From: an uncultured Flavobacteriales bacterium
GTDB taxonomy: Bacteria; Bacteroidota; Bacteroidia; Flavobacteriales_D; Sanyastnellaceae
DNA: 64,000 nt
Assembly: GCA_938074325.1 (NCBI GenBank)
Contig: CALJFZ010000021.1
Location: forward strand, 1-64,000
Reading direction: 5' to 3'
Numbering within the stretch: position 1 is the stretch's first letter; each line of letters begins with the position of its first letter. Of this stretch, positions 1 to 64,000 are shown piece by piece. The notes beneath the pieces were generated by a model. It ran no database searches. It saw only the letters and a program-made list of their open reading frames with translations, and had not been told where the DNA came from. Made by a program: the position numbers and the translations under genes.

Positions 1-1
1 G

Positions 2-1111
2 TCCAACTTGAACGACGAAAGTTGCTTGTACACCGGTTGCATGGACACCGATGCGGACAACTACAATCCTCAAGCGAACACAGGCGATCAAATGGATGAA
101 TGCTTGTACACCGGTTGCATGGATGCGGATGCGGACAACTACGACGCTCAAGCCAATACCGGCGACCAAGCGGCACTGTGTGAGTACTTCGGTTGCATGG
201 ATGCAACGGCAGACAACTACGACGCTCAAGCCAATACCGGCGACCAAGTGGCACTGTGCGAGTACTCCGGTTGCATGGACGAGGCAGCAGACAACTACGA
301 TGCGCAAGCCAACACGGGCGACCAAGCGGCATTGTGTGAGTACGAGGGTTGTACGGATGCCGATGCGGACAACTACGACGCAGGCGCGAACGTAGAGGAC
401 GGATCATGCTTGTACACCGGTTGTATGGATGCTGAGGCCGACAACTACGATGCGCAGGCCAATACCGGCGATCAAGCGAGCCTCTGTCAGTACTCAGGTT
501 GCTCCGACGAGTTGGCTTCGAACTACGATGCCCAAGCGAACACGGGCGATCAGGATGCTTTGTGTGAATACCTCGGTTGCACCAACCCCGATGCGGATAA
601 CTTCAGCATTGGAGCCAACGTAGACGATGGGTCATGCATCGTAGGAGGTTGCATGTACCAAGCAGCATCCAACTACAACTCGGCGGCTACCTATGACAAT
701 GCGACGTGTGAATTCACATGTGCTGCCCAAGGGTGTACCGACGCGGCTGCATCGAACTACGACGCGAACGCCGATGAGGACAACGGTTCTTGCTTGTACG
801 CTGGCTGCACCAGCGTAGCTGCGACCAACTACAACCCGAACGCGTTCGGCGACGACGGTTCGTGTGAGTTCGCAGGCTGCATGAACGAGTTGGCTTGTAA
901 CTACGACGCTTCGGCCACTTCCGACGACGGTTCTTGCCTCATTGTAGGCTGCATGGACCCGGAGGGATTGAATTTTGATGCCGGCGCCAACTTCCCAGGC
1001 GGTTGCGATTACCCAGATGCATGTCCGGGTGACATCAACGGTGACTTGTTCATCGACGTAAGCGACCTCCTCACGTTCTTCCAGTACTACGGAACCGCGT
1101 GCCCAGAGTAA
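2..1111 (+). CDS. Cys-rich tandem-repeat surface protein, 5' end outside window
   Basis: The frame is open from the window edge, and the TTG at base 8 is only the first start codon inside the window, so this is the C-terminal part of a longer protein. It consists of about 13 units of 24-28 residues with the pattern GC(M/T)DxxADNYDxxAN..., each with two or three Cys and several Asp/Asn, separated by CxYxG joints. The last 30 residues (CPGDINGDLFIDVSDLLTFF) look like a single dockerin/EF-hand-type loop followed by a YG..C end. Several units are nearly identical at DNA level, which leaves other frames open as shadow ORFs. The repeats resemble those in the 1288-aa protein at 29.9 kb. An extracellular, possibly Ca-binding, stalk or adhesin is inferred. 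No catalytic domain is visible and no classical T9SS C-terminal domain is present. Confidence 0.8.
   Translation, partial: SNLNDESCLYTGCMDTDADNYNPQANTGDQMDECLYTGCMDADADNYDAQANTGDQAALCEYFGCMDATADNYDAQANTGDQVALCEYSGCMDEAADNYDAQANTGDQAALCEYEGCTDADADNYDAGANVEDGSCLYTGCMDAEADNYDAQANTGDQASLCQYSGCSDELASNYDAQANTGDQDALCEYLGCTNPDADNFSIGANVDDGSCIVGGCMYQAASNYNSAATYDNATCEFTCAAQGCTDAAASNYDANADEDNGSCLYAGCTSVAATNYNPNAFGDDGSCEFAGCMNELACNYDASATSDDGSCLIVGCMDPEGLNFDAGANFPGGCDYPDACPGDINGDLFIDVSDLLTFFQYYGTACPE
14..1018 (+). repeat. In-frame coding tandem repeats, 72-78 bp units
   Basis: About 13 direct repeats encode the GCMDxxADNYDAQANTGDQ-type units of the first CDS. The first seven are the most alike, and blocks such as gacaactacgacgctcaagc recur almost unchanged, while the later units have diverged. 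The spacing is a multiple of three, so gain or loss of units would keep the frame. Confidence 0.8.
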
Positions 1112-1155
1112 CGAACCATACCATTTGGACCAACCATCCAAATTTCACTTGATAG

Positions 1156-1190
1156 AGAGAGTCGCCCCATTCCGGGCGGCTCTTTCTTTT
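1156..1190 (+). terminator. Rho-independent terminator after the repeat protein
   Basis: A 10-bp stem (agagtcgccc / gggcggctct, one G-U pair) with a six-base loop is followed by a T-rich tract (ttctttt). It lies about 45 bp after the stop codon of the repeat protein and before the BNR protein. Confidence 0.75.
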
Positions 1191-1218
1191 CCCAGCTGTC
1201 GCTCCCTTACTTTTGGAC

Positions 1219-4200
1219 ATGCGCCAAATTCCCGCTCGCTTTTTGACCGTTGCAATCTTGCTGCTTTCTGCAACCGCATTCGCCCAACATGTACCTCAAA
1301 CAACTTACCGTCCTGGGGCCGATGCGCCGGCTTGGGTGCAGTTGATGTACAGCGAAGGAGCGTCGTACGAGGAGGTGCGTTCGGCGTACGAGGCGTACTA
1401 CGCGGACCATGCATTCGCAAAGAATCGCGACACCCAATTCTACAAACGATGGATGCGCAATGCGCAGCTGCCAGCATCCCAGGTTTCGCACGCTTACGCA
1501 GTGGCCCACGCTGAAGCAGCCAATCGCCTCACCGGTGAGTGGGAGGAAATGGGGCCATGGAGCTACGACCCAGAAGTCGCCATGCAATTCCAAGTCCAAA
1601 GCCCGGGAGCATGCCACGTGTACACAGTCGAACAGTCGGCCTCGAACCACGAGGTGGTTTGGTGTGGGACCGCGACAGCCGGAGCGTGGAAAAGCGAGGA
1701 TCACGGAGCGCATTGGGAATTGATGACACGAGACCTACCGCTCACCAGCGTATACAGCGTCGCCATTCACCCCTTGGATCCGGACAATGTATTCGTGGGG
1801 TCTGGTTCGGGCCAACTCTGGCGCACGACTGACGGCGGGTTGACGTGGGAAGAATGCGGCAATTCGACGTTCCAAGGTGCTGATCGGTGGTACCGCGACG
1901 TTATTTTTTCGCCCGTGGTGGAAGGAGCCGAGCCCCAACTCTTTGCGGCCACGAATTACGGCCTCTTCCGCAGCGAGGATGGAGGTGAAACGATGCTGCA
2001 AGTGGCCTCAGGAGAGTACATGGAATTGGCCTTTCACCCGACCGATCCGAGCATTTGCTACACCATCCAACTCTTAGGAGAGAGCACGGTATTCAAACGT
2101 TCCACCGACGGCGGTGCATCCTTTGCCACGGGGGCTTCGGGTTGGCCAAGCGTCGGCAGCGATGACGGACAACGCCGATGTGAACTGGCGGTAACACCCG
2201 CCGATCCGGACCGAGTCGTCGTGCTCGCAGCTGGCTCAACAGCGAATGGGGGTGGGCTGTACGGCATTTACCAGAGCTACGATGCCGGTGAGAATTTCGA
2301 GTTCATGTGCTGTGGTAACGGTCCTGGCGGTCCATGGGAAGCCGGTACGAATCCCAACATTTTAGGTTGGAGCGAGGACGGAACCGGCGACGGGGGGCAG
2401 TACTATTACGATTTAGCCCTCGACGTGAGCCCCACCGATGCCGATCGGCAGTTTGCAGCAGGCATTTGCGTTTGGCGTTCGGAGACCGGTGGGTCCGATT
2501 GGTCGCTCAACGGCCACTGGGTGACGTGGGCCGGCGAATTCACGGCGGACCGCTACACACACGCTGACGTGCACGATATTCAGTTCTTCACGCGGGCCGA
2601 TGGCACCGTGGACCTGTGGGTGGCTTCGGACGGTGGCTTGTACTACTCAGCCGACGAAGGCGACCACATGGAGCCGCGCATGTATGGATTGCACGGGACA
2701 GATTTCTGGGGTTGGCAGTCGGGCTGGCGCGGACCGGATGTCATGGTGGGTGGTACGTACCACAACGGCACCTTGATCCGCAACGCCGACTTGTACCATT
2801 GGGGCTCCGATGAAGACAGTTCGGGGGGCTGGCTTGCAGAACTCGCCGGGGACAACTTCCGCGGCTTCATCAATCCCGGCGACGCGACGCGTGGCTACCA
2901 TGACGGCGGGGCTTTCCGGTTCACCAACGACAGGTTTGATCGCATCGACGCGATGCCGTTCGACGGTTCGAAAAAGCCCAACACGGCTTACTGGTTCGGC
3001 GAATACGGCAACCTTGAGTGGGATCCGACGTGCTATAACTGCATGTACAGCCCCGTCGGATCGGAACTTTGGTATTCGGAGGACGGCGGCGCTAGCTGGG
3101 TACTGATCAACGATTTTGGCGGAGAGAAAATCATCTCGGTCAAGGTCAGCCCACGCGACCGCAACCGGATCTATGTGAGCCACAAGCAAAGCGGTTCGCT
3201 GTGGCGCGTGCACCGCTCGACGGACGGCGGCGCGACATGGGAATTGGCCTCCCCGACGCCAGGCGAAAACGGGAACAACAACAACCAACCCATTTACCTC
3301 GATGTCGACGGGACCGATCCCGACAAACTTTGGTGCGTACTCACCGGCAATCAAAACGGCCACAAAATTTTGCGTTCCGGGGATGCAGGTGAAACGTGGG
3401 AGGATTGGTCAACGGCGACCATTGCCGGCCAGCGGGTCGTCAGCCTCGCTCACCAGCGCGGCACCAACGGTGGCGTGTACATTGGCACCACGCAGGCGGT
3501 TTATTACCGCGACGCCGAGATGGATGACTGGTTGCTGTACAATACTGGTTTGCCCATGATCAACGTAAGCACCTTCCTTCAAGCCGATTACTGCGGCGGG
3601 CACATCCGCACCGCCGGCACCCGCGGCGTGCACCAGGCGGAGTTTTACGCGCCGTCCGAGGTGCTGTCTGGATTCATGGCGGACCGCACACACATCAATT
3701 TGGCTTCGCCCTGCCAGGCCTCACCCGTTCATTTTTCGGCAGTACCGGTTGCTCTTTGCGATGGCGCAACGTATACATGGGAATTCCCTGGGGGCGTTCT
3801 TTTGGAGGACAACGGGGCCGAGGCGTTGGTCGCATACGAGGCGGAAGGTGTATTTCCGGTCACGTTGTTGGTGACGGATGCCTCTGGCAATTCGGACGCA
3901 TGGACATGGGAAGCCATGGTTGAAGTGGTCAACGAGCCGGTGGTCCCTGAGTCGGGCCTTTCAGAAGATTTCAATGGTCCGCAGTTTCCGCCAGCCAATT
4001 GGCGCTTGGAGGTCAATGGTCACGCGTGGGAGCACGCATGGGATTTGATTGAAACCGAGAACGGCGTGGCCCAATTCCCCAATTATTGGGTCAACACAGA
4101 GGGCGCTTACGATTTGCTCATCACACCGGCGTTCGATCCCACAGGCTTCTCGGAGGTTACCTTTGATGTGGCCCACCGCATGTATTCATCCTATGTCGAT

Positions 4201-4707
4201 GGCTTGGAGGTCTGGGGCCGTCCGGGCGGTGCCAGTGAGTGGACGGTTCTATGGTCGGCGTATGGAGAGGAGCTTTCCGTTGACGACTGCTATACCTGGT
4301 TCTGGTACGATACAAGCGGCACCATCCAATGGGCCAACCATGGCATTGAACTTCCAGCGGATTGGACGAGCGGCGCCGAGACGTGCCTGGAGGTGGCGTT
4401 TGTCAACGTAGGAGGCTACGGCAATCACACGTGGATTGACAATGTGAACATTGGCGGAATCAACAGCGTGCCTGAAGTCCAAGCCAACGCCGTGCAGTTG
4501 TTCCCGAATCCGAACAATGGACGGTGCGACCTCGTGATTCCGGAACAAGCTGTGGGCGCTGGCTACCGCGTGTACGACGGGGCAGGGCGTCAAGTCGCTT
4601 CCGGTCAATTGAATCAGGTCCGAACGGCATTGGACTTGCAATTGGGTACGGGCTTGTACCATGTGCACGTGGACGGGTTAGTGGGGGTGAAATGGGCCAT
4701 TCGCTGA
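1219..4707 (+). CDS. Secreted BNR/sortilin-like beta-propeller protein with PKD and T9SS sorting domain
   Basis: I place the start at ATG 1219, giving 1162 aa and a clean signal peptide (MRQIPARFLTVAILLLSATA). The track's TTG at 1213 adds only two residues. The body has many Asp-box motifs (S.DGG.TW, e.g. STDGGATWELA, RSGDAGETWE), typical of BNR/VPS10-sortilin propellers of the exo-alpha-sialidase or xyloglucanase fold. Near residues 820-890 there is a PKD-like domain (YTWEFPGG...PVTLLVTDASG), then a MAM/'choice-of-anchor'-like beta-sandwich, and at the end a T9SS type A domain beginning VQLFPNPNNGRCDL. The protein is therefore probably exported by T9SS and bound to the surface or released. 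The substrate cannot be told from sequence, and Asp-box propellers are not all enzymes. mnmH follows after 4 bp. Confidence 0.85.
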   Translation: MRQIPARFLTVAILLLSATAFAQHVPQTTYRPGADAPAWVQLMYSEGASYEEVRSAYEAYYADHAFAKNRDTQFYKRWMRNAQLPASQVSHAYAVAHAEAANRLTGEWEEMGPWSYDPEVAMQFQVQSPGACHVYTVEQSASNHEVVWCGTATAGAWKSEDHGAHWELMTRDLPLTSVYSVAIHPLDPDNVFVGSGSGQLWRTTDGGLTWEECGNSTFQGADRWYRDVIFSPVVEGAEPQLFAATNYGLFRSEDGGETMLQVASGEYMELAFHPTDPSICYTIQLLGESTVFKRSTDGGASFATGASGWPSVGSDDGQRRCELAVTPADPDRVVVLAAGSTANGGGLYGIYQSYDAGENFEFMCCGNGPGGPWEAGTNPNILGWSEDGTGDGGQYYYDLALDVSPTDADRQFAAGICVWRSETGGSDWSLNGHWVTWAGEFTADRYTHADVHDIQFFTRADGTVDLWVASDGGLYYSADEGDHMEPRMYGLHGTDFWGWQSGWRGPDVMVGGTYHNGTLIRNADLYHWGSDEDSSGGWLAELAGDNFRGFINPGDATRGYHDGGAFRFTNDRFDRIDAMPFDGSKKPNTAYWFGEYGNLEWDPTCYNCMYSPVGSELWYSEDGGASWVLINDFGGEKIISVKVSPRDRNRIYVSHKQSGSLWRVHRSTDGGATWELASPTPGENGNNNNQPIYLDVDGTDPDKLWCVLTGNQNGHKILRSGDAGETWEDWSTATIAGQRVVSLAHQRGTNGGVYIGTTQAVYYRDAEMDDWLLYNTGLPMINVSTFLQADYCGGHIRTAGTRGVHQAEFYAPSEVLSGFMADRTHINLASPCQASPVHFSAVPVALCDGATYTWEFPGGVLLEDNGAEALVAYEAEGVFPVTLLVTDASGNSDAWTWEAMVEVVNEPVVPESGLSEDFNGPQFPPANWRLEVNGHAWEHAWDLIETENGVAQFPNYWVNTEGAYDLLITPAFDPTGFSEVTFDVAHRMYSSYVDGLEVWGRPGGASEWTVLWSAYGEELSVDDCYTWFWYDTSGTIQWANHGIELPADWTSGAETCLEVAFVNVGGYGNHTWIDNVNIGGINSVPEVQANAVQLFPNPNNGRCDLVIPEQAVGAGYRVYDGAGRQVASGQLNQVRTALDLQLGTGLYHVHVDGLVGVKWAIR

Positions 4708-4711
4708 GCAA

Positions 4712-5755
4712 ATGAGGGAAGCATCGGTCCAACGCGCCCCTGGGCAATGGCTTTTTCGCCATCCCCACATCATTCTGGATACCCGTTCTCCGGGCGAATA
4801 TGAGAAGGGGCACATTTCCGGTGCCATCTCTTTTCCGCTGTTTGATAACGACGAACGAGCCGTCATTGGCACCCTGTACAAGCAGCAAGGCAAAGACGCG
4901 GCTGTTGAGCAGGGATTGGAATACGTTGGACCGAAAATGACGGAGTTTGTCCGCCAAGCCAAGGAGCTGCATGCATCACAGCCTGAACCGCTGCCCCTGG
5001 TTGTGCACTGTTGGCGCGGAGGGATGCGGTCGGGATCGGTGTCGTGGCTGCTTGAAACGGCGGGGCTGGACATCATCAAAATCGAAGGCGGATACAAGGC
5101 CTACAGGGCATGGGCACGGGATGATTTTGCGAGCATCCCCAACCTGCGCATTCTCGGTGGCATGACCGGCGTGGGCAAGACACAAATCATCAAGGCCATG
5201 CGCGATATGGGAGCGCAGGTGGTGGATTTGGAAGGCCGAGCTGGGCATCTGGGCTCGGCCTTTGGGAACCTCGCACGCACGCCTCAGCCGACGTCCGAAC
5301 AATTCAGCAACGATTGCCACAAGGACGTGGTTGTTTTGGATTCGGAGCGACCGATTTGGATGGAGAATGAAAGCCGGGCCATTGGTAAGGTGCACCAGCC
5401 CCAGGAGTTGTTTGATGCCTTGCGCATCGCTCCAGTTTGGGCGGTGATGAGGTCGGAAGAAGAGCGCGTTGATGAACTCTGCCGTGTTTACGGTGAGGCC
5501 GATGTGGAGGCGCTGAAACAGGCATTTATTCGCATCCGCGAAAAATTGGGCGGACTGCGCATGCAGGAGGCCATCGATGCGTTGGATGCCGGAGACCTAC
5601 GTTCTGCGGCTGCCATTGGATTGGCCTATTACGACAAACTTTACAAGCATACGCGCGAGCGCTACCCTCGGGCGCATTACGAACATGTGGACTGCCAAGG
5701 GTTGAGTTTTAAGGCTGCGGCACAGGCCATACTTGCGGAAGCTGGGGAGGAGTAG
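4712..5755 (+). CDS. mnmH: tRNA 2-selenouridine synthase
   Basis: MnmH (SelU/YbbB) replaces sulfur by selenium in 2-thiouridine at the wobble position of Lys, Glu and Gln tRNAs, via a geranylated intermediate, using selenophosphate. The 347-aa product has an N-terminal rhodanese domain with the catalytic Cys100 in VVHCWRGGMRSGS. A P-loop follows at residues 149-157 (GGMTGVGKT). Length and order match the family (E. coli 364 aa). The ATG lies 4 bp after the stop of the propeller gene, and the stop codon overlaps the region of the selD reading frame. Adjacency to selD means donor and user of selenophosphate are made together. No selA, selB or selC is in the window, so selenocysteine use cannot be inferred. 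Confidence 0.95.
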   Translation: MREASVQRAPGQWLFRHPHIILDTRSPGEYEKGHISGAISFPLFDNDERAVIGTLYKQQGKDAAVEQGLEYVGPKMTEFVRQAKELHASQPEPLPLVVHCWRGGMRSGSVSWLLETAGLDIIKIEGGYKAYRAWARDDFASIPNLRILGGMTGVGKTQIIKAMRDMGAQVVDLEGRAGHLGSAFGNLARTPQPTSEQFSNDCHKDVVVLDSERPIWMENESRAIGKVHQPQELFDALRIAPVWAVMRSEEERVDELCRVYGEADVEALKQAFIRIREKLGGLRMQEAIDALDAGDLRSAAAIGLAYYDKLYKHTRERYPRAHYEHVDCQGLSFKAAAQAILAEAGEE

Positions 5756-5778
5756 TGCGTACCTTGCGTGATCAAACA

Positions 5779-6822
5779 ATGCCCATGGACTCCATTCGAT
5801 TGACTCAATTTTCCCACGGCGCCGGTTGTGGGTGCAAATTATCTCCGGCGGTGCTGCATGAAATCCTCTCCGGTGTGGACCGGTCCGAGGTTTTTCCTGA
5901 TTTGATCATCGGGAATGACACCAAGGACGATGCGGCCGTTGTGGACCTAGGCGACGGCACCGGCATCATTTCGACGACCGACTTTTTCATGCCCATTGTG
6001 GACGATCCACGCACGTTTGGGCGCATCGCTGCAGCCAATGCCATTAGTGACATTTACGCCATGGGGGGGACACCGCTCATGGCCATTGCCATTTTGGGCT
6101 GGCCTCTGGGTAAAATTCCAGAAAGTGCTGCGAGTGCTGTAGTGGACGGCGGACGATCCATCTGTTCCGAGGCGGGTATTCCGCTAGCAGGTGGGCACAG
6201 CATCGACAGCCCTGAACCCATCTTCGGGCTTGCGGTGACCGGTCGCGTTCCGCTGAAAAACCTCAAAGCCAATGCTTCGGCCGTGGAGGGAGATCGGTTG
6301 TATTTGACGAAGCCGCTGGGCGTAGGTATGTTGACTACTGCTCAGAAAAAAGGCGTGGTCGAGAAGGAGGATTTGGATCTCGCCGTGCAGTCCATGCAGC
6401 AATTGAATGCAATAGGCGCCGAATTGTCCCGCATTGACGGTGTCCATGCGATGACGGATGTGACTGGTTTTGGTCTGCTCGGTCATTTGGTGGAAATGTG
6501 CGAAGGCTCGGGTTTGCAAGCGCAACTTGACGCCAGCGCGGTTTCATTGCTCAGTGGCGACCGGTTGCGTCATTACCACAGCCTGGGTTGTGTGCCCGGC
6601 GGCTCGAAGCGCAATTGGGCGAGCTACGGACACCATGTGAGCGCAGTGGAAGGGTTTGATCGAGATGTGCTGTGTGATCCGCAGACCAGCGGCGGACTCT
6701 TGATTTCTGTTTGCCCGGATTACACAGGGGAGGTTGAAGCCATTCTGCGACAGGCGCACTTGCCGTACCAGAGTATTGGGGGCTTGGTTAGCGCGCAAGG
6801 AGAGGACTTGGTTATGCTCTGA
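5779..6822 (+). CDS. selD: Selenide, water dikinase (selenophosphate synthase)
   Basis: SelD makes selenophosphate from selenide and ATP. The N-terminal HGAGCGCK carries the catalytic Cys/Lys pair. With the ATG at 5779 these become Cys17 and Lys20 and the protein is 347 aa, the same numbering and length as E. coli SelD, which is why I prefer this start to the GTG at 5755 given in the ORF track. ATG 5785 is also possible. It is the Cys, not the Sec, form. AIRS-type ATP-binding features (NDTKDDAAV, AGGHSID) and the C-terminal DPQTSGGLL motif are present. It is downstream of, and presumably co-transcribed with, mnmH. Confidence 0.95.
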   Translation: MPMDSIRLTQFSHGAGCGCKLSPAVLHEILSGVDRSEVFPDLIIGNDTKDDAAVVDLGDGTGIISTTDFFMPIVDDPRTFGRIAAANAISDIYAMGGTPLMAIAILGWPLGKIPESAASAVVDGGRSICSEAGIPLAGGHSIDSPEPIFGLAVTGRVPLKNLKANASAVEGDRLYLTKPLGVGMLTTAQKKGVVEKEDLDLAVQSMQQLNAIGAELSRIDGVHAMTDVTGFGLLGHLVEMCEGSGLQAQLDASAVSLLSGDRLRHYHSLGCVPGGSKRNWASYGHHVSAVEGFDRDVLCDPQTSGGLLISVCPDYTGEVEAILRQAHLPYQSIGGLVSAQGEDLVML

Positions 6823-6848
6823 CAATCTCTTTCTTGAAATGATGCGAA

Positions 6849-6888
6849 CAAAAAAAAACCGCCGGCTCGAAGGAGCCGGCGGTTCGCC
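6849..6888 (-). terminator. Strong terminator shared by selD and the rhodopsin gene
   Basis: A perfect 12-bp stem (aaccgccggctc / gagccggcggtt) with a GAAG loop lies between the convergent selD and rhodopsin genes. Read on the minus strand it is followed by eight or more T, so it is a classical terminator for the rhodopsin transcript. On the plus strand the T tract is poor (cgccttt), so its effect on selD is probably weaker. Confidence 0.9.
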
Positions 6889-6912
6889 TTTCAGGACGTT
6901 TCAATTTCTGAA

Positions 6913-7635
6913 TTAGTCTTTGCTAACAGCCAAGCTGTAGATGACCAATCCGAAGCCGATTTTGTTGATTGCGTCACCGATGTTGTAAACAACGTCCATG
7001 TTGAGTCCGATTCCATCAACGAAATCGTACCAACCGTCGGTGCCGATCATGTAACCGAGTGGGTAGATGCCCCAACCGATCAAGACGAACTTGCAGAGGA
7101 TGTTGTGTGCACGCTGAACACCAGCAGAAGACTTGTCAGCCAACGCTTTCGCTTCACCGAACATGATTAGGTACACGATGTAGAAGTACGCGAGACCAGA
7201 GAACAAGCCCCACATTGCTGGGCCGGTTCCAGTGGTGTAAACCGCCTCTCCGAGGTAACCTGTAACAAGCATCACAACTGACGCCCAGATCAATTTCCAA
7301 AGCAAGCCTGTTTGTGCACCGGCTGCCTTCAAAATCAAGTAGAATTCAACGCACATCAACGGAACTGTTAAGGTCCAGTCAACATAACGGAAGAACGTTG
7401 GTGACTCACCTACTTCGCTCCAGTAGTCGCGCATGTAGTAGTAGTGTACAGCGGCAATGAAGGTGATCAAGCCACTGACCAACAAAGAAGTTTTCCATTT
7501 TCCTTCGACCATGTTGATTGAAAGGAAAAAGAATGCAGAAGCTGCCATCATGGCCATGCATCCTACGAAGAACGTAAAGCCTACGTAGTCGTCTGCTGGC
7601 ATCGCTTTAATTGCAGCGAGAATAAAAGAAGTCAT
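6913..7635 (-). CDS. Proteorhodopsin, green-tuned light-driven proton pump
   Basis: This is a 240-aa seven-helix microbial rhodopsin. Helix C reads RYVDWTLTVPLMCVEFYLIL. Relative to the classical green proteorhodopsin, Asp86 corresponds to D97 (Schiff-base counterion), Thr90 to T101, Glu97 to E108 (proton donor) and His64 to H75, giving the D-T-E pattern of outward proton pumps. Met94 sits at the spectral-tuning position 105, where Leu or Met gives green and Gln blue absorption. The retinal Lys is Lys225 in DAINKIGFG. There is no long cleavable leader. The gene stands alone between its own upstream region and a strong terminator. No carotenoid or 15,15'-dioxygenase (blh) gene is in the window, so retinal must be supplied from elsewhere. 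Function is well supported by residues; wavelength is inferred. Confidence 0.97.
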   Translation of the reverse strand: MTSFILAAIKAMPADDYVGFTFFVGCMAMMAASAFFFLSINMVEGKWKTSLLVSGLITFIAAVHYYYMRDYWSEVGESPTFFRYVDWTLTVPLMCVEFYLILKAAGAQTGLLWKLIWASVVMLVTGYLGEAVYTTGTGPAMWGLFSGLAYFYIVYLIMFGEAKALADKSSAGVQRAHNILCKFVLIGWGIYPLGYMIGTDGWYDFVDGIGLNMDVVYNIGDAINKIGFGLVIYSLAVSKD

Positions 7636-7759
7636 GTGTTTGGGTTTTGGTTACTGATAGATATCGTGTCCTGAAAACATCGAATTAACATCTGCTAACA
7701 GAGTTTGTTCAAGGCAATCTAGAAAATGTTAAACAATCCCAACAAAAAACCTGCTAAAG

Positions 7760-8350
7760 TTATGATTTTAAGCTGTTTATAAGTTCGAAAAGTTTGTGAG
7801 TTGGCAGGCCCATGACGGTAAAATAGGAGCCTTGCATCCCGGTGACACCAGCGAATCCGATCATATCTTGTACTCCGTACCCCCCTGCCTTGTCATAAGG
7901 ATGGTAACGGTCGATGTAGTGTTCAATCCAAGTCCGATCAAGGGTACGAAAGGTCACATCGCAGGTGTCAACAACAGAGCGAATGCCGGATTGTTTCGTG
8001 GTCACGGCAATGCCTGAAGCCACAGTGTGGGTCCGACCGCTCAATCGCTCGAGCATGCCAATTGCCTCGTCCCGGTCTCGGGGCTTCTGCAGCACCTCGT
8101 CGCCAAGCAAAACGACCGTGTCGCCTGTGATCAACACATCGTCCGGTTCTAGTTCTTCCCAATACGCCTCGGCCTTCAACCGCGTGACGTATTCTGCAAT
8201 GGCAGGACCGGTGATTTCATCGGGGAAGGATTCGTCGACGTCTTTCAGCCAGGTCACTGGCGCAAGTTCGAGGCCTTTGACCAATTCCAACCTCCGTGGC
8301 GATTGGCTCGCAAGGATGACGCGCTTTCCGTTCAAATGTGGGTACAGCAT
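7760..8350 (-). CDS. maf: Maf-family nucleoside triphosphate pyrophosphatase
   Basis: This 196-aa protein begins [20 protein letters not shown]. The ATG at 8350 fits the family better than the track's start at 8389, whose 13 extra residues are unrelated to Maf. The SxSPRR motif near the N-terminus, the GDTVV segment with the catalytic Asp and the [10 protein letters not shown] motif are all present. Maf proteins hydrolyse dTTP/UTP or modified nucleotides to monophosphates and clear non-canonical nucleotides. The gene is divergent from guaA with only 76 bp between start codons. A TATTTTTG promoter-like element lies just 4 bp before the ATG. Confidence 0.92.
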
Positions 8351-8399
8351 GGTGCAAAAATACCGGTTGCAGAGCGCCCATCCTCCCAAGGCGTCGAAC

Positions 8400-8407
8400 T
8401 ACCTTTG
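8400..8407 (+). promoter_or_regulatory. Bacteroidota-type -7 element for guaA
   Basis: TACCTTTG is an exact match to the TAnnTTTG consensus of Bacteroidota, 19 bp before the guaA ATG. I found no convincing TTG element at the expected distance upstream, so this is a partial promoter call. Confidence 0.5.
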
Positions 8408-8426
8408 CGGCTTCACAACGACGCCC

Positions 8427-9962
8427 ATGCAGCACCAACGCATCCTCATCCTCGATTTCGGTTCCCAGTACACGCAGCTCATCGCCCGCCGGGTGCGCGA
8501 GTTGAATGTCTACTCGGACATCATTCCTTGGAATAAGTACGAATCTGTACCCGAGGATGTCAAGGGGGTGATTTTGAGCGGTTCCCCGCACAGCGTGAGG
8601 GATGAAGATGCACCTCGTCCGGACCTGTCCAACATGCTCGGGCATGTTCCTGTGCTCGGCGTCTGTTACGGAGCTCAGTATCTGGCTCAGACCCACGGCG
8701 GCAAGGTGGAGGCATCGGACTCGCGGGAGTACGGCCGGGCCAACCTCGCCCACGTTGATAGCAGCAATCCACTGCTGAAGGGGATTTCTCAAGAGTCGCA
8801 GGTATGGATGAGTCACGGGGACACCATCCTGTCCATAGGGGATCAATTTGAAACCATTTGCAGCACCCACGATGTCAAATTCGCCGGGTTCCGCGATGTC
8901 AACCGAGCGGTATGGGGCATCCAGTTCCACCCTGAGGTTTGGCACAGCACGGAAGGTCCTCAACTCCTCAAGAACTTTGTCCAGGACATTTGTGGTTGCG
9001 CAGGGGATTGGACGCCGGCGAGTTTTGCCGACGAAACGGTCACTAAGTTGCGCGAGCAAATTGGTGAGGACCGCGTCATTCTCGGTCTCAGTGGAGGCGT
9101 AGACTCCACGGTCGCTGCGGCGCTGTTGCACCGTGCCATTGGCGATCAATTGCACTGCATTTTCGTGGATAACGGGCTGCTCCGAAAATACGAATTTGAA
9201 GAAGTGCTCGCGAGCTACGAAGACATGGGCCTGCAGGTAGAAGGCGTGAGAGCGGGTGACCGATTTCTCGGCGCGCTGGCCGGAGAATCAGATCCAGAGA
9301 CGAAACGAAAGGCCATCGGAAAGGTATTTGTGGATGTCTTCGATGATGCGAGCAAGCAGGTCGAAAACGCGCACTGGTTGGCCCAAGGAACGATTTATCC
9401 GGATGTCATTGAAAGCGTCAGTGCCACCGGTGGTCCTTCTGCGACGATCAAGAGCCACCACAACGTAGGCGGTCTCCCGGACTACATGAAGCTAAAAGTA
9501 GTGGAGCCTTTGCGTCTGTTGTTCAAAGACGAAGTGCGACGCGTCGGTAAGGAGATTGGTGTCAAACAAGAGATTCTCGGTCGCCACCCGTTCCCGGGGC
9601 CAGGTCTAGCCATTCGCATTTTGGGCGACATCACGGCGGAGAAGGTGCGCATTCTTCAGGACGTCGACCGCATCTGGATTGACGGTTTGAAAGAAGCCGG
9701 GCTGTACGATGAAGTGTGGCAGGCTGGTGCCATTTTGCTTCCCGTCCAAAGTGTCGGTGTGATGGGCGATGAACGCACCTATGAACAGGCAGTGGCCTTA
9801 CGAGCAGTGACCTCGACCGACGGTATGACGGCGGATTGGTGCCACCTGCCTTACGATTTCCTCGCCAAGGTGTCCAATGACATCATCAATAAAGTCCGCG
9901 GGGTCAACCGTGTCGTTTATGACATTAGCTCGAAGCCGCCGGCCACCATTGAGTGGGAGTAA
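8427..9962 (+). CDS. guaA: GMP synthase (glutamine-hydrolysing)
   Basis: GuaA converts XMP, ATP and glutamine to GMP in purine synthesis. The real start is ATG 8427 ([19 protein letters not shown]), giving 511 aa. The track's ORF runs 154 codons further upstream through maf antisense sequence. The glutamine amidotransferase domain has its nucleophile Cys80 in [11 protein letters not shown] and the His/Glu pair in QFHPEVWHS. The ATP pyrophosphatase loop SGGVDST is at residues 222-228, and the C-terminal dimerisation domain has [16 protein letters not shown]. Full length and all catalytic residues intact. The small ORF and the LysM gene follow on the same strand. Confidence 0.98.
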
Positions 9963-9971
9963 TCGCGAGCG

Positions 9972-10166
9972 ATGATTTGCATTCCTGCTGAAATACCCCG
10001 AGAATTGTGTGCCATCGACGATGAGTTGAAGGCCATTTACCACAGCAATAATTCGGTGTGTATATGGGTTTTCAATTCAGTGGATGCAAGGGACCGGTTC
10101 TTCAAAGAGACGGCCGGAATGAACAAAGATGAACGAACAGCGCACTACGATGGACATTACGCTTAA
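9972..10166 (+). CDS. Small hypothetical protein between guaA and the LysM gene
   Basis: A 64-aa ORF starts 9 bp after the guaA stop and overlaps the start region of the LysM gene. Its composition looks protein-like (IDDELKAIYHSNNSVCIWVF) and codon use resembles the neighbours. There is no signal peptide or membrane segment and I recognise no family. It may be a small cytosolic protein or simply an open leader between two genes. Confidence 0.45.
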   Translation: MICIPAEIPRELCAIDDELKAIYHSNNSVCIWVFNSVDARDRFFKETAGMNKDERTAHYDGHYA

Positions 10167-11691
10167 GTCGGTGGTCCGAAAGGTCCTGACCCTCGTGGTC
10201 GTGGCTGCCTCGTTGCACTCCGCTTGGGCTCAAGCAGAATATACGGTTCTGCCAGGGGATACGTTTGCCCGCATCGCACGGGCCCACGACGTGACGCTCA
10301 CGGAATTGCGGGAGGCGAATCCCGGTCGGAGTGAGGCGCTCTCGCCGGGAGACATCGTGCGCATTCCTCAGCCCATGCAGCTCACGCGGGTGATGGGCTC
10401 AGTGGCATCGGGGAGCGCCCTAATGCACACCGTTGAGGCGGGCCAAACCTTGTACTCCATTTCCAAACTTCACGGAATTTCAGTCGAAGACCTGGAGGCG
10501 TGGAATCCATCTGCTGCGGCGGGATTAAGCATCGGAGACCAATTGGTCGTAGGCCCCGGAGAAGAAGCGGTTCTTGCGGAGGCAACGCCTACATCCTTAG
10601 GTGCGCCGGAAGAAATCTTGGGAGAATTGCCGAGGCTCCGGCAGGATACCTTGCGCACCCTGCTCATGTTGCCGTTTCTGCTCGAGGCTGATACAGTTGA
10701 AGGAGGAGGGTACAGCGCGAAGACCAACCGACTCCGTGAGATTTCGCTGGAATTCTTGCATGGAGCGCAGTGGGCGGCTCAGTTATTGAGTGATTCCGGT
10801 TACACCGTTTCGCTGCGCGTGGTGGATACCGAGCCCGATTCGTTGGGGGTGCACCTTTGGACTGAAGGCGATTTGGAGTGGGCAGATGTGGTGCTCGGGC
10901 CATTGCGCAAAGCACCGCTGGATTCAGTCAATGGGTTGCTCCGGCATTCCGTGGTTCCGCAGTGGGTGTTGACTCCCCAGGATCCTTCGGTTTGGGAAAA
11001 ACATCCCCTCGCGTTCAGCATGGGAGCAGTGCACGAACCCGGGATGCAAGCGTTGGGTGCTCTGGCCGCCCAACAGCACGATGGAGATACCGTGATGATG
11101 TTGGAAACCCGAGGAGTCGATGCTGCTTTAGAGCAAGCGTTTCGGGAAGGGTTCTTAGCCGCGGCTACGGACAGCACGCACTTGCAATCTGTACCCGCCA
11201 ACTCCCAGTTTGCCGACGGCTTGATTGCGGAACTGGACACATCAAAAGTCAACCCCATCGCCCTGCCTGCTGGCAAATCAGCGCAATCGCTTTACGCGTA
11301 CGTTCAAACGGAATTGCAACTCGCAGATTCATTCCCGGTTCACGTGTATGCGAATTCCGAGTCCCGGGAGTTTGATTTCTTGGAACGCCGTTACCTCAAC
11401 CGAGCGCATTACACCGTTCCGCTCCATACCCAGACCAAATGGAATGACGAGCAAGTGGCGGGGCAAATCGAATCCTTCCGCGAGGCGTACGCGACCGATC
11501 CGTCCATGTACGCTCTCATCGCGTTTGACGCGGTCATAGAAAGTGCGAGATGGCAAGGGTTGCCTTGGCCCATACCCGCCCAGGCGCATTATCAATTGGA
11601 TTGGCAATGGGATGCCACGAGGAAGCGGCATATCAACACCCACTGGTCGTTGGAGACCATGCGTGACGGAGCTTGGGTTCCGGTGGATTAA
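10150..11691 (+). CDS. Exported LysM protein with periplasmic-binding-protein-like domain
   Basis: A 513-aa protein if started at ATG 10150, which gives a good signal peptide (MDITLKSVVRKVLTLVVVAA...SAWAQ). The ATG at 10129 adds seven residues and is also possible. Two LysM domains follow the signal: about residues 30-75 (YTVLPGDTFARIARAHDVTL) and 95-140 (HTVEAGQTLYSISKLHGISV). These bind peptidoglycan. The remaining roughly 340 residues resemble the type I periplasmic-binding fold seen in LppC/LpoA-like proteins of Bacteroidota. A role in cell-wall synthesis or sensing is inferred. It ends 4 bp inside the convergent lolA gene. Confidence 0.85.
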   Translation: MDITLKSVVRKVLTLVVVAASLHSAWAQAEYTVLPGDTFARIARAHDVTLTELREANPGRSEALSPGDIVRIPQPMQLTRVMGSVASGSALMHTVEAGQTLYSISKLHGISVEDLEAWNPSAAAGLSIGDQLVVGPGEEAVLAEATPTSLGAPEEILGELPRLRQDTLRTLLMLPFLLEADTVEGGGYSAKTNRLREISLEFLHGAQWAAQLLSDSGYTVSLRVVDTEPDSLGVHLWTEGDLEWADVVLGPLRKAPLDSVNGLLRHSVVPQWVLTPQDPSVWEKHPLAFSMGAVHEPGMQALGALAAQQHDGDTVMMLETRGVDAALEQAFREGFLAAATDSTHLQSVPANSQFADGLIAELDTSKVNPIALPAGKSAQSLYAYVQTELQLADSFPVHVYANSESREFDFLERRYLNRAHYTVPLHTQTKWNDEQVAGQIESFREAYATDPSMYALIAFDAVIESARWQGLPWPIPAQAHYQLDWQWDATRKRHINTHWSLETMRDGAWVPVD

Positions 11692-12347
11692 ATCCGGTTG
11701 TCGACGATGTTCACACCCGGGAACTTTGCCGGGTCAAAAGTGAAGGTGTTGGTAGGAACCTCGGCCTGGGGCTTGAATGAACCGACATCGTAGGTGACAT
11801 CCGTGCCTTCGCGGCCTTTCACAATAGCCCTTCGAAGTTCGAGGTCTTTCTCGCTGATGTAGAGTTGGATGGTGTGAAAGGGCTTGTCGTCACCAGCGAG
11901 GGGGTAGAGGTTGATCTGGGTCAATTCCTCGCCATTCACCGTCGCGGTTCCCTTCCATTCGTTTTTGAAGTCGTCTTCCCAAATGGTGAAGAGCTTGGAT
12001 GGGTCCATTCCATCTTCTGCCATCATCTCGGCGTCGTCTACGTAACAATCGTTCACAGCAGGCTCGTAGGTCCAGATGGTGACGCCGTCGGAAATGATGA
12101 GGTAGTCGCCGATGTCCAGGCTGTATTTGCTGCCATCGACGTATATGGTTCCGGATTGAGTGGCCTCGAAGTCGGAGACCTTATCCACCATGGTCGATGT
12201 GTACGTGGCTTCGATGGAACCGTAGGATTTGGCCTGTTCGCTCAACTTGCTCAACAGGGCATTTGCGTCCTGTGCCCATCCCCAAGTCGCAAAACCCAGG
12301 GTCAACGTTGCGGCAACAATAACTTTCATGGTGCGAAGATGCTTCAT
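11688..12347 (-). CDS. lolA: LolA-like outer-membrane lipoprotein carrier
   Basis: This 219-aa periplasmic protein has a signal peptide (MKVIVAATLTLGFATWGWAQ; the real start may be the second Met at 12329). The LolA half-barrel pattern follows: LLSKLSEQAKSYGSIEATYT, GTIYVDGSKYSLDI, and a C-terminal TFTFDPAKFPGVNIVD. LolA carries lipoproteins from the inner to the outer membrane. The upstream Met overlaps the ftsK stop (ATGA), so the two are likely translated from one mRNA, an arrangement common in Bacteroidota. Its 3' end overlaps the convergent LysM gene by 4 bp without an obvious terminator. Confidence 0.88.
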   Translation of the reverse strand: MKHLRTMKVIVAATLTLGFATWGWAQDANALLSKLSEQAKSYGSIEATYTSTMVDKVSDFEATQSGTIYVDGSKYSLDIGDYLIISDGVTIWTYEPAVNDCYVDDAEMMAEDGMDPSKLFTIWEDDFKNEWKGTATVNGEELTQINLYPLAGDDKPFHTIQLYISEKDLELRRAIVKGREGTDVTYDVGSFKPQAEVPTNTFTFDPAKFPGVNIVDNRI

Positions 12348-14887
12348 GCATCTCCCTTCTGCAACATCTGTTCCAAACTCATTTCATCGGGCACGAGCAC
12401 TTTGCGTGCTTTTGATCCTTCAAAAGGACCAATGATGCCTGCGTCTTCGAGTTGGTCGATGATGCGGCCGGCACGGTTGTAGCCGACTTTGAGTTTGCGT
12501 TGGAGCAAGGAGGTGGAGCCCTGTTGGTGCATGACGATGACCCGAGCAGCTTCTTCGAACATGTCGTCGCGTTCGTCGTCGCTGATGTGGCCTGATTCCC
12601 CGTTTCCGCCCTCGGGTGTGTATTCTGGCAGTAAGAATGCGTCGGGGTAGCCTTGTTGGCTTCCGATGAATTCACAGATTTCCTCCACTTCTGGCGTGTC
12701 GACAAACCCGCATTGGATGCGAATGAGGTCGTTACCCGTGCTGAGGAGCATGTCACCGCGGCCGATGAGCTGGTCGGCACCGCCAGCGTCCAAAATGGTG
12801 CGGGAGTCGATTTTGGATGTGACACGGAACGCAATGCGGGCCGGGAAGTTGGCCTTGATGGTTCCCGTTATGATGTTGACCGAAGGCCGCTGGGTCGCAA
12901 TGATGAGGTGAATGCCAATGGCACGGGCCAACTGCGCCAATCGGGCGATCGGCGTTTCCACTTCTTTGCCCGCCGTCATGATGAGGTCGGCAAATTCGTC
13001 CACCACGAGCACGATGTAGGGGAGGTAGCGGTGGCCTTCCTCTGGATTCAGTCGTCGCCGAATGAATTTCTTGTTGTATTCGGCGATATTCCGGCATTGC
13101 GCATCCTTGAGCAGGTCGTACCGCTGGTCCATCTCGATGCACAAGGAATTCAATGTGGCAACGACTTTGGAGGTATCGGTGATGATGGCCTCTTCCGAGT
13201 CGGGCAGCTTGGCGAGGTAGTGGCGCTCGATGTGGTTGAACAACGTCAATTCCACTTTTTTCGGGTCCACGAGTACAAACTTCAGTTGGGCAGGGTGCTT
13301 GCGGTAGAGCAGGCTGACCAACATGGCATTCAGCCCCACGGATTTACCCTGGCCGGTGGCACCGGCCATGAGGAGGTGAGGCATTTTGGCCAAATCGAAG
13401 ACAAACGTTTCGTTGGAAATGGTCTTGCCAATGGCAATTGGAAGCGCGGCGTCGGAGCTATTGAATTTGTCAGAAGCAATGAGCGCGCGCATCGAAACGA
13501 TGTCGGGATTGGAGTTCGGTACTTCAATCCCGATGGTGCCACGGCCTGGGATGGGCGCGATGATGCGAATGCCCAAAGCGGCCAAGCTCAACGCGATGTC
13601 ATCCTCTAGGTTCTTGATTTTCGAAATGCGAATCCCCGGTGCCGGTACGATTTCGTACAGCGTCACGGTTGGTCCGACTTCTGCGGTGATGCTTGAAACC
13701 TCGATGCTGAAGTTGCGCAAGGTCTCGATGATGCGGGTCTTGTTGGCATCCAATTCTTCCTCGGTGACCTTGACCTTGCCGTCGCCGTGCTGAACAAGCA
13801 AGTCGATGTTGGGCAGCTCAAATCGACTCAAGTCCAAAGTCGGGTCGTACTCGCCGAAATCCTGGACCTTTTTGTCAATTTCATCACCGGATAACTGGGT
13901 TTCTTCGTCGACTTGCTTCACCTCGAACGTGATTCCGTCGGTTTCCGATTTGGGCTCAGCAGCAGGCGTTGGCGGAGCAGGGGCCAAGGGTGGTGCAGGC
14001 GGCAACGGTTCCTGTGCTGGTTCTGGTTCAGGGGGGGCTGGTGAGGTCTCCTGTTGGATGTCTTCCAACAGTTCATCCAAAACTGCATCCGAGGCATCGT
14101 CTGCATCGAAAATCCCTTCATCTTCGGCAGCTGGCTCATCCACGATCTCAACGGAATCCGTTTCAGGCTGCGTGGTTTTCCAGACCTCCGCTTCTCCGTC
14201 TTCCGAAACGAACCAATTTTTGAGGCTTGCTACTGAAATCGAGGGGAGGGTAATGTTGCCGAATGCCGGCTGCAGGTGGTACGCCGCAATGGCGGCGAGT
14301 ACCGTGCCGAGGGTCAGTCCGCTGCCGAGGGTACCGAGGTAGAGCAAGCCGAGGTCCGTGGTGAATTGGCCCGTCGCCCCGATCCAATGGTCCCATGCGC
14401 TGTTTCCCCAATTGTCTGACAACGTAGCGGCATATCCGCTGACCCATGGGGTGAAGATGCCCCAGAAGAATGCGTAGCGCAAGGCAGCCCAATGCGAGCC
14501 GATTGCATGTTGGGTAATCAACGACCAACTCCAGCGCGCCAGAAGCAATGGCAAGGATAACGCTCCGAGACCCAGCCCTTGGCGTCCCAACCAAAACGCG
14601 AAATGCGCACCGCCGCCGCCGAGCCAGTTGTGGTAGGGTTCGCGGCTCGCCTCTGCAGACGAACCGGATAAACCTTCTGCTACAAGCGCATAATCGCTGG
14701 CGCCCGTAAAGAGGCCGGAGACCAAGGCCACCACCATGAACAAAGAGCTAGCGAGCAACAGCACACCGGAGGCTGCTTTGACCCGCGGATCAACGCCCCA
14801 TGTTTTCACCGCTTGAATGAAGAGGCGTGCTTTGCTTGGTTTGGTAGGCTTTTTTTTCGGCGTAGCTTTCGCTTTGGATGTGGGCAT
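12344..14887 (-). CDS. ftsK: DNA translocase FtsK
   Basis: FtsK pumps chromosomal DNA through the closing septum and helps dimer resolution. I start at ATG 14887 (MPTSKAKATPKKKPTK), giving 847 aa, because the 26 extra residues in the track precede the basic cytosolic tail typical of this family. About four membrane helices occupy residues 25-220. A Pro/Glu/Ala-rich linker (PAPPEPEPAQEPLPPAPP) follows, then the alpha/beta motor with Walker A GATGQGKS near residue 510, Walker B YIVLVVDEFADLI, and the C-terminal gamma winged-helix domain (SLLQRKLKVGYNRAGRIIDQ). It is divergent from rpmG and upstream of lolA. Confidence 0.97.
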   Translation of the reverse strand: MPTSKAKATPKKKPTKPSKARLFIQAVKTWGVDPRVKAASGVLLLASSLFMVVALVSGLFTGASDYALVAEGLSGSSAEASREPYHNWLGGGGAHFAFWLGRQGLGLGALSLPLLLARWSWSLITQHAIGSHWAALRYAFFWGIFTPWVSGYAATLSDNWGNSAWDHWIGATGQFTTDLGLLYLGTLGSGLTLGTVLAAIAAYHLQPAFGNITLPSISVASLKNWFVSEDGEAEVWKTTQPETDSVEIVDEPAAEDEGIFDADDASDAVLDELLEDIQQETSPAPPEPEPAQEPLPPAPPLAPAPPTPAAEPKSETDGITFEVKQVDEETQLSGDEIDKKVQDFGEYDPTLDLSRFELPNIDLLVQHGDGKVKVTEEELDANKTRIIETLRNFSIEVSSITAEVGPTVTLYEIVPAPGIRISKIKNLEDDIALSLAALGIRIIAPIPGRGTIGIEVPNSNPDIVSMRALIASDKFNSSDAALPIAIGKTISNETFVFDLAKMPHLLMAGATGQGKSVGLNAMLVSLLYRKHPAQLKFVLVDPKKVELTLFNHIERHYLAKLPDSEEAIITDTSKVVATLNSLCIEMDQRYDLLKDAQCRNIAEYNKKFIRRRLNPEEGHRYLPYIVLVVDEFADLIMTAGKEVETPIARLAQLARAIGIHLIIATQRPSVNIITGTIKANFPARIAFRVTSKIDSRTILDAGGADQLIGRGDMLLSTGNDLIRIQCGFVDTPEVEEICEFIGSQQGYPDAFLLPEYTPEGGNGESGHISDDERDDMFEEAARVIVMHQQGSTSLLQRKLKVGYNRAGRIIDQLEDAGIIGPFEGSKARKVLVPDEMSLEQMLQKGDA

Positions 14888-14993
14888 GGCGGGTCGGACC
14901 TTGAAGCAAATAAAGCTAAGGCCCGAAAGGCCCGGCAGACGTGGGAAGGAGGGTAGCTTTTCCACGTTGAATTGTTGGGTTTGGCAAAACCCC

Positions 14994-15023
14994 TTGTAAG
15001 GTCGTCAGGATTGGTTATATTTG
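14994..15023 (+). promoter_or_regulatory. Promoter of rpmG-DUF4295
   Basis: TTG at 14994-14996, a 19-bp spacer, then TATATTTG at 15016-15023 match the Bacteroidota sigma-A pattern (TTG / TAnnTTTG) exactly. Transcription would start near 15030, just before the rpmG ATG at 15042. Confidence 0.8.
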
Positions 15024-15041
15024 CACTCCAATTTTCGAAAG

Positions 15042-15224
15042 ATGGCCAAGAAAGGCAACCGCGTACAAGTGATTTTGGAGTGCACAGAGCACAAAGGCTC
15101 TGGCATGCCCGGAACTTCCCGTTACATCACAACCAAGAACCGGAAGAACACTCCGGATCGTATCGAATTGAAGAAGTTCAACCCGGTGTTGCGCAAGTAC
15201 ACCCTCCACAAAGAGATTAAATAA
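15042..15224 (+). CDS. rpmG: 50S ribosomal protein L33
   Basis: A 60-aa basic protein ([20 protein letters not shown]...) that matches L33 along its whole length, including the [17 protein letters not shown] segment. ATG 15042 is chosen over the track's TTG 15021 because L33 starts at MAKK and the TTG lies inside the promoter. The usual Bacteroidota neighbour rpmB (L28) is not upstream; ftsK on the other strand is there instead. No zinc-binding Cys pairs are present, so it is a C-minus type L33. Confidence 0.96.
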
Positions 15225-15232
15225 ACTGAGCC

Positions 15233-15388
15233 ATGGCAAAGAAGACAGTAGCATCGCTCCAGACTGGTGGAGGTAAGCAGCACACGAAAGTGATCAAGAT
15301 GGTACGCAGCGCTAAGACTGGTGCCTTCACTTTCCGTGAGGAAGTCGTACACAACGACGACGTAAAAGCTTGGTTGGACCGCGACTGA
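15233..15388 (+). CDS. DUF4295 small ribosome-cluster protein
   Basis: A 51-aa protein too short for the ORF track (MAKKTVASLQTGGGKQHTKV...WLDRD). It starts 8 bp after rpmG. DUF4295 proteins are found in Bacteroidota directly between rpmG and ftsY. They are small and basic with a conserved KMVRSxKTGAFTF-like core, and a ribosome-associated role is suspected from context only. Confidence 0.88.
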   Translation: MAKKTVASLQTGGGKQHTKVIKMVRSAKTGAFTFREEVVHNDDVKAWLDRD

Positions 15389-15410
15389 TCGCGCTCCAAC
15401 GCACAGAATT

Positions 15411-15443
15411 GGGCCGCACTCCATTGGAGACGGCCCTTTTTTT
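15411..15443 (+). terminator. Terminator after rpmG-DUF4295
   Basis: The stem gggccg...cggccc, with additional pairing tcc/gga inside the loop, is followed by seven T. It lies 22 bp after the DUF4295 stop and 21 bp before ftsY, so ftsY must be expressed by read-through or from its own promoter. Confidence 0.8.
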
Positions 15444-15464
15444 ATCCCTTAACTTTCGCAGAGC

Positions 15465-16439
15465 ATGAGTTTTTTCAAGCGCATATTTTCCGGAAAACAG
15501 AAGGAAAGCCTGGACAGCGGGCTCGAGAAATCACGCACCAACGTCTTCCAAAAGCTTTCGAAGGTGTTCACCGGCCGCCGCCGCGTGGACGAGGACTTGA
15601 TGGATGAATTGGAGGAGGCGTTGATCACCGCGGATGTCGGGGTGGACACCACCATGAAAATCCTTGGTCGGCTGCGCAAGCGGGCACGTTTTGAAGCGTA
15701 TGCGGAGGTCGATGAGCTCTACGCTATGCTTCGTGAGGAGATCGGTGGACTGTTTTCAGAAAGTGAACAGCCTTCTGCAGGTGTGGCCTTGTCGGATTCC
15801 GACCAACCCCATGTCATTATGGTGGTGGGTGTCAACGGTGTAGGGAAGACGACGTCCATCGGTAAGTTGGCTTGGCGGTACAAGCAAGCCGGTAAGCGTG
15901 TATTGCTCGGTGCCGCGGATACATTCCGTGCTGCGGCCATCGACCAACTCAAAATCTGGTCAGAGCGCGCTGGAGTGGACATCATTGCCCAGCATATGGG
16001 CGCTGATCCCGCAGCGGTCGCATTCGATACATTGGAGGCCGCGGTCGCCCGCAATTCAGAGGTGGTCATCATTGATACCGCCGGACGCTTGCACAACAAG
16101 CGCGGACTGATGGAGGAATTAACCAAAATTCGCCGGGTCATGGATCGGATTATCCCGGGCGCTCCGCACGAGGTACTTTTGGTTTTGGACGGTTCGACAG
16201 GACAGAATGCAGTGGAACAGGCGAAGCATTTTACCTCTGCAACGGACGTGACTGGATTGGTCTTGACCAAGCTGGACGGCACAGCGAAAGGGGGAGTCGT
16301 CCTTGCGATTTCCGATCAATTGAGCATCCCCGTGCGCTTCATAGGCATCGGTGAGAAGATGGAGGACTTGCAGGATTTCCAAGTGATGGAATTCATCGAT
16401 AGCTTGCTTCCCGCTGACTGGGACGGACAAAACGCCTGA
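15465..16439 (+). CDS. ftsY: Signal recognition particle receptor FtsY
   Basis: A 324-aa SRP GTPase that docks SRP-ribosome complexes at the inner membrane. It has a short N-domain (residues 20-95), then the G-domain with G1 GVNGVGKTTS at about 122-131, the DTFRAAA motif at 152-158, DTAGR, and TKLDGTAKGG near residue 270. The long acidic A-domain of E. coli is absent, as is usual outside Proteobacteria. rimO starts 5 bp downstream. Confidence 0.97.
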   Translation: MSFFKRIFSGKQKESLDSGLEKSRTNVFQKLSKVFTGRRRVDEDLMDELEEALITADVGVDTTMKILGRLRKRARFEAYAEVDELYAMLREEIGGLFSESEQPSAGVALSDSDQPHVIMVVGVNGVGKTTSIGKLAWRYKQAGKRVLLGAADTFRAAAIDQLKIWSERAGVDIIAQHMGADPAAVAFDTLEAAVARNSEVVIIDTAGRLHNKRGLMEELTKIRRVMDRIIPGAPHEVLLVLDGSTGQNAVEQAKHFTSATDVTGLVLTKLDGTAKGGVVLAISDQLSIPVRFIGIGEKMEDLQDFQVMEFIDSLLPADWDGQNA

Positions 16440-16444
16440 ATACC

Positions 16445-17758
16445 ATGAGAACCCGATCGACAAAACCGCGCAAAGTCAATGTGGTGACTTTGGGTTGCGC
16501 AAAAAATATTTACGACTCGGAGGTCCTGATGGGGCAACTTCGAGCCAACGAATTTGAGGTTGAGCACGAATCCAAAGCAGATGATGCAGGCATTGTCATC
16601 GTCAACACGTGCGGATTCATCGAAAGCGCCAAGCAAGAAAGCATCGACACGATCATCCAGTTTTCGGAGGCTAAAAAGGCCGGGTATGTAGACCGTGTCT
16701 ATGTTACTGGTTGCTTGTCTGAACGCTACAAAGACGAATTGCAAGAAGGCATTCCTGAGGTGGATGCCTGGTTCGGTACGCGCGACTTGCCGCGCTTGCT
16801 CAAAACCCTGCGGGCGGACTACAAAAAGCAATTGGTCGGGGAGCGGTTGCTCACGACTCCAGCACACTATGCATACCTCAAGATTGCGGAAGGATGCGAT
16901 CGTCCGTGTGCGTTTTGTGCCATCCCGCTCATGCGGGGTAAGCACGTGTCCACGCCGATGGAGGACTTGGTCGCACATGCACAGTCGCTAGCGGCCAACG
17001 GTTCGCGGGAATTGATCCTGATCGCTCAGGACTTGACGTACTACGGCCTCGACATTTACAAGAAGCGCAAGTTGGCTGAATTGGTTGACCGGTTGAGCGA
17101 TGTGGAAGGCATCGATTGGATTCGACTGCATTACGCATTCCCTACAGGCTTCCCCATGGATGTACTCGATGTCATGGCCAAAAAGCCAAACGTCTGCAAC
17201 TACCTGGACATGCCGTTGCAGCACGCTTCGGATGACATGCTGCGCGCCATGCGACGGGGCATCACCCAAGAAAAAATGGACCGCCTCATCGGCGACATCC
17301 GTGACCGCGTGCCGGAGATTGCGCTGAGAACGACCTTGATTTGCGGATTCCCAGGCGAAACGCAAGCGCACCACGAAGACATGCTGCGCTGGACAGAGCG
17401 AATGCGGTTTGAGCGCGTCGGTTGCTTTACCTACTCACACGAGGAGAACACCCATGCCTACACCATGCAGGACGATGTGCCCGAGGAGGTGAAAAAGCAA
17501 CGCGTTGAAGAAATCATGACCCAGCAGGCCGGTATTTCGTTCGAGTTGAACCAAAAGTTTGTGGGTACCCAACAACGCGTGCTGATCGACCGCATCGAAG
17601 ACGGCGAATGGGTGGGACGCACCGAATGGGATTCTCCCGACGTGGATAACGAGGTGCGCATTCAAACGCCGGACGACGTCCACTTGCGCATTGGCGATTT
17701 CGTGGACGTGAGCATCGAGTCGGCTTCTGAATTTGACCTGCATGGAAAACTGGCGTGA
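16445..17758 (+). CDS. rimO: Ribosomal protein S12 methylthiotransferase
   Basis: RimO adds a methylthio group to the conserved Asp of ribosomal protein S12 using radical SAM chemistry. The 437-aa protein has the N-terminal MTTase domain with cluster Cys18, Cys56 and Cys90. The radical-SAM Cys151-x3-Cys155-x2-Cys158 lies in GCDRPCAFCAIPLMRG, and a C-terminal TRAM domain (VGTQQRVLIDR... to the end) follows. NVVTLGCAKNIYDSEVLMGQ is the RimO type rather than the MiaB type. Its 3' end overlaps the queE start by 17 bp. Confidence 0.96.
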   Translation: MRTRSTKPRKVNVVTLGCAKNIYDSEVLMGQLRANEFEVEHESKADDAGIVIVNTCGFIESAKQESIDTIIQFSEAKKAGYVDRVYVTGCLSERYKDELQEGIPEVDAWFGTRDLPRLLKTLRADYKKQLVGERLLTTPAHYAYLKIAEGCDRPCAFCAIPLMRGKHVSTPMEDLVAHAQSLAANGSRELILIAQDLTYYGLDIYKKRKLAELVDRLSDVEGIDWIRLHYAFPTGFPMDVLDVMAKKPNVCNYLDMPLQHASDDMLRAMRRGITQEKMDRLIGDIRDRVPEIALRTTLICGFPGETQAHHEDMLRWTERMRFERVGCFTYSHEENTHAYTMQDDVPEEVKKQRVEEIMTQQAGISFELNQKFVGTQQRVLIDRIEDGEWVGRTEWDSPDVDNEVRIQTPDDVHLRIGDFVDVSIESASEFDLHGKLA

Positions 17759-18356
17759 CTGCACGTACCCTGTGATGGAGCGGTTTCTCACCGTTCAAGG
17801 GGAGGGCGCATACACCGGTGCAGCGGCTTGGTTCATCCGATTGGGAGGATGTGATGTGGGATGCGCTTGGTGCGATGTGAAGGAGAGTTGGGACGTTGAT
17901 GCCCATCCACGTGTGGAGGCCGGTGCTTTGGTGGATGAAGCGGTCGCATCCGGAGCGCCGATCTGTGTCATCACAGGGGGCGAGCCCGCTATGCACGACT
18001 TGGTCGCACTCACCGCTGGCCTGCAAGACGCAGGCATTCGCACGCACATCGAAACGTCAGGGACGCACCCATTGACAGGCGCATGGGATTGGGTCACCTT
18101 TTCGCCCAAGCGATTCAAAGCGCCTTTGGACGGTATTTACACCCGAACCGATGAGTTGAAAGTCATTGTGGTGAACCGGAAAGACCTGGAGTGGGGCCAA
18201 GCACATGCGGGCAAGATGTCCAAAGGGGTCCGACTTTATTTCCAACCAGAATGGGACCGAAGGGACCAAGTGCTCACTTACACAGTAGAGTACGTGCAAG
18301 CCCATCCAGAGTGGCGGATCAGTTTGCAGACCCACAAGTATTTGGGCTTGCCTTGA
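17742..18356 (+). CDS. queE: 7-carboxy-7-deazaguanine synthase
   Basis: QueE makes the 7-deazaguanine core on the way to queuosine using a radical-SAM ring contraction. From ATG 17742 the protein is 204 aa; the track's TTG 17733 only adds three residues. Substrate and cluster motifs are FLTVQGEGAYTG and Cys37-x3-Cys41-x2-Cys44 in GGCDVGCAWCDVK, with VITGGEPA as the SAM-binding GGE motif. It overlaps rimO, suggesting coupled translation of two tRNA/ribosome modification enzymes. queC, queD and queF are not in the window. Confidence 0.94.
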   Translation: MENWRDCTYPVMERFLTVQGEGAYTGAAAWFIRLGGCDVGCAWCDVKESWDVDAHPRVEAGALVDEAVASGAPICVITGGEPAMHDLVALTAGLQDAGIRTHIETSGTHPLTGAWDWVTFSPKRFKAPLDGIYTRTDELKVIVVNRKDLEWGQAHAGKMSKGVRLYFQPEWDRRDQVLTYTVEYVQAHPEWRISLQTHKYLGLP

Positions 18357-18362
18357 GGCGGG

Positions 18363-19421
18363 TCAGTTGACCAACCGCAATTTCAAAGTTGCTGACTTCG
18401 GCTGCGAACGACAGCACAGAATCATTCCTGCAGCCTTTTCCTTTTCGGTCAATCCGCTGATTCCATAGGGCTGGACTTCACCCTCTAAAACCTGCGCTTG
18501 ACAAGACAGACAAATGCCACCGCTGCAACTGCTCGGCACTTGGACATTCGCGGTTGTGGCCGCCTGGAGGATGCTTTGGCCTTCGCCGTGCATGGTGAAC
18601 GACTCGGAGCCGCTGTCCTGTTCGATTTCCAAGGTGCATTGCGGTCGTTCGGCCTTTTCCGCAACTGCGTGGGTAACCCGTGATTCGTGGCTCAAGGGGC
18701 GATTGGTGAAATGCTCCGTGTGCCGCTGCGCCATCGAAACATTCAATACATCAAGGCCGCGGTGTACCTCTTCCATCATGCCGTGCGGGGCGCAAATCAA
18801 GAAGGTGCTGTTCGCCAAATCCGGATGGGGCTTAAGCCATTGGACAATCCGCTGCCGGGTGATACGGCCGGCAATGGGATTGGCGTGGTTTTGCGATTCC
18901 GTGTACAGTTGGTACACCGAACAATTCGGGTGCTTTCGCAGAGTATCCAATTCCTTCTTGAACAATCGCCGGCGTTCGGATCGGGAGCTTTGGTACAAGG
19001 TGAATCGATGCCCAACTTCGCTTGAAAGCGCCCGGTGCATGCAGCTGATGATGGGCGACATTCCAACACCCCCGGCAAACGCAATGAAATGCTGGGGCTC
19101 ACGGTCCCATTCGGGTTTCCAAAGCACATTTCCGAAGTCCATCATGTCCAGGACGTCTCCGGGCTGTAGTTGGGTGTGAAAGAACCGGCTTGCTTCTCCG
19201 CCTCGCACATTCTTAACGATGAACTCCAGTCCTTCGCGGTCTTGGTGGGCGACGGAATAGGTGCGGCGCAATCGGTCTGCTGTGGGCAGTGAGAATGTCA
19301 CATATCCACCTGCAAGGTTCTGTTGCAATGCAGCATTTGGCTCCACGGGTTCGATGCGCACGCGGACGGCCTCAGGCCCTTCCCTCCGAATGCTTTGGAC
19401 TTCCCATTTTGCGCTCTGCAT
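18363..19421 (-). CDS. PaaE-like FAD/NAD(P)H oxidoreductase with C-terminal [2Fe-2S] domain
   Basis: This 352-aa protein has a ferredoxin-NADP reductase module followed by a plant-type ferredoxin. The FAD-binding RxYS motif is RRTYSVAH (about residue 54), and the NAD(P) domain has FAGGVGMSPIISC. The iron-sulfur cluster Cys are in SCSGGICLSCQAQ with a fourth at ILCC. This is the architecture of the PaaE reductase of the phenylacetyl-CoA oxygenase and of several electron-transfer proteins. No paaABCD genes are nearby, so its partner oxygenase or desaturase is unknown. It is convergent with queE at a distance of 6 bp. Confidence 0.85.
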   Translation of the reverse strand: MQSAKWEVQSIRREGPEAVRVRIEPVEPNAALQQNLAGGYVTFSLPTADRLRRTYSVAHQDREGLEFIVKNVRGGEASRFFHTQLQPGDVLDMMDFGNVLWKPEWDREPQHFIAFAGGVGMSPIISCMHRALSSEVGHRFTLYQSSRSERRRLFKKELDTLRKHPNCSVYQLYTESQNHANPIAGRITRQRIVQWLKPHPDLANSTFLICAPHGMMEEVHRGLDVLNVSMAQRHTEHFTNRPLSHESRVTHAVAEKAERPQCTLEIEQDSGSESFTMHGEGQSILQAATTANVQVPSSCSGGICLSCQAQVLEGEVQPYGISGLTEKEKAAGMILCCRSQPKSATLKLRLVN

Positions 19422-19513
19422 ACCCCTTCAATTTTCGAAAGGCCATAAAAGTTCGCAGAGAAGTGGAAAATCGCAAGCCGGCGTCCACGAAGGCGTTGGG
19501 ACTGGGCGTGGGC

Positions 19514-20047
19514 TTATTCGGAGCTCCGGTTCAAGCGCTGAAGCAAAGCGGCCAAACCGATCTTATCAATCGGTTCATAGCCAGGCGGAAGGTCAAAGTG
19601 CTTTCGGCTCCATGAACTGCGGTGCGCGGGACGCGATGCAACAAGGACCAAGGTGTATTGCACCGGGCCATCTGTAACGGCGACCTGCCCTGCTGAAGCA
19701 CCTTCGGCCCAAGGATAAGGCGGCATTCCCCAAGGAAGCGCCTCTGCAACCACAGGCGCGCATCGCTCTTCCAATTCAACGGCGTTCCCAAGGAAGTGAA
19801 ACAGGATGTGGTAGCGGTCAGCGCCGTGCCGGCCCATCCAAATCCGTTCAAAGCTGGTTCCTTGCTCGAGGATTCGCCAATGCACGCCATCCGTTTCGTA
19901 TTGGACAGATTGCGGGATGTAATCCCAATCGCCTGCTTTGACATCCTCCGCCTCTACGGTGAATTCGGCCGTTCCGCTCCATTCGCTCTGTCCAAGCGCC
20001 AGGGTGTTGGCTGCGGCTACGGCAAGGATGAAGAACAGGTGTTTCAT
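19514..20047 (-). CDS. Exported protein of unknown function
   Basis: A 177-aa protein with an N-terminal signal peptide (MKHLFFILAVAAANTLALGQ). The mature part is mixed alpha/beta with few Cys, and I recognise no domain. Its ATG overlaps the stop codon of the upstream E1 gene by one base, so it is probably the second gene of that transcript. A link to oxoacid metabolism cannot be inferred, as an exported protein would not act with E1. Confidence 0.75.
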   Translation of the reverse strand: MKHLFFILAVAAANTLALGQSEWSGTAEFTVEAEDVKAGDWDYIPQSVQYETDGVHWRILEQGTSFERIWMGRHGADRYHILFHFLGNAVELEERCAPVVAEALPWGMPPYPWAEGASAGQVAVTDGPVQYTLVLVASRPAHRSSWSRKHFDLPPGYEPIDKIGLAALLQRLNRSSE

Positions 20048-22113
20048 TAAAAGAGGAGGGTGGTCATGAGTGTTTCGCGCACCTTTTCCTCATTCACCAG
20101 CACAAAGCGTTCCAGTTTTTCGTTCAGTGGGATGGCGGGAGTTTCCATGGAGCCCACCACGTTCACAGGGGCGTCCAGGTGAGCGAAAAGTTCTGAGCCA
20201 ATGCGTCCGGCCAATGCTTGGGCGAATCCATTCGATACGGGCTCCTCCGTGACGATGAGGGCGCGGTGTGTTTCCTCGATCCGCTCCTGAATGAGGTCAA
20301 AGTCAACCGGACTGATGGTGCGCAGATCCAAAATCTCCACGCGGTCTTCGAGCCCTGCAGTCGCGGCCTCCGACCAGTACACGCCGCGTCCATAGGTGAT
20401 GATGGTGCAGGTGCTTTCGCCTTGAGCGCGCACTTGACGCACCATGCGCCCTTTGCCGATGGGGACGCGGTAATCCGCGTCGGGTTCAATGACCTTGGCG
20501 GCTTCGGTTCCGGGGATTTTTGACCAATACAGCCCTTTGTGTTCGAGGACGACCACTGGATTGGGGTCGTAGAAAGCGCTTTTGAGCAAGCCCTTCAAGT
20601 CCGCGCCGTTGGATGGGTAAACCACCTTGATACCCCGGATGTTGGCCAATACCGATTCGATGCTGGAGCTGTGGTACGGGCCGCCCGATCCGTATGCGCC
20701 GATGGGTACGCGAATCAGGCTGTGGATGGGCCATTGTCCATTGGAAAGGAAGTAGCTGCGGCTCAACTCGGTGAATAGTTGGTTCAATCCGGGCCAGAGG
20801 TAATCGGCGAATTGCACCTCGACAATGGGGCGGAGGCCTGCGGCGGACATGCCGGCCGTGGAGCCGATGATGAAGGCCTCCTGAATGGGTGTGTTGAATA
20901 CCCTTTGGTCGCCAAATTTTTGAGCAAGCGTCGCTGCTTCGCGGAAGACTCCGCCCAAGCGTCCTCCGACGTCTTGACCGTACAGCAAAGCTTCGGGATG
21001 GTCGGCTAAGATTTCCTGCATGGCGTGCAATGCGCAGTCCACCATTAAGGTAGGCTCATCGTCCGTACCCACGCGTTTGCCGGATTCTGCGGTAATCTTC
21101 GTCGGAGCCATGGCATGCTGCGCAAGCAACAGAGGGTCTGGCTCATCGTGCGTTTGGGCGCTTTCAAACGCCGCGGCGACGTCAGTGGCCGCTTCCGCTT
21201 GCAGTTCATCCAGCGCCGCTCCTTCGATGCCCAAACTTTCGAGGCGTTTCCGCAAGGCGAGCAACGGATCGCGTTTGGCATGCTCCTCGAGGTCGTCTCG
21301 GTACCATTCTTTGCGAACGCCGCTTGTGTGGTGTCCGAGGAGGGGAACATGGGCGTGCACCAAGACCGGTTTTCGTTCGGTTCGGACGTGGTTGAAGGCT
21401 TCGATCATGGCCAACATGCTCGCCTCCGCGTCGGAGCCGTCGACCTCGATTGCCTTGATTTGGGGGAAGGCCTTGACCAATGTCGACGCGTCATTGGATC
21501 GGATTTCTGAGGCGTGAGCTGAAATGTCCCACTCGTTGTCTTGCACCAACCAAACAATGGGCAATTCGCGCAAATCAGTCATGTGCAAGGCTTCGCTTAC
21601 TTCGCCTTCCGTAATCGCCGCATCACCGATGGAGCAAACGACAACTGCAGGTGCTCCTCCGCGCTCTTGGGGCAGTCCTTGTTGTTCGCGGTATTGGAGC
21701 CCCAGTGCGACTCCGGCGGCGGGAATGGCTTGCATGCCCGTGGCACTGCTCTGGTGAGGAATGCGCGGAAGCCCTTCACGATTCAACGAAGGGTGGCTGT
21801 AGTACGTTCGCCCACCGCTGAAGGGGTCGTCGCCTTTGGCCAAAAGCTGCAACATCAATTCCTCCGGTTGCATGCCCATGCTCATGAGCAAGCAATCGTC
21901 CCGGTAATACGCGCTGAGAAAATCTTGCGGTTCAAGCAGGCGACCCGTGGCCCACTGGATGGCTTCGTGACCGCGAGAACAGGCGTGCACGTATTTGGAC
22001 GTCAGGCGCGCATTGGCTTCGTACAAATCACTCATTGCCCGGGCCGTGCTCATCGTTTTAAATGCTTCAAGCAGAGCCTTTACGCCGGTTTCGAGGGGAG
22101 AAGTGTCCTTCAT
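20047..22113 (-). CDS. Fused alpha-beta E1 component of a 2-oxoacid (branched-chain type) dehydrogenase
   Basis: This 688-aa protein joins the E1-alpha (about residues 1-330) and E1-beta (about 355-688) subunits found as separate proteins in many bacteria. The thiamine diphosphate site is GDAAITEGEVSEA at 163 with the downstream Asn in VQDNEW, and the alpha half starts YEANARLTSKYVHACSRGHE. The beta half has YGQDVGGRLGGVFREA and the conserved RVFNTPIQEAFIIGSTAGM. Such fusions are common in Bacteroidota and act with E2/E3 to oxidise branched-chain 2-oxoacids to acyl-CoA for lipid synthesis; substrate choice is inferred. It is divergent from the dapF fusion, 53 bp apart. Confidence 0.92.
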   Translation of the reverse strand: MKDTSPLETGVKALLEAFKTMSTARAMSDLYEANARLTSKYVHACSRGHEAIQWATGRLLEPQDFLSAYYRDDCLLMSMGMQPEELMLQLLAKGDDPFSGGRTYYSHPSLNREGLPRIPHQSSATGMQAIPAAGVALGLQYREQQGLPQERGGAPAVVVCSIGDAAITEGEVSEALHMTDLRELPIVWLVQDNEWDISAHASEIRSNDASTLVKAFPQIKAIEVDGSDAEASMLAMIEAFNHVRTERKPVLVHAHVPLLGHHTSGVRKEWYRDDLEEHAKRDPLLALRKRLESLGIEGAALDELQAEAATDVAAAFESAQTHDEPDPLLLAQHAMAPTKITAESGKRVGTDDEPTLMVDCALHAMQEILADHPEALLYGQDVGGRLGGVFREAATLAQKFGDQRVFNTPIQEAFIIGSTAGMSAAGLRPIVEVQFADYLWPGLNQLFTELSRSYFLSNGQWPIHSLIRVPIGAYGSGGPYHSSSIESVLANIRGIKVVYPSNGADLKGLLKSAFYDPNPVVVLEHKGLYWSKIPGTEAAKVIEPDADYRVPIGKGRMVRQVRAQGESTCTIITYGRGVYWSEAATAGLEDRVEILDLRTISPVDFDLIQERIEETHRALIVTEEPVSNGFAQALAGRIGSELFAHLDAPVNVVGSMETPAIPLNEKLERFVLVNEEKVRETLMTTLLF

Positions 22114-22128
22114 TTTTCGTTGATACGG

Positions 22129-22136
22129 TAAAGATA
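22129..22136 (-). promoter_or_regulatory. -7-like element for the E1 gene
   Basis: On the minus strand TATCTTTA stands 15 bp before the E1 ATG. The same octamer precedes tRNA-Ala and thrS in this window. No clear TTG element was found upstream, so the call rests on the -7 match only. Confidence 0.4.
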
Positions 22137-22166
22137 GCGCAGGCAGGATGGGTTACCTTCGTTGCG

Positions 22167-24191
22167 ATGCACAACACGGCTTGGAAATGGGAAGGGACGG
22201 GGAATGAGTTCATCCTGATGGACCGGCGAAATTGGGCTGAGTTGCCCGATGCCGCCATCATTGCATCAATGTGCGATCCGGCCAGTGGAGCAGGTGCGGA
22301 CGGCGTAATTTTCTTTCGACCTCTGAATGAAGAGGAGCCTACATACCCATGCTATGCTTGGGAAATGGACTACCTGAATGCTGACGGTTCGCGGTCCTTT
22401 TGTGGCAACGGCAGTCGAGCCCTTTTTGCCTTCCTGCGTGAAAAAGGCTGGATGCCTCCGGCGGGCGGTACGCTGCGCGCATGTGACGGTTCCCACGCCG
22501 TAGCCTGGGACGATGTGGCAGCCCTTCCGGGTGTCGCCCTCCGACCTGTGCAGCCTCCGGTGCCTACTGCTGACGGCGCCACATTTGTGGATACGGGGTC
22601 TCCGCATCATTTGATTTTCGCAGTGGATGTGGATGCCGTGGATGTTCAATCCCGCGGGAGCGAGGTGCGCTATAGCCCGGCCTACGCTCCCGAAGGCACG
22701 AATGTGGATTTTGTTGAGGTGGTCAATGCCGAGTGCCTGAAGATGCGTACGTATGAACGCGGCGTGGAAGGAGAAACGCGAGCCTGTGGTACGGGTGCGG
22801 TGGCCGCGGCCATTGCAGACCATGCGGCACGGGGCGGAGCCCTGCGAAGAGAAGTGATCATGCCGGGAGGGGTCTTGCGGGTCGAGATGAATCCGCCAAG
22901 CGAAGAGGAGGGCGTCTACAATGGCGTTTGGCTGTTCGGAGCGGCAAGTCAGCTGTTTCAAGCGGCTTGGGATGGGGTGAAATGGACGGCGCTGTTAGTG
23001 GCGCTTTTCTTTGCAACCACTGCCACGGCCACTGGCGACGGCCAATCAAATTGGACGGATGAGGTGCAAATTTCCATTCTGACGGGTTCACCCGGTTCGG
23101 ATCTCTACAGCGCTTGGGGCCACACGGCCATTCGGGTTTATGATCCCGGGCAGACGCCCCCATCGGATTGGACGTACAACTACGGCACGTTTGAATTTGG
23201 CGAAGGGTTTTACCTCCGATTTATGCGCGGGGAGCTGAACTACCGCTTGGCCAAAGCTCCCTTCTCCTCCTTCCAACGGGAATACATGCACTACGAACGG
23301 GCCATCTTAGAGCAGCCTTTAGCGCTTGAACCTTCCGACGCACGGGCTGTGGTGGAGTTTTTGGAATGGAATTACCGGCCTGAAAATCGGGTCTATGCCT
23401 ACAAGTTTTTTGAAGACAATTGCTCCTCCCGGGTCTTGACAGTGCTGGACCAAGTGTTCGGAGAGCGATGGGATCCGGGGTGTGCAGCGGATGCGGCTAT
23501 GGGAGTCACCTACCGGGAGGCGTTGCGGCCGTACATGCACGGAGACCGATGGATTGAAGCGGGGATTGATTTTATTCTCGGCCCACGTGCCGATCGGCTG
23601 ATGCCACCCTGCGGCTCGAGCTTTCTACCCGACGGGTTGATGCAGCAACTGCAGTTGGGAAGGCTGGACGGTGTGCACATTGCCGAGACGCCGGAGGAGT
23701 TGCTTCCTCCCCAGCGTGGTTGGTTCCGCACCGTGTCGTTGTCCCTGTGGACCCGCCCGAACCTCTGGCTGGGCTTGTTGACGCTGTTGACCACGCTAGC
23801 GGCCATTCGTCGCTTGATGCACCACCGTTTGGGCGCTCGGGTTCCACGATGGGAAGAACGGATGGGCAAGGTATGTTTGGCTATCGCCGGTCTACTGGGG
23901 ACCTTGCTCCTTGCCATGTGGACCCTCACCGATCACCGGGATACATGGGCCAACTTGAACCTGCTGTGGGCTTCGCCATTGATTGCCTTGTTGCCATTGT
24001 TGAAAGGGCAAGCGAGAGAATGGTTGCGATGGGCGTTGTCGGTGGTGGTTGTGGGCTTCTTGTTGCTCAGTAATTTTGCAACCCAGCACATTCCCTTCAC
24101 GTCCATGTTGATGGGGTGGGCTGTTTGGCTTTGCCTCGATCCCTGGATCTTTCCGTGGAAGACGGGTACGGGCCCATTGAATGCACGATGA
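22167..24191 (+). CDS. dapF: In-frame fusion of diaminopimelate epimerase (DapF) with a DUF4105/Lnb-type membrane protein
   Basis: One 674-aa reading frame from ATG 22167. Residues 1-270 are a complete DapF, which converts LL- to meso-diaminopimelate. Both catalytic Cys are present, Cys79 in SFCGNGSR and Cys207 in RACGTGAVA, and the domain ends at the usual length. With no stop codon it runs into VKWTALLVALFFATTATA, a signal-peptide or membrane segment starting at GTG 22977. A DUF4105 domain follows (SAWGHTAIRV, FFEDNCSSR), then about four to five helices. DUF4105 corresponds to the Bacteroides lipoprotein N-acyltransferase Lnb, as I recall the literature. Either a real membrane-tethered fusion is made, or Lnb also starts internally at the GTG, or a stop codon is missing from the assembly. 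The following lipoprotein gene overlaps by ATGA. Confidence 0.88.
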   Translation: MHNTAWKWEGTGNEFILMDRRNWAELPDAAIIASMCDPASGAGADGVIFFRPLNEEEPTYPCYAWEMDYLNADGSRSFCGNGSRALFAFLREKGWMPPAGGTLRACDGSHAVAWDDVAALPGVALRPVQPPVPTADGATFVDTGSPHHLIFAVDVDAVDVQSRGSEVRYSPAYAPEGTNVDFVEVVNAECLKMRTYERGVEGETRACGTGAVAAAIADHAARGGALRREVIMPGGVLRVEMNPPSEEEGVYNGVWLFGAASQLFQAAWDGVKWTALLVALFFATTATATGDGQSNWTDEVQISILTGSPGSDLYSAWGHTAIRVYDPGQTPPSDWTYNYGTFEFGEGFYLRFMRGELNYRLAKAPFSSFQREYMHYERAILEQPLALEPSDARAVVEFLEWNYRPENRVYAYKFFEDNCSSRVLTVLDQVFGERWDPGCAADAAMGVTYREALRPYMHGDRWIEAGIDFILGPRADRLMPPCGSSFLPDGLMQQLQLGRLDGVHIAETPEELLPPQRGWFRTVSLSLWTRPNLWLGLLTLLTTLAAIRRLMHHRLGARVPRWEERMGKVCLAIAGLLGTLLLAMWTLTDHRDTWANLNLLWASPLIALLPLLKGQAREWLRWALSVVVVGFLLLSNFATQHIPFTSMLMGWAVWLCLDPWIFPWKTGTGPLNAR

Positions 24192-25732
24192 AACGACTTT
24201 CATTCACATACCCGCTCGCCCTCTGGGCTGTCGTTGGTTTCCTGGCCCTGTTGACAGGCTGCCAACGCGAACCTACTACGTGGACCGTGGATGTCGCCCT
24301 GCCATTGATCGACGACGGCTGGAGCTGGACGGACGCCATAGAGGGACTTTCCGAGGATTCTGCCCTCCAAGTTGAGCAAGGCACTCCGGCCATATTGCGT
24401 TACCAAGGGGCAGTGGCTAATTGGGAAATTGCGTCGTTGACTGAGCTTCCTGATACCATCGTGGCGCAAGAGTTGACTCCTGAATTCAACGGCGGTCCCT
24501 TTCCCGTGCCGCCGGGTGCTGTGCTCCTCGATACAGAAGAAGACATCGTGTTTGCAGGCATCGATCAGCAATTCTCCGGCATTGTCCTCTCGGCCGGCCG
24601 CATCGAATATTTCGTCGAAAGCTCGACGAACGGTTATGTGGACCTGCAATATGACTTTCCAAGCGTCACCATCGACGGCGTACCCGTGGAGTTGAAGGTG
24701 GTGTTGCCGCCAAGCGACGGTGTGGCCTTTCAAAGCGAGCAGGGCACCATCGATTTGGCCGGAGCTGTCATTGATTTGACTGGTGTCTCTGGGAACGAAA
24801 TCAACCGCATCGCAAGCCATTTGGTCATCGGCACCCCCAGCGATATCAGCGACACGGCGCAAGTCTATGGTACGGACAGCATTCGCGTCCAAATGCACTT
24901 TCAAGGCATGTTGGTGGAACAGGTTGCTGGTTACTTTGGTCAGGAGACCGTGGCGTTTGATGCCGAGCAACAGGTGTTCCATCCCAATGATTTTCCGAGT
25001 GGGTTTCTGCAGATCGAACCCACGCGGGCCGTGCTGCAATTCCGCAACACCATCGCAGCCGACTTGCGGTTGCAATTGGATGCACTGAGCGTGGATGGAA
25101 TGGCCGTGGGGCATCCGGCATTGGGTGTGCCGCAGTTGATTGCCCGCGCCGACTGGTCAGGGGATGAAGTGGAGCCGACGGTATGGGAGATGGACCTGCT
25201 CCAGACCGGACCGTCTATTTTCGAAATGCTTGGGTATTTGCCGCAATTTGTTTCCGTTGACGGGGAAGCCCGGTTGAACCCGCTCGGCGATGTATCAGGC
25301 GGTCAGGATTTCTTTGATACGCGCCAACCCCCTCAGCTCTACCTTGACTTAGAGTGGCCGCTTGAGGGCGCCATCGAAGACCTGCGTGTGGTGCGTTCAT
25401 TGGAATGGGGCGGAGAGGAATTGAAAGGCTTCGAAGGCGAGCTGATTATGCGCGTGACCAATGGATTCCCGGTGCAATGGAGCCTCCAAGGAACCTGGGC
25501 CTATGCCGACGCTTCCCTCGAACCCGAAGTATTTACCTTGGGTTTGGACGCGTTCCCCGGGAGTGAGACGGCAGAAATCCGCATTCCCATAAATGAAGCT
25601 CGGCTGGCGTCTCCGGCTGTGCTGTCGATTGAAGCGGCCATGAAGTCCGATGGACCAGTCCAATTCACCGGCGTAGAGCGAACGCGGTTGCAAGTTGCGG
25701 TGGAAGGAACCTACAACGTCGAGGTGCAATGA
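24188..25732 (+). CDS. Lipoprotein of unknown function
   Basis: I start at ATG 24188 (MKRLSFTYPLALWAVVGFLA), giving 514 aa. It overlaps the previous stop as ATGA, whereas the track's start lies inside the upstream gene. The signal ends in LLTGCQ, a lipobox, so the protein is a lipoprotein. The rest is beta-rich, with repeated short hydrophobic strands (WTVDVALPLIDDGW, YVDLQYDFPSVTIDG), like long Bacteroidota envelope lipoproteins of unknown role. Its position directly after an Lnb-type acyltransferase and before an outer-membrane barrel suggests an envelope function. Confidence 0.82.
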   Translation: MKRLSFTYPLALWAVVGFLALLTGCQREPTTWTVDVALPLIDDGWSWTDAIEGLSEDSALQVEQGTPAILRYQGAVANWEIASLTELPDTIVAQELTPEFNGGPFPVPPGAVLLDTEEDIVFAGIDQQFSGIVLSAGRIEYFVESSTNGYVDLQYDFPSVTIDGVPVELKVVLPPSDGVAFQSEQGTIDLAGAVIDLTGVSGNEINRIASHLVIGTPSDISDTAQVYGTDSIRVQMHFQGMLVEQVAGYFGQETVAFDAEQQVFHPNDFPSGFLQIEPTRAVLQFRNTIAADLRLQLDALSVDGMAVGHPALGVPQLIARADWSGDEVEPTVWEMDLLQTGPSIFEMLGYLPQFVSVDGEARLNPLGDVSGGQDFFDTRQPPQLYLDLEWPLEGAIEDLRVVRSLEWGGEELKGFEGELIMRVTNGFPVQWSLQGTWAYADASLEPEVFTLGLDAFPGSETAEIRIPINEARLASPAVLSIEAAMKSDGPVQFTGVERTRLQVAVEGTYNVEVQ

Positions 25733-26883
25733 GGTGGGGAATGTTCATAGCGGTGATGTGCTGGATGCACGGGCTAACCGCCCAACTCGACTCATTGGTC
25801 TGGGATGCTGCTGTTTGGGGGCAACACCGTTCCAATGCCTTGGACCACGAACTGGGTCGGCTATTGGTGCGAGGAGGAACCATTGACCGGTCTTTGGTCG
25901 ATGCGGCTCGTTCCGCCCAAGGCAATGAAATGGGAGCATTTGGTTTCTCCTCCGGCGCAGTGGTTAATTGGCAGAGTCTCGAAACCTGGAAGGAAACAGA
26001 GGCGCACCTGTGTGGGTCGTTTGGGCTGAGGAGCTTGGGGGATGTGCGTTGGACCCCGGAATTGTTTGACCTCGTTTTTACGGGGAATGCGGGGCATTTG
26101 GGGCGATGGGACGTACTGGACGGTTCACGTTTTCGAACGTCCACTTGGGCCCATGCGGCCATCGGACTGGTCGGGAAAAACCAAAGCAGGCTCGAGTTGG
26201 GTTTGGTTCACCGGCTGAATTCGATCGATGCACGCATTCAGAATGGCCACTTTTTCGTGAACGAAGGGGTGGATTCCCTCGCGGGATTTTTGCGCGGATA
26301 CGCCGGCTGGGCAGAGCGAGGTGAATGGGGAATGCTCGTCAATGCGGAATGGCATTTTTTGAGGGAGGAAGCGCCATTTGCTTTTCACTTACGGGTGCAG
26401 AATTTGGGATTCGTGATCGGACCGGAATGGACGCAATTGTCCGTCGACACCCTGATTGAAACAACAGGCCTGACGCTTGCTGGTCCGGGTTTGTCGGTCG
26501 AGGCAATCAGCGAATCAGATGGCGTTGAAGACCTGTTGACGGTGGTCTCCCAGCCTTACCGAGTGCGCTGGATGCCGGCTCGCCTGGATGCGTCGTTTGA
26601 ATACCCGCTTGGGCCGCGTTCGGGTTGGGACATTCAAGCCCAGGTCGGCGACTGGATGCCGGTGCCAAGGGCGATGACCGGTTACCGCCGTGCGATTGGA
26701 AAGCAATGGCAAGCGGGCGTCCAGTTGGTCGCTGGCGGATGGGGGCGGCTCCGGCCTGCTGCGTGGGCTCGGTGGAGAAAGCCTGGAGAACACGCATGGA
26801 TGCTGTACATCGAAGATCCATTCGGCTGGGGGTCAAAGGCCGCTTACGGACGGGGAATTACCCTCCGTTATCAAAACTTATAA
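25729..26883 (+). CDS. Probable outer-membrane beta-barrel protein (DUF5723-like)
   Basis: A 384-aa exported protein whose ATG overlaps the preceding stop (ATGA). After a short signal (MFIAVMCWMHGLTAQ) come alternating amphipathic strands rich in Trp, Gly and aromatic residues, ending in an aromatic-rich terminal strand (GRGITLRYQNL), typical of outer-membrane barrels. The LVFTGNAGHLGRWDVLDG segment recalls DUF5723, but I cannot confirm family membership. It is the last gene of the dapF-lnb operon. Confidence 0.7.
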   Translation: MRWGMFIAVMCWMHGLTAQLDSLVWDAAVWGQHRSNALDHELGRLLVRGGTIDRSLVDAARSAQGNEMGAFGFSSGAVVNWQSLETWKETEAHLCGSFGLRSLGDVRWTPELFDLVFTGNAGHLGRWDVLDGSRFRTSTWAHAAIGLVGKNQSRLELGLVHRLNSIDARIQNGHFFVNEGVDSLAGFLRGYAGWAERGEWGMLVNAEWHFLREEAPFAFHLRVQNLGFVIGPEWTQLSVDTLIETTGLTLAGPGLSVEAISESDGVEDLLTVVSQPYRVRWMPARLDASFEYPLGPRSGWDIQAQVGDWMPVPRAMTGYRRAIGKQWQAGVQLVAGGWGRLRPAAWARWRKPGEHAWMLYIEDPFGWGSKAAYGRGITLRYQNL

Positions 26884-26926
26884 TCCAGGACAGCACCGAT
26901 TGACGAGAACAAACGACCTTTAGTGC

Positions 26927-27748
26927 ATGAACCGAAAGGAACTACACCAACGCGCAGGCTGGACTGCTGGCAACCGATTGCAAATCATCGCAGGACCTTG
27001 TGCGATTGAGGGAGAGTCCATCGCCATGGAAGTGGCTGAAGGGGTTGTCGAAGTGTGTGAGGCCCTCGATTTGCCCTTGATTTTCAAAGGCTCTTACCGG
27101 AAAGCCAACCGCTCGCGATTGGACAGTTTCACAGGCATCGGCGATGAAAAAGCCTTGGAGATTCTGGCGGCTGTGGGCGAACGGTTCAATGTACCAACCA
27201 CCACAGACATCCACGCTGCAGAGGAAGCTGCCATTGCTGCCGAGTACGTGGACGTCCTGCAAATCCCGGCTTTTTTGTGCCGGCAAACCGACTTATTGGT
27301 CGCTGCAGCCAACACTGGGAAAGTGGTCAACATCAAAAAGGGGCAGTTCCTCTCGCCAGAGGCCATGCAGCACGCCGTGGTCAAGGTGCAGGAATCAGGC
27401 AACGACCGCGTGTGGCTCACGGAACGCGGGACTATGCTCGGCTACCAAGACATGGTCGTCGACATGCGCGGTTTTCCTGTCATGGGCCGCATGGCGCCGG
27501 TCATCGCGGACATCACCCACAGCTTACAGCAGCCCAATCAAACTTCAGGCGTTACAGGCGGTCGTCCCGAATTGATTGCGACCATCGGGAAGGCAGCAGT
27601 TGCTGCTGGCGCCAACGGCGTATTCATCGAGACCCATCCCCGCCCAGGGGAGGCGCTTTCAGACGGAGCGAACATGCTACCGTTGGACCAACTTCACGAA
27701 TTACTCACCCAGTTAAAGCGCGTGCATGCAGCGGTCCAAGCGGATTAA
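26927..27748 (+). CDS. kdsA: 3-deoxy-D-manno-octulosonate 8-phosphate synthase
   Basis: KdsA condenses arabinose 5-phosphate with phosphoenolpyruvate to make KDO-8-phosphate for the lipopolysaccharide core. The 273-aa protein has the expected TIM-barrel motifs: IIAGPCAIEGE, FKGSYRKANRSR, DVLQIPAFLCRQ, NIKKGQFLSPE and a C-terminal FIETHPRPGEALSDG. Cys25 in AGPCAIE corresponds to the metal-ligand Cys of the metal-dependent class, where the E. coli enzyme has Asn. The next gene starts 23 bp inside the 3' end. Confidence 0.95.
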   Translation: MNRKELHQRAGWTAGNRLQIIAGPCAIEGESIAMEVAEGVVEVCEALDLPLIFKGSYRKANRSRLDSFTGIGDEKALEILAAVGERFNVPTTTDIHAAEEAAIAAEYVDVLQIPAFLCRQTDLLVAAANTGKVVNIKKGQFLSPEAMQHAVVKVQESGNDRVWLTERGTMLGYQDMVVDMRGFPVMGRMAPVIADITHSLQQPNQTSGVTGGRPELIATIGKAAVAAGANGVFIETHPRPGEALSDGANMLPLDQLHELLTQLKRVHAAVQAD

Positions 27749-29177
27749 ATGCCTGGCCGTTTCGGCGGCATTGTTGTGGGCTTTCGCCGGTTTCGCTCAA
27801 ACGGATACCGTAGAAGTGCGCATTTACGGCGGACAGCGCGACGATCGGGGGCTTCGGTTGATCGAGATGGCCAACGGTGACGTTGTCGCTCTATCCTCGT
27901 CAAACAGCACCACCGATGAGGAACCGCACGCTTGGGTGCGGAGGTTTAATGAGGAGGTGAATGTTGTGTGGGATGCCACTGTGGCCGATGCCCCATTGCT
28001 TCAAGCACAGGATGTTGTGGAACACGGTTCAGGCCTTCTGACCATCTTGGGAACACGCTATGCCAACGCTTCGGCGGCATACGATTGGGGATGGTATACG
28101 CTAGACGCCAATGGCGTTCAGACCGGAGAATCGCATTGGGGAACGGAGTCGTGGGATTTGCCCAGCCGGGTACTCCACCGCAATGACAGCCTTTGGACCT
28201 TGGGCACGAGCTATGCAAACGGGACGGGAGACCTGCATTGCACCTTGCACACGTGGACCGCGGGTGCGTGGGCATTGGCCAGTCAGTGGAGCGTCGAAAC
28301 AGCCGGCGAAGCTTCCGTGGTCGACGCGGAGTGGTTTGGTTCGCGGCTCGCCGTATTCGCTGCCATGGACGGAGACGACCACGCAGCGTTTTCAGTGCTC
28401 GACCCTCTGACCGGCGAGGCGGATTGGACCTTTGCCACGTCGTTTGGGGTGCCCACCACCGCCCAAGCCTTTTCCGTCCAAGATTCAACGGCAGCTTTGC
28501 TCATTAACGCAGCAACAGACGACGGTGTTCGCCTAGGTTTCGTGTGCCTCACACTCGAAGGCGATACCTTGCTCGAAACCATTCCGGGGTCGGGCGTCAA
28601 CATTGAAGGCCGCGACATCGCGTGGTACGGCCCAGAAAATTTCGCCACGATCGCGGTGACGGAAGAGTTGGGCCTTGGAGGGCAGGAATGGCTTTATTCG
28701 CGGTGGACAAGCGGAGGTGTTTGGCAAGGTGGTCCCACATTTGGTTCGCAATGGGACGAAGTTCCCTCAGCCATCCTCCATGCGGCCGACGGTCGGTTGT
28801 GGATGCTGGGTGCAACAGACGGTTATTCAAACGGACGTGACGACGCCTACCTGCTTGTGGCACCATCCCCAGGGGTTGGCAACAACGAGACGTATTTCAA
28901 CGAAGAGGTTAACATTATCGAGAACGCTGTATCGATTGGTGACCCAATCGATCCATCATCGGTTACAGTATTCCCCAATCCCGCGCGCAATGAATTCACC
29001 TTGTCAGGGGTAGGGAATGCCACGAAGTGGAACTTGGTGGATGCGTTGGGACGCACTGTGGTTTCCGGGCAAGGTGCGGGGGGCGATGCGTCTGGCCTGC
29101 CAGGCGGCACTTATTGGTTGGTTCTTGAATCTGCGCCATCGCCCGCTGTGCTCACCCTTCAAGTCGCAACGAGATGA
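27726..29177 (+). CDS. Secreted beta-propeller-like protein with T9SS sorting domain
   Basis: A 483-aa protein starting at ATG 27726 inside kdsA, with a signal peptide (CLAVSAALLWAFAGFAQ). The body is built of short repeated strands with W and DG turns (WVRRFNEEVNVVWDATV, WMLGATDGYSNGRDDAYL), similar to 'T9SS C-terminal target' propellers of unknown ligand. The last 75 residues are a type A sorting domain: VTVFPNPARNEFTLSG, LVDALGRTVVSG, LPGGTYWLVLE. Export by T9SS to the surface is inferred. It overlaps the next gene as ATGA. Confidence 0.85.
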   Translation: MQRSKRIKCLAVSAALLWAFAGFAQTDTVEVRIYGGQRDDRGLRLIEMANGDVVALSSSNSTTDEEPHAWVRRFNEEVNVVWDATVADAPLLQAQDVVEHGSGLLTILGTRYANASAAYDWGWYTLDANGVQTGESHWGTESWDLPSRVLHRNDSLWTLGTSYANGTGDLHCTLHTWTAGAWALASQWSVETAGEASVVDAEWFGSRLAVFAAMDGDDHAAFSVLDPLTGEADWTFATSFGVPTTAQAFSVQDSTAALLINAATDDGVRLGFVCLTLEGDTLLETIPGSGVNIEGRDIAWYGPENFATIAVTEELGLGGQEWLYSRWTSGGVWQGGPTFGSQWDEVPSAILHAADGRLWMLGATDGYSNGRDDAYLLVAPSPGVGNNETYFNEEVNIIENAVSIGDPIDPSSVTVFPNPARNEFTLSGVGNATKWNLVDALGRTVVSGQGAGGDASGLPGGTYWLVLESAPSPAVLTLQVATR

Positions 29178-29662
29178 AAGCGCACCCGTCTTCGTTATTG
29201 GTAATTGCAGCCTTGGGTTTGTGCTTTTTGCAAGCATGTGGGGTGCAACGGATCTGGGTTGGTGGATCAAAATGTGAAGTCTCTGCTGGATCGGTAGATG
29301 ACTTCTTTACCCAAGACATCCTCCCTGGGATGGAAAGCAACTTGCGAAAGCAACGCATCTACTTTGTCGTCGGTTCGGCTTCATCTGGTATGGCCGAGGA
29401 AGGTCAATGGACCCTTGCTGTGGATTCTGTGCTCGTGCCCATGAGGCTTAGAACCGATGAACTTGGCGCTTGGCAGTGGTCAGGTGGACGCAATTTTTAC
29501 CAGCCGGTCAGAGAAGGAGTGATGGTCACGGAAGAGGTGGAGTTGGATGCATCGGGGTTGGATCCAAAAGAATCATCCTATTTGATTCAACGATGGCAAG
29601 ACAAATGCATCGCTCTGGTGCTGCCAGAAGTACGGCACATCGGGACCGTCGCCATGCCGTAA
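29174..29662 (+). CDS. Small lipoprotein of unknown function
   Basis: A 162-aa protein whose signal ends in the lipobox LQACG (MKAHPSSLLVIAALGLCFLQ). It starts within the stop codon of the T9SS cargo gene. No recognised domain is seen. A pair of Cys in the mature part (SKCEVS, QDKCIAL) might form a disulfide. Probably periplasmic or outer-membrane anchored. Confidence 0.72.
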   Translation: MKAHPSSLLVIAALGLCFLQACGVQRIWVGGSKCEVSAGSVDDFFTQDILPGMESNLRKQRIYFVVGSASSGMAEEGQWTLAVDSVLVPMRLRTDELGAWQWSGGRNFYQPVREGVMVTEEVELDASGLDPKESSYLIQRWQDKCIALVLPEVRHIGTVAMP

Positions 29663-29676
29663 GGCGGAAATTTTGC

Positions 29677-29708
29677 TTTGGCACATCGCACAAATCAGCG
29701 TATCTTTA
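29677..29708 (+). promoter_or_regulatory. Promoter of tRNA-Ala
   Basis: TTTG at 29677-29680, a 20-bp spacer and TATCTTTA at 29701-29708 fit the Bacteroidota pattern with one mismatch in the last position. Transcription would begin about 20 bp before the tRNA. Confidence 0.6.
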
Positions 29709-29735
29709 CGGTCGCTTCAGCAGAAGCACAGCCAC

Positions 29736-29809
<74 letters not shown>

Positions 29810-29811
29810 CT

Positions 29812-29847
29812 AAAAAAAACGGCGTACCGATGGGTGCGCCGTTTTTA
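29812..29847 (+). terminator. Terminator after tRNA-Ala
   Basis: The stem cggcgtacc / gggtgcgccg (one G-U) is flanked by A8 on the left and T5 on the right, directly behind the tRNA, so it can work in both directions. Confidence 0.85.
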
Positions 29848-29930
29848 TTGAGCCCCTAGGATGAAGCAAATGTGTGTTCATTCGTTTGTATTGGTTGCCG
29901 TATATTGGAAATACCAAATTGTCACGCGCC

Positions 29931-32900
29931 ATGCGAAAACTCATCTCCCTCAGCGTTGTCATGCTGTTGTTTCCCTTGCTCGTCTTCAGTCAAGGGTACA
30001 CCTTGACGTTAGAAGAACATGCGACCGACATCATCGAAGGCCAAACGACGTACCGCATGTATGTGGACATGGTCAATGGAAATGACTTTCTGACCTCTGT
30101 ATATGGGGGACCGGCCTATCCGTTGAGCATTTCGACATCAACGGGCTCGTTTTACAACGACCCGTTCGGTAGTTCCAAGGCAGATGGGATTAATCCAGCG
30201 TTTTTTGCATTTTTCCCAACGCTGGTAGGCGACAGTTGGATTACCATTGGCATTGAGAGCCAACCCATAGGGGACGAGGTCGCCATTGGAGTGGTAGAAG
30301 ATCCAGATCAGCCTTTCGTGGACTGTTTCGCGTCCGGATCGGCCATAGACGGTGAAGATGTTTTGATTGATTCTCCAACTGGAGGTGCGTGGTACGTACT
30401 GAACGGCACCCCCAATGGACTGCCAGACGAGAACATGCGCGTCTTGGTAATGCAAATGACGACCGACGGAGAAATCTGCGGAACCATGAAATTCCAAATC
30501 TTCGAAAACGGAAACGGTCAGGAAGGCGATCTCCGTTTCTCCTACGCCTTTTGCGGGATTGGAACCTATGACCCAGTCGTTTTTGGATGTACAGATTTAT
30601 TGGCATGTAACTATGATGTTTCTGCGACGGGGGAAGACGGTTCATGCGTCTATGATGGCTGTTATGGATGCACCGATTCCGAAGCTTGTAATTACGATGA
30701 GACTGCAACGCTTTCTGACGAATCATGTGATTACTCTTGTATTGGTTGTATGGATGCCTGGGCGAATAACTATGACCCAGATGCTACTGTTGAACATAGC
30801 GGCTCATGTGTCTATTGTTCGCCAGGGACTTTCATACTGCAGATCGAGATGGCTGATTCAGGCGGAGATGGATGGAATGGTTCTGTTTACTCCATTGATT
30901 CATCGAATGAGACTGTCTTCATTTCAGGGAACTATGATGATGCGGCGACGTACATAGGTGGTGTTGGAATTGATTTTCAATGCCTTTCTCCGGGATGCTA
31001 CTCGTTTGTTCATGGTGGCGGAAGCGCTGATGGTGAAAACAGCGTAGCGATCACAGACCAATTTGGGACCACCTATGTGGATGGATTGAACAGTGGCGTG
31101 AACTGGAACATCGATTTTGCCCAAACCGGGGTGTGTGGCTTCGAGGGATGCACTAACTCATTTGCTTTGAATTATAATATCTCCGCGACGACTGATGATG
31201 GATCATGTCTACTGCCTCCCTCTAATAATTCAATTTTTAGTGCAGCGCCCATAACGTGTGAGCAAGCATTATCAGGTTCCTTATTGAATGCTACAGATGA
31301 AGAGGGATTGGTATCTGGGTTGGGTGATAATCCAATTGAAGTTGGAGGGGTTTGGTATGTGTTTAATGCCGATGCTAATTATCAGGTAATGATGAATACA
31401 TGCAATACGTATACCTCTTTTTTAGACGACCCAGTGTTAAATACGAATTTGCACGTCTTCATTGAGAATTCAGATGGAGAACTTATTCAGGTTGTCAATA
31501 ATGATGATAACTGTGGGTTAATGTCAAACTTGTCTTTCCAGGCCAGTGTAGGTGAGGATTATTTTGTCCATGTTAGCCGTTCTTCAATAGACGTTGCCGG
31601 AAGTGAGTTTACCTTATATGTTTCTTGTTTGGACTGCTCCGATGGTACAGATGGTTGCGGAGACATCTACGATGATGAGGGGAATTGCCTCAACGACTTC
31701 GACGGTGACGGCGTATGCAATGAGTTTGAATTCTTTGGATGCACCTTTGAAGTGGCTTGCAATTTCAATCCGACTGCGACCGAAGACGACGGTTCGTGCT
31801 ATTTCTACTGCCCAGGCTGCACCGATGAGGCGGCCTGTAATTATGACGCCGGGGCGATCCAAGAGGACGGGTCGTGCGAGTACCCGGTGGATTGGTACGG
31901 GGTGGATTACGTGGATTGCGACAACGTCTGCCTCAATGATAACGACGGCGACGGAGTCTGCGATGAGGATGAAATTCCGGGATGCACGGACGCTGTGGCG
32001 TGCAACTTTTTCGCTGAGGCGACCGACCAATTGATCCCTTGTGAATACCCTAATGAAGGGTACGATTGCGACGGCAGTTGCCTCAACGATACGGACGGAG
32101 ATGGGGTATGCGATCTCTTCGATGCCTGTCCGCTCGATGCCGAGAACGATGCCGATGGGGACGGTGTCTGTGGGAATGATGAGGTGGAAGGCTGCACCAA
32201 CGAAGCAGCCTGTAACTTCAATCCAGCGGCCACCGATGATGACGGAACATGCGAGACCATCCAACTGCTGTGCGGCGCGATGTATTTCAATTGCGATTGC
32301 ACATGCCAATTGGATGCCGATGGGGATGGTATTTGCGATGAAGAGGAGGTGCCGGGCTGCCAAGAGCCTTCTGCGTGTAATTTCAATCAGGAGGCAACGG
32401 ACAGCGACGGCAGTTGCGAGTGGAATTCGTGCGCAGGGTGCATCTATGCTTTTGCCTGTAATTTCGATTCAGACGCCGTGTATTCGGATGGTTCGTGTGA
32501 ATTTGGTACTTGCCCGGGATGCACCGATCCCACCGCTTGCAATTTCAACCCAACCGTCAGTGAGGACGACGGCTCGTGCACGGTAAACGACGAATGCGGC
32601 CAGTGTGGAGGTAGCGGCCCAGAAGTAGGCTATAGTTGCGATGGCAATTGCCTGGATGAGGATCAAGATGGTGTTTGCGATTTTGATGAGGCCGGATGCA
32701 CGGACGCAAATGCCTGCAACTTTGCACCTCTGGCCCAAGAAGATGACGGCTCGTGCACCTATCCAGAAACCTGTTTCGACTGCACAGGTGCTTGCCTCGA
32801 CGAAAATGCCAATGGTATCTGCGACTGCGAGGAGGTGTACGGATGCACCGACAGCGAAGCCTGCAATTTCCAGCCTGCAGCTAATGTGGACGACGGTTCG

Positions 32901-33797
32901 TGCGCGCCTTGGGTGTATGTGACCGGGGGCTGCTACAGCGAATGTCCCACTTGCCTGGGGGTGTTGCTCAACGATGCAGACGGAGATGGCGTGTGCGACT
33001 CTGCAGAAATCGGGTCCTGCACGGATGCCGAAGCTTGCAACTACGACGCGTGCGCCACGGATGATGACGGCAGCTGCTTTTATCCGGAATGGGGCTACGA
33101 TTGCGAAGGCAATTGCACTGTGGATTCGGACGGAGACGGCGTTTGCGACCCGGAGGAAATCCCCGGCTGCACCTACAGCGGCGCGTGCAATTTCGTTCCA
33201 GAGGCCACAGAAGAAGACGGCTCCTGCACCATAGCCCTAACGGGGTACGATTGCGACGGGCAGTGTTTGGCGGATGACGACGGCGACGGGATTTGCAACG
33301 AATTCGAGGTTCCGGGCTGCACGGATTCTACCGCATGCAATTTCTGTCCCGCTGCGACGGAAGACGACGGATCGTGTTTGTACCCGCCCAATGCCAACTA
33401 CAACTGCAACCTCGAATGCGTATCGGACACCGATGGCGACGGGGTGTGTGACGGACTCGAAGTTCCCGGCTGCACGGATTACACGGCGTGCAATTTCAAT
33501 CCGTCGGCAACTGAAGAAGACGGCTCGTGCACATGGCCCGAACAGGGTTTGGACTGCGACGGCGCGTGTCTGTTGGATATGGACGGTAATGGTGTTTGCG
33601 ACGACGACGAATTGACTTTGCTCCTTTTGTTCTTTAATTCCGGAGGGCTTTGTGGACCGGGCACATACTGGAATGAATCGAGCGGTCAGTGTCTTGGCGC
33701 TGACGACTGTCCTATGGATTTTGACGGCAATGGAGATATCGGGTCCGGAGATTTGTTGCTCTTCTTGGCCCAATATGGCTCTTTGTGCCTGGAATAA
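29931..33797 (+). CDS. 1288-aa Cys-rich repeat surface protein with dockerin-like C-terminus
   Basis: The start is ATG 29931 (MRKLISLSVVMLLFPLLVFSQ), 19 codons into the track ORF, because it gives a clean signal peptide. After an N-terminal domain of about 210 residues there are roughly 20 Cys-rich units GCTDxxACNFxPxATxDDGSC. Many are joined by DxDGDGVCDxxE segments resembling thrombospondin-type-3 Ca-binding loops. Between about residues 290 and 570 lie two beta-domains (FILQIEMADSGGDGW and a PPC-like domain ending FTLYVSC). The end, CPMDFDGNGDIGSGDLLLFL...YGSLC, matches the end of the first CDS of the window. The protein is probably a Ca-stiffened extracellular fibre or adhesin. Bases about 30560-31640 are clearly more AT-rich than the rest, suggesting a mosaic gene. 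No catalytic site seen. Confidence 0.85.
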   Translation: MRKLISLSVVMLLFPLLVFSQGYTLTLEEHATDIIEGQTTYRMYVDMVNGNDFLTSVYGGPAYPLSISTSTGSFYNDPFGSSKADGINPAFFAFFPTLVGDSWITIGIESQPIGDEVAIGVVEDPDQPFVDCFASGSAIDGEDVLIDSPTGGAWYVLNGTPNGLPDENMRVLVMQMTTDGEICGTMKFQIFENGNGQEGDLRFSYAFCGIGTYDPVVFGCTDLLACNYDVSATGEDGSCVYDGCYGCTDSEACNYDETATLSDESCDYSCIGCMDAWANNYDPDATVEHSGSCVYCSPGTFILQIEMADSGGDGWNGSVYSIDSSNETVFISGNYDDAATYIGGVGIDFQCLSPGCYSFVHGGGSADGENSVAITDQFGTTYVDGLNSGVNWNIDFAQTGVCGFEGCTNSFALNYNISATTDDGSCLLPPSNNSIFSAAPITCEQALSGSLLNATDEEGLVSGLGDNPIEVGGVWYVFNADANYQVMMNTCNTYTSFLDDPVLNTNLHVFIENSDGELIQVVNNDDNCGLMSNLSFQASVGEDYFVHVSRSSIDVAGSEFTLYVSCLDCSDGTDGCGDIYDDEGNCLNDFDGDGVCNEFEFFGCTFEVACNFNPTATEDDGSCYFYCPGCTDEAACNYDAGAIQEDGSCEYPVDWYGVDYVDCDNVCLNDNDGDGVCDEDEIPGCTDAVACNFFAEATDQLIPCEYPNEGYDCDGSCLNDTDGDGVCDLFDACPLDAENDADGDGVCGNDEVEGCTNEAACNFNPAATDDDGTCETIQLLCGAMYFNCDCTCQLDADGDGICDEEEVPGCQEPSACNFNQEATDSDGSCEWNSCAGCIYAFACNFDSDAVYSDGSCEFGTCPGCTDPTACNFNPTVSEDDGSCTVNDECGQCGGSGPEVGYSCDGNCLDEDQDGVCDFDEAGCTDANACNFAPLAQEDDGSCTYPETCFDCTGACLDENANGICDCEEVYGCTDSEACNFQPAANVDDGSCAPWVYVTGGCYSECPTCLGVLLNDADGDGVCDSAEIGSCTDAEACNYDACATDDDGSCFYPEWGYDCEGNCTVDSDGDGVCDPEEIPGCTYSGACNFVPEATEEDGSCTIALTGYDCDGQCLADDDGDGICNEFEVPGCTDSTACNFCPAATEDDGSCLYPPNANYNCNLECVSDTDGDGVCDGLEVPGCTDYTACNFNPSATEEDGSCTWPEQGLDCDGACLLDMDGNGVCDDDELTLLLLFFNSGGLCGPGTYWNESSGQCLGADDCPMDFDGNGDIGSGDLLLFLAQYGSLCLE

Positions 33798-33807
33798 GGA
33801 ATTGCTC

Positions 33808-34557
33808 TTATCGCCCCTCCACGTGCAACACACGTGAGTAGCGCTTTAGGCTGCGGAGGGTGAAGAAGATCGCAAAGGCGACGAGCAGTGTGTATTGCCA
33901 AAATGGAACGAGAATCTCTGCCCATTCTTCGTCGCCGCCCACAGCATTTTTGCCAGCCGATATGACGGCCAAGCTGACGAAAATCGCGAAGAAACCATTG
34001 TATTCGCGCTTCAGGACGTTGCGCAGGGAGAAGTCCACGTCCGGCTTTGTCCACCTCAGGTTGCGAGGCCAAAACGAGGGGACGACGACTGACCAATCCA
34101 AGTAAGTCTGACCGAATTTTCCGCGTAGGAAAGCCTCCTCGGCGAACATGATGCGTTCGTAATACAGCCAGTAGATTAAGCTGCAGACCACCACAAACCA
34201 AATGTTGCCCACATAAACCATGATGCCCAACCACATGAAGTAGTTGCCGAGGTAAAGGGGATGGCGCACGAGGCTGTACATGCCCTTCGTGTTGAGGACT
34301 TCGGCAATTTGACCATCCTTGGTGTTGCGGCCAGAAGTGCCACGCGGTGTGTAGCCGATGGTCAGCGAGCGAATGTATTGGCCGAAAAGGGAGATGGCGA
34401 TGCAAACCCACGCCGCAGTCGAATCAAACGTCTGGAAGTACGTGTCTTGTTCGAATCCGATGATCGCCGCCATGAAGACGTACAACAAGAGGGGGAAGAA
34501 GGATCGGCCCTTGAAAAGCCAATTGCCAGTTTTCTCGAATTCTTCAATCAACGCCAT
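33808..34557 (-). CDS. Integral membrane methyltransferase-like protein (ICMT/PEMT family)
   Basis: A 249-aa protein with about five membrane helices. The core LVRHPLYLGNYFMWLG followed by YYERIMFAEEAFLRGKFGQTYLDW is the signature of isoprenylcysteine carboxyl methyltransferase/phospholipid methyltransferase-type enzymes (RHPxYxG..., E...L...FG..Y..Y). In bacteria the substrates are mostly unknown small lipids or phospholipids. It lies downstream of the collagen-like gene (44 bp) on the same strand and converges on the giant repeat protein gene. Confidence 0.83.
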   Translation of the reverse strand: MALIEEFEKTGNWLFKGRSFFPLLLYVFMAAIIGFEQDTYFQTFDSTAAWVCIAISLFGQYIRSLTIGYTPRGTSGRNTKDGQIAEVLNTKGMYSLVRHPLYLGNYFMWLGIMVYVGNIWFVVVCSLIYWLYYERIMFAEEAFLRGKFGQTYLDWSVVVPSFWPRNLRWTKPDVDFSLRNVLKREYNGFFAIFVSLAVISAGKNAVGGDEEWAEILVPFWQYTLLVAFAIFFTLRSLKRYSRVLHVEGR

Positions 34558-34601
34558 GTGCGAACCAATGCTTGTGAATGGGCCGCAAGATAACGTGGGA
34601 A

Positions 34602-35987
34602 TCAGTAACGAATGATGACGCGCGAGCCGGTGTTGTCTTCCAGCGATTCAGTGCTCAACACGGTCATCCAATTCGCGGATGATGTAAGATCACCATTTTC
34701 ACCGTTGTCGCCGTTGAAACATCCGTCTCCTTGGCAACCGATGCACGCTCCTGTGCCGCCGAGTCCACCGCTTACCTCTGCAATGACTTCTCCGTTGAGA
34801 ACGAGTTGGGTCACGCCGGCGTCGGCTCCATTGGAGGCGGGTCCGCAGTCCCAGTTTGTCCAGCCTGTCAGGCCAGGGTTGCAGGTAATCAGCTCACCGC
34901 TGTCGGAGCCAGCGTCTGATGCGATTAATTCTAAGACATCGCCTTGAGCCAAGTTGTAAATCATGCTCACCACTTTCAGCGCACGGCCACCTTGTCCGCC
35001 GGTAGCATCACACAGGTTGCACGACGATGCGCCCAAAGTCTGGCCGCAAATGTCACCTCCGGAGCCTCCAGAAGCTCCCCACAGTTCGATGGATACTGTT
35101 GCAATTGCTTCAGAGATAGCGAATGTGGTTCCATCGGTGTTGCTGTCAAATACGCCATGAACAGAGGGGGAGAATGCCCCTCCGCCGCTCAAGTACGCTA
35201 TAAAGTCTTCTTCTGTGCCGGTATTTCCCAATCCGAGCCAAACGTCGTAAGCACTCGCCCCATCGGCCCCTGCGGGTCCTTGCTCGCCTTGCGGTCCTTG
35301 AGCACCGTCTGCACCAGCTGGTCCTTGCTCGCCTTGCGGTCCTTGTGCGCCGTCTGCACCTGCCGGTCCTTGTGCTCCGTCTGCACCTGCCGGTCCTTGC
35401 TCGCCTTGTGGTCCTTGGGCGCCGTCCGCACCAGCGGGTCCTTGCTCACCCTGCGGTCCTTGAGCGCCGTCCGCGCCAGCGGGTCCCTGCTCACCTTGCG
35501 GGCCCTGATCACCGTCCGCACCTGCGGGTCCTTGCTCTCCTTGCGGTCCTTGAGCGCCCATTAAACTCATCAAGAAATCCGATGCGGACCCTTCGTTCCC
35601 TGCTTCAAGCCACAATTCATAGGCGCTCAATCCATTGACACCGTCCGATCCGTCCGCTCCGCTGATGTCTACTGCACTGTAAATCGTAGAGTCTTGAAGA
35701 AGCAGGTAAAGCGTGTCGCCTTCAATGGAAAGCCATTGCAATTCGTTGGTCGTCACCGAGTCATCATCGACGTAGAGCAGTTCTGCTGCATCCGGTTCGA
35801 AGGCAGCACCGTAGATACCGAGCATCGTCAGGAAATCCACGTATCCAATCGTTCCGTTGCAATCGCTATCGGGATTGTACGGGATGCTGTCACACGAAAT
35901 CGTTGATTGCGCCTGCGCCAGAGGAGAAAGGCCAATGCACAGCGCTAGGCTGAACAATGCAGCCAAGTGTAAGCGATGAGATTTCAA
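34602..35987 (-). CDS. Secreted collagen-like repeat protein with N-terminal dockerin-like motif
   Basis: No ATG precedes the signal peptide. I choose TTG 35987 (then [20 protein letters not shown]...AQAQ), giving 461 aa; the track uses TTG 36017. After the signal comes [19 protein letters not shown], a dockerin-like loop similar to the C-termini of the two Cys-rich proteins here. About 33 Gly-X-Y triplets follow, in 15-residue units ([15 protein letters not shown]), one shortened to nine. They are bracketed by the related caps [19 protein letters not shown] and [19 protein letters not shown]. The C-terminal 170 residues are Gly- and Cys-rich. Bacterial collagens of this type form triple-helical surface stalks, so the C-terminal part may be the binding head. 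Function is inferred. Confidence 0.85.
35231..35563 (-). repeat. Collagen-type coding repeat, 45-bp units
   Basis: Seven direct units encode [15 protein letters not shown]; one lacks two triplets (GAQGPAGAD). The Gly-X-Y periodicity of 9 bp and near-identity of units indicate recent duplication. Unit loss or gain keeps the frame. Confidence 0.85.
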
Positions 35988-36067
35988 GTGGTTTGGTTTT
36001 GGTAGTTGAACCTGCAATATAAGTATTTTTGCTCTCTATCGCTAGATTTGGCGGTTCAATTGGGTTT

Positions 36068-37093
36068 CTATGGTGTTCGGTCGAAGTTACTCAGCCTTTG
36101 TTTTGTGTTTTGACGAATGTTTAACCAAAACAAATTGATGTCGCCTACGTGCCAATTTTCGCGTTGCAAAACGCGTCCAAAAGGAAGGTCGGGTTCATGG
36201 ATTTGCAGTACCCCGCGGTCAATGTGAGCTTCGATTGACTGAGGAAAGGCATACCGCATCTGGGATAGTACAACGCCCTGGTGTGCCTCCGAGGTGTTGG
36301 TCCCAGCCAATTTCCAAGTCACGGGATGGGTGCACATCGGGGTCTTGGCATTGGCTTCAAGCCAATCGGGGAAGTAGCCCTCACCATATGACATCCATGA
36401 GCAGACGCATCCTGTTTCATCAGGACCCGTGCAGAAAGGCAAGGTCTCAAAGTCGCTCGCGTAGTAATCAAACCCTGGACCATAGGCGACGACCAATTGT
36501 TCCGTGAGCGGCTTCCCGTCGAAAAATTCTTGCAACAGCCAGCGCAAGTGCCAACTCCCTTGGCTGTGCCCTGCGAGCACGATGGGGCGTCCGTTGTTCC
36601 AGTTCTCGAGGTAGTGAACAAATGCGGCGCGAACATCTTGATAGGCGAGTTCCAGCGCATTCCAGCTGGTGCTGTCTTGCCAGGTAAAGACGCCAATGTG
36701 GGCTTGGCGGTACCGGGGGGCGTACAGACGCCCGCCCACGTTGAATGCGCTCGCTTGCAGGCGCATGGGGTATTTGTCGATTAGTCGGTTGACGCGTTTG
36801 TTGTCCAAATGAGCATTCCAATGGTCTCCTCGGAACAATTGGGTCGGATGCAAATAGAATACGTCCACCTCCAATGAGTCCTGTGCAATGGCGTCCGAGG
36901 GCATTTTTTTCGGAACGGCATCGGATGCATCGGTTCGTCCTGGAAGTGAGAGCCAATCTCCGTGGTTGGCGTAATTGGGAGGGGTGCCTTCTTCCCAGGA
37001 TAACGTGGCCGGATCTTGGAGGCTGGCACATCCACTGGCCAGTGCAATGGTCGCTGCGAGAAAAAAGAATTGGTGCTTCAAGTTGGAGGGCAT
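36068..37093 (-). CDS. DUF3089 alpha/beta-hydrolase-like lipoprotein
   Basis: ATG 37093 gives a 341-aa protein with a lipoprotein signal (FFFLAATIALASGCASLQ); the track's start is 31 codons upstream in the neighbouring gene's leader. The core has DVFYLHPTQLFRG and the nucleophile elbow GHSQGSWHLRWLL, with YGPGFDYY and CVCSWMSYGEG downstream, as in DUF3089 proteins. An esterase or lipase-like activity is likely but the substrate is unknown. It is divergent from the metalloprotease gene, 68 bp between start codons. Confidence 0.85.
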   Translation of the reverse strand: MPSNLKHQFFFLAATIALASGCASLQDPATLSWEEGTPPNYANHGDWLSLPGRTDASDAVPKKMPSDAIAQDSLEVDVFYLHPTQLFRGDHWNAHLDNKRVNRLIDKYPMRLQASAFNVGGRLYAPRYRQAHIGVFTWQDSTSWNALELAYQDVRAAFVHYLENWNNGRPIVLAGHSQGSWHLRWLLQEFFDGKPLTEQLVVAYGPGFDYYASDFETLPFCTGPDETGCVCSWMSYGEGYFPDWLEANAKTPMCTHPVTWKLAGTNTSEAHQGVVLSQMRYAFPQSIEAHIDRGVLQIHEPDLPFGRVLQRENWHVGDINLFWLNIRQNTKQRLSNFDRTP

Positions 37094-37161
37094 ATGGCCG
37101 TAACAAGACACCCGAAGGTTTGTTGCGTTTGGATGTCGCGAGGTCTTGCGTAATTTAAGCG

Positions 37162-40100
37162 ATGAACCGAATTGCCATGAAAACATTTTTTCTCCCTGCC
37201 TTAGTCGGGATCATGCCCATGATGCTCTTCGCGCAAAGCGATGCGTTGTACGATGTAAGTGTAGCCCTTGACCCGCTTGAGGTGCGCATGCTGCCCATGA
37301 ATGAAGACCCCCAGCAGGATGCTCAGCGCACGCTGCGGGAAGCCTCTGGATGGAACACGTGGTCCGAGGATCGTCTGACGTGGCGTGCGATCATGAGCGA
37401 GGCGACGGGGTTGCCTCACCGTGCATTTGGGCCGGCGCTCGCGTACGAAGGAGCGACAGTAGAAGAAAAGGCGGCAGCTTTCGCCGCGAATGATTTGGCC
37501 TCCTTTGGGATTGATTTTGAGGGTGAATGGACCACGGAGTCAAAAATGGGGAAGCACACCTGGGCACATGCTCAGCAATACGCCGAAGGCATCCCTGTAA
37601 AAGGCGGTAAGCTCGTCACCAAGTGGTGGAACGGTCAATTGATCATGTGGGGCGCAGACTGGTACCGCGATGTCCCACAGGATGCGGATGAATTGCTGTC
37701 CCCGTTGGCCCAACAAGAAGCCGTTACTGCAGGTGTCAGCTTCACAGAATGGGGCGATGTGGAAATGGGTGAATTGTCTTGGGTGAAAACCCGAACGGAG
37801 GAAGGTTCGTACGAGTGGCATTTGACGCGGACGTGGATGGTGGAAGGGCGGCAAGGGACCATCCCTCGGCGCTACGAGACGGGATTGGATGTGCAGACCG
37901 GCGAAATCGTCTGGCGACAAAACCAAGTCATGCACATCGACGGTAAGTGGGGTCTTCCTGCCATGAATGGAAAACCCGATCGTGCGGTTTTACGCATGGG
38001 AATGGACCGGCCTGCGCCGTCCATGCCTATGGTCATCAGCGGCGAAGTTTCATCGAGCGTTCACGAGTTGTATCCTTACCAAGCAGAGGCAACGCTCGGC
38101 ATGCCCGCCCTTGAATTGGCGTTTTCAGGAGAAACGGTATTCACCGACGTAGACGGAGGATTCATCACCAACGAAAGTGGACCGCAAACGGTTGGTGTCG
38201 ATTTGACTGGCCGCTGGAGCACTATCTATACCAACGGTGTTACTCCATCATTCGATGCGGAATTCACTGACGGCTACAACGCTGTCGACTTCTCGGATCT
38301 GGGCAATGTGAAGGAGCGTTCAGCTTACCGCTCGACAATTCGCATCCACGATCATATGAAGGCGTACATGCCTGACTTCACAGACCTCGATTTCTCGCTT
38401 CCCACGAACATTGATGTGGCCGGCGAGTGCAACGCTTTCTATGACGGTCAGAGCATCAACTTTTACGACGTAGGAGGTGGGTGCAATGCCACCTCACTCA
38501 TTGCCGATGTGGTATGGCATGAGTACGGTCACGGCATCAACGGCTACTACTACGCGAGCCTCGGCGCAGGATTCAACAACGGCGCCATGAACGAAGGCTA
38601 TGCCGATCTGTGGGCCATGAGCCTCGGGGACATTGCGGAAATTGGTAAAGGGTTCTACACCGACAACGAAGATGGCATCCGCGTTTACGACGAGGAACCG
38701 AAAGTGTACCCACAGGATTTGGTGGGGGAGGTTCACGCAGACGGTGAAATCATCTGCGGCGCCTGGTACGATACCCACCTCCTGATGGGAGGAGATTGGG
38801 ATGCCACCATGGCCCTCTTCATCGATGCTTACCCAGGTCTTCAAGCCACAGCCCCCAACGGGAGCGAGGGACAAGCGTACACCGACGTTCTCTTGGACGT
38901 ATTGCAGGCCGACGACGACGACGGTGATTTGTCCAACGGAACGCCCAACGACATGGCCATCGTTGAAGGCTTTGACATCCATGGCATTTCCATCTTCAGC
39001 TACGCCGAAATCGATCACAACTCGGAGGAGTTTGTTCAAGCGGAGTCGACCATTGAAATCGAGGCAGAGACATTCATTGTCTTCCCTTACAACTTGTACT
39101 TCGACGCAGTGAACCTCTGGTACCGAACAGAGGAGGGGGGGACGTGGTCCCAAGTGGCCATGGACAACCCCGACGGGAATGCCCAATTCACCGCTGAAAT
39201 TCCTGCTCAGGCGCCCGGAACGGTGGTGTCGTACTACATGGGCATCACGGATGACTTCGGCGGCCTCTCAGCGGTCACGCCTTTTGCTGCTGCGAACGAG
39301 AGCTATCCGAATTTGCCGTACCATTTGTTGGTGGGAGTTGAGCCGGTTTTGATCAATGATTCCGATGAGTACTCCGACTTTGGAGGCTGGACTACGGGCA
39401 TTCCGGGGCAAGACAATGCCACCACCGGCATTTGGGAAGAGGCGATCCCTGTGGGTTCTTATGCGGAGGCCAACGACCCCAGCACCATTGTGGCACCGAC
39501 TCAGGATCACACCTTGGGCATGGCCGGTTATGCTTTTGTGACCGGGTTGAACCCCGGTGTGAACGACGGCATTGGTGTGAACGACGTGGACGGCGGAAAA
39601 ACCACATTGCTCAGCCCTGTCATTGACTTGACGGAATTTGAAAACCCAGTGATGGCTTACTGGCGTTGGTACGTAAACGCGCCTGCCTCCGGAGCCAACC
39701 CGGCTTCTGATTGGTGGCAAGTGGAGTTGTCCAACGACGGCGGCAACACCTGGCAGTACCTCGAAAACACGCTGCAACAAGACATCTCATGGCGTCGAAA
39801 TGCGTTCAGAATCGCTGAGGTGATTGAGCCCACAGACGCCTTCCGCATGCGTTTTATTGCTTCGGACAGTACCACCATCGGCGAGTACCTCGACGGCGGT
39901 TCCTTGATTGAGGCCGCGCTGGATGACATCATTTTGTACGACCTCGCGAGCGGAGAATCGGTGGGAGAGGTTGGCGATGCGTTGGTGATGGGGTACCCCA
40001 ATCCAGCGCGCACCCAAGTCGAGATGCGTGGTTGGATGCCCGGCGCCACATTGCGATGCTACCAAGTGGCCACCGGTAAATTGGTGAATGAACTGCGAGC

Positions 40101-40215
40101 GTCCGGTGTGACAACCGTTTTGGATGTGCAAGGATGGGCCCCAGGCTTGTATGAAGTGGTTGGTGCTGACATGGAAGGTCAGCAAAGCCACTGGACGTTG
40201 GAGGTCGTTGACTAA
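37162..40215 (+). CDS. Secreted M36/M4-like zinc metalloprotease with T9SS sorting domain
   Basis: A 1017-aa protein with a signal peptide (MKTFFLPALVGIMPMMLFAQ; ATG 37177 may be the true start). A propeptide-like region (FTP/PepSY-type, about residues 70-230) precedes the catalytic domain. The zinc site is HEYGHGINGY near residue 453 with the third ligand in MNEGYADLWAMSLGD about 25 residues on, the gluzincin (thermolysin/fungalysin) arrangement. A C-terminal half follows with Ig-like and jelly-roll 'choice-of-anchor' domains, then a T9SS domain (VMGYPNPARTQVEMRG...LDVQGWAPGLYEV). It probably digests extracellular protein. Confidence 0.9.
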   Translation: MNRIAMKTFFLPALVGIMPMMLFAQSDALYDVSVALDPLEVRMLPMNEDPQQDAQRTLREASGWNTWSEDRLTWRAIMSEATGLPHRAFGPALAYEGATVEEKAAAFAANDLASFGIDFEGEWTTESKMGKHTWAHAQQYAEGIPVKGGKLVTKWWNGQLIMWGADWYRDVPQDADELLSPLAQQEAVTAGVSFTEWGDVEMGELSWVKTRTEEGSYEWHLTRTWMVEGRQGTIPRRYETGLDVQTGEIVWRQNQVMHIDGKWGLPAMNGKPDRAVLRMGMDRPAPSMPMVISGEVSSSVHELYPYQAEATLGMPALELAFSGETVFTDVDGGFITNESGPQTVGVDLTGRWSTIYTNGVTPSFDAEFTDGYNAVDFSDLGNVKERSAYRSTIRIHDHMKAYMPDFTDLDFSLPTNIDVAGECNAFYDGQSINFYDVGGGCNATSLIADVVWHEYGHGINGYYYASLGAGFNNGAMNEGYADLWAMSLGDIAEIGKGFYTDNEDGIRVYDEEPKVYPQDLVGEVHADGEIICGAWYDTHLLMGGDWDATMALFIDAYPGLQATAPNGSEGQAYTDVLLDVLQADDDDGDLSNGTPNDMAIVEGFDIHGISIFSYAEIDHNSEEFVQAESTIEIEAETFIVFPYNLYFDAVNLWYRTEEGGTWSQVAMDNPDGNAQFTAEIPAQAPGTVVSYYMGITDDFGGLSAVTPFAAANESYPNLPYHLLVGVEPVLINDSDEYSDFGGWTTGIPGQDNATTGIWEEAIPVGSYAEANDPSTIVAPTQDHTLGMAGYAFVTGLNPGVNDGIGVNDVDGGKTTLLSPVIDLTEFENPVMAYWRWYVNAPASGANPASDWWQVELSNDGGNTWQYLENTLQQDISWRRNAFRIAEVIEPTDAFRMRFIASDSTTIGEYLDGGSLIEAALDDIILYDLASGESVGEVGDALVMGYPNPARTQVEMRGWMPGATLRCYQVATGKLVNELRASGVTTVLDVQGWAPGLYEVVGADMEGQQSHWTLEVVD

Positions 40216-40246
40216 CGATTCTGCGGGTTTTTCAGAGTCACCGGGG

Positions 40247-41017
40247 TCAAATCTCGGTCAGATCTGAAGCGGCAATCCAGCCGGTGTTGCCGTTGGCAAG
40301 CTGAATTTTCCAGTGGGCGCTGGAGCGGTCTGTGACCGTGACCTTCGTGCCTTCATGCAACATGAAAAGGGTCATCCCTTCGTATCCCGGCTCGTTGCGT
40401 ACAGCTGATTCCATGGCCATGACAATGGCGGTTTTACTGGATTCGATTCGTTTCGCGGAGGTGCGAGTGAGCAGCATGCTCGACAGGCCCATAACGAGAA
40501 GGACGCCTGCTGAAGAACCAAGAAGTCTGCGGTTTTCCACTCCCTTGGCCCAGAGCCTCCATGCCAATGCAACGAAGCCCAGGGTCCATCCGAATAACAT
40601 GATTCGAGCCCACAATTGAAACCTTCCCGGGGCGGTAATGCGTTCCCAGATGTCCGTGATGCCATTGGAAGGCAACGATTCGATTCGGTCCTTGATTTGG
40701 GCATTGGCCAGGACCAAATTGGTTCGAACATCTTCATTCGATGGAGAGAGAAGGGCAGCGCGCTCATAGTGCAAGATGGCCGGCCCCCAGTCGCCCGACT
40801 TGTAATAGGCATTGCCCAAGTTGTACTCGCTTTCGAAGTGCATGCGCTCTTCCAGAATGGATTCGTATCCGCTGATGGCAGCTTCGTAATCTCCTTCGCT
40901 ATAAGCGGCGTTGGCGGCTTCGAAAGCGGCCTTGACATCCCCTTGGCACCAGGCGATTGTCATTGCACTTAGGGACAGGAGAAAGGCGGTGAGTAGGGTT
41001 CGGCTCATGCGTTCCAT
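40247..41017 (-). CDS. batE: BatE: TPR and SH3-domain protein of the Bat operon
   Basis: A 256-aa exported protein, last gene of the operon. TPR units occupy about residues 28-110 (AAFEAANAAYSEGDYEAAIS, SEYNLGNAYYKSGDWGPAIL). Two membrane helices follow (ARIMLFGWTLGFVALAWRL, GSSAGVLLVMGLSSMLL), then a C-terminal bacterial SH3 fold (GTKVTVTDRSSAHWKIQL). The batD stop and batE start overlap by 13 bp. Bat proteins aid stress and oxygen tolerance in Bacteroides; molecular function is unsettled. Confidence 0.9.
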   Translation of the reverse strand: MERMSRTLLTAFLLSLSAMTIAWCQGDVKAAFEAANAAYSEGDYEAAISGYESILEERMHFESEYNLGNAYYKSGDWGPAILHYERAALLSPSNEDVRTNLVLANAQIKDRIESLPSNGITDIWERITAPGRFQLWARIMLFGWTLGFVALAWRLWAKGVENRRLLGSSAGVLLVMGLSSMLLTRTSAKRIESSKTAIVMAMESAVRNEPGYEGMTLFMLHEGTKVTVTDRSSAHWKIQLANGNTGWIAASDLTEI

Positions 41018-42726
41018 TCTTTTTCGGTTGCATCAACCAGCCGTTCAGCTGTGCTCAGCAATTCGGCGGGTGCAGGTACTTGGCCGGGTGCGTACCGCGC
41101 CATGTCCAAGGTGTCCAACATGGCTTTCCAGTCTTCCGTTTGTGAAGGCACGCGCATGGCCAGTTCATTTAGGAGGTTGGATCGTTTCATTTGGCTTGCG
41201 TTCCATTCCAACTTTGAGAGGAGGTAGGCCTCCAATCCGCGTCCCAATGCAGGGTAGAACTCGCTGACGTTGATCAAGGATTTTGCCTCGCGCAATTCTT
41301 TGCGAACTGCGTTGCCTGCGCGTCGTTTCTTGGCGCCTTTGGGATTGCGTTCCTCCTCATCCCTTCGCCGGCGAAGCAAGAAAGAAACGCCCAGTACCAG
41401 CGGCCCCACTGCCAACATTACACTCGCCCATTGTCCCCGGTTGTCCCATCGCTGGCGCGGCAGGCAGGGCCCTTTCCAATCGCTGTGAATGAAGTTGATG
41501 TCTTGGTTCAGGACTTGAATGTCTGTTTTTGAATTATAGTTTACCGTGTTCGCTCCTTCTGCCGTGTTCACGGAGACAGTCAATTTCAGTTCTTTGGATT
41601 CAAGGTCGACGTATGACCGTGTTTTTGTGCTGAACCAAGACCCTTTGGGCATGGGGAGGGTAAAGTCACCCGGCGCTCGGGGGATGACTACATAGCGGAA
41701 CGTCCTGCTTCCAGATTCTCCGTTTTCGTTCACGTTGATGCGATCGATGACCTCCGGGTCGAAGACCTCAAATTCTCCAGGCCAACTCAGTTTGGGCTCT
41801 TGGATGAACTTGATATTTCCTTGTCCACTGAACGTTAGGTCATAGGTGATGGCTTCGTTGGTCCTGCAAGTCTCACCTGTTTGCTTTGCAGCAACTCGGA
41901 ACTGTGCAAAGGCCCCCAAAAACGAGCTTGGAATGGGTTCGGGCAGGGGCTTCACCTCAATTTTAACGGGGTCTGCCGCGGCCGTCACATTTTGTCCATT
42001 GAAGAAGCTGGTGCGCATGTAGCCCACGAGGTCAAACCCTTCTATGACAAGCGAACCCGTTTGCTGGGGGAAAAGCACCAGCTTTTTTACTGTTGCAACG
42101 TTGTAGCGCTTGCCCGAAATCACTTGTGGCTCCCACCGGGGTTCGGGAATGTCCACTTCTTCCTTCCAAAATCCTGGGGTTTCCGGGATGTTGAACTTGC
42201 GTACATCGAGATTGTTGGCGCGATTGAAAATTTTGAAGGAGATGACAATGGGCTCACCGATGAACACCGTGCGTTTCGATGCTTCGATGATGCAGGCCAC
42301 AGTGCCGAGGTCTCCGGAGTTCGGGCCAGACGGTTTGGTACCTCGGGCCGAAACCCGCAGCACAAAGGGATCACTCTTGAGGGTGCCTTTCGTCCCGTTC
42401 AGCTCAAAAGCGGGAATTCGGACGTTGGCTTTAGAGGTGACTTGGTATGTGTATGTGTAGGCAACTTCACTGGAACGGGCGCCATTGACAATGCTGGTGC
42501 TGTTGGAGGTACTCGGGCCATACAGCAGTTTCAAACCTTGAATCTGTGGTCCATCGATGCGTCGCTGCAGGTTCTTGATGGTGAATGTCAGTTGGACTTG
42601 TTCACCGGTTCGTACCGGATTGCGATTGACGCTTACTTCGAAGGCCTCTTGCGCTTGAATACTAGAAACGGAGAGCACGCAGAGCAGCAACCATTGAATA
42701 CCGTTGGGGAATACGTACTTCAGCAT
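41005..42726 (-). CDS. batD: BatD: exported beta-domain protein of the Bat operon
   Basis: ATG 42726 (MLKYVFPNGIQWLLLCVLSV) gives 573 aa. The track's start at 43281 runs 185 codons through batC in a frame that reads its QQD repeat as a Gly-Pro-Ala-rich stretch and is not real. After the signal comes the BatD pattern EAFEVSVNRNPVRTGEQVQLTF, several Ig-like beta domains, one membrane helix (WASVMLAVGPLVLGVSFLL) and a cytosolic C-terminal helix bundle. The start overlaps the batC stop (ATGA). Confidence 0.92.
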   Translation of the reverse strand: MLKYVFPNGIQWLLLCVLSVSSIQAQEAFEVSVNRNPVRTGEQVQLTFTIKNLQRRIDGPQIQGLKLLYGPSTSNSTSIVNGARSSEVAYTYTYQVTSKANVRIPAFELNGTKGTLKSDPFVLRVSARGTKPSGPNSGDLGTVACIIEASKRTVFIGEPIVISFKIFNRANNLDVRKFNIPETPGFWKEEVDIPEPRWEPQVISGKRYNVATVKKLVLFPQQTGSLVIEGFDLVGYMRTSFFNGQNVTAAADPVKIEVKPLPEPIPSSFLGAFAQFRVAAKQTGETCRTNEAITYDLTFSGQGNIKFIQEPKLSWPGEFEVFDPEVIDRINVNENGESGSRTFRYVVIPRAPGDFTLPMPKGSWFSTKTRSYVDLESKELKLTVSVNTAEGANTVNYNSKTDIQVLNQDINFIHSDWKGPCLPRQRWDNRGQWASVMLAVGPLVLGVSFLLRRRRDEEERNPKGAKKRRAGNAVRKELREAKSLINVSEFYPALGRGLEAYLLSKLEWNASQMKRSNLLNELAMRVPSQTEDWKAMLDTLDMARYAPGQVPAPAELLSTAERLVDATEKEWNA

Positions 42727-43598
42727 CACCAATCCTTTTCGATTTTCTTCTTTTTTCCTTGGCTCTTGGCCTGCATGAGCTTGGCTTGCACTTCTTCTTC
42801 TCCTCGCTCCAGGCTCTCCAAGATACGTTCCATGTCTTCTTTGGAAATCTGCCCTTCCACTTGTTGAGGCTGATTTTGGTCCTGCTGGTCCTGCGGATCT
42901 TGCTGGTCCTGCTGGTCCTGCTGATCCTGTTGGTCCTGCTGATCCTGCTGATCTTGCTGGTCCTGCTGATCCTGTTGGTCCTGCTGGTCTTGCTGGTCTT
43001 GCTGATCCTGTTGGTCTTGTTGGTCCTCCTGGTTCTGCTGATCCTGCTGGTCCTGCTGATCTTGTTGGTCTTGCTGATCCTGTTGGTCCTGCTGGTCCTG
43101 CTGGTCCTGCTGGTCTTGCTGATCCTGCTGGTCCTGCTGTTGGTCCAATTGACGCAGGGCATAGGAGAGGTTGTAACGCGCTGCCTCGTTGCGTGGATTG
43201 CTTCTCAAAGCGGACTTGTATGCTTCGATGGCATTTTCCAAATCCTGCTCCATCAATAGGGAGTTCCCAATGTTGTGCCAAGCATCCGAAATCAGTGCAG
43301 AATCATCGTTGCCTTTGATTGCCCGCTGGAAAGCTTGCCGGGCTTGTTGAGCTGATTCAGGGTCTTCTAGGAGTGCCCTTCCTTGGTTGTATGCCGCCAT
43401 TGCAGCCAATTCCGAGTGGCTTTCTCCTCTTGCGAACAGGCTATCGGCAAATGACGGCTCGCCAGCATCAAAGGCTTCAATGCCTTGAATGATACTGCTT
43501 TTTGCGTCGTAATCATCGGTTTGAGCATAGCTCCAAGTGAAGAAGCACCCGAGCATCCAACTGAAAAGACCAATCTTTTTGAGCGATATGGGCATCAT
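42726..43598 (-). CDS. batC: BatC: TPR protein with a long QQD repeat
   Basis: The start is ATG 43598 (MMPISLKKIGLFSWMLGCFF), overlapping the batB stop as ATGA; the track start at 43673 is inside batB. The 290-aa product has a signal peptide, TPR repeats (YNQGRALLEDPESAQQARQA, WHNIGNSLLMEQDLENAIEA), then about thirty QQD triplets, almost without variation. The C-terminus is helical and charged (EDMERILESLERGEEEVQA). In other Bacteroidota BatC this linker is Gln/Asp/Lys-rich but usually shorter. The protein should lie in the periplasm as scaffold of the Bat complex. Confidence 0.9.
   Translation of the reverse strand: MMPISLKKIGLFSWMLGCFFTWSYAQTDDYDAKSSIIQGIEAFDAGEPSFADSLFARGESHSELAAMAAYNQGRALLEDPESAQQARQAFQRAIKGNDDSALISDAWHNIGNSLLMEQDLENAIEAYKSALRSNPRNEAARYNLSYALRQLDQQQDQQDQQDQQDQQDQQDQQDQQDQQDQQDQQDQQNQEDQQDQQDQQDQQDQQDQQDQQDQQDQQDQQDQQDQQDQQDQQDPQDQQDQNQPQQVEGQISKEDMERILESLERGEEEVQAKLMQAKSQGKKKKIEKDW
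42876..43147 (-). repeat. 9-bp tandem repeat (QQD) in batC
   Basis: About thirty near-perfect copies of the 9-bp unit encoding Gln-Gln-Asp (plus strand tgctggtcc and variants). All three minus-strand frames and one plus-strand frame stay open across it, which produced several large shadow ORFs. Strand slippage during replication is likely at such a tract. Confidence 0.9.
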
Positions 43599-44731
43599 GC
43601 TGAACGGGGTTTGAAGGTGATGTTCAGCGCACTTTCTGCGAAAATGAATGCAAGTGCGATCAAAAAGAACCAATGGAATTGGTGGGTGAAATCCGTGTAA
43701 GCAACGGTAGAAGTTTCGGTTTGATTGAGTGCATTCATTGCACCGATCACAGGGGACAAGTTGACAAACCCAATGCCTGCTTGCACGTAGGTGCCGTTGC
43801 CGGCTTCAGCGACCTGAATAAGGGTGGCTTCATCCAATGCCGTTACAATGGGGTTGCCATCGCCATCGTCCTTGAATCCCCGAGAGCGTCCAAACCGGTC
43901 GTACAATGGAATGGGCGCCCCCGATGTCGTTCCCATCCCGATCGTATGGACTTCGATTCCGCTGTCCAACACGTCCTCAGCCATGGCTACGGCGTCGTCC
44001 TCGTGGTTTTCGCCATCCGTAAAGACAACAATCATTTTGGAAGCCGGTGACTCCGGGTCGAATCCATTGGCACATACCTCAATGGCGCGGCCCACGGCGG
44101 TGCCTTGAACCGGCACCAAGTCCGTTGTCACTCCATCCAAGAACAATTTCAGTGCGCCGTAGTCGGTGGTAATGGGGCATTGCACGTAGGCGTCTCCCGC
44201 GAAGATGACCAAGCCCACCCGGTCGCCGTCCAAGGCTTTGATCAAGCGTTGGATGCTTTGTTTGGCCAAGTCAATTCGGCTTGATCCCGTGTCCTCCGCC
44301 TCCATGCTTGTGGAAACATCCAACGCTACCATGACATCTACCCCCTCGCTGGTGACTTCCTTGAGTCGCGCACCGACTTTCAAATCCAACACGCCGATCA
44401 AGATGGAGGCCAGCGCCATGCGCCAGAAGAAGAAACGCCAGCCGTGCAGCTGCGGCCGCCAATGGGGCAACAGGTCCGACCAGAGCTGGCTGTCTGCAAG
44501 TTCATTGGCCCATTTTTGCTTTTGTCGGAGTCCCCATAGAAACACAACCAACGCCACGGGTAACACGAGGAGGATGGACCACCATCCTTCGTGTTCCAAC
44601 TGAACATTGGGCGCAACGCGCTGCAGCGTGTAATAAGACAGCAACAAGCCAATCCAAAAGATCAACTCCGCCAACGTCAATGCGACACTGTTGGCGAACA
44701 CCTTGAATTTTCGAGGGCGCAGCGCTGTCAT
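43595..44731 (-). CDS. batB: BatB: membrane-anchored von Willebrand factor A protein
   Basis: A 378-aa protein with helices near residues 15-35, 50-68 and at the C-terminus (FHWFFLIALAFIFAESAL), enclosing a periplasmic VWA domain. The metal-ion adhesion site is intact: DVSTS (DxSxS) in MVALDVSTSMEAEDT and FTDGENHED downstream. The start overlaps the batA stop (ATGA). It probably pairs with BatA and the TPR protein BatC at the inner membrane. Confidence 0.94.
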   Translation of the reverse strand: MTALRPRKFKVFANSVALTLAELIFWIGLLLSYYTLQRVAPNVQLEHEGWWSILLVLPVALVVFLWGLRQKQKWANELADSQLWSDLLPHWRPQLHGWRFFFWRMALASILIGVLDLKVGARLKEVTSEGVDVMVALDVSTSMEAEDTGSSRIDLAKQSIQRLIKALDGDRVGLVIFAGDAYVQCPITTDYGALKLFLDGVTTDLVPVQGTAVGRAIEVCANGFDPESPASKMIVVFTDGENHEDDAVAMAEDVLDSGIEVHTIGMGTTSGAPIPLYDRFGRSRGFKDDGDGNPIVTALDEATLIQVAEAGNGTYVQAGIGFVNLSPVIGAMNALNQTETSTVAYTDFTHQFHWFFLIALAFIFAESALNITFKPRSA

Positions 44732-45807
44732 ATCAATGTTCGGATTGCGAATTGTCGGAGGATGAACTCCAGGAGGAATGCCACTGCTGCAGCAATGCCA
44801 AACGGCAAGAATTCTTCGGTTTTCTGATTGTAACGCAGCACATTGAACCGCGTCTTTTCGAGCTCATCAATCTCCTTGTAGATCCCGGCCAGTTTTTCCT
44901 CGTTGGTGGCACGGAAATAACGTCCGCCGGTTTGTTTGGCGATTTTCCGCAGGACATCCTCGTCAATTTCTACTTCCACCCAGTCGTACTGGAATGTGTT
45001 TCCCACCTTCGCCACCGGGCTGCGGGCCTTACCAATGGTACCGACTCCAATCGTATAAACCCGGATGTCATTCAACTCAGCGAGTTGAGCAGCGTCCAGC
45101 GGCTCGATTTTGCCCGAGTTGTTGACGCCGTCAGTGAGCAGGATGATGACCTTGCTTTCCGCTTCCGAATCTTTCAGGCGATTGACGGCCGTAGCGAGGC
45201 CCATGCCGATTGCTGTTCCGCCTTCCAGTAGGCCGGTTTCTAATTCACCGATGCCGTTCATTACCACCCGTTGGTCGGTCGTCAAGGGGATCTGCGTAAA
45301 GGCTTCTCCTTCGTATGCAACCACTCCGATGCGGTCATTCGGTCGCTCGTCGACGAAGCGCGTGGCGACGGCCTTGGAGGCTTCGAGGCGGTTGGGCTCG
45401 AAATCTTTGCTCAGCATGGAAGCGGAAAGGTCCATGCTCAGGACGATGTCAATGCCTTCTCGCGTCAGGTCTTCAATGGAAGAGGAGGACTGTGGCCGCG
45501 CTGCTGCCAAAGTGAGGAGGCCAATCGTCAAGGTGCGCAATGCGTAGGGAATCTCTGGGATGCACTGAAAGCCCATTGTTTTCCAATTCAGTTGGCTCTC
45601 GGGCGATTCCCAGCTCCAGATCAATCCCGCAAAACCCTGTTTTGATTGGAAGAACAACCGAAGCCCCACGTGCACGAGCATCAGCCCTGCAAACCACAAG
45701 GTCGCGGGCGATTCAAACTCAAAATGCTGCGCAGCATAAGACAGGCCAACAGCATACGCCACCAAGGCAATCAAATGCGGTAGAAGTGTGGCCAAACTGC
45801 GCATCAT
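44728..45807 (-). CDS. batA: BatA: membrane-anchored von Willebrand factor A protein
   Basis: The start is ATG 45807 or the adjacent ATG 45804 (MMRSLATLLPHLIALVAYAV), overlapping the stop of the upstream gene; the track start 45900 is upstream of it. 359 aa: N-terminal helices, a VWA domain with MIDAS DLSAS in LSMDLSASMLSKDF and LLTDGVNNSG, and a C-terminal helix (LPFGIAAAVAFLLEFILR). Same architecture as BatB and probably arisen by duplication. Confidence 0.93.
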   Translation of the reverse strand: MMRSLATLLPHLIALVAYAVGLSYAAQHFEFESPATLWFAGLMLVHVGLRLFFQSKQGFAGLIWSWESPESQLNWKTMGFQCIPEIPYALRTLTIGLLTLAAARPQSSSSIEDLTREGIDIVLSMDLSASMLSKDFEPNRLEASKAVATRFVDERPNDRIGVVAYEGEAFTQIPLTTDQRVVMNGIGELETGLLEGGTAIGMGLATAVNRLKDSEAESKVIILLTDGVNNSGKIEPLDAAQLAELNDIRVYTIGVGTIGKARSPVAKVGNTFQYDWVEVEIDEDVLRKIAKQTGGRYFRATNEEKLAGIYKEIDELEKTRFNVLRYNQKTEEFLPFGIAAAVAFLLEFILRQFAIRTLI

Positions 45808-46763
45808 GATTCTTGATTTTCGGATGCGTTCGTGGTCAATTCGACAAACCGAACCCCTTGTTCCACAACGCGGATGTGATCGCTTTGCTGAGGGTTCCAC
45901 TTGGCAAACTTGACCAAATCGGTCAACGTCAGCAGTTCGAGGATCAACTCCTTTTCACTGGCTCGCAGTGGCAGGTGGCTCAGTCCAGAGCGGATTTCGT
46001 CTGTAGACCGCTCCATGGCGGGATAGTGAAAGCGTCGCTCGAAGTAGGTTCGAATGACCTGGCTTACTGCAGCGTGGTGCGCTTTGGTTTGCCCTTGCTT
46101 CCAGATGGCTTCTTGCTCGATGCGCTCCAGCTCACGCAAGGCGACGATGTGCGCAGGCTCCAATGGCATTTCCTTCTGGGGCGCTTGGACTTCATCGGCG
46201 GGTCGATTCTTCAGTCGTTTCGCTATCCAAATCGCCAGGCCGATGACGGCAGCCAACGCAAGCATCCACGGCAACCAACGCCAAGCCCGTTCTTGCCAAG
46301 TCCACGACACGCGGCGAATGTCGGCGTGGGCAGCAACTTGTCCTGGTTCGCCGGGAGGAGCCAGCAGGACGTGGATGAGCAAGGGATTTGATTCGAGGGT
46401 GTCGGCATTCCATCCCAATCGAATGGGGGGGATGACTCTGTAGCCGCTGTCCCAAGCGGTCACCTCGTAAGCTCGCTGGATGCGAATGGCAGAATTTCCT
46501 TCTGACGTCTCTATGGCCAAGGTGTCCTCGGGGAGCAACTGGAGGATTTCCAGGCCGCCGGGCACCGTGTCTTGCCACACTGGCCAGGTAAATGTGCCCG
46601 AGCCTTCTTCAAGGTCCCGGTCCGCCTGAATGCGGAGCACGGTTGGCTCTCCGATCGCAATGGTCGACGTGTCAAGCGACATGCGGATGCTTTGGCCTGT
46701 GACCGATTCGCTCATCAAGACGAAGGCGATGACCGTGCATGCTATGTGTAAAGCCTTATCCAC
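45804..46763 (-). CDS. Bat-operon membrane protein between DUF58 and batA (DUF4381-like)
   Basis: No ATG fits. GTG 46763 (then DKALHIACTVIAFVLMSESV) starts 8 bp inside the DUF58 gene's end and gives 319 aa with a signal peptide; the track start at 46844 would place unrelated residues before it. An Ig-like exported part (residues 30-150) is followed by one helix (WLPWMLALAAVIGLAIWIA) and a cytosolic helical domain (ALRELERIEQEAIWKQGQTK). Genes in this position of Bat operons encode proteins of this layout; function unknown. Confidence 0.82.
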   Translation of the reverse strand: MDKALHIACTVIAFVLMSESVTGQSIRMSLDTSTIAIGEPTVLRIQADRDLEEGSGTFTWPVWQDTVPGGLEILQLLPEDTLAIETSEGNSAIRIQRAYEVTAWDSGYRVIPPIRLGWNADTLESNPLLIHVLLAPPGEPGQVAAHADIRRVSWTWQERAWRWLPWMLALAAVIGLAIWIAKRLKNRPADEVQAPQKEMPLEPAHIVALRELERIEQEAIWKQGQTKAHHAAVSQVIRTYFERRFHYPAMERSTDEIRSGLSHLPLRASEKELILELLTLTDLVKFAKWNPQQSDHIRVVEQGVRFVELTTNASENQES

Positions 46764-47622
46764 GGCGGTCGAACAATTGCATGAGTGGTTGAACGTAGGG
46801 GCGATCCGTGCACAAAACAGCTTGGTCGACCCCCGATCGAGCAAACAGCGCTTTCAACTCTGCTTCGCGAATTTTTTCACGCTTGGCGTGGGTGGTCCGC
46901 GTGGACTTTCGTCCTGTGTAGATCCATTTGGTCTGGCCAGATTCGGGGTCTTGGACCGGTATCCAACCGATGGATGGGAGGTTTCGGTCGAGGGGATCGG
47001 TTACCCGGAGCGCCACCACATCGTGGCGCCGACCGGCTTGCCGGAGGGTTTGGTCAAACCCCTCGTCGCGGAAATCCGAAATGAGGAAGGTGATGGTGCG
47101 CTTTTTCATCGCCGACAAAAAATGCTCTAAAGCCGAATTGATGTTGGTGCCTGTGCCCGTGGGCTCCACTTCAATGAGCTCGCGGATGATGCGCAAAATG
47201 TGGGAGCGGCCCTTCTTGGGTGGGATGAAGCGTTCGATGCGGTCGCTGAAAAGGACGGCGCCGACCTTGTCGTTGTTCCCCATGGCGCTAAATGCCAGGA
47301 CTGCGCTGAGTTCGGTGATGAGGTCGCGCTTGGTTTGCTGGCGCGTTCCGGTTGAATTGGAACCGCTCACATCGATCAATAAGAAGACCGTGAGTTCGCG
47401 TTCCTCTTCGAATACCTTCACGTAAGGGTGACCCATTCTGGCGGTTACGTTCCAATCGATGGTTCGTATTTCATCGCCGTGCTGGTATTCACGGTTCTCA
47501 CTGAAGGCCATGCCGCGTCCCTTGAAGGCGCTGTGGTACTCCCCAGAGAAAATCCGGTCGCTTAGTCCGCGGGTTTTTAATTCAACCCGCCGTACCCGTT
47601 GAATGAGTTCGGTGGTGTCCAT
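46756..47622 (-). CDS. DUF58 protein of the MoxR/Bat operon
   Basis: A 288-aa cytosolic protein with the DUF58 core RGMAFSENREYQHGDEIRTIDW and a VWA-like segment LIDVSGSNSTG (DxSxS). It starts 3 bp after moxR. DUF58 proteins accompany MoxR ATPases and are thought to be their targets or adaptors. Confidence 0.94.
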   Translation of the reverse strand: MDTTELIQRVRRVELKTRGLSDRIFSGEYHSAFKGRGMAFSENREYQHGDEIRTIDWNVTARMGHPYVKVFEEERELTVFLLIDVSGSNSTGTRQQTKRDLITELSAVLAFSAMGNNDKVGAVLFSDRIERFIPPKKGRSHILRIIRELIEVEPTGTGTNINSALEHFLSAMKKRTITFLISDFRDEGFDQTLRQAGRRHDVVALRVTDPLDRNLPSIGWIPVQDPESGQTKWIYTGRKSTRTTHAKREKIREAELKALFARSGVDQAVLCTDRPYVQPLMQLFDRRG

Positions 47623-47625
47623 GCA

Positions 47626-48696
47626 TCAAGGCACCTGCACGTTGTCCATGATTTCCGTGACGATTTGCTCCGTACTGATGTTTTCAGCTTCGGCTTCAAA
47701 CGTCAAGCCAATGCGGTGACGGAGCACGTCTAATGCGACAGCGCGCACATCCTCAGGAGTGACGTAGCCCCTGTGATTCAAGAAGGCATGTGCTTTGGAC
47801 GCAATGCCAAGTCCGATGCTCGCACGTGGCGAGGCGCCAAAGTTGATCAGCTGTGTGAGGTGTCCCATGCTGTAGCTGCTCGGCTCGCGGGTGGCAAAGA
47901 CGAGGTCCACGATGTACCGCTCCACTTTTTCGTCGAGGTAAATTTCCTTGACGAGCTTTCGTGCGGCGATGATGTCTTCGGGTTTGACCACTTGGGTCGG
48001 TTTTGGCAATCCACCTGGGGTCAAGTTGGCGCGAACGATTTGTTGTTCTTCTGACTTGCTGGGGTAACCAATGACAACTTTCAACAGGAAGCGATCTACT
48101 TGTGCTTCTGGAAGGGGGTAGGTGCCTTCTTGCTCTACCGGGTTTTGGGTGGCCAGCACCAAGAATGGTTCCGGCAAATCGTACGAATCGGGGCCGATGG
48201 TGACCTGGCGTTCTTGCATGGCCTCCAGCAATGCACTTTGCACTTTGGCAGGGGCCCGGTTGATTTCGTCTGCGAGAACGAAGTTGGCAAAGACCGGTCC
48301 TTTTTTGACCGAGAAGGATTCTGATTTCTGGTTATAAATCATCGTACCCACGAGGTCTGCAGGAAGCAAGTCAGGGGTGAATTGAATGCGGCTGAAATCG
48401 GCAGCGATCGATTCTGAAAGGCTTTTGATGGCGAGGGTTTTTGCCAACCCTGGAACGCCTTCGAGCAAAACGTGGCCATTGCCCAACAGCCCAATCAAAA
48501 GGCGGTCTACCATGCCGGCTTGGCCGACGATTACCTTGCCGAGCTCCATGCGGAGCAGGTCGACAAACTGACTCGCTTTGCCAATGCGTTCGTTCAACGC
48601 ACGGATGTCAGGTGCAGATGTTGCTGGGCCTTCTGGTGCGGCGGGCGCTGGCGCAGCGACTTCGGGGGTGATTTCAGGTGTGGATTCTTGGTCCAT
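47626..48696 (-). CDS. MoxR-family AAA+ ATPase
   Basis: ATG 48696 (MDQESTPEITPEV) gives 356 aa; the track start at 48777 lies in the divergent promoter region. An N-terminal Pro/Ala-rich tail of about 35 residues precedes the AAA+ module: Walker A EGVPGLAKTL, Walker B NFVLADEINRAPAKVQSALL, sensor 1 FLVLATQNPVEQEGTYPLPE, and the lid domain. MoxR ATPases act as chaperones for VWA proteins, here BatA and BatB. It is the first gene of the eight-gene operon. Confidence 0.95.
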   Translation of the reverse strand: MDQESTPEITPEVAAPAPAAPEGPATSAPDIRALNERIGKASQFVDLLRMELGKVIVGQAGMVDRLLIGLLGNGHVLLEGVPGLAKTLAIKSLSESIAADFSRIQFTPDLLPADLVGTMIYNQKSESFSVKKGPVFANFVLADEINRAPAKVQSALLEAMQERQVTIGPDSYDLPEPFLVLATQNPVEQEGTYPLPEAQVDRFLLKVVIGYPSKSEEQQIVRANLTPGGLPKPTQVVKPEDIIAARKLVKEIYLDEKVERYIVDLVFATREPSSYSMGHLTQLINFGASPRASIGLGIASKAHAFLNHRGYVTPEDVRAVALDVLRHRIGLTFEAEAENISTEQIVTEIMDNVQVP

Positions 48697-48713
48697 AATA
48701 TTCAGTCGAAGTG

Positions 48714-48745
48714 TTTGATGACGACGTCTTGCGAATATACCTTTC
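48714..48745 (+). promoter_or_regulatory. Promoter of the MazG/PRA-PH-like gene
   Basis: TTTG at 48714-48717, a 20-bp spacer and TACCTTTC at 48738-48745, one mismatch from TAnnTTTG. It overlaps a dyad (48732-48753) and the minus-strand TATATTCG that may serve moxR. Confidence 0.55.
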
Positions 48746-48794
48746 GGTATTCGGTCCGGTTTGCCGGACTTCATCAAATCATGTTAAACAGCCT

Positions 48795-49211
48795 ATGAAC
48801 ACGAAAAAACACAGCTTCTCCGAGATCATTGATTGCGTCCGGCAATTCCATGATTCATTCGGAATTGAAAACCGTCATGCGCCGGCGGGTGAATTGGCAG
48901 AGGCCACCGTGCGTCTGCGGCATCGGTTGATGGCCGAAGAGACGGAAGAGTATTTGGAAGCTGCGTTGAATGGCGATGCCGTGGAAATTGCGGATGCTTT
49001 GGGGGACCAGCTGTACATCTTGTGCGGGACCATTTTGAGCCACGGCATGCAGCACATCATTGAGGATGTATTCATGGAAATTCAATCCTCGAACATGAGC
49101 AAGTTGGGCGCAGACGGCCAACCCATTTACCGCGAGGACGGAAAGGTCATGAAAGGACCGAACTACTTTAAGCCGAACATTGCGTCCATCCTTCAAGCGT
49201 CACAGGCTTGA
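48795..49211 (+). CDS. MazG/PRA-PH-like nucleotide pyrophosphohydrolase
   Basis: ATG 48795 (MNTKKHSFSEIIDCVRQFHD) gives 138 aa; the track ORF starts in the promoter. The metal-binding pattern EExxE...ExxD is present as AEETEEYLEA and VEIADALGDQLY, and the C-terminal MSKLGADGQPIYREDGKVMKG segment is typical of the phosphoribosyl-ATP-pyrophosphohydrolase-like family. It probably cleaves a nucleoside triphosphate to monophosphate and pyrophosphate; the substrate is unknown. The stop overlaps the next ATG. Confidence 0.88.
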   Translation: MNTKKHSFSEIIDCVRQFHDSFGIENRHAPAGELAEATVRLRHRLMAEETEEYLEAALNGDAVEIADALGDQLYILCGTILSHGMQHIIEDVFMEIQSSNMSKLGADGQPIYREDGKVMKGPNYFKPNIASILQASQA

Positions 49212-49732
49212 TGTTGCAGCGATTTTTTGATGCTGCTCTGGAGCGAGCACGGCACGGCAAGGTTGTTCGGCTGAACGCCGTTTTCCGCTACATCTTGCCG
49301 TTCAATGTCCCACACGGCATTCGTGTTACCTCGTTCGCCGAAAATGAAGTGAGGGTGGCACTCCCGGATAAACGGGCCAACCGCAATCACCTGAACGGTA
49401 TGCACGCCTGTGCCATCGCCACGGCCTGCGAATTTTGCTCTGGGCTGGCGGTTTTGGCACAGTTTGACATGAAGAACTACCGCCTCATCATGAATCGACT
49501 GGAGGTCGACTACACCCGCCGTCCCGCCAAGGGAATGTGCGAGGCCCGCGCGGTTGTACCCGATGGACTCAAGGACGAGGTGCTCAAGTTGATGGAATGT
49601 GCAGAAGATGGAGCAGCTCGGTTTACCATGCCCTCAACGCTTTACGATGCTGATGGTGAAGCGGTTGCCCGGGCCCAAGTGCACTGGCACGTCAAGGCTT
49701 GGAATGCTGTCAAATACCAGCCCACGCTTTGA
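49211..49732 (+). CDS. DUF4442 hotdog-fold (thioesterase-like) protein
   Basis: A 173-aa protein from ATG 49211; the track's TTG 49208 is one codon earlier. ANRNHLNGMHACAIATACE is the helix and loop of the hotdog fold as in PaaI/DUF4442 proteins, followed by beta strands (LEVDYTRRPAKGMCEARAVV). An acyl-CoA thioesterase activity is possible. It overlaps the PRA-PH-like gene by one base. Confidence 0.85.
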   Translation: MLQRFFDAALERARHGKVVRLNAVFRYILPFNVPHGIRVTSFAENEVRVALPDKRANRNHLNGMHACAIATACEFCSGLAVLAQFDMKNYRLIMNRLEVDYTRRPAKGMCEARAVVPDGLKDEVLKLMECAEDGAARFTMPSTLYDADGEAVARAQVHWHVKAWNAVKYQPTL

Positions 49733-49778
49733 GGTGGGAAACTCGCGTCGGGCCTGAATTCCGGAGCGTTTCCGGTCG

Positions 49779-49786
49779 TATCTTTA
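49779..49786 (+). promoter_or_regulatory. -7-like element for thrS
   Basis: TATCTTTA, identical to the element before tRNA-Ala, lies 25 bp before the thrS ATG. A TTG element at the proper distance is not obvious. Confidence 0.4.
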
Positions 49787-49811
49787 CGGGCGAATTACAC
49801 ATGAGTCAGCA

Positions 49812-51746
49812 ATGATCAACATCACCTTACCCGACGGAACGGTCAAACAAGTGGAGAGCGGCACGACCGCATTGGACGTGGCCATGGGCATTAGCGAAGG
49901 ACTGGCGCGCAACGTATTGGCCGCTGAGGTCAACGGAGAGGTTGTGGACCCCCAGCGGGCCATCGAAAAGGATGCATCTCTGAACCTGCTCACTTGGAGA
50001 GACGAAGAGGGAAAGCGGACCATGTGGCACAGTTCAGCCCACTTGATGGCCGAAGCGTTGGAGGCTTTGTATCCCGGGGTGAAGTTTTGGGTGGGGCCTC
50101 CAATCGAAAACGGATTCTACTACGACGTGGATTTCGGCGAGCACACCATCACCGATAAGGACTTTCCGGCCATCGAATCCAAGATGATGGAGTTGGCCAA
50201 GCAAAAGAACCCATACATCCGACGTGAAATGTCCAAGGCCGACGCAACGGCCTATTTCCAGAGCAAAGGCGACGAGTACAAATTGGATTTGCTAGAGGGA
50301 TTGGAAGACGGCACGATTACGTTTTACGACCAAGGGAATTTCACCGATTTATGCCGAGGACCGCACATGCCGCACACAGGATTCGTGAAGGCATGTAAGG
50401 TCATGTCGATCGCTGGAGCCTACTGGAAGGGCGACGAATCCCAAAAGCAATTGACCCGCGTCTACGGCATTACATTTCCCAAGAAGCAAGAGTTGAAGGA
50501 ATACCTCGAGTTGCTCGAACAAGCGAAAGCGCGGGACCACCGAAAGTTGGGCAAGGAAATGGACTTGTTCCACTTCTCAGAAAAAGTCGGACAAGGTTTG
50601 CCGCTGTGGTTGCCCAAGGGTGCGGACCTGCGGATGCGCCTTGAAGCGTTTTTGAAAGATGCCCAACGGAAAGCGGGGTACGAAGGGGTCATCACCCCGC
50701 ACATCGGTAACAAAGAGTTGTACATCACAAGCGGTCACTACGCCAAGTACGGGGAGGACAGTTTCCAACCCATTCACACCCCAGCGGAAGGAGAGGAGTA
50801 CCTGCTCAAGCCCATGAACTGCCCGCACCACTGTGAAATTTTCAAGTCGCGCCCACGCAGTTACCGGGATCTCCCTGTGCGATTTGCTGAGTTCGGGACC
50901 GTTTACCGATACGAGCAATCCGGCGAATTGCACGGTTTGACCCGCGTTCGCGGCTTCACCCAGGACGACGCGCACATCTTCTGCACCGTTGACCAGGTTA
51001 AGGAAGAGGTGAGCAAGGTCATCGACCTCGTTTTGTACATCTTCCGCACGCTGCAATTCGACGATTTCATCGCTCAAGTGAGTTTGCGCGATCCCGAAAA
51101 TCCGGGCAAGTACATAGGGGAAGATGCCAACTGGGAAAAGGCCGAAAAAGCCATCCAAGAAGTAGCGAACGAAAAGGGGTTGACAACAGTTGTTGAGCTC
51201 GGCGAAGCCGCGTTTTACGGGCCGAAGCTGGACTTCATGGTCCGCGATGCCATCGGCCGAAAGTGGCAGTTGGGTACGGTGCAAATAGACTACAACTTGC
51301 CGGAGCGATTCGAGCTCGAATACGTTGGTGCGGACAACGCCAAGCATCGTCCGGTGATGATCCACCGCGCACCGTTTGGCTCCATGGAGCGATTTGTCGC
51401 CATTCTCATCGAACACTGCGCTGGAAAGTTCCCGTTGTGGCTGACTCCAGAGCAGGTGAAAATCCTGCCGATTTCGGACCGTTTCAATGAATATGCGGAA
51501 AGGGTTTCAAAAGTCCTTGAAAATCACGATATTCGCGCCCTCGTAGACGACAGGTCTGAGAAGGTTGGGAAAAAGATTCGCGATGCCGAATTGGAAAAGA
51601 TTCCTTACATGCTCATCCTTGGAGAAAGCGAGGCCAACGAAGGAACTGTATCCGTGCGCCGTCAGGGAGAAGGGGATCTTGGGGGTATGAGTGTCGAAGC
51701 ATTCGCCGACCACATCAAGTCGGAGATTGCTGAAATGCTCAAGTGA
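49812..51746 (+). CDS. thrS: Threonine-tRNA ligase
   Basis: A 644-aa class II synthetase of normal length. It has a TGS domain (residues 1-62, [20 protein letters not shown]), an editing domain with [10 protein letters not shown], and the catalytic core with motif 1, the zinc Cys in [13 protein letters not shown], motif 2 ([13 protein letters not shown]) and motif 3 ([11 protein letters not shown]). The C-terminal anticodon-binding domain ends the protein. No T-box or attenuator-like leader was seen in the 79 bp upstream. infC follows with a 27-bp gap. Confidence 0.98.
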
Positions 51747-51773
51747 TAGTTGTAACACGAAAACCTTAGCGTC

Positions 51774-52328
51774 ATAGCGATCAGGAGAAAAAGGACCCCA
51801 TATCGGGGCCGCGTTCGAAGAGAGGATCTTCACCGAATCAATGACAAGATTGAAGCGGCGGAGGTGCGTGTAGTGGGCGACAATGTCGAGCCTGCGGTAA
51901 TGCGCACCCGCGACGCCTTGCAATTGGCACGGGAGTTGGAATTGGACTTGGTGGAAATTTCACCCAAGGCTGATCCGCCGGTATGCCGGATCATCGAGTA
52001 CAAGAAATTCCTCTACGATCAAAAGAAGAAGCAGAAGGAAATTAAGGCCAAGCAGCAGAAAGTTGTTGTGAAGGAAATTCGATTCGGACCGAACACGGAT
52101 GACCATGATTTCCAATTCAAGCTGAAGCACGCCAAGAAGTTCCTCCAGGAAGGGTCAAAGCTCAAGGCCTATGTCTTCTTCCGAGGGAGAACCATCGTGT
52201 TTAAGGAGCGAGGTGAAATCTTGCTTCTCAAGTTTGCGCAAGAACTCGAAGAGTACGGCACGGTAGAGCAGTTGCCAAAACTCGAGGGAAAGCGCATGAC
52301 TGTCATGTTCAATCCGAAGAAAAACTAA
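51774..52328 (+). CDS. infC: Translation initiation factor IF-3, apparent AUA start
   Basis: The track starts at GTG 51864, which cuts off the conserved N-terminus. The frame is open back to a TAA at 51753 with no ATG, GTG or TTG in phase at a sensible place. Reading back gives [12 protein letters not shown]...[13 protein letters not shown], matching flavobacterial IF-3, which starts MAIRR. The codon for x is ATA at 51774 (ATC 51780 is the only other candidate). Many infC genes use a rare start so that IF-3 limits its own synthesis. The 184-aa product has both the N-domain and the C-domain ([20 protein letters not shown]). Confidence 0.93.
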
Positions 52329-52348
52329 TAACCAAAAAATCTAAGGCC

Positions 52349-52543
52349 ATGCCGAAGATGAAAACAAAAGGAAGCGCCAAAAAGCGCTTCAAGTTCACTG
52401 GGACTGGGAAAATCAAGCGGAAGCACGCCTTCAAGAGTCACATCTTGACCAAGAAGGGTACGAAGCAGAAGCGAAACTTGACGCACTCAACCACGGTCGA
52501 CAAGACCAACGTTGCAAGCGTGAAGCGTCAATTGTGCGCATAA
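52349..52543 (+). CDS. rpmI: 50S ribosomal protein L35
   Basis: A 64-aa basic protein ([20 protein letters not shown]...KRNL) matching L35 over its length, in the conserved infC-rpmI-rplT order. About 100 bp separate it from rplT; that spacer contains the small dyad tacca-cccc-tggta but no terminator. Confidence 0.97.
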
Positions 52544-52643
52544 GCACCTCCACGAGATTTTACCACCCCTGGTACGTTTAACCCGGTAACCGGCTCACAA
52601 GACTGGATTTCACCAGCGCCGCCTACCAAAAAAACATTTTAAA

Positions 52644-52988
52644 ATGCCAAGAGCAACAAATTCAGTCGCATCGAGGGCGCGACGTAAAAAAGTCCTCAAG
52701 ATGGCCAAAGGGTACTATGGTGCCCGCAAGAACGTTTGGACCGTCGCTAAGAACGCTGTAGAAAAAGGATTGCTGTACGCCTACTCAGGCCGTAAGCAAC
52801 GCAAGCGTCAATTCCGCTCATTGTGGATCCAGCGTATCAACGCGGGTGCACGTCAGCACGGAATGTCCTACAGCGAATTCATGGGCAAGTGCTCAAAGAA
52901 AGGAATCGAACTGAACCGTAAGGTGTTGGCGGACCTCGCCATGAATCACCCAGACGCCTTCAAGGCGGTCGTGGATCAGGTCAAATAA
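52644..52988 (+). CDS. rplT: 50S ribosomal protein L20
   Basis: 114 aa with the L20 features [40 protein letters not shown] and [20 protein letters not shown]-like segments. In other bacteria L20 represses this operon by binding its leader. No clear pseudoknot was recognised in the 100-bp spacer before it. A strong terminator follows. Confidence 0.97.
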
Positions 52989-53008
52989 AGCTGGATTTCC
53001 AGCAAAAG

Positions 53009-53036
53009 AAAAGCCGGCGCAAGCCGGCTTTTTTTA
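53009..53036 (+). terminator. Terminator of the thrS-infC-rpmI-rplT operon
   Basis: The stem agccggc / gccggct with a GCAA tetraloop is flanked by A's and followed by seven T, 20 bp after the rplT stop. Confidence 0.92.
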
Positions 53037-53056
53037 TGTCCTGTATTTGCTGAGTC

Positions 53057-54088
53057 TCATTGGCTGTTCAGCGCACGCTCTTTAGCAAGAGCTGCGACCG
53101 TGTAGTCCGGCTTGATGCGCAGTGCCTCCGAGTAGTCGGAGACTGCCCCTGAAAGATCACCCAGGCTTTCTCGAGCCAACCCTCGGTTGAAAAACGCCTG
53201 GTGGTAATAGGGCAGCCGTTCAATGGCCTCGGTGAACCAATGCGCTGCACTGTCGTAGCGCGCGAAGTATTCCAAGTGGATGAAACCCTGGTTGAACGAT
53301 GCCGTTGCGTTGGTAGAATCGATGGCCAGGATTTGGCGGTAGGTGTCCAATGCATCGTCCAAACGTCCGGACCCTTGCATGAACATGGCGAGGTTGTAAC
53401 GTGCTTCCACGGACTGCGGTCGCAATTCGATGGCCGAACGGTAATACTCCTCCGCAACGGGGTCTTGTATCTGAGCTAGGAACAACCCCAGCGAAATGAA
53501 ACCGTCAAAAAATTCAGGGTTCACTTCAACAGCGGTCTGGTATGAACTGATGGCCTTCTCTGCATTGCCATTGGATGCGTAGATTTTCCCCTTCATCCAA
53601 TATGCTTCGTGCAGTTGATCATTCACACGCAAGGCCTCGTTCAAGTCATCAAATGCCCGTTCAAATTGATTCAAGTGGATGTTGAATTCAGCCCGTCGCA
53701 GAAGGCAGGTAGTGCTTTCAGGTGCAAGCCGCACGCATGCGTTGAGTTCTTCGAGGCAAGCCTCCATGCTTTGCATTCGATACAGCATGTCGGTACGGTT
53801 TTCCCACGCTGGTGCGAAAGAGGAATCCGCCTTCAATGCCAGTCCCCAATCTTCGAAAGCGCCTTGGGGATTCCCTTGGCTCGCCCTGTACAACGCCCTT
53901 GCATGATAGGGCTCAGGCGTGTTTGGATTGGCGATGATGGCTGCCTCGAGGGAGTCAACACTTGATCCCTGTGGTGCAGCGTTCGTGCTGGTTTGAGGCA
54001 CATTGCACTGCACCAGTGCCATGCAAAGCACCAGGGCACCGCAAATGGGTGCCCTGGAATTCAGTCGTTCACTGAAGTTCGTCAACAT
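53057..54088 (-). CDS. TPR-repeat lipoprotein
   Basis: A 343-aa protein whose signal ends in the lipobox ALVQC (LCMALVQCNVP). About seven or eight TPR motifs fill the rest (e.g. PEPYHARALYRASQGNPQGA, AYWMKGKIYASNGNAEKAIS, AFFNRGLARESLGDLSGAVS). It starts 9 bp after recA on the same strand, so it is probably co-transcribed although no functional link is evident. It may scaffold an envelope complex. Confidence 0.88.
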   Translation of the reverse strand: MLTNFSERLNSRAPICGALVLCMALVQCNVPQTSTNAAPQGSSVDSLEAAIIANPNTPEPYHARALYRASQGNPQGAFEDWGLALKADSSFAPAWENRTDMLYRMQSMEACLEELNACVRLAPESTTCLLRRAEFNIHLNQFERAFDDLNEALRVNDQLHEAYWMKGKIYASNGNAEKAISSYQTAVEVNPEFFDGFISLGLFLAQIQDPVAEEYYRSAIELRPQSVEARYNLAMFMQGSGRLDDALDTYRQILAIDSTNATASFNQGFIHLEYFARYDSAAHWFTEAIERLPYYHQAFFNRGLARESLGDLSGAVSDYSEALRIKPDYTVAALAKERALNSQ

Positions 54089-54097
54089 AAGGGTGGG

Positions 54098-55129
54098 TTA
54101 AACCGCTTCGACTTCTTCAACTTCGGGCGCCTTGGGTGCTGGGGCCATGGCTTCCTTGATTTTGCCCTCGAGCTCGTCCATCAATTCGGGGTTGTCCTCA
54201 ATCAAAGCACGTACAGCGTCACGGCCTTGTCCCAATTTGGTTTCGCCGTAGCTGAACCAAGAACCCGACTTCTTGATGATGTTCATCTCAACACCGAGGT
54301 CGATGATCTCTCCGGACTTGGAAATGCCTTGACCGTAAAGGATGTCGAATTCCGCGCGGCGGAATGGGGGAGCTACCTTGTTCTTGACAATTTTCACCTT
54401 CGTTCGGTTGCCCATCACCTTGTCACCGTCCTTGATTTGGGACGAACGTCGGATGTCCAATCGTACGGAAGAGTAAAATTTCAACGCATTACCGCCAGTA
54501 GTGGTTTCTGGGTTGCCAAACATCACTCCGATTTTCTCACGCAATTGGTTGATGAAGATGCAGCAGCAGCCGGTCTTGCTGATGGAGCCGGTCAACTTTC
54601 GAAGGGCCTTTGACATCAATCGGGCTTGCAGGCCAACGGAAGAGTCAGACATTTCACCTTCGATCTCTGCACGCGGGGTCAATGCCGCAACGGAGTCGAT
54701 GACAATCAAATCGATGGCGCCAGAGCGAATCAAGTTGTCGGCGATTTCGAGGCCTTGTTCGCCGTTATCCGGCTGAGAGATGAGGAGGTTTTCGGTGTCG
54801 ACACCCAAGTTCTCAGCGTAGAATTTGTCGAATGCGTGCTCCGCATCGATGATGGCACAAATACCGCCTTGCTTTTGAGCTTGCGCGATGGCGTGGATGG
54901 CCAAAGTGGTTTTACCTGAGCTTTCTGGACCGTAGATTTCAACGACACGGCCTTTTGGGTAGCCCTGAATGCCGAGGGCCAAATCCAAGTTCAACGACCC
55001 TGAGGGGATGGCTTCTACTTTTTCAACGGCTTCGTCGCCGAGCTTCATTACGGCACCTTTGCCGTAGGTCTTGTCCATGCGGTCCAAAGTCAACTGGAGC
55101 GCCTTCAGTTTTTGTGCTTCTGCAGACAT
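54098..55129 (-). CDS. recA: Recombinase RecA
   Basis: A 343-aa RecA with Walker [12 protein letters not shown] near residue 66, Walker [20 protein letters not shown], the DNA-binding L1/L2 loops ([31 protein letters not shown]) and an acidic Pro/Glu C-tail. It mediates homologous strand exchange and would promote LexA-type cleavage if present. On the minus strand a TACCTTCG -7-like element lies upstream; no LexA box could be assigned. Confidence 0.98.
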
Positions 55130-55232
55130 TTTTTCTTGTTTTGAGCGAAGGTATCCTACCTACATCGTAATGAACTTACGGAGTAGGGTGTTTTTTGTCA
55201 ACGAAGTGCCCACTTTTGTGAGCGCGAGGGGT

Positions 55233-55709
55233 TTACAGGCCAAATCCCGTCAACACTTCAGCGGCGTGATCCTTCGTTTTTGGTTTGAGAATGACCGACG
55301 CAATGGTTCCAGATTCATCGATCAGGAAGGTGGTGCGGTGCGTCCCTTCGTACTCCTTGCCCATGAACTTTTTCAGGCCCCAAACGCCGAAGGCCTTGTG
55401 AAGGCTGTGGTCTTCGTCGCAAGCCAAATCAAAGGCGATGTTGTATTTGTCAATAAACTTGAGGTGCTTGGCAGCGGGGTCGGGGCTCACGCCCAACACT
55501 TCGATGCTGGCATCGGCGAGCTGGCTGTAGTTCTCCGTGAGGTTGCACGCTTGAGCCGTGCATCCCGGAGTCATGTCTCGGGGATAGAAGTAGAGGGCCA
55601 GTTTCTTGCCCGCGTAGTCCGACAAGGACCGGGAGCTTCCATCTTGTAGGGTGGTTGTAAATGCTGGGGCAGGGGTTCCTGCGGTCAGGGGGGTGGCTGT
55701 GATTGGCAT
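55233..55709 (-). CDS. bcp: Thioredoxin-dependent thiol peroxidase (Bcp/PrxQ)
   Basis: ATG 55709 (MPITATPLTAGTPAPAF) gives 158 aa; the track's TTG 55715 adds two codons. The peroxidatic Cys50 is in DMTPGCTAQACNL, with resolving Cys55 five residues on, the PrxQ alpha-type arrangement. It reduces peroxides with electrons from thioredoxin. It is divergent from priA (71 bp between starts). Confidence 0.95.
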   Translation of the reverse strand: MPITATPLTAGTPAPAFTTTLQDGSSRSLSDYAGKKLALYFYPRDMTPGCTAQACNLTENYSQLADASIEVLGVSPDPAAKHLKFIDKYNIAFDLACDEDHSLHKAFGVWGLKKFMGKEYEGTHRTTFLIDESGTIASVILKPKTKDHAAEVLTGFGL

Positions 55710-55780
55710 GCTCAACTAACAGTTGTTTTTCCTGCAAGTTCGTTAGTTCCTCTGCATAATTCTTCCCAATTTGCCAACCC

Positions 55781-58270
55781 ATGTCAGGTCTACCGCCATA
55801 TGCCGATGTCCTCGTGCCGCTTCCGCTGCCCAACCTGTTGACATACGCAACAGAAGGGGTCGAGGAGCAGTTGGAAATCGGCATGCGCGTCGTGGTTCAA
55901 GTGGGCGTTCGAAAGCGGTACACCGGGGTGGTTTGTCGCTTGCATTCAACCCCACCGGATGGCTACAGAGCACGCCCCTTGGACGCGGTCGTCGACGAGC
56001 GTCCTGTGGTGACTGCTGCGCAGTTGCACTTGTGGGAATGGATGGCCACTTATTATTTGTGCACACGGGGAGAGGTCATGGCCGCAGCCCTGCCGACAGG
56101 TCTGAAGCTCTCCAGTCAAACGCGTTTAGTCGTCCATCCAGAAGCGGATCTGATGCGCCTCAGAGGATTGGCACCGCAGGCCCAAGCATTGTTCGATGCC
56201 ATTGAGTTGCGGAAGGGCATTCAACTGTCAGAGGCCTCGGATGTATTGGATTTGAAACATCCGCAGCGTTGGGTGAACCAATTGGTCGAAGCCCAGCTCA
56301 TTGTTTCTGAAGAGGAATGGAAGGAGCGGTACAAACCCAAAACCGAACGCACGCTCCAACTGCCAAATGAGCTTCAAGAAGAGTCGGCTTTGTCCGATGC
56401 CTTGGACGCATTGGACCGCAGGGCGCCTAAGCAATCCCGGGTGCTGACTGCGTTTTTGCAACTGCTCGAAGAGCATGGTTTGAATAGAACGGGAACATTG
56501 AGGGAAAAGGAAGTGCTGGAAAGGGCCGACGCGGACACCGCTGCCATTGGCCGCATGGCGAGCAAAGGTTTGTGGGTACGAGGTGAACAAAACGTAGAAA
56601 GCGAATCGACAGGTCCGCACGCTGACCAAACAAAGCCGCTTCCTGCATTGAGTTCAACGCAAACAAGAGCGTACAAGGAACTCCAAACGAGCCGGGAGGG
56701 GAACCGCATGGCGCTGTTGCACGGGGTGACGGGTTCTGGCAAGACGGAGGTGTACATCCACCTCATTGCCGACGCATTGGAACGTGGGCAGACAGTGCTG
56801 TTCCTTGTGCCGGAAATTGCATTGACCACGCAATTGATTCAGCGGTTGGCGCATCATTTTGCGGCCTTCCTGCATGTCTATCACAGCCGTTTCACAAGGA
56901 GGGAGCAGACCGAAACATGGCTTGAAGTGCTCGGCAAGGGCAACCCGATGCCCAAGTTGGTCGTGGGACCGAGATCCGCCTTGTTTCTGCCCCTGCAGGG
57001 CCTGGGACTCATCATTGTCGACGAGGAGCATGAGCCGAGCTTCAAACAATACGATCCGGCCCCGCGCTACCAAGCACGAGACGTGGCGATGTGGATGGCC
57101 GCGCGGGAAGGGGCTTTTTGTGTGCTGGGATCGGCAACCCCTTCTGTGGAAACGCATTGGCTTGCATCAGAAGGAAGGATGGACCGTGTTGAAATGTCCG
57201 AGCGGTATGGAGGCGTCATGTTGCCCGAGATATGGTGTGCCGACTTGCGCAAAGCCCACCGCCAACGCGCCATGCACGGGCACTTCACGCGGCTGTTGAA
57301 ATTGGAAATGGAGGCGGTATTGGAGTCGGGTAGGCAGGTTATTCTCTTCCAAAATCGCCGCGGGTACAGCCCCATGTGGCAATGCGAAACGTGCGCGTGG
57401 ATTCCGGAATGCGAACGCTGCGATGTGCCCTTGACCGTGCACAAGTGGAAGAACGAACTCAACTGCCACCACTGTGGCTACGTGGTCGATCCGCCTCCCC
57501 CGGTGTGCGTTTCGTGCGGCAAGGCGACCATGAAACCCAAAGGCCTAGGTACGGAGCGGATCGAAGAGGAATTGGCCGAACATTTTCCCGATGCACGCGT
57601 GGCGCGAATGGACGCCGATACCACACGTAGCCGCCACGGACATCAGCGATTGGTGCGTGCCTTTGCCAACCGCGAGTTTGATGTGCTGGTGGGAACTCAG
57701 ATGGTCACGAAAGGGTTGGATTTTGCGCATGTAGGCCTCGTAGGCGTGCTCAGCGCAGACCGCATGCTGAATTTTCCGGACTTCCGAAGTTTTGAGCGCG
57801 CTTACCAAATGCTCACCCAGGTCGCCGGCCGTGCAGGCCGTTCTGGAGAACGCGGCAAAGTCATCTTGCAGACGTTCAATCCCGATCACTGGGTCATGAC
57901 CAAGGTGATGGCCAATGATTACCACGGATTGGTTAACCAAGAGTTGATTGAACGCAAAAACTACCGCTATCCGCCGTTTGTTCGGTTGATTCGTCTGACC
58001 CTCAAGCACACGGATGTGGGCCGGTTGGACGTGGCGGCGGAGGTCTTGGCAGCGCGATTGACCCAGCGGTTCATGGCGCGCGTCATCGGCCCCGAGACCC
58101 CAATGATCAGCCGCATCAACGATTTGCATCACCGCGTGTTGTTGCTCAAGTTTGAACGCGAGTTGCGTCCGGATCAGTACAAGCCTTTGCTCGAAACTGA
58201 CCTCGCTGCGTTTCGCGCAGATGACCGTTTCAAGCGCATACGCCTCATCGTTGACGTTGATCCGGTCTGA
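55781..58270 (+). CDS. priA: Primosomal protein N' (replication restart helicase)
   Basis: An 829-aa PriA. The 3'-DNA-binding domain fills about residues 1-110. The helicase follows with Walker A GVTGSGKTEVY, the DEEH box IVDEEHEPSFKQ, and a zinc-binding insertion with eight Cys (CETC...ECERC...CHHC...CVSC). Motif V-VI (GTQMVTKGLDFAHVGLVGVL, QVAGRAGRSGERG) is present. It reloads DnaB at stalled forks. The 3' end overlaps the convergent propeller gene by 26 bp. Confidence 0.97.
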   Translation: MSGLPPYADVLVPLPLPNLLTYATEGVEEQLEIGMRVVVQVGVRKRYTGVVCRLHSTPPDGYRARPLDAVVDERPVVTAAQLHLWEWMATYYLCTRGEVMAAALPTGLKLSSQTRLVVHPEADLMRLRGLAPQAQALFDAIELRKGIQLSEASDVLDLKHPQRWVNQLVEAQLIVSEEEWKERYKPKTERTLQLPNELQEESALSDALDALDRRAPKQSRVLTAFLQLLEEHGLNRTGTLREKEVLERADADTAAIGRMASKGLWVRGEQNVESESTGPHADQTKPLPALSSTQTRAYKELQTSREGNRMALLHGVTGSGKTEVYIHLIADALERGQTVLFLVPEIALTTQLIQRLAHHFAAFLHVYHSRFTRREQTETWLEVLGKGNPMPKLVVGPRSALFLPLQGLGLIIVDEEHEPSFKQYDPAPRYQARDVAMWMAAREGAFCVLGSATPSVETHWLASEGRMDRVEMSERYGGVMLPEIWCADLRKAHRQRAMHGHFTRLLKLEMEAVLESGRQVILFQNRRGYSPMWQCETCAWIPECERCDVPLTVHKWKNELNCHHCGYVVDPPPPVCVSCGKATMKPKGLGTERIEEELAEHFPDARVARMDADTTRSRHGHQRLVRAFANREFDVLVGTQMVTKGLDFAHVGLVGVLSADRMLNFPDFRSFERAYQMLTQVAGRAGRSGERGKVILQTFNPDHWVMTKVMANDYHGLVNQELIERKNYRYPPFVRLIRLTLKHTDVGRLDVAAEVLAARLTQRFMARVIGPETPMISRINDLHHRVLLLKFERELRPDQYKPLLETDLAAFRADDRFKRIRLIVDVDPV

Positions 58271-59318
58271 CGCTGAATCGTTGCCCGCGTGGCGAAACGA
58301 TTTGCAAAATCCCGAACACGTTCGCGTCCCAATTCAGGCGCTCCAATGGCACCAATGTCGGGGCCGCAGGCAGCTCCAATCGCTGGGAATCCACCAATTG
58401 CCCGTTGAATGTGTAGGCCTGAATGACCCATGATCCGGCAACGGGAGAAGACAGGTTCAATCCCTGTGCGGACCATCGCGCGAATTCTTCAGTGACGGCA
58501 GCCACATCAATAGAGTTCACGGTTCCAAACGAGTGAAAGGACGGTGTGCCATTGCCGCTGTTGGCTACACCAAGGGTGTCGGTCTCGATGGCATAGCTGA
58601 TGTCCGCTGGGTTCGATAGGCCAGAGCCCGCTCCTTGGACGACGGTTTCAGCCGTGGCAAAGTCGTTGGAATACCGCGTGATGCGAGCAGGGGACCACGA
58701 ACTGACATAAAACTGCCCAGCACCGTCCATGTCCACGCCGTCGAGGTTGCCCAGCCCCGTGTTCAGAACAATGCTGAATTCACCCGTTTCCAAATCCACA
58801 TCCAGAATGGGGGCATTGCCACCCCAATTGACTACGATGGCGCGGTTATTGGCCTCATCGATGACCACACCGTTTGGGGTGGTGCCTGTGGCGTTGACCA
58901 ACACTTCGGAGCTCATGTTGGCCGGGTCGCTGATGTCCACCCGGTGGAGTTTGCCGGTGCTGAAGTCGCTGATGACCAGTTCGCCGTTTCGGCTGCCCAT
59001 GCCATTCAAGAATCCTGCTCCAGAGATAGGGAGGCTGCCCACCAATTCTGCAGTGGTCAGATCGTAGGCGCGCACGACGTTGCTGCCAATCGCAAACAAG
59101 TGCCCGTCCACCACCTCCATGCCATGGGTGGCGGACCCATTGCCGAAATAGGCATATGAATCGCCGCCGTCGTACGTTTCCAGAATGCTCGAACTGTTGG
59201 AAATGAACCAACGGTTTTGCGAGGGATCATACTCCGCGGCTTCGATGACGCTCGGGGTTTGTGCGCTGAGCGCATTGCACAGGCCAGCGGCTAGAAGGAA
59301 GGAATACATTCGATTCAT
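58245..59318 (-). CDS. Secreted NHL/SMP-30-like propeller with probable T9SS-type C-terminus
   Basis: ATG 59318 gives 357 aa with a good signal (MNRMYSFLLAAGLCNALSAQ); the track start is 87 codons upstream in other genes. The body shows repeated propeller blades (VIEAAEYDPSQNRWFISNSS, MEVVDGHLFAIGSNVVRAYD, NLDGVDMDGAGQFYVSSWSP). The last 65 residues (VAGSWVIQAYTFNGQLVDSQ...GILQIVSPRG) look like a sorting domain, though less typical. Its ATG overlaps the stop of the small membrane protein. Confidence 0.83.
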   Translation of the reverse strand: MNRMYSFLLAAGLCNALSAQTPSVIEAAEYDPSQNRWFISNSSSILETYDGGDSYAYFGNGSATHGMEVVDGHLFAIGSNVVRAYDLTTAELVGSLPISGAGFLNGMGSRNGELVISDFSTGKLHRVDISDPANMSSEVLVNATGTTPNGVVIDEANNRAIVVNWGGNAPILDVDLETGEFSIVLNTGLGNLDGVDMDGAGQFYVSSWSPARITRYSNDFATAETVVQGAGSGLSNPADISYAIETDTLGVANSGNGTPSFHSFGTVNSIDVAAVTEEFARWSAQGLNLSSPVAGSWVIQAYTFNGQLVDSQRLELPAAPTLVPLERLNWDANVFGILQIVSPRGQRFSVRPDQRQR

Positions 59319-59599
59319 GAGGGATCCTGGTTTTCGGGGGGTTGCGATTTTACATAGAGCCGTGAAGTGCCTGCCCAGAAGGCGGTAAAGAGCAATGTTG
59401 CGGCAATGGCGTAAAGTACGAAGGAAGGGGGCTCCGCCACTTCGGGAACCGAAGGGGCATCCCAGACGCTCCCTGCATTGCCCTGCACGATGTCCCGAAT
59501 GCGGCGCCATGCATTGCGCATGAGGTAATAGCTTCCCAAGCCCACGATGGGAGCGAGGATGAGCCATGCACGAAACCACGGTTCATAAAGGCGTTTCAT
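59315..59599 (-). CDS. Small two-helix membrane protein
   Basis: ATG 59599 (MKRLYEPWFRAWLILAPIVG) gives 94 aa; the track's 59698 start is inside yggS. Two membrane helices (WLILAPIVGLGSYYLM and FVLYAIAATLLFTAFWAG) flank a short charged loop. Family unknown. It is linked on both sides by ATGA overlaps, so it is translated with yggS and the propeller gene. Confidence 0.75.
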   Translation of the reverse strand: MKRLYEPWFRAWLILAPIVGLGSYYLMRNAWRRIRDIVQGNAGSVWDAPSVPEVAEPPSFVLYAIAATLLFTAFWAGTSRLYVKSQPPENQDPS

Positions 59600-60255
59600 C
59601 GGCTGCCAAAGATTGAGCTTCCAATCCTCACCAATGTCGATCCTTCGTCGACTGCAATGCGCCAATCCCCGCTCATCCCCATGGAACACGTGTCCCAATC
59701 TCCTGGATTGAATCGCTCATACAGGGTGCGCAGGCCTCGGAATTCCTTTCCTATTTGGCGCTCATCTTCAGTGAAGGTGGCCATTCCCATCAAGCCGCAG
59801 ATACGTGTGTTGGTCAAAGGCGTTCGCACGAGTTCATTCAAACAAGCACCGAGCTGTGCCTCGGTCATGCCGTGCTTCTGTTCTTCCTCTGCAATGTGGA
59901 GTTGAAGCAACACAGCCGATTGGAGGTCAGCGTTGCGGCTGCGCTTGTCGATTTCGAGCAGCAGGCGATCGCTGTCCACCGCATGGATGAGGTGGGCGTG
60001 GGGGATGACTTGCTTGACTTTGTTTGTTTGCAGGTGGCCAATGTGATGCCAACGCACGGTTTGGCTGGAAAAGTGATCGGCTTTTTCGGCGAGTTCTTGA
60101 ACGCGGTTTTCACCGAGGTCAATTTGATCAGCGTCCAAGGCTTGTTGGAGCATGTCAACCGGTTTGGTCTTGCTCACGGCGACTAGGGTCACGTCGGCGG
60201 GCAATTCGGCCCGAATCGCTCGAATGCGATGCGCAATGGAATCTGTGGGTGTCAT
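59596..60255 (-). CDS. PLP homeostasis protein (YggS/PROSC family)
   Basis: A 219-aa protein that binds pyridoxal phosphate and buffers its level. The PLP Lys is in VTLVAVSKTKPVDM; other motifs are LGENRVQELAEKA, WHHIGHLQTNKVK and the C-terminal SMGMSGDWRIAVDEGSTLVR phosphate-binding segment. It fits an operon with the PLP enzyme SerC. The start overlaps the DUF1015 stop. Confidence 0.95.
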   Translation of the reverse strand: MTPTDSIAHRIRAIRAELPADVTLVAVSKTKPVDMLQQALDADQIDLGENRVQELAEKADHFSSQTVRWHHIGHLQTNKVKQVIPHAHLIHAVDSDRLLLEIDKRSRNADLQSAVLLQLHIAEEEQKHGMTEAQLGACLNELVRTPLTNTRICGLMGMATFTEDERQIGKEFRGLRTLYERFNPGDWDTCSMGMSGDWRIAVDEGSTLVRIGSSIFGSR

Positions 60256-61481
60256 TGGATTTCGTGAATGAACAGTCCGCTGCGCAGTTTGGGTTCAATC
60301 CACGTGCTTTTGGGGGGTAAAAACCCTTGGGCATCGGCGGTCTCCATCAGCTGCGCGGAAGTGACGGCATGCAATTCAAACACAGCACGGTCGGGGTATT
60401 TGTTCAAACGCGCTTTCAAATCCACCGAGTTGGTTGTGCCGGGTACGTATGTCAGCCGCGCATCATTGCGTGCGTCTTTCACGTCGAAGAGCCGCTCAAA
60501 AATGAGCTTTTGGAGAATTTCCGCGTCGACCTGATGGCGCTCAACGCTTGCTTCTTTCCATTGCAATGCCCACGACTGTTCGGTTGTGTGCACATGCACG
60601 TTGCCGACGCTTTCTGGGGCGCCTGCTTCTGGGGTAATGCGCGACCACGTCAGTTGATCCTGTAACGTATTGAACGCTGCCTCCCACTGTTCGATGCCCC
60701 ACCCTCCGTGAGCCAATTCGCGGTGGTACGGCCGGATGATGAGTTCCGATGCAGGTACGGCAAATGCCAGGACGTCTTGTTTGGCAGCAGTGTCCGGGTG
60801 CTTTTCGGCGAGGCGTTGACTGGATGCGATGCGGTGGTGTCCGTCTGCGAGGTAAAGCGACGGCACCGCTTCGAGTAGGGGCGTAAGCGCTGGTGCCGCT
60901 TCTGCGCTCACCAACCATATGGTGTGGCGGATGCGGTCGGTCGTGCTGAAATCCATGTCAGCTTCGTGCGCCGCGGTCCAATGGGCAATCCACTCATTGA
61001 CCGCTCGGCCCGCAACATCTGTATCAGGGTACATGCACAAGACCGGTTCCGCATGACACCCCACCGTTTCCAAGTACCGAGCAAAGAGTTTTTCACGCTT
61101 CTCCAGCGTTTGTTCGTGGAGTTTGAGCCGACCGTTTGCGATGTCCTCCATGCCCAAAATCCCCACGACACCTGTACACACGTGTGCCTCCGTAGTCTGA
61201 CGGTAGAGCGCGTAGGTAGGGTGTGGATGGGCTTGGAGCCACCCGTTGGTCAAAAAATCTTCAAACCGTTGCCGCACCAAGCGGTAAAATCCATCCGACC
61301 CTCTTTTCGCCGGGGACTTTCCTGTCCCAGCGGGATTGATGACGTGGAGGTAGGAATACGGGTTGCGGTCAAGTTTGTCCTGCAACTCGGCCTTCCCATA
61401 ACTCAGATAGGAACGGGAGGCAACCAAATGGGGTTTGTCCTTTGCGGGGACAATGATGCGAAACGGATTGAACCAGGTCAA
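60252..61481 (-). CDS. DUF1015 protein
   Basis: A 409-aa protein beginning at TTG 61481, which overlaps the serA stop (TTGA); no ATG exists near the N-terminus, whose NPFRIIVPAKDKPHLVAS matches the family start. DUF1015 features include DRNPYSYLHVINP, HEQTLEKREKLFARYLE and YLADGHHRIASSQRLA. The family often lies next to serA in Bacteroidota and has been proposed to have kinase-like activity on serine; here I claim only the context. Confidence 0.9.
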   Translation of the reverse strand: MTWFNPFRIIVPAKDKPHLVASRSYLSYGKAELQDKLDRNPYSYLHVINPAGTGKSPAKRGSDGFYRLVRQRFEDFLTNGWLQAHPHPTYALYRQTTEAHVCTGVVGILGMEDIANGRLKLHEQTLEKREKLFARYLETVGCHAEPVLCMYPDTDVAGRAVNEWIAHWTAAHEADMDFSTTDRIRHTIWLVSAEAAPALTPLLEAVPSLYLADGHHRIASSQRLAEKHPDTAAKQDVLAFAVPASELIIRPYHRELAHGGWGIEQWEAAFNTLQDQLTWSRITPEAGAPESVGNVHVHTTEQSWALQWKEASVERHQVDAEILQKLIFERLFDVKDARNDARLTYVPGTTNSVDLKARLNKYPDRAVFELHAVTSAQLMETADAQGFLPPKSTWIEPKLRSGLFIHEIQ

Positions 61482-62443
61482 GCGGGTTGTTTTGCGCTAA
61501 TTTCCTGCACAATCTGGGCAATTTCCAAACCAATGCGTTCCTGAGCAGCACCGGTTGCAGCACCCACGTGCGGAGTGAGCGAAACCCGGGGGTGACGCAG
61601 GACGTCTTGACGCGGCTTGGGTTCGCCCACAAACACGTCCACACCTGCACCGCTCAATTGGCCGGAATCCAATGCTTCAAGCATGGCATCTTCGTCCACA
61701 ACTCCACCGCGGGCGGCATTCAGCAAGATGGCTCCGGGCTTCATTTTGGCAATTGCAGCAGCATCGATAACGGCTTGTCCGTCTGCCTGTGCTGGAATGT
61801 GCAAGCTCATGGCATCGGCTTGTTGAAGGGCTTCGTCCAAGGTGACCAGGGGTACATCCACCGAGATTGTTTGTCCAGCGAAGTCGAGATCCAAGGTCTT
61901 CGTTCCCGTGGATTGGTCCACCCCGAGGACCTTCATGCCACAGCCAAGTGCATAGTGGGCCAATGATTGTCCAATTCGACCGAACCCTACGATGGCGAGG
62001 GTCATCCCACGCAATTCCCTTCCCTTGCCGTAGGCCTTTTTCAAAGACTTGAATTGCTCAACGCCTTCAACGGGCATGCGCCGGTTGCTGTCGTGCAGGA
62101 AACGGCTCAACGTAAACAGGTGGCCCATGACCAACTCGGCCACGCTTTGTGAACTGGCTGCAGGCGTGTTGTTGACTTGGACTCCTTTCGAACGGGCATA
62201 GGCCACGTCGATGTTGTCCATGCCGACGCCTCCGCGGATGATGAACTTGAGGTTGGGACAAGCATCAATGAGGGGCTCGCGCACTTTGGTGGCGCTGCGC
62301 ACGAGCAAGCCGTCCACATTTTCTGTATTGATGAAATCCGCGAGGTTTTCTGCGGCAATGAAGTCAGTCCAAACGCGGTGTCCCGCTTCTTCTAGTGCGG
62401 CGAGTCCTGCTGGGCTGATGCCGTCGTTGGCCAAAATGTTCAT
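61478..62443 (-). CDS. serA: D-3-phosphoglycerate dehydrogenase-type 2-hydroxyacid dehydrogenase
   Basis: A 321-aa NAD-dependent dehydrogenase, first step of serine synthesis. NAD-binding LAIVGFGRIGQSLAHYALGC and the catalytic Arg/Glu/His (LLNAARGGVVDEDAML, LTPHVGAATGAAQERI) are present. It is the short form without an ACT domain, so allosteric inhibition by serine is not expected. The gene next to serC supports the pathway assignment. Confidence 0.92.
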   Translation of the reverse strand: MNILANDGISPAGLAALEEAGHRVWTDFIAAENLADFINTENVDGLLVRSATKVREPLIDACPNLKFIIRGGVGMDNIDVAYARSKGVQVNNTPAASSQSVAELVMGHLFTLSRFLHDSNRRMPVEGVEQFKSLKKAYGKGRELRGMTLAIVGFGRIGQSLAHYALGCGMKVLGVDQSTGTKTLDLDFAGQTISVDVPLVTLDEALQQADAMSLHIPAQADGQAVIDAAAIAKMKPGAILLNAARGGVVDEDAMLEALDSGQLSGAGVDVFVGEPKPRQDVLRHPRVSLTPHVGAATGAAQERIGLEIAQIVQEISAKQPA

Positions 62444-62471
62444 GATAATCAGGTCGGGGGAATGGGGTTTG

Positions 62472-63539
62472 TTATCCTTCTTGTTCTAATGCGCGCATGG
62501 TCTCAACGAGGGTTTCGACCGATTCGATGGGCAAAGCATTGTACATCGATGCCCGGTAACCACCGACGCTGCGGTGTCCTTTCAAGCCACTGATACCTGC
62601 CGAGTTCCACAGTGCATCGAAGCGCTCGGCTTTGGAATCGTCGGTGAGTCGGAAGGTGGCATTCATGTTCGAACGACTGTTGACATGGGCATGTCCTTCA
62701 AACAATGGGTTGCGATCGATTTCTGAGTAAATCAGTTGAGCCTTGGCCTCGTTGCGTTGCTGCATGGCCGCTACGCCGCCGTTGGCCTTAATCCAGCGCA
62801 AAGTCAGGAGCGTGACGTACACGGGGAAGACGGGTGGTGTATTGAACATGCTGTCCTTGCTCGCGTGGACTGAAAGGTCCAAATAGGAAGGAAGTGTGCG
62901 ACCGGTCTTCCCCAGTGGCTCTCGGTCAAACGCATACATCACGGTGCCTGCAGGGCCCATGTTCTTCTGCGCTCCCGCGTAAATAATGTGGTAGGGATTG
63001 GCATCGAACGTGCGCGAAAAGATGTCCGAGCTCATGTCTGCGACGAGGGGTACCCCAGCTTCGGGCGTGCCACTGAATTGCGTCCCGAAAATGGTGTTGT
63101 TCGAAGTGTAGTGCAAGAAACTCGAGCCAGCAGGTGGAGCATCACATGCAGGGATTCGGTCGTAGTTGCTGTCTTTCGATGAGCCGACTACATGAATGTC
63201 CCCCAGCAATTTGGCCTCCTTGATTGCCTTGGCTGACCATGTCCCTGAGTCCACATAAGCGGCTTGGCCACCATCGGGGAGGAGGTTGATTGCAGAGGTG
63301 TAAAAACCCAAACTGGCTCCGCCTTGCAGGAACAACACGTCAAAACGCTCAGGCAGATTGAGGAGTTCCTTGGTTAGCGCGCGCGCTTCTTCCATCACGG
63401 CAACAAAGTCTTTGCTGCGATGCGAAATTTCAATGAGGGAGAGCCCCAGTCCATTGAAGTCGTTGACTGCTGCTGCGGCCTCCTCCAACACGGAAGGAGG
63501 AAGGATGCATGGCCCTGCCGAAAAGTTGTGGATTTTCAT
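62472..63539 (-). CDS. serC: Phosphoserine aminotransferase
   Basis: ATG 63539 (MKIHNFSAGPCILPPSVLEE) gives 355 aa; the track's earlier start adds 19 unrelated residues. PLP Lys lies in IIYAGAQKNMGPAGT and substrate-binding residues are in EISHRSKDF and LFLQGGASLGF. It converts 3-phosphohydroxypyruvate to phosphoserine and can also serve PLP synthesis. It lies 28 bp before serA. Confidence 0.96.
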   Translation of the reverse strand: MKIHNFSAGPCILPPSVLEEAAAAVNDFNGLGLSLIEISHRSKDFVAVMEEARALTKELLNLPERFDVLFLQGGASLGFYTSAINLLPDGGQAAYVDSGTWSAKAIKEAKLLGDIHVVGSSKDSNYDRIPACDAPPAGSSFLHYTSNNTIFGTQFSGTPEAGVPLVADMSSDIFSRTFDANPYHIIYAGAQKNMGPAGTVMYAFDREPLGKTGRTLPSYLDLSVHASKDSMFNTPPVFPVYVTLLTLRWIKANGGVAAMQQRNEAKAQLIYSEIDRNPLFEGHAHVNSRSNMNATFRLTDDSKAERFDALWNSAGISGLKGHRSVGGYRASMYNALPIESVETLVETMRALEQEG

Positions 63540-63592
63540 GGTGCAAATTTCAGCGATGCAATCGGGAACTCCGTTAATTCCACGTTGATTTT

Positions 63593-64000
63593 TCAACGCT
63601 TTGCGAACCTTTTTAACGCTTGCTCCAAAATGAAATTCAGCTGGAACAATTCACCGAGTTGATCCGATGGCCAATCCGTCTCCTTTGAGGCGATTTTCGT
63701 CAGGGTATCAAGGCGCCGATCTTCGCTGGGGATGCGCTGCAGCGCGCGAATCAGTTGTGGGCGGGTCAGGCACAAAGACTTGCTCGCTTCAATCAATTTG
63801 CGGCATTTGTCGGATTCGAATAATGCATCATCCATCGCTTGGAGCACAGGCGCGAATTCTTGATCCGTGGCGGGAGGGTAGCATCCGGAGCTGATGGCCT
63901 TCCGCGGATGGCTCAGGAGGGAATCCAAATGGATCACCGCTTCGACATCCCACACAGTTCGTACGGGACCGGTTGAGGTCAAAGGAGCGTTCAACGCGGC
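63593..64000 (-). CDS. DUF4476-like protein, N-terminus outside window
   Basis: The frame is open to the window edge, so the 5' end is missing; the TTG at 63994 is only the first start codon inside. The last 80 residues (LFESDKCRKLIEASKSLCLT...LFQLNFILEQAL) follow the pattern of DUF4476 helical domains (FxSDK...L). Such proteins are usually exported. It lies 53 bp before serC on the same strand. Confidence 0.65.
   Translation of the reverse strand, partial: AALNAPLTSTGPVRTVWDVEAVIHLDSLLSHPRKAISSGCYPPATDQEFAPVLQAMDDALFESDKCRKLIEASKSLCLTRPQLIRALQRIPSEDRRLDTLTKIASKETDWPSDQLGELFQLNFILEQALKRFAKR

Follow-up and report, generated by a model that had tools for sequence, protein, structure and literature searches.

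DapF, an enzyme of the cell-wall precursor pathway, normally occurs free in the cytosol. Proteins that are made as one chain and then separated at the membrane are exemplified by FbcH, the cytochrome b/c1 precursor of Bradyrhizobium, for which a single gene specifies both halves around an internal signal sequence, their separation being attributed to signal peptidase. The second protein relevant here, Lnb, has only recently been recognised as the lipoprotein N-acyltransferase of Bacteroidota, with work by Armbruster et al. in PNAS in 2024 said to have been the founding study. Two published accounts assign this activity to Lnb, the DUF4105 protein (PMC13103446, PMC12994826), and in one of these the replacement of Lnt by DUF4105 proteins is presented as a pattern (PMC12994826).

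The window analysed here, a 64,000 nt stretch of DNA from an uncultured Flavobacteriales bacterium, contains a frame (22167–24191, forward strand) that runs through 674 codons without interruption and specifies a complete DapF followed by a complete Lnb, with all four catalytic residues present. An in-frame fusion of DapF to a DUF4105/Lnb-type protein had been proposed from the letters alone, and this was borne out by Pfam and NCBIfam matches, by the catalytic residues and by the recurrence of the frame in about 43 genomes. The features of the locus are as follows.

22114–22166, forward strand: non-coding DNA containing a conserved box of promoter-like appearance, TACCTTCG (22154–22161), 5 nt before the ATG
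22167–24191, forward strand: dapF–lnb fused gene, 674 aa plus a TGA stop, a single frame open across the junction
22167–22976, forward strand: DapF domain, aa 1–270 (TIGR00652, PF01678), with Cys79, Cys207 and a last strand at aa 260–269
22977–23036, forward strand: internal signal-peptide or membrane segment, aa 271–290, VKWTALLVALFFATTATATG, with an A-T-A motif (assigned from the AF2 helix, the motifs and a pN/pS of 0.39); GTG 22977, a putative internal start whose codon is not conserved, lies within it
23037–23720, forward strand: Lnb periplasmic catalytic domain (DUF4105; PF13387), with His319 and Cys419
23721–24188, forward strand: Lnb C-terminal transmembrane domain (PF25221, 5TMH_Lnb; AF2 helices 531–656)

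Pfam recognises DAP_epimerase, Lnb_N (PF13387, formerly DUF4105) and 5TMH_Lnb in the fused ORF. The N-terminal half scores 164.7 bits against the NCBIfam DapF model TIGR00652 (cut-off 114.65) and 99 against PF01678 (cut-off 34.7), and Cys79 and Cys207, within the CGNG and CGTG motifs, are invariant in 32 fused homologues. In an AF2 model this part adopts the two-domain DapF fold, matching the PDB DapF entries 9mro, 5ha4 and 4ijz with E-values of about 1 × 10−20 (best 7 × 10−21) and target TM-scores of about 0.76–0.78. It thereby resembles the E. coli, Pseudomonas and cyanobacterial DapF structures in fold, in being a full-length domain and in having both catalytic cysteines; however, the solved DapFs are free soluble proteins, whereas no stop separates the DapF of the window from the membrane protein that follows it. 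The bifunctional DapF/glutamate racemase (NF038284) is likewise a DapF-family protein with two functions, but no membrane enzyme is fused to it, and the window protein scores 98.8 against that model, far below its cut-off of 350.

For the C-terminal half, both Lnb Pfam domains lie above their cut-offs (PF13387, 80 versus 22.2; PF25221, 36 versus 25.2), and neither His319 nor Cys419 varies among the 31 fused homologues whose sequence includes these positions. The NCBIfam Lnb equivalog NF051878 aligns over nearly its whole length (positions 8–376 of 394) with 165.6 bits and an E-value of 1.5 × 10−48. As this score falls below the strict cut-off of 550, we file the protein under the Lnb domain family only, of which it is by sequence a member, although not a proven equivalog. 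A PDB sequence search with the Lnb half returned no relative of solved structure. It shares with known Lnb proteins a C-terminal transmembrane domain and a periplasmic domain of NlpC/P60 type that carries the His and Cys; unlike them, it has no N-terminus of its own, as a 270 aa DapF stands before its signal sequence. Lnt (TIGR00546) was not detected above the cut-off in any sampled genome of the family, whilst it was present in all but one of the Lnb-less genomes of the order outside the family, and among relatives the Lnb-bearing genomes are generally without Lnt. On this distribution, the fused protein is probably the sole lipoprotein N-acyltransferase of these cells; it is probably also their sole DapF. 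The distribution of Lnb and Lnt in these genomes agrees with the published replacement of Lnt by DUF4105 (PMC12994826).

A protein search placed the fused frame in nearly all genomes of the window's genus and in three other genera. In total, the frame is open over the junction in about 43 genomes, belonging to genera g1, g9, g14 and g3 of a single Flavobacteriales family; this figure counts uninterrupted junctions, a few further fused loci being broken by contig ends. The named relatives are Flavobacteriales metagenome-assembled genomes (MAGs), e.g. UBA6969 and MED692. A stop or frameshift in close relatives, or a separate dapF elsewhere, had been named in the original prediction as the observations that would speak against it. 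Both were looked for and not found: no stop was seen at the junction anywhere in the four genera, and each fused genome has a single DapF and a single Lnb, with one match each and no second dapF or lnb elsewhere. The order sample comprised 399 genomes, 114 of them from the family, and the fused frame was absent from the 285 others; in a 248-genome sample of the phylum no fusion was seen outside the family at an E-value cut-off of 1 × 10−40, at which weak cases could escape. Members of the family with no match at all are mostly incomplete drafts and were not counted as losses. Four genomes of genus g3 (G100–G103), two of them > 90 % complete, have no DapF match, which may be a loss or an assembly gap. 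The fusion is fixed in the lineage, all descendants with a readable junction having retained it, and no paper describing a DapF–Lnb fusion was found in our literature search; as far as that search showed, it has not previously been described.

The fusion has one origin. The rpoB tree unites the fused genomes in a single clade (SH-aLRT 99), to which the unfused genus g10 is sister, the Lnb-domain tree recovers the same fused clade (support 99) and a single fused clade is not rejected by the DapF tree (p-AU 0.61). In g10 a putative lnb start overlaps the dapF stop by 4 nt (GTGA), with lnb in a different frame, and the unfused genera g4, g8, g37, g38 and g40 likewise have 4 nt stop/start overlaps (GTGA, ATGA or TTGA) and a change of frame. 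Given that g10 keeps two genes overlapping by 4 nt in different frames, one frame-joining mutation would suffice. In the ancestor of the four genera a small indel at the overlap would have joined the dapF and lnb frames once, and the joined frame would then have been inherited without reversal, DapF and Lnb being made ever since as one chain. A single origin from two neighbouring genes is, on the evidence of these trees and loci, the simplest history, and as such it would illustrate step by step how a 4 nt gene overlap becomes a fusion. More generally, dapF adjoins lnb in most unfused genera of the family (L055, L061, L066 and related loci), a neighbourhood that was not encountered in the other families looked at. 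At some unfused loci an extra ORF of about 850 nt lies between the two genes; it is kinase-like in L061, and the one in genus g12 resembles by eye an N-acetylglucosamine kinase.

The region between the two domains has the characteristics of translated sequence. Across 20 closely related pairs taken together, DapF has a pN/pS of 0.22, the junction 0.39, the periplasmic domain of Lnb 0.15 and its membrane domain 0.36; the linker is under coding constraint, at a level like that of the membrane domain. Linker length takes no fewer than 11 values between 41 and 59 residues, and the frame is held throughout. The AF2 model of the fused protein (mean pLDDT 86) has the last strand of DapF (260–269) passing directly into a helix (270–286), followed by a low-confidence break (285–293) and then the Lnb domain, although with a pTM of only 0.51 the arrangement of the domains is uncertain. 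In Bacteroidetes, Gln is found directly after the signal peptidase I site (the Q-rule; PMC5837995). Of 32 fused junctions, 22 have AQ after the hydrophobic core, compared with 1 of 104 transmembrane helices drawn from the same fused proteins; for [AVST]xA the figures are 25 of 32 and 35 of 104, neither set of counts being phylogenetically independent. Furthermore, the hydrophobic cores at the junction are generally shorter than those of the transmembrane controls. Judged by these sequence features, the junction helix resembles a cleavable signal peptide more closely than it does a membrane anchor.

From these observations we infer the following course of events. The DapF half would fold in the cytoplasm, where its predicted activity would be the conversion of LL-DAP to meso-DAP, and its last strand would lead into what was once the signal peptide of Lnb and would now serve as an internal signal sequence. 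This sequence would engage the Sec machinery, delivering the Lnb catalytic domain to the periplasm, after which the C-terminal membrane helices would follow. Signal peptidase I would most likely still cut after the segment (xAQ or AxA), at least in many members, yielding mature Lnb and a DapF with a C-terminal hydrophobic tail at the inner membrane. We assign a probability of roughly 0.78 to this reading as a whole, namely a fixed fusion translated as one chain that is most likely processed by signal peptidase, with the DapF tail at the membrane. Against it stand the 10 of 32 junctions in which AQ is missing, the window's own junction having A-T-A only, and the possibility that some Lnb starts internally. 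The arrangement recalls FbcH in that, within one chain, a signal peptidase motif comes after an internal hydrophobic segment. It differs in that cleavage is here a prediction, and in that the halves of FbcH form one membrane complex, whereas the first half here is a cytosolic enzyme of another pathway. If processed as proposed, the fused protein would be a possible bacterial polyprotein matured by signal peptidase.

The alternatives differ in how the open frame is to be read and in what becomes of its product. That the frame merely reflects an assembly or sequencing error, or a recent and insignificant loss of a stop, might be suspected given that the window comes from a draft assembly (59 contigs, 88 % complete), but about 43 independent genomes of four genera and one origin share the same frame and the linker is under coding constraint; assembly error was rejected on the strength of that shared frame, and we regard this reading as having a negligible chance of being correct. 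The original prediction had further suggested that GTG 22977 could begin the second protein, so that one gene gives two products, the fused chain and a separate Lnb of ∼44 kDa made from this codon or its equivalents. The window has GTG at this position, four near relatives (L002–L005) have TTG (Leu) in the same place and eight of the ten members of g14 have an ATG, each of which could begin a signal-peptide-like N-terminus, and the ancestral genes overlapped at this very point. However, GTG (Val) is confined to the window, beyond the near relatives the column holds Ala, Ser or other residues, and the position of a start is not conserved over the clade; comparison therefore lent no support to GTG 22977 as a conserved second start, and it was rejected as such. 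Moreover, in a sub-clade of g1 (L011–L015 and L023) no ATG, GTG or TTG is well placed in the stretch that leads from DapF to the hydrophobic core, several other fused loci have only poorly placed start codons there, and in every member DapF is without a stop of its own and hence always fused. We consider the two-product reading unlikely; some members may make a second product, without this being conserved over the clade. As one sub-clade has no ATG, GTG or TTG at the junction, fused translation is probably obligatory.

If a single chain is made, it remains to be weighed why the fusion persists. The original prediction had the fusion tether DapF to the inner membrane, and the part of this that stands is that the sole DapF would be brought there at least during synthesis; a lasting tether, in which the ∼73 kDa chain stays uncut and DapF remains bound to Lnb in a functional link, is doubtful. 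It would place meso-DAP synthesis near MurE/MraY or coordinate wall and lipoprotein synthesis, and it finds some encouragement in the retention of the fusion in four genera, in the compact AF2 junction with its uninterrupted passage from strand to helix and in the absence of the AQ site from some junctions. Nevertheless, the retention of signal-peptidase-like motifs at the junction leads us to favour processing over a lasting tether, the short hydrophobic cores point the same way and the 4 nt overlap of the neighbouring genes makes a neutral fusion plausible. Indeed, because dapF and lnb were already 4-nt-overlapping neighbours in unfused relatives, operon proximity alone could have yielded the fusion. 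That the joined gene, translated as one chain, was fixed by drift, the genes being adjacent and the chain processed, without any new function, comes close to an even chance; it is compatible with our preferred reading of a processed chain, and is in keeping with both the adjacency and overlap of the genes and the retained cleavage motifs. Less in keeping with drift is that no reversion or splitting occurs in the sampled descendants, although splitting may be mutationally hard. A functional coupling of wall and lipoprotein synthesis, as originally envisaged, is unproven, and taken overall that interpretation is partly supported.

The fixed fusion would make the supply of a wall precursor enzyme and of a lipoprotein-maturing enzyme depend on a single mRNA and a single act of translation at the membrane. 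We tentatively go further and propose, at somewhat less than an even chance, that the lineage's sole DapF is made exclusively at the N-terminal end of a membrane polyprotein, which is cleaved by signal peptidase to leave DapF anchored on the remnant signal peptide. Were this so, meso-DAP would be made at the membrane, the supply of DapF would be tied one-to-one to that of Lnb and the lineage would constitute a natural test of whether a membrane-bound DapF can work. If the chain is processed and the fusion neutral, it is mainly an instructive fusion.

Upstream of the gene, the box TACCTTCG recurs at a distance of 4–7 nt from the start codon in almost every fused homologue from g1, g14 and g3. 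It resembles the Bacteroidota −7 box (consensus TAnnTTTG), and from that consensus we take it to be a promoter element. Although the frame itself is open as far back as an ATG at 22062, a start there was rejected, the conserved in-frame upstream stretch being a DNA-level promoter-like block. As this stretch looks promoter-like rather than coding, ATG 22167 is likely to be the start codon. The distance of 5 nt between the box and this codon suggests a near-leaderless mRNA. On the opposite strand, a divergent ORF of 688 aa (20047–22113, reverse strand) reads like a fused alpha and beta 2-oxo acid dehydrogenase E1, and its position suggests that in the window the two genes share a divergent promoter region.
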